From Nitrospirota bacterium (GTDB lineage: Bacteria; Nitrospirota_A; Leptospirillia; Leptospirillales; Leptospirillaceae), in assembly GCA_027335985.1 (NCBI GenBank), contig DAHWGX010000039.1:1-6632 (forward strand): a stretch of DNA of 6,632 bases. Reading direction: 5' to 3'. Positions within the stretch are counted from its first letter, which is position 1. Each line of letters begins with the position of its first letter. Positions 1 through 6,632 of the stretch are shown piece after piece. The notes under the pieces were generated by a model. It was not told where the DNA came from and searched no databases. It worked only from the letters and a program-made list of their open reading frames with translations. Both the position numbers and the translations under genes were made by a program.

Positions 1-2
1 AA

Positions 3-8
3 AAGGAG
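3..8 (+). promoter_or_regulatory. Ribosome binding site of pilP
   Basis: AAGGAG lies 9 bases before the ATG at 18 and fixes that start. A TGA at 12-14 sits between the site and the ATG. It could be the stop of an upstream gene of the same operon, but only 17 bases of upstream sequence are visible, so this is not testable here. Confidence 0.7.
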
Positions 9-17
9 AATTGAAAC

Positions 18-695
18 ATGCGCCGATCATTTTGGTACACGGCCGTTCTGACGGTCGCGCTGGGCGGGGGGATTCTATTGCGTCTGGTTCCCGCCCGGGG
101 GGAAAACCAGGGGGGGATCGTTTCCGGAAGCTTCAACTCGGTTCCGTGGCAAATGGGAGCCACAGGACAGGGCAACCCGACGGCACAAACGAAAAAACGG
201 CCCTCCCTCCCGTCCGTCTCCCCTCCTCCCCAGGGAGCAGGCTTCCCAGGAACCCCTGGTGATCTGGCGACGACTTCCGGCAGTCACCGTTCGCTGGGTT
301 CTCTTTTTGAGCTGAAACGGCAGGAGACCCTTCTGAAAAGGGAAATCGCCATCAAAAAGCTGAAAGACCAGCTAAAGGGGGCCCCCGAAAAAAAAATCCT
401 CGACACGGGGACGCGCGGATCTCCCATGACTCTTCTAGCGGCGGGAATCGACGGGAACCGCTATGCCGTCATCGAATGGTCAGACGGAAGAAGAATTCGC
501 GTCCGACAGGGAGAAAACCTTCCGGACGGCACCCGCGTCGTCCGGATCGATGGCTCCGGAGTCTCGGTCAAAAAACGCGGCAAGACCGTGACCTACCCCT
601 ATGGAGAATCGTCTGGGGGAAGGCCATCCGGAAACACGCTCCGGTTTTCCGGTTTCTCTCCCCCTCCCTCTCCGATGACCGGAGGTCATCCGTGA
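18..695 (+). CDS. pilP: Type IVb pilus biogenesis protein PilP (R64-type)
   Basis: This 225-residue protein probably belongs to the inner-membrane alignment complex that links the secretin to the assembly ATPase and platform. Residues 1-28 form a signal peptide or membrane anchor (basic MRR, then a hydrophobic run ending PARG). Residues 41-90 are a Pro/Gly/Ser-rich linker. Residues 92-121 are a charged helical stretch starting SLGSLFELKRQETLL, which resembles the PilP 'T-x-GEL-x-x-L-x-S-x-T' region. Residues 135-196 are a small beta-rich domain (AAGIDGNRYAVIEWSDGRRI, then a GENLPDGTRVVRIDG pattern), the GspC/PilP-like C-terminal fold of this family. The last ~30 residues are low-complexity Gly/Pro/Ser, partly because they also encode the ribosome binding site and start of the next gene. 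The stop TGA overlaps the downstream GTG. Several homopolymers (G6 at 66-71 and 97-102, G7 at 110-116, A9 at 388-396) lie in the frame. Family assignment rests on recalled family patterns, not on a search. Confidence 0.83.
   Translation: MRRSFWYTAVLTVALGGGILLRLVPARGENQGGIVSGSFNSVPWQMGATGQGNPTAQTKKRPSLPSVSPPPQGAGFPGTPGDLATTSGSHRSLGSLFELKRQETLLKREIAIKKLKDQLKGAPEKKILDTGTRGSPMTLLAAGIDGNRYAVIEWSDGRRIRVRQGENLPDGTRVVRIDGSGVSVKKRGKTVTYPYGESSGGRPSGNTLRFSGFSPPPSPMTGGHP
681..685 (+). promoter_or_regulatory. Ribosome binding site of pilQ, deciding a GTG start
   Basis: GGAGG lies 6 bases before the GTG at 692, inside the end of pilP. It is the reason for choosing GTG 692 over in-frame codons as far up as 476, which would lie wholly inside pilP. 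Confidence 0.8.
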
Positions 696-3142
696 GAGTT
701 TTTGAACCCGTCCCCGGACGGGAGATCGGGGTGGTATCCGATCCGGATGGGGACCTTCCAGCCCCCTCCTCGCTGTTGGAGGCGCTTGTGGGATTGGAAG
801 ACGGCCGGCTCGTCATTCTGGAAAGCCTGAAGGGCGACAAGGAAGTTTTGTCCTATCGAAAGCATTTCTCGGATTATCTGGAAACCTTCGGGAAGGGAGG
901 AGACCTGAAGGTCAGGGCTACCTGGGTCCCTGAACCAGTTTTTCGTCACTTCGTCTCAACGCTCCGAGAACATTCTCCCCCCCTCCCGGAGCCTGATTTT
1001 TCTCCGGACCCGATCGTTCCGGAGGCGGAACAGGAATCCTCCGGAAGAATGGAGGAAGTGTTTCCGGAAACGGACGGGATTCCCATTCCCAAAGTCCTAT
1101 CGGAAAAAATCGTCGCGACTCCCGACGGACGCATTTTCGCGTCGGAAGATCTTCGCGGAAGGCCCGAATTCGATGTCTTTCTCGACCAAACGTCCATGAG
1201 GATGGATGCTCACGGAAAAATCGGCCAGTTCCGGGTTCTCTTCGTCTCCGACAGGGAATTGGGGGATCGACTCTCGAAGGAGCGGGGAGAAAGTCCGGAC
1301 GAGGACTGGCGCACAGTTCTGTCCGACATGGAGCTTCTTGCCCTTTCCCCTTCACAGAAAGATCAGTCGGTTTATCCAGATGAAAGCTCTGGGAAAACTC
1401 CGGAGGAGCCCTCTCCCGAACAAAATCGGGACGGCAAGCCTCCGTTCCGGAGCGACCCCTCGGCCGACGAATCCTTGGGACCCCCGGCCGCTCCTCCCCA
1501 AAAGGTCCTCCCGGAAGAAAAAGAAGGGGCTCTCGCCTCTCGGGAGGGCGACCCGGAATGTCTTTCGACGCCATCCGGGGGAACGATTCCGGACTTCCGG
1601 GCACCGGACGATATCGCCTCCATGGTCCTGCTCTTTCTGGACGGACGCTTCTATGTGTCACGGGAACATAAGACAAACCAGCACGTCAACTATTACTGCC
1701 GGCATTTCGTTCCAGAGCTTTGGCCCAAGATTTTCGGGGACAAGCCTGTTCCGAAACCGCAGTACGTCCCGTATGAACGCTTGAGGAAAATCCGTCTGGA
1801 AAATTTGCCAGAAGAGTCTGTCGCCGACGGATACAGGGCAGAGGGAGACGAGGCCCGGAAAATCATGGAGATCATCCGGGACGCCATCGCCAGAAAAGCT
1901 TCCGATATCCATCTCCGGGTCGAACGGGACCGAACGAGAATCCTTTTGAGGATCCACGGTTGGCTCAAGCCCGTACAGACCCTGACCCATGATGAAGGAG
2001 AACGGCTTGCCCGGATCGTCTACAACACAATGCTCGATTCCTCCGGTCGGGACAACATGTTTTCCGACAAGAAACCTCAGGACGGACAGTTTCGGCAGGA
2101 CTACCTTCCCCGGGGGACGTTCAACATCCGGGAGTTTCACGCGCCTACGGGAGGGACGGGCCTCGGGACCATCACCATGGTCCTCCGTCTCCAGTATGGG
2201 TCCGGAACGGCGGAGGCCAGCGCACAGGATATCGATACCCTGGGCTATGGGGCGGATCATCTGGCGCAATTGCGGTATCTTATGGGATTGTCTTACGGAA
2301 TCGTCCTTTTTTCGGGGCCCATGGGATCCGGAAAATCCACTTCCATGGCGTCGGTTCTCTCGATCGTTCTGTCGATGAACCCGCTCGAGGAGGGGAGAGG
2401 CCTTCATCTCGCGACGCTCGAAGATCCTCCGGAGTATGTGATCCCCACGGCCAGCCAGATCGCCGTTCCGGGTGGGCAGTTTTCCGAGGTTCTGGGGCGC
2501 ATCATGCGTTTTGATGCGAACCTTCTGATGATCGGGGAGATCCGGGACGAATCAACGGCCGAAAAAGCCGTCGAGGGGGCCATGAGCGGTCATGTGGTTT
2601 ACTCGACCGTTCATGCGAACGACGTTCTTTCCATTCCCCGACGTCTAGACGGATTGAAGGTCCGCCGGGATCTCCTGTGCGATCCGACAATTTTTCGCGG
2701 CATGGTGTGCCAGCGGCTCGTCCCCCTTCTTTGTCCCGATTGCAGGCTCCCTTGGGAGGAAGCGGAAAGAGCTGGAATCTTGCGGCCGGATCTTTTAAAG
2801 CGCCTGGAAGACGTCTCTGCGGATCCGGAAGAAGTTTTTTTTCACCGCGACGGTGGATGCGGCACCTGCAACGGGCAGGGAATCACCGGGAGGACGATCG
2901 TTGCGGAAATTCTCATTCCCGATCAGGAAATTCTGGATCTGGTTGCGGGAGGACGCATGACGGATGCCTGGCGCTACTTCTCGGAGAAACTCGAAGGCCG
3001 CACGATGATGGATCACGCGCTTGAAAAAGTCCGGAGAGGGGCCGTCGATCCGCGCGATGTCGAGGCTCGTCTCGGATGGATTCATAAGGGATCTCTCGAC
3101 AGCCGGACGATCCGGGAAATTATCGGAGGGCTTTCGTCGTGA
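692..3142 (+). CDS. pilQ: Type IVb pilus assembly ATPase PilQ (GspE/PilB-like), long N-terminal extension
   Basis: This is the cytoplasmic hexameric ATPase that powers pilus extension, 816 residues from GTG 692. The C-terminal half is a typical secretion ATPase: an N2-type domain at ~385-500 with the ASDIHL signature (403-408), Walker A GPMGSGKST (542-550, Lys548), an Asp box TLEDPPEY (575-582), Walker B with catalytic Glu in LLMIGEIRDE (611-620, Glu616), and a His box STVHAND (638-644). A tetracysteine zinc site follows: CPDC at 681-684 and CGTC at 723-726, then the usual G-x-TGRTIVAEIL. The zinc site suggests an extension ATPase rather than a PilT/DotB type. Residues 1-375 are unusual: three diverged ~60-residue blocks separated by acidic, Pro-rich linkers (94-138 and 200-306). 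From memory, R64 PilQ is near 520 residues, so this is about 300 longer. The start overlaps the pilP stop (GTGA) and the end overlaps the pilR start in the same way, implying translational coupling. Confidence 0.9.
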   Translation: MRVFEPVPGREIGVVSDPDGDLPAPSSLLEALVGLEDGRLVILESLKGDKEVLSYRKHFSDYLETFGKGGDLKVRATWVPEPVFRHFVSTLREHSPPLPEPDFSPDPIVPEAEQESSGRMEEVFPETDGIPIPKVLSEKIVATPDGRIFASEDLRGRPEFDVFLDQTSMRMDAHGKIGQFRVLFVSDRELGDRLSKERGESPDEDWRTVLSDMELLALSPSQKDQSVYPDESSGKTPEEPSPEQNRDGKPPFRSDPSADESLGPPAAPPQKVLPEEKEGALASREGDPECLSTPSGGTIPDFRAPDDIASMVLLFLDGRFYVSREHKTNQHVNYYCRHFVPELWPKIFGDKPVPKPQYVPYERLRKIRLENLPEESVADGYRAEGDEARKIMEIIRDAIARKASDIHLRVERDRTRILLRIHGWLKPVQTLTHDEGERLARIVYNTMLDSSGRDNMFSDKKPQDGQFRQDYLPRGTFNIREFHAPTGGTGLGTITMVLRLQYGSGTAEASAQDIDTLGYGADHLAQLRYLMGLSYGIVLFSGPMGSGKSTSMASVLSIVLSMNPLEEGRGLHLATLEDPPEYVIPTASQIAVPGGQFSEVLGRIMRFDANLLMIGEIRDESTAEKAVEGAMSGHVVYSTVHANDVLSIPRRLDGLKVRRDLLCDPTIFRGMVCQRLVPLLCPDCRLPWEEAERAGILRPDLLKRLEDVSADPEEVFFHRDGGCGTCNGQGITGRTIVAEILIPDQEILDLVAGGRMTDAWRYFSEKLEGRTMMDHALEKVRRGAVDPRDVEARLGWIHKGSLDSRTIREIIGGLSS
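3124..3130 (+). promoter_or_regulatory. Ribosome binding site of pilR
   Basis: CGGAGGG lies 8 bases before the GTG at 3139, within the last codons of pilQ. It supports the GTG start that overlaps the pilQ stop codon. Confidence 0.7.
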
Positions 3143-4227
3143 ATCCAATATCCGTCTCCGGCCACCTCCATTTATTGAAAAAGAGACTTTCCTTCGGGCC
3201 GGGCGTTCGACGGAAGTTCTACGCCGACCTGGCCTCCATTCTCCGGACAGACTCGTCGACCGCCCCGGTCCAGATCCGTGTCGCGATCGAGGAGTTCAAG
3301 AAGCTTCCCGGGGCTCCCAAGCCTGCTCTTTCGGAAATCGGGGCGGGACTCGGACGCGGTCTCGATTTCTCGAGAGCGATCGAGAATCTGACTCCTGAAT
3401 CCGAATCTATGATTCTCCATGCGGCGGAGTCCACCGGGGATCCCAAGGTACTTGTACGCCTTCTCTCGACACTTGCCGCGAATATGGATGAAACCCGGAA
3501 AATCCGGAGAACCTTTCTGGGCGCTCTCCGGGAGCCTTCCTTTCTGTTGCTGAACGCGGGGGCGGTTACCGTCTATATTTCGGATTCTCTCTTGCCCAAG
3601 ATTTTCCAGTCATTCAAAATTTCCAGCGATCGCCTGTTCGGTTTGGCGCGATTCTCCTTCGACCTTTTTTCCTTTGTGCAGCATTTCTGGGTTTTGATCG
3701 TCCTCTCTCCTTTTGTCGGAATTCTTGTCGTGGGGTGGTCTCTGAGGCGGGAATTTCCGGGTCGACGTCTTCTTGACCGTCTTCCTCCCTGGTCCATCTA
3801 CCGGATGATGCTGGGAACGGAGTTTCTGCTGGGGTTGTCCGCCATGCTGGAATCGGGCATTCCTGTCATGGCCGCCTTCGAACAGATTCGAAAAACAGCG
3901 CCGCCGTATCTCCGGGCGCGGATTGTTCCCATTATGAAAATATACAGTCGTACAGGAAAGTTGGGCGAAGCCATGGAAAGGAGCCGGACACGGTTTCCGT
4001 CGGAAGAGATCATTGTTCGCCTGTCCCTGAGGGAAAAGTATGGCGAGTTGGGGCAGGCCCTCTCAGAGTTTGCGCGGGACTGGAAGGAGGAGGGACTCCC
4101 GAAAATCGAGCGCCAGGCCCAGTATCTGAACTACGGGGCCATGACGCTGGCCACCGTGGCAATCGGCCTTCTGGGGATCGGGATACTCCAGATCGTCCAG
4201 CAGGCGATGGGGGGGCTGGGAATCTGA
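3139..4227 (+). CDS. pilR: Type IVb pilus inner-membrane platform protein PilR (GspF/PilC family)
   Basis: This 362-residue polytopic protein anchors the assembly ATPase to the inner membrane and guides pilin subunits into the growing filament. It has the duplicated T2SSF architecture of the family. The first cytoplasmic helical domain is at ~26-125 (GVRRKFYADLASILRTDSST; then GAGLGRGLDFSRAIE and the HAAESTGDP turn). It is followed by hydrophobic segments near 134-152 and 180-200. The second T2SSF domain is at ~222-320 (EFLLGLSAMLESGIPVMAAF; RTGKLGEAMERS). A final membrane helix lies at ~332-354. Length and topology match R64 PilR and related proteins (usually 350-400 residues). The start is GTG overlapping the pilQ TGA, so production is probably coupled to pilQ. 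A G7 run at 4209-4215 sits in the last codons; slippage there would alter only the extreme C-terminus. Nothing essential appears to be missing. Confidence 0.9.
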   Translation: MNPISVSGHLHLLKKRLSFGPGVRRKFYADLASILRTDSSTAPVQIRVAIEEFKKLPGAPKPALSEIGAGLGRGLDFSRAIENLTPESESMILHAAESTGDPKVLVRLLSTLAANMDETRKIRRTFLGALREPSFLLLNAGAVTVYISDSLLPKIFQSFKISSDRLFGLARFSFDLFSFVQHFWVLIVLSPFVGILVVGWSLRREFPGRRLLDRLPPWSIYRMMLGTEFLLGLSAMLESGIPVMAAFEQIRKTAPPYLRARIVPIMKIYSRTGKLGEAMERSRTRFPSEEIIVRLSLREKYGELGQALSEFARDWKEEGLPKIERQAQYLNYGAMTLATVAIGLLGIGILQIVQQAMGGLGI

Positions 4228-4245
4228 GAGTAACTTTTAATGTAT

Positions 4246-4265
4246 ATGGTATAGTAGAATACCAT
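4246..4265 (+). repeat. Perfect 7-bp inverted repeat overlapping the putative -10
   Basis: ATGGTAT (4246-4252) and ATACCAT (4259-4265) are exact reverse complements separated by six bases. The left arm covers most of the extended -10. As DNA it could be an operator. As RNA in read-through transcripts it would form a short hairpin 5' of the pilS ribosome binding site, possibly a processing or stability element. There is no following T-run, so it does not look like an intrinsic terminator. Confidence 0.55.
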
Positions 4266-4272
4266 TGTTAAT

Positions 4273-4290
4273 GGAGGAGAGGGGGAGGAA
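4273..4290 (+). promoter_or_regulatory. Very purine-rich ribosome binding site of pilS
   Basis: An 18-base purine tract with two overlapping Shine-Dalgarno options (GGAGGAG near 4273 and GGGGGAGG at 4281-4288) precedes the ATG at 4292. It decides the start: the in-frame TTG 4265 and ATG 4271 lie before or within the tract and have no ribosome binding site of their own. The strength suits a major pilin. Confidence 0.7.
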
Positions 4291-4291
4291 A

Positions 4292-4861
4292 ATGACAAAA
4301 ACTATTGTCTGGTGGAAACAAAATCGACTTCAAGTTCTCCGGACCCTGTCAGATGAGCGAGGCGGGGTCGACCAGGGCCCGATGGGCATCCTTCTGGGGA
4401 TTGGTCTTGGGATCATTCTCCTAGCCGCCTTGGTGGGCGTTTTCAAGTTCGCTTTCTCGAGTACGACCAGCGCCATCTCCTCTTCCGGAGCGTTCGAAAT
4501 TCAGACCGGCGTCCGGCAGGTGGCGAGCCCAGGAAATTATGGGACCGGCGACTTGACCCCCGCCCTCATTTCTGCGGCCTCCGTGCCAAGCAACATGATC
4601 GTCCCGGGAAACACATCGACGCTCCAGGGGCCGACAGGAACCTCCTTCTACACGGTGACCGGAAATTACAGCACATTTTCGATCACCCTTTCCGGAATAA
4701 CGTCCTCAGCTTGCATGAGGATCCTAGAACAGACGACTGGGGGAAATTCCTGGTATCAGGTCATGGTGAACGGGTCGTCGATCACCCAGCCCGTGACGGT
4801 GCAAATGGCCCAGGGAGTCTGCTCTTCCGGAATGGACACGATCACCTGGATTTCAGACTGA
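4292..4861 (+). CDS. pilS: Type IVb major prepilin PilS
   Basis: This 189-residue protein is the likely main pilus subunit. It has a ~24-residue basic leader, a Gly-containing cleavage region (ERGG at 22-25), then a hydrophobic helix at ~31-55 (MGILLGIGLGIILLAALVGV). The rest is a Ser/Thr/Gly-rich globular domain. The C-terminal half follows the PilS pattern: YGTGDLTPALISAASVPSNM at 83-102, TSSACMRI around Cys141, and a second cysteine in GVCSSGMDTITW (Cys177). The pair Cys141/Cys177 would form the disulfide loop of type IVb pilins. Odd feature: whether cleavage follows Gly24 or Gly25, position +5 of the mature protein is Gly or Pro, not the usual Glu. It follows an AT-rich gap with its own probable promoter and is followed closely by pilM. 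Family assignment is from recognised motifs; the exact cleavage site is uncertain. Confidence 0.88.
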   Translation: MTKTIVWWKQNRLQVLRTLSDERGGVDQGPMGILLGIGLGIILLAALVGVFKFAFSSTTSAISSSGAFEIQTGVRQVASPGNYGTGDLTPALISAASVPSNMIVPGNTSTLQGPTGTSFYTVTGNYSTFSITLSGITSSACMRILEQTTGGNSWYQVMVNGSSITQPVTVQMAQGVCSSGMDTITWISD

Positions 4862-4863
4862 AA

Positions 4864-4870
4864 AGGAAAG
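4864..4870 (+). promoter_or_regulatory. Ribosome binding site of pilM
   Basis: AGGAAAG lies 6 bases before ATG 4877 and begins just after the pilS stop codon. It is weaker than the pilS site, in line with lower need for an accessory protein. Confidence 0.55.
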
Positions 4871-4876
4871 ATCTCC

Positions 4877-5356
4877 ATGTGGCTTCTCCTGGCAATACTG
4901 CCTCTCGCTCTCCTTTTGGGCGGGATGTTCCTGACTGTTTCGCATACGAGCGTTCCGCTCCTTGAAAACGCGAACCGGATCAATCTCGAGGCGAATCAGG
5001 AAGCGACCCTGTTCCAGCTGTATAGGGAAGCGGTTGCAAACTATCTCGACGGGAACCCGGGTTTTTCCGGAACGGTTCCTCTTTCCGCATTGGTCCTTCC
5101 AGTCGGATTGGTCATTCCGCCGTTGTTCAAAAATAGCGTCTCGGGAGGTGTCGCTTGGGTCTGGATCGCCCCGTCTCCCTCACTCATTTATTCACCGGAC
5201 GTGGTGGTGGGACCGGAATTTACCAAGTCTTTCGGATCGCTTCTGGTCGGAGTGAACAAAAAAGGAGTTTTTGTGTCTCCCTCGGGAATTCCTGTTTCCA
5301 TCAGCGTTCCATCGTTCATTCCGAACGGTGCCATTGTGTCTTTCTGGGAGGGTTGA
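4877..5356 (+). CDS. pilM: PilM-type type IVb pilus accessory protein
   Basis: This 159-residue protein has one N-terminal membrane helix (residues 2-20, very Leu-rich, no basic residue before it) and a probably periplasmic domain. Residues 43-78 match the recalled PilM pattern of a 'YR-x-AV-x-x-Y-x-x-x-NPG-x-x-GTV-x-x-x-x-L-x-LP' block (FQLYREAVANYL, then NPGFSGTVPLSALVLP). The rest is hydrophobic beta-rich sequence with no cysteines. R64 PilM is about 145 residues with the same layout, and its precise role in pilus formation is not well defined; it is not the actin-like PilM of type IVa pili. In R64, pilM precedes the secretin gene pilN, whereas here it sits between the two pilin genes. The stop overlaps the pilV start region (TGATGATG), so pilV translation is probably coupled. 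A minor pilin-like protein without a leader is the main alternative. Confidence 0.75.
   Translation: MWLLLAILPLALLLGGMFLTVSHTSVPLLENANRINLEANQEATLFQLYREAVANYLDGNPGFSGTVPLSALVLPVGLVIPPLFKNSVSGGVAWVWIAPSPSLIYSPDVVVGPEFTKSFGSLLVGVNKKGVFVSPSGIPVSISVPSFIPNGAIVSFWEG
5346..5352 (+). promoter_or_regulatory. Ribosome binding site of pilV
   Basis: GGGAGGG at the end of pilM serves two adjacent ATG codons, 5356 and 5359. Its GGAGG core is 4 bases from the first and 7 from the second, so 5359 has the better spacing. The choice changes the protein by one Met only. Confidence 0.65.
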
Positions 5357-5358
5357 TG

Positions 5359-6393
5359 ATGACCAAACGTTATTTTATGAAATTCTTGTCGGACGATCGG
5401 TTTTCTGATCGGGGAAACTCATCTTTACTGGGAATGACTCTTGCAACAGCTCTTGGATTGGTCCTGATTTCGAACACGGTTCCTTTTTGGCTCGAAACCC
5501 AGCATCGCGCGCTCATGGACCAGACGACGGCGCAGCAAATCCGGCAAGTCTCGGACGCCCTGGCCGGGTATACCAAGGCCTATGCCGGAGCCATCGAAGG
5601 AGTTGCGACGGCCACCAAACCTGCGGTGATTCCTGTGTCCTTTCTTGTGAATACAGGGTTTCTCCCCACGGGGACAAGCTCCGTAGATCCTTATGGCCAG
5701 ACGGTGGTCGGGGAAATTCTTCAACCTAGTCCTGGCATTCTTGTCGGAGCTGTGGTGACTCAGGGAGGAACGCCTCCGGCCGGCTCGCATCTGAACCAGC
5801 TCGCGACCCTGATTGGGGCTCAGGGAGGCTTTGTCCCCACCTCAGATATCCAGTCCCTCCCCGGAATCTGCGGAACGAACTGCTATCAAGGCTCCGGTGG
5901 AACATGGAAGGCGAGTTTCTCCCAGTATCCCTTCACTGGAGTGGGACCGGGAAGCTTGATCGCCCTTCAGAGTTACAATTCAAACAACCTTCCTCAGGAC
6001 TTTCTGTATCGCTCGAATGTTCCAGGATTTCCCCAGGCGAACCAGATGCAGACCAATATCAATATGAACGGGAACAACCTGAACAATGCCGGAACCGTCA
6101 ATACCTATAATCTCACGAGTCCGAACGGGACCATCTCGACCCAGGCAATCAACACGAATGGACAACCAATCTACTCGGGCGCCTGGTTCCCCTCGCAGGC
6201 CATTTGGATTGAGACCCCTTGCGGTTGGGCCTATCTTTCGGCAGGTGACTATTTTAACTGTGGGCCGCAAGGAGGCTTTGCCTGGAGCGGGATTATCAAT
6301 TCTCAGGGACTGGCCTATAGCACATGTTCCCAAAATGGAGCTAACGGAAGCCCAGCCTCAACCCTTGAATGCTATGAATCATGGCATTGGTAA
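5359..6393 (+). CDS. pilV: Shufflon-type tip adhesin / minor prepilin PilV
   Basis: This 344-residue protein is the likely pilus-tip subunit that recognises the recipient or surface. The leader ends DRG at 17-19. The next residues are NSSLLGM and a hydrophobic helix at ~22-45; +5 after cleavage is Leu, not Glu. Residues 46-165 follow the shufflon N-terminal constant domain: a helical ALMDQTTAQQIRQVSDALAG region, ITV-like PVSFLVNTGFLPTGTSS, DPYGQ, then LNQLATLIGAQGGFVPT. Residues 230-252 (MQTNINMNGNNLNNAG onward) are the hallmark 'M-x-T-N-x-x-M-x-GNN-x-x-NAG' of PilV just before the variable region. The remaining ~92 residues are Trp/Gly/Asn-rich with four cysteines (288, 301, 323, 338) and end ESWHW. 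Two more cysteines occur at 171 and 175. In R64 this C-terminal part is exchanged by Rci-mediated inversion; whether this happens here depends on the convergent - strand frame downstream. PilV identity is solid; the constant/variable border is not determinable from this window. Confidence 0.9.
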   Translation: MTKRYFMKFLSDDRFSDRGNSSLLGMTLATALGLVLISNTVPFWLETQHRALMDQTTAQQIRQVSDALAGYTKAYAGAIEGVATATKPAVIPVSFLVNTGFLPTGTSSVDPYGQTVVGEILQPSPGILVGAVVTQGGTPPAGSHLNQLATLIGAQGGFVPTSDIQSLPGICGTNCYQGSGGTWKASFSQYPFTGVGPGSLIALQSYNSNNLPQDFLYRSNVPGFPQANQMQTNINMNGNNLNNAGTVNTYNLTSPNGTISTQAINTNGQPIYSGAWFPSQAIWIETPCGWAYLSAGDYFNCGPQGGFAWSGIINSQGLAYSTCSQNGANGSPASTLECYESWHW

Positions 6394-6465
6394 GTTCAAT
6401 GAAGGTATGCCAAGAAAGTAACGAATATCCTATAGAATCCTCATAGGGCTCTCATGTCTCAGATT
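6394..6465. other. Short convergent gap between two opposed stop codons
   Basis: This 72-base, AT-richer stretch lies between the pilV stop and the stop of the - strand frame. It holds a weak 5-bp stem (CCTAT 6429-6433 with ATAGG 6443-6447, nine-base loop) but no GC-rich hairpin with a T-run on either strand, so there is no convincing terminator. The two reading frames on either side both end in TTGGTAA, giving a 7-bp inverted repeat (6387-6393 and 6466-6472) that encodes Trp-stop in each. Confidence 0.4.
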
Positions 6466-6632
6466 TTACCAACCTCCATTTGGACCAGAAGCACATGGAA
6501 CAAGAACATAGCCAAAATCATTACCGCCATTACCTGTGCTGTTATTCGCAAAAGTCCATGTGCCATTGATTCTTCCTCCCCGCACAGTCTGCGCTCCAAA
6601 AGGTGCCAAACACAATGGGCTCGATACGTTTT
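6466..6632 (-). CDS. Antisense alternative PilV-like C-terminal segment (partial, candidate shufflon piece)
   Basis: Read on the - strand, a frame runs open from the window edge to a TAA at 6466-6468, giving 54 visible residues without an internal start that looks real. It reads NVSSPLCLAPFGAQTV at the edge, then GTWTFANNSTGNGGNDFGY, and ends VPCASGPNGGW. Gly/Asn-rich composition with Trp, paired cysteines and a terminal Trp resemble the end of the expressed PilV, and it faces pilV tail to tail. In R64, shufflon segments carry two such promoterless, startless C-terminal ends in opposite orientation, which this would match. Being promoterless, it would be expressed only after inversion. What weakens the call: it is short, the crossover repeat that should lie 5' of it is outside the window, and no long inverted repeat with pilV is visible here. 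Alternatives are the 3' end of an unrelated convergent gene or chance. Confidence 0.55.
   Translation of the reverse strand, partial: NVSSPLCLAPFGAQTVRGGRINGTWTFANNSTGNGGNDFGYVLVPCASGPNGGW

Follow-up and report, generated by a model that had tools for sequence, protein, structure and literature searches.

The window, by which we mean the whole 6,632-nt stretch of DNA analysed here, is an R64-like pil operon whose last gene is pilV. With a probability of about 0.86, judged from sequence comparison, it represents the left end of a locus at which PilV tails are swapped in the manner of a shufflon, in a Leptospirillum-type bacterium and probably on a conjugative element. Alternative ends occur on one constant PilV region, a tail lies antisense behind the gene, short crossover sites mark the joints, and a recombinase gene is adjacent in two relatives. 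If true, acidophilic iron oxidisers that serve in biomining would possess a programmed switch at the pilus tip; the locus also offers a recombinase and site pair unlike the Rci family, and it gives a possible reason for assembly breaks at such loci.

Results

The genes of the window run along the plus strand up to pilV, and a startless frame lies behind it on the minus strand:

18..695, plus strand, PilP-like open frame at the operon start, presumably so by its position alone (no Pfam match)
695..3142, plus strand, pilQ-type ATPase (PF00437, E 2.2e-59; mechanical frame from 476, start tentative)
3139..4227, plus strand, pilR-type inner-membrane protein (PF00482, E 6e-16)
4292..4861, plus strand, pilS-type major pilin (PF08805, E 3e-8)
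4877..5356, plus strand, pilM (PF07419, E 1.7e-22)
5356..6393 (start at 5356 or 5359), plus strand, pilV, minor pilin and tip adhesin, as currently arranged (PF04917; 72 homologues)
6148..6179, plus strand, crossover region, a 32-base block identical in the pilV of the relative G005, with core GACAACCAATC at 6161-6171 and central CAACCAA at 6163-6169
6172..6390, plus strand, active tail A, of family 4, shared with P0001 and, at 64/73, with P0004
6463..6632, minus strand, silent tail B (family 7), startless and cut by the window edge; joined to pilV in P0002

The PilV protein matches the Pfam family Shufflon_N at E 3e-25 and 89.8 bits (cut-off 27.5), and the PilV motif named in the original prediction stands at residues 230-240 as MQTNINMNGNN. 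No recombinase gene lies within the 6,632 nt. In the window pilM sits between pilS and pilV, in R64 far upstream; Pfam recognised no prepilin peptidase gene in the window, and R64 has one directly 5' of pilV. At the border of head and shaft, a 99-base stretch (6004-6102) has 75.8% DNA identity to pilV genes of enterobacterial plasmids. Plasmid records with a DNA match to the window number 252; all 20 listed cover 6004-6102 only, which is thus the sole part of the window with DNA similarity among the plasmid matches listed. Phage records yielded no DNA match to the window.

Translation of PilV stops at 6391-6393 and that of the minus-strand frame at 6463-6465, so that the last sense codon of the latter is 72 bases away from the PilV stop; the antisense frame stays open for 54 codons up to the window edge, just as had been described. 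The original prediction took this frame for an alternative PilV end on the strength of motif and composition; the conclusion holds, those arguments alone are insufficient, and an independent protein, P0002, suffices. Its first 274 residues are identical to the window PilV (an extra initial Met aside), it departs right after NGQPIYSG, and its end matches the minus-strand frame at 52 of 54 residues. P0001 has the window's tail and differs from the window PilV at 2 positions. Near-identical genes thus exist with two ends, the second of which lies silent and reversed in the window. Judged by the P0002 match, the startless antisense frame is evidently a spare PilV end and no chance frame, so that tail-to-tail alternative ends are indeed present here. 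From the length of the P0002 tail, the site belonging to tail B is expected near 6700-6712, about 70 bases past the window edge.

A scan of genome contigs matched 65 stretches, of which 1 encoded a relative (L001, from a Nitrospirae MAG, G001), and through it 21 Leptospirillia genomes were reached. Shufflon_N occurs in two of these 21, and the same two are the only ones among 395 Nitrospirota genomes. G005 is one contig of 2.56 Mb and contains the whole locus (L004):

8491-9513, plus strand, pilV
9804 to ~9530, minus strand, tail B, startless
10141 to 9848, minus strand, tail C, startless
10175-11194, plus strand, tyrosine recombinase (PF00589, E 1.1e-21)

Each of the two antisense tails starts at a closely similar, inverted site. 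Tails A, B and C of G005 resemble the tails of P0013 (58/62), P0012 (73/87) and P0021 (88/94), respectively, and in all three proteins the tail is joined to a head. In G012 (L021), four sites and three tails without start codons stand behind the recombinase gene, all pointing the same way; tail 3 belongs weakly (25/65) to the family of P0005 and P0008, and a Shufflon_N gene (pilV) was not found in the search of this genome. The contig ends inside the fourth site, perhaps on account of arrangements varying in the population. In this array (L021, 9170-9884), the TGA stop of tails 1 and 2 lies inside the next site (TGACAACCAAT), so the cassettes abut without a spacer. The inverted sites and tyrosine recombinase that had been anticipated are thus present in relatives (both in G005, the recombinase in G012) and not in the window itself.

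G001 encodes a PilV of the same family, and its genome has no exact copy of the site and no recombinase match within ~58 kb of pilV. The joint of L001 reads GGWIYSG and that of P0011, which has a similar tail (83/92), GQAIYSG, as if the switch had been frozen in L001. According to the database tables, the longest contig is 16,720 bases for PilV P0015 and for recombinase P0088 alike, which may hint at a shared contig.

The switch point between the window PilV and P0002 coincides with the site, and in the window this head-tail joint carries GACAACCAATC. This places the crossover, predicted to lie upstream of roughly 6230, at about 6148-6179. The 32-base block at the joint is the longest identical run between the pilV genes of the window and G005, which are 83% identical overall. 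Eight sites are known, one in the window, three in G005 and four in G012; they have CAACCAAT in common and mostly read GA-CAACCAA-TC, the listing having required CAACCAAT, which makes them the same there by construction. CAACCAAT has 8 copies in the three stretches searched (window, G005 and G012), each at a site and none away from a joint. CAACCAAT played no part in the first detection of the G005 sites, which lay inside the two longest of 70 inverted repeats in a 3-kb stretch. Of the exact inverted repeats in the G005 stretch whose copies are separated by more than 100 bases, the longest measures 17 nt, a length reached by none of 200 dinucleotide shuffles (mean 11.0, maximum 15). The joint encodes GQPI. 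GACAACCAATC has three further copies elsewhere in G005 and at least one copy in 13 of the 21 Leptospirillia genomes, and is therefore not diagnostic alone.

A search of 5.8 billion proteins with the window PilV returned 72 relatives, and a second search with 21 aligned PilVs gave 83 matches, among them no further close relatives of the window. The named organisms among P0001-P0033 are Leptospirillum, Leptospirales, Nitrospirota or Nitrospiraceae, which, with the Nitrospirae MAG, fits the iron-oxidising Nitrospirota host that had been suggested. Thirty-six PilV proteins (P0001-P0033 and those of the window, G005 and L001) were divided at the joint into constant region and tail; the shorter pieces P0034-P0036 and the more distant P0037-P0072 were left out. 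Ten of the 36 are without a GQ(P/A)I joint; L001, P0003, P0024, P0025 and P0031 were split at strings picked by eye and the remaining five at an LPI-type motif. Together with six silent tails the set comes to 42 tails, which fall into 11 families, three with a single member. In thirty PilV pairs, which are not independent of one another, the last 200 residues of the constant region are at least 97% identical; the tail families differ in 23 of these pairs and agree in 7; where both sides have the GQ(P/A)I joint, the tails are of different families in 19 of 26 pairs. Every one of the 42 tails has 2 or 4 cysteines (window tail B and P0010 being incomplete), which suggests small disulfide-held binding domains.

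Tails could also have been exchanged between strains by homologous recombination or gene conversion, in which case old partial duplicates would account for the antisense tails and the integrase would be a bystander. Similar tails do occur on constant regions just 77-81% identical (P0025/P0031, tail 76/76 on 154/200; L001/P0027, 87/92 on 159/200; P0003/P0025, tail 73/76), and P0003, which has the window's constant region, diverges from residue 242, upstream of the site, so exchange away from the site happens too. As an account of the whole locus we nevertheless consider this improbable: the window/P0002 switch falls at the site itself, the sequence common to all eight sites is about 11 bases, which is short for homologous recombination, and recombinases 65% identical to each other adjoin tail arrays in two genomes.

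Those two genomes, G005 and G012, are the only ones of the 21 Leptospirillia genomes with a close recombinase. The catalytic set of tyrosine recombinases is R, K, H, R, H/W and Y. Residues R181, K206, H267, R270, H293 and Y302, which we take to be the catalytic ones, are the same in all 16 aligned recombinases, Rci among them, and with the PF00589 match they mark the enzyme as a tyrosine recombinase. Over 156 residues the G005 enzyme is 24% identical to R64 Rci. In a tree of 49 proteins, a shufflon-side clade (16 rows, 98/99), chosen by sequence similarity and with the locus known for two members (G005 and G012), and five intermediates are joined at 100/100; 13 integrases picked from the homologue table, most with PF13356, come next, again at 100/100. 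Rci and its relatives fall outside, together with five other Leptospirillia integrases. The tree tool warned that long branches meet, so that the depth of placement is uncertain. The nearest relatives beyond the clade itself and the intermediates are integrases with PF13356 and PF00589, 37-43% identical (120 listed of 1023), whereas the shufflon-side members P0073-P0102 (329-373 residues) show no PF13356 in the homologue table. The recombinase also matches a PHROG integrase family. Two other Leptospirillia loci, L016 (G001:C39) and L020 (G014:C80), encode recombinases that stand beside Rci in the tree (100/99, in a joint group of 6); L016 lies at a contig start, and the pilV of G001 is on another contig.

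Viral contigs searched with the window PilV and the PilV alignment contained no PilV relative; with the recombinase alignment, a relative was encoded in 198 of 246 matching stretches, the best of the 80 kept being 40% identical. Plasmid records with a protein match number 139 for PilV and 147 for the recombinase, all below 60% identity, and the best-ranked recombinase among the matches listed is at 39.4%; there is thus no indication that the clade occurs on the plasmids searched.

Very improbable, to our mind, is a recombinase that acts chiefly as in integrons, by excision and insertion of tail cassettes, and not by inversion. In favour of this, the spare tails follow one another in the same orientation, three of them in G012 and two in G005, the G012 sites are direct repeats with the stops of tails 1 and 2 inside the next one, the enzyme groups with PF13356-type integrases and matches a PHROG integrase family, and some tails sit on divergent constant regions. 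Against it, the active tail of G005 and that of the window run counter to their spare tails, which is the geometry of inversion, and passages of PMC11852207 describe R64 Rci, though another enzyme, as thought to be limited to inversions.

Discussion

The shufflon-like reading would work as follows. PilV has a fixed pilin head and shaft with a short exchangeable tail, and behind the gene, on the other strand, stand spare tails that lack start codons and open with almost the same short site. The recombinase, encoded just downstream in relatives, would bring together the site in pilV and the opposed site of one spare tail and exchange strands at the 7-base core, the DNA between them would flip, and the spare tail would become the new PilV end, in frame through G-Q-P-I. 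With its three sites, G005 could reach at least three PilV forms. We infer that the recombinase uses these sites and that inversion is the event.

Within 60 kb around the G005 pilV, 52 open frames were listed, and 20 were scanned beside pilV and the recombinase, 13 of them with a Pfam match. The matches include a TrwC relaxase, a TrwB-type coupling protein, TraI, a ParM-like protein, a secretin, PilO and a topoisomerase, with the relaxase, coupling-protein and other conjugation genes within about 25 kb; by gene content, the setting would be an integrated conjugative element. PilV is the tip adhesin of the R64-like thin pilus. Given this and the conjugation genes nearby in G005, a tail switch would likely change the partner cell or surface that is bound, with the choice of mating partner as its probable role and adhesion to minerals or biofilm as a less favoured alternative. 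In R64, PilV ends set the choice of recipient via its lipopolysaccharide, according to passages of PMC11852207.

Several features agree with R64. Its PilV (IncI1) is homologous to the window type (30% over 269 residues), and both loci have a Shufflon_N constant region and alternative C-terminal ends, with startless opposed frames in the window and G005. In G005, as in R64, inverted sites at the head-tail joint lie in the interval from pilV to the recombinase (the window has one site), the tyrosine-recombinase gene lies downstream in the direction of pilV, and the surroundings hold thin-pilus and conjugation genes, as expected of a conjugative element. The sites themselves differ: R64 sfx is GTGCCAATCCGGT, in 7 copies (three forward, four reverse), the Leptospirillum-type site GACAACCAATC, and only CCAATC is common to both, in another reading frame and possibly by chance. 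Parts of the literature give sfx as GTGCCAATCCGGTNNGTGGA (PMC5430464) and as a 7-base core between two 12-base arms (PMC11852207). Rci has 384 residues and stands elsewhere in the tree, and the G005 and G012 enzymes are not recombinases of the Rci family, which is marked by an extra C-terminal part. All four G012 sites point one way and the two G005 spare tails share one direction, whereas R64 is mixed; the joint residues are GQPI here and CQSGT in R64 (frame read from sequence). Of the predicted switching by Rci at sfx, the tyrosine recombinase therefore stands, and close kinship to Rci and sfx do not. The locus appears to work like the R64 shufflon with an unrelated recombinase and a different crossover site, which suggests that evolution arrived at this device more than once, with different recombinases. 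At somewhat less than even odds, we would go further: shufflon logic may have arisen at least twice, here by recruitment of a PF13356-related integrase and an unrelated site, and the one-way arrays may be a pool of small adhesin cassettes that pass between Leptospirillum-type lineages, something between a shufflon and a cassette array. A survey of 14 further shufflon invertases, as passages of PMC11852207 present it, follows the same logic of enzyme and adjacent repeats, in a search seeded by Rci homology.

The original prediction knew of no description of such a switch in this lineage. We found no published account of a Leptospirillum PilV switch, in a search that most subscription papers fall outside, so one may exist; no paper turned up that combines phase variation, DNA inversion and Nitrospirae, and the listings and passages on shufflons in Acidithiobacillus describe no such switch. 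PMC11852207 is not among the literature naming both shufflon and Leptospirillum. In the available passages of Leptospirillum texts, 'shufflon' serves as a recombinase label only, and those on L. ferriphilum Sp-Cl report type IV pilus and Dot/Icm genes and no inversion. The label 'shufflon-specific recombinase' was rejected as evidence because, in passages of PMC3414803, prophage members of the Rci family mostly bear it without a shufflon. WP_036082283.1 of L. ferriphilum, so labelled and 4.2-fold up in NaCl-adapted cells in part of PMC9053815, is accordingly a lead only.

Shufflon_N alone was also rejected as evidence, since no recombinase is listed at five of six plasmid loci, in an incomplete gene table and with three of the six stretches ending within 1.6 kb of pilV; none is listed for pA506 either. 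At the sixth locus (Acetobacter), the label 'fdxN element site-specific recombinase', taken as given, stands at the pilS position. On the Methylovorus glucosotrophus plasmid pMsip01 (L111, 6500-8809), a second pilV fragment lies antisense behind pilV within long perfect inverted repeats, and opposed TTGCCAATCCGGT copies resemble the R64 sfx core; a Rci-type shufflon is possible there, the stretch ending before any recombinase. Among distant PilV proteins (P0038-P0050, P0053-P0058 and P0200-P0210, some named Acidithiobacillus or Sulfuriferula), near-identical constant parts carry differing ends, and several switch after CQGGSW-like residues reminiscent of the CQSGTW of R64, so Rci-type shufflons may occur in other acidophiles.
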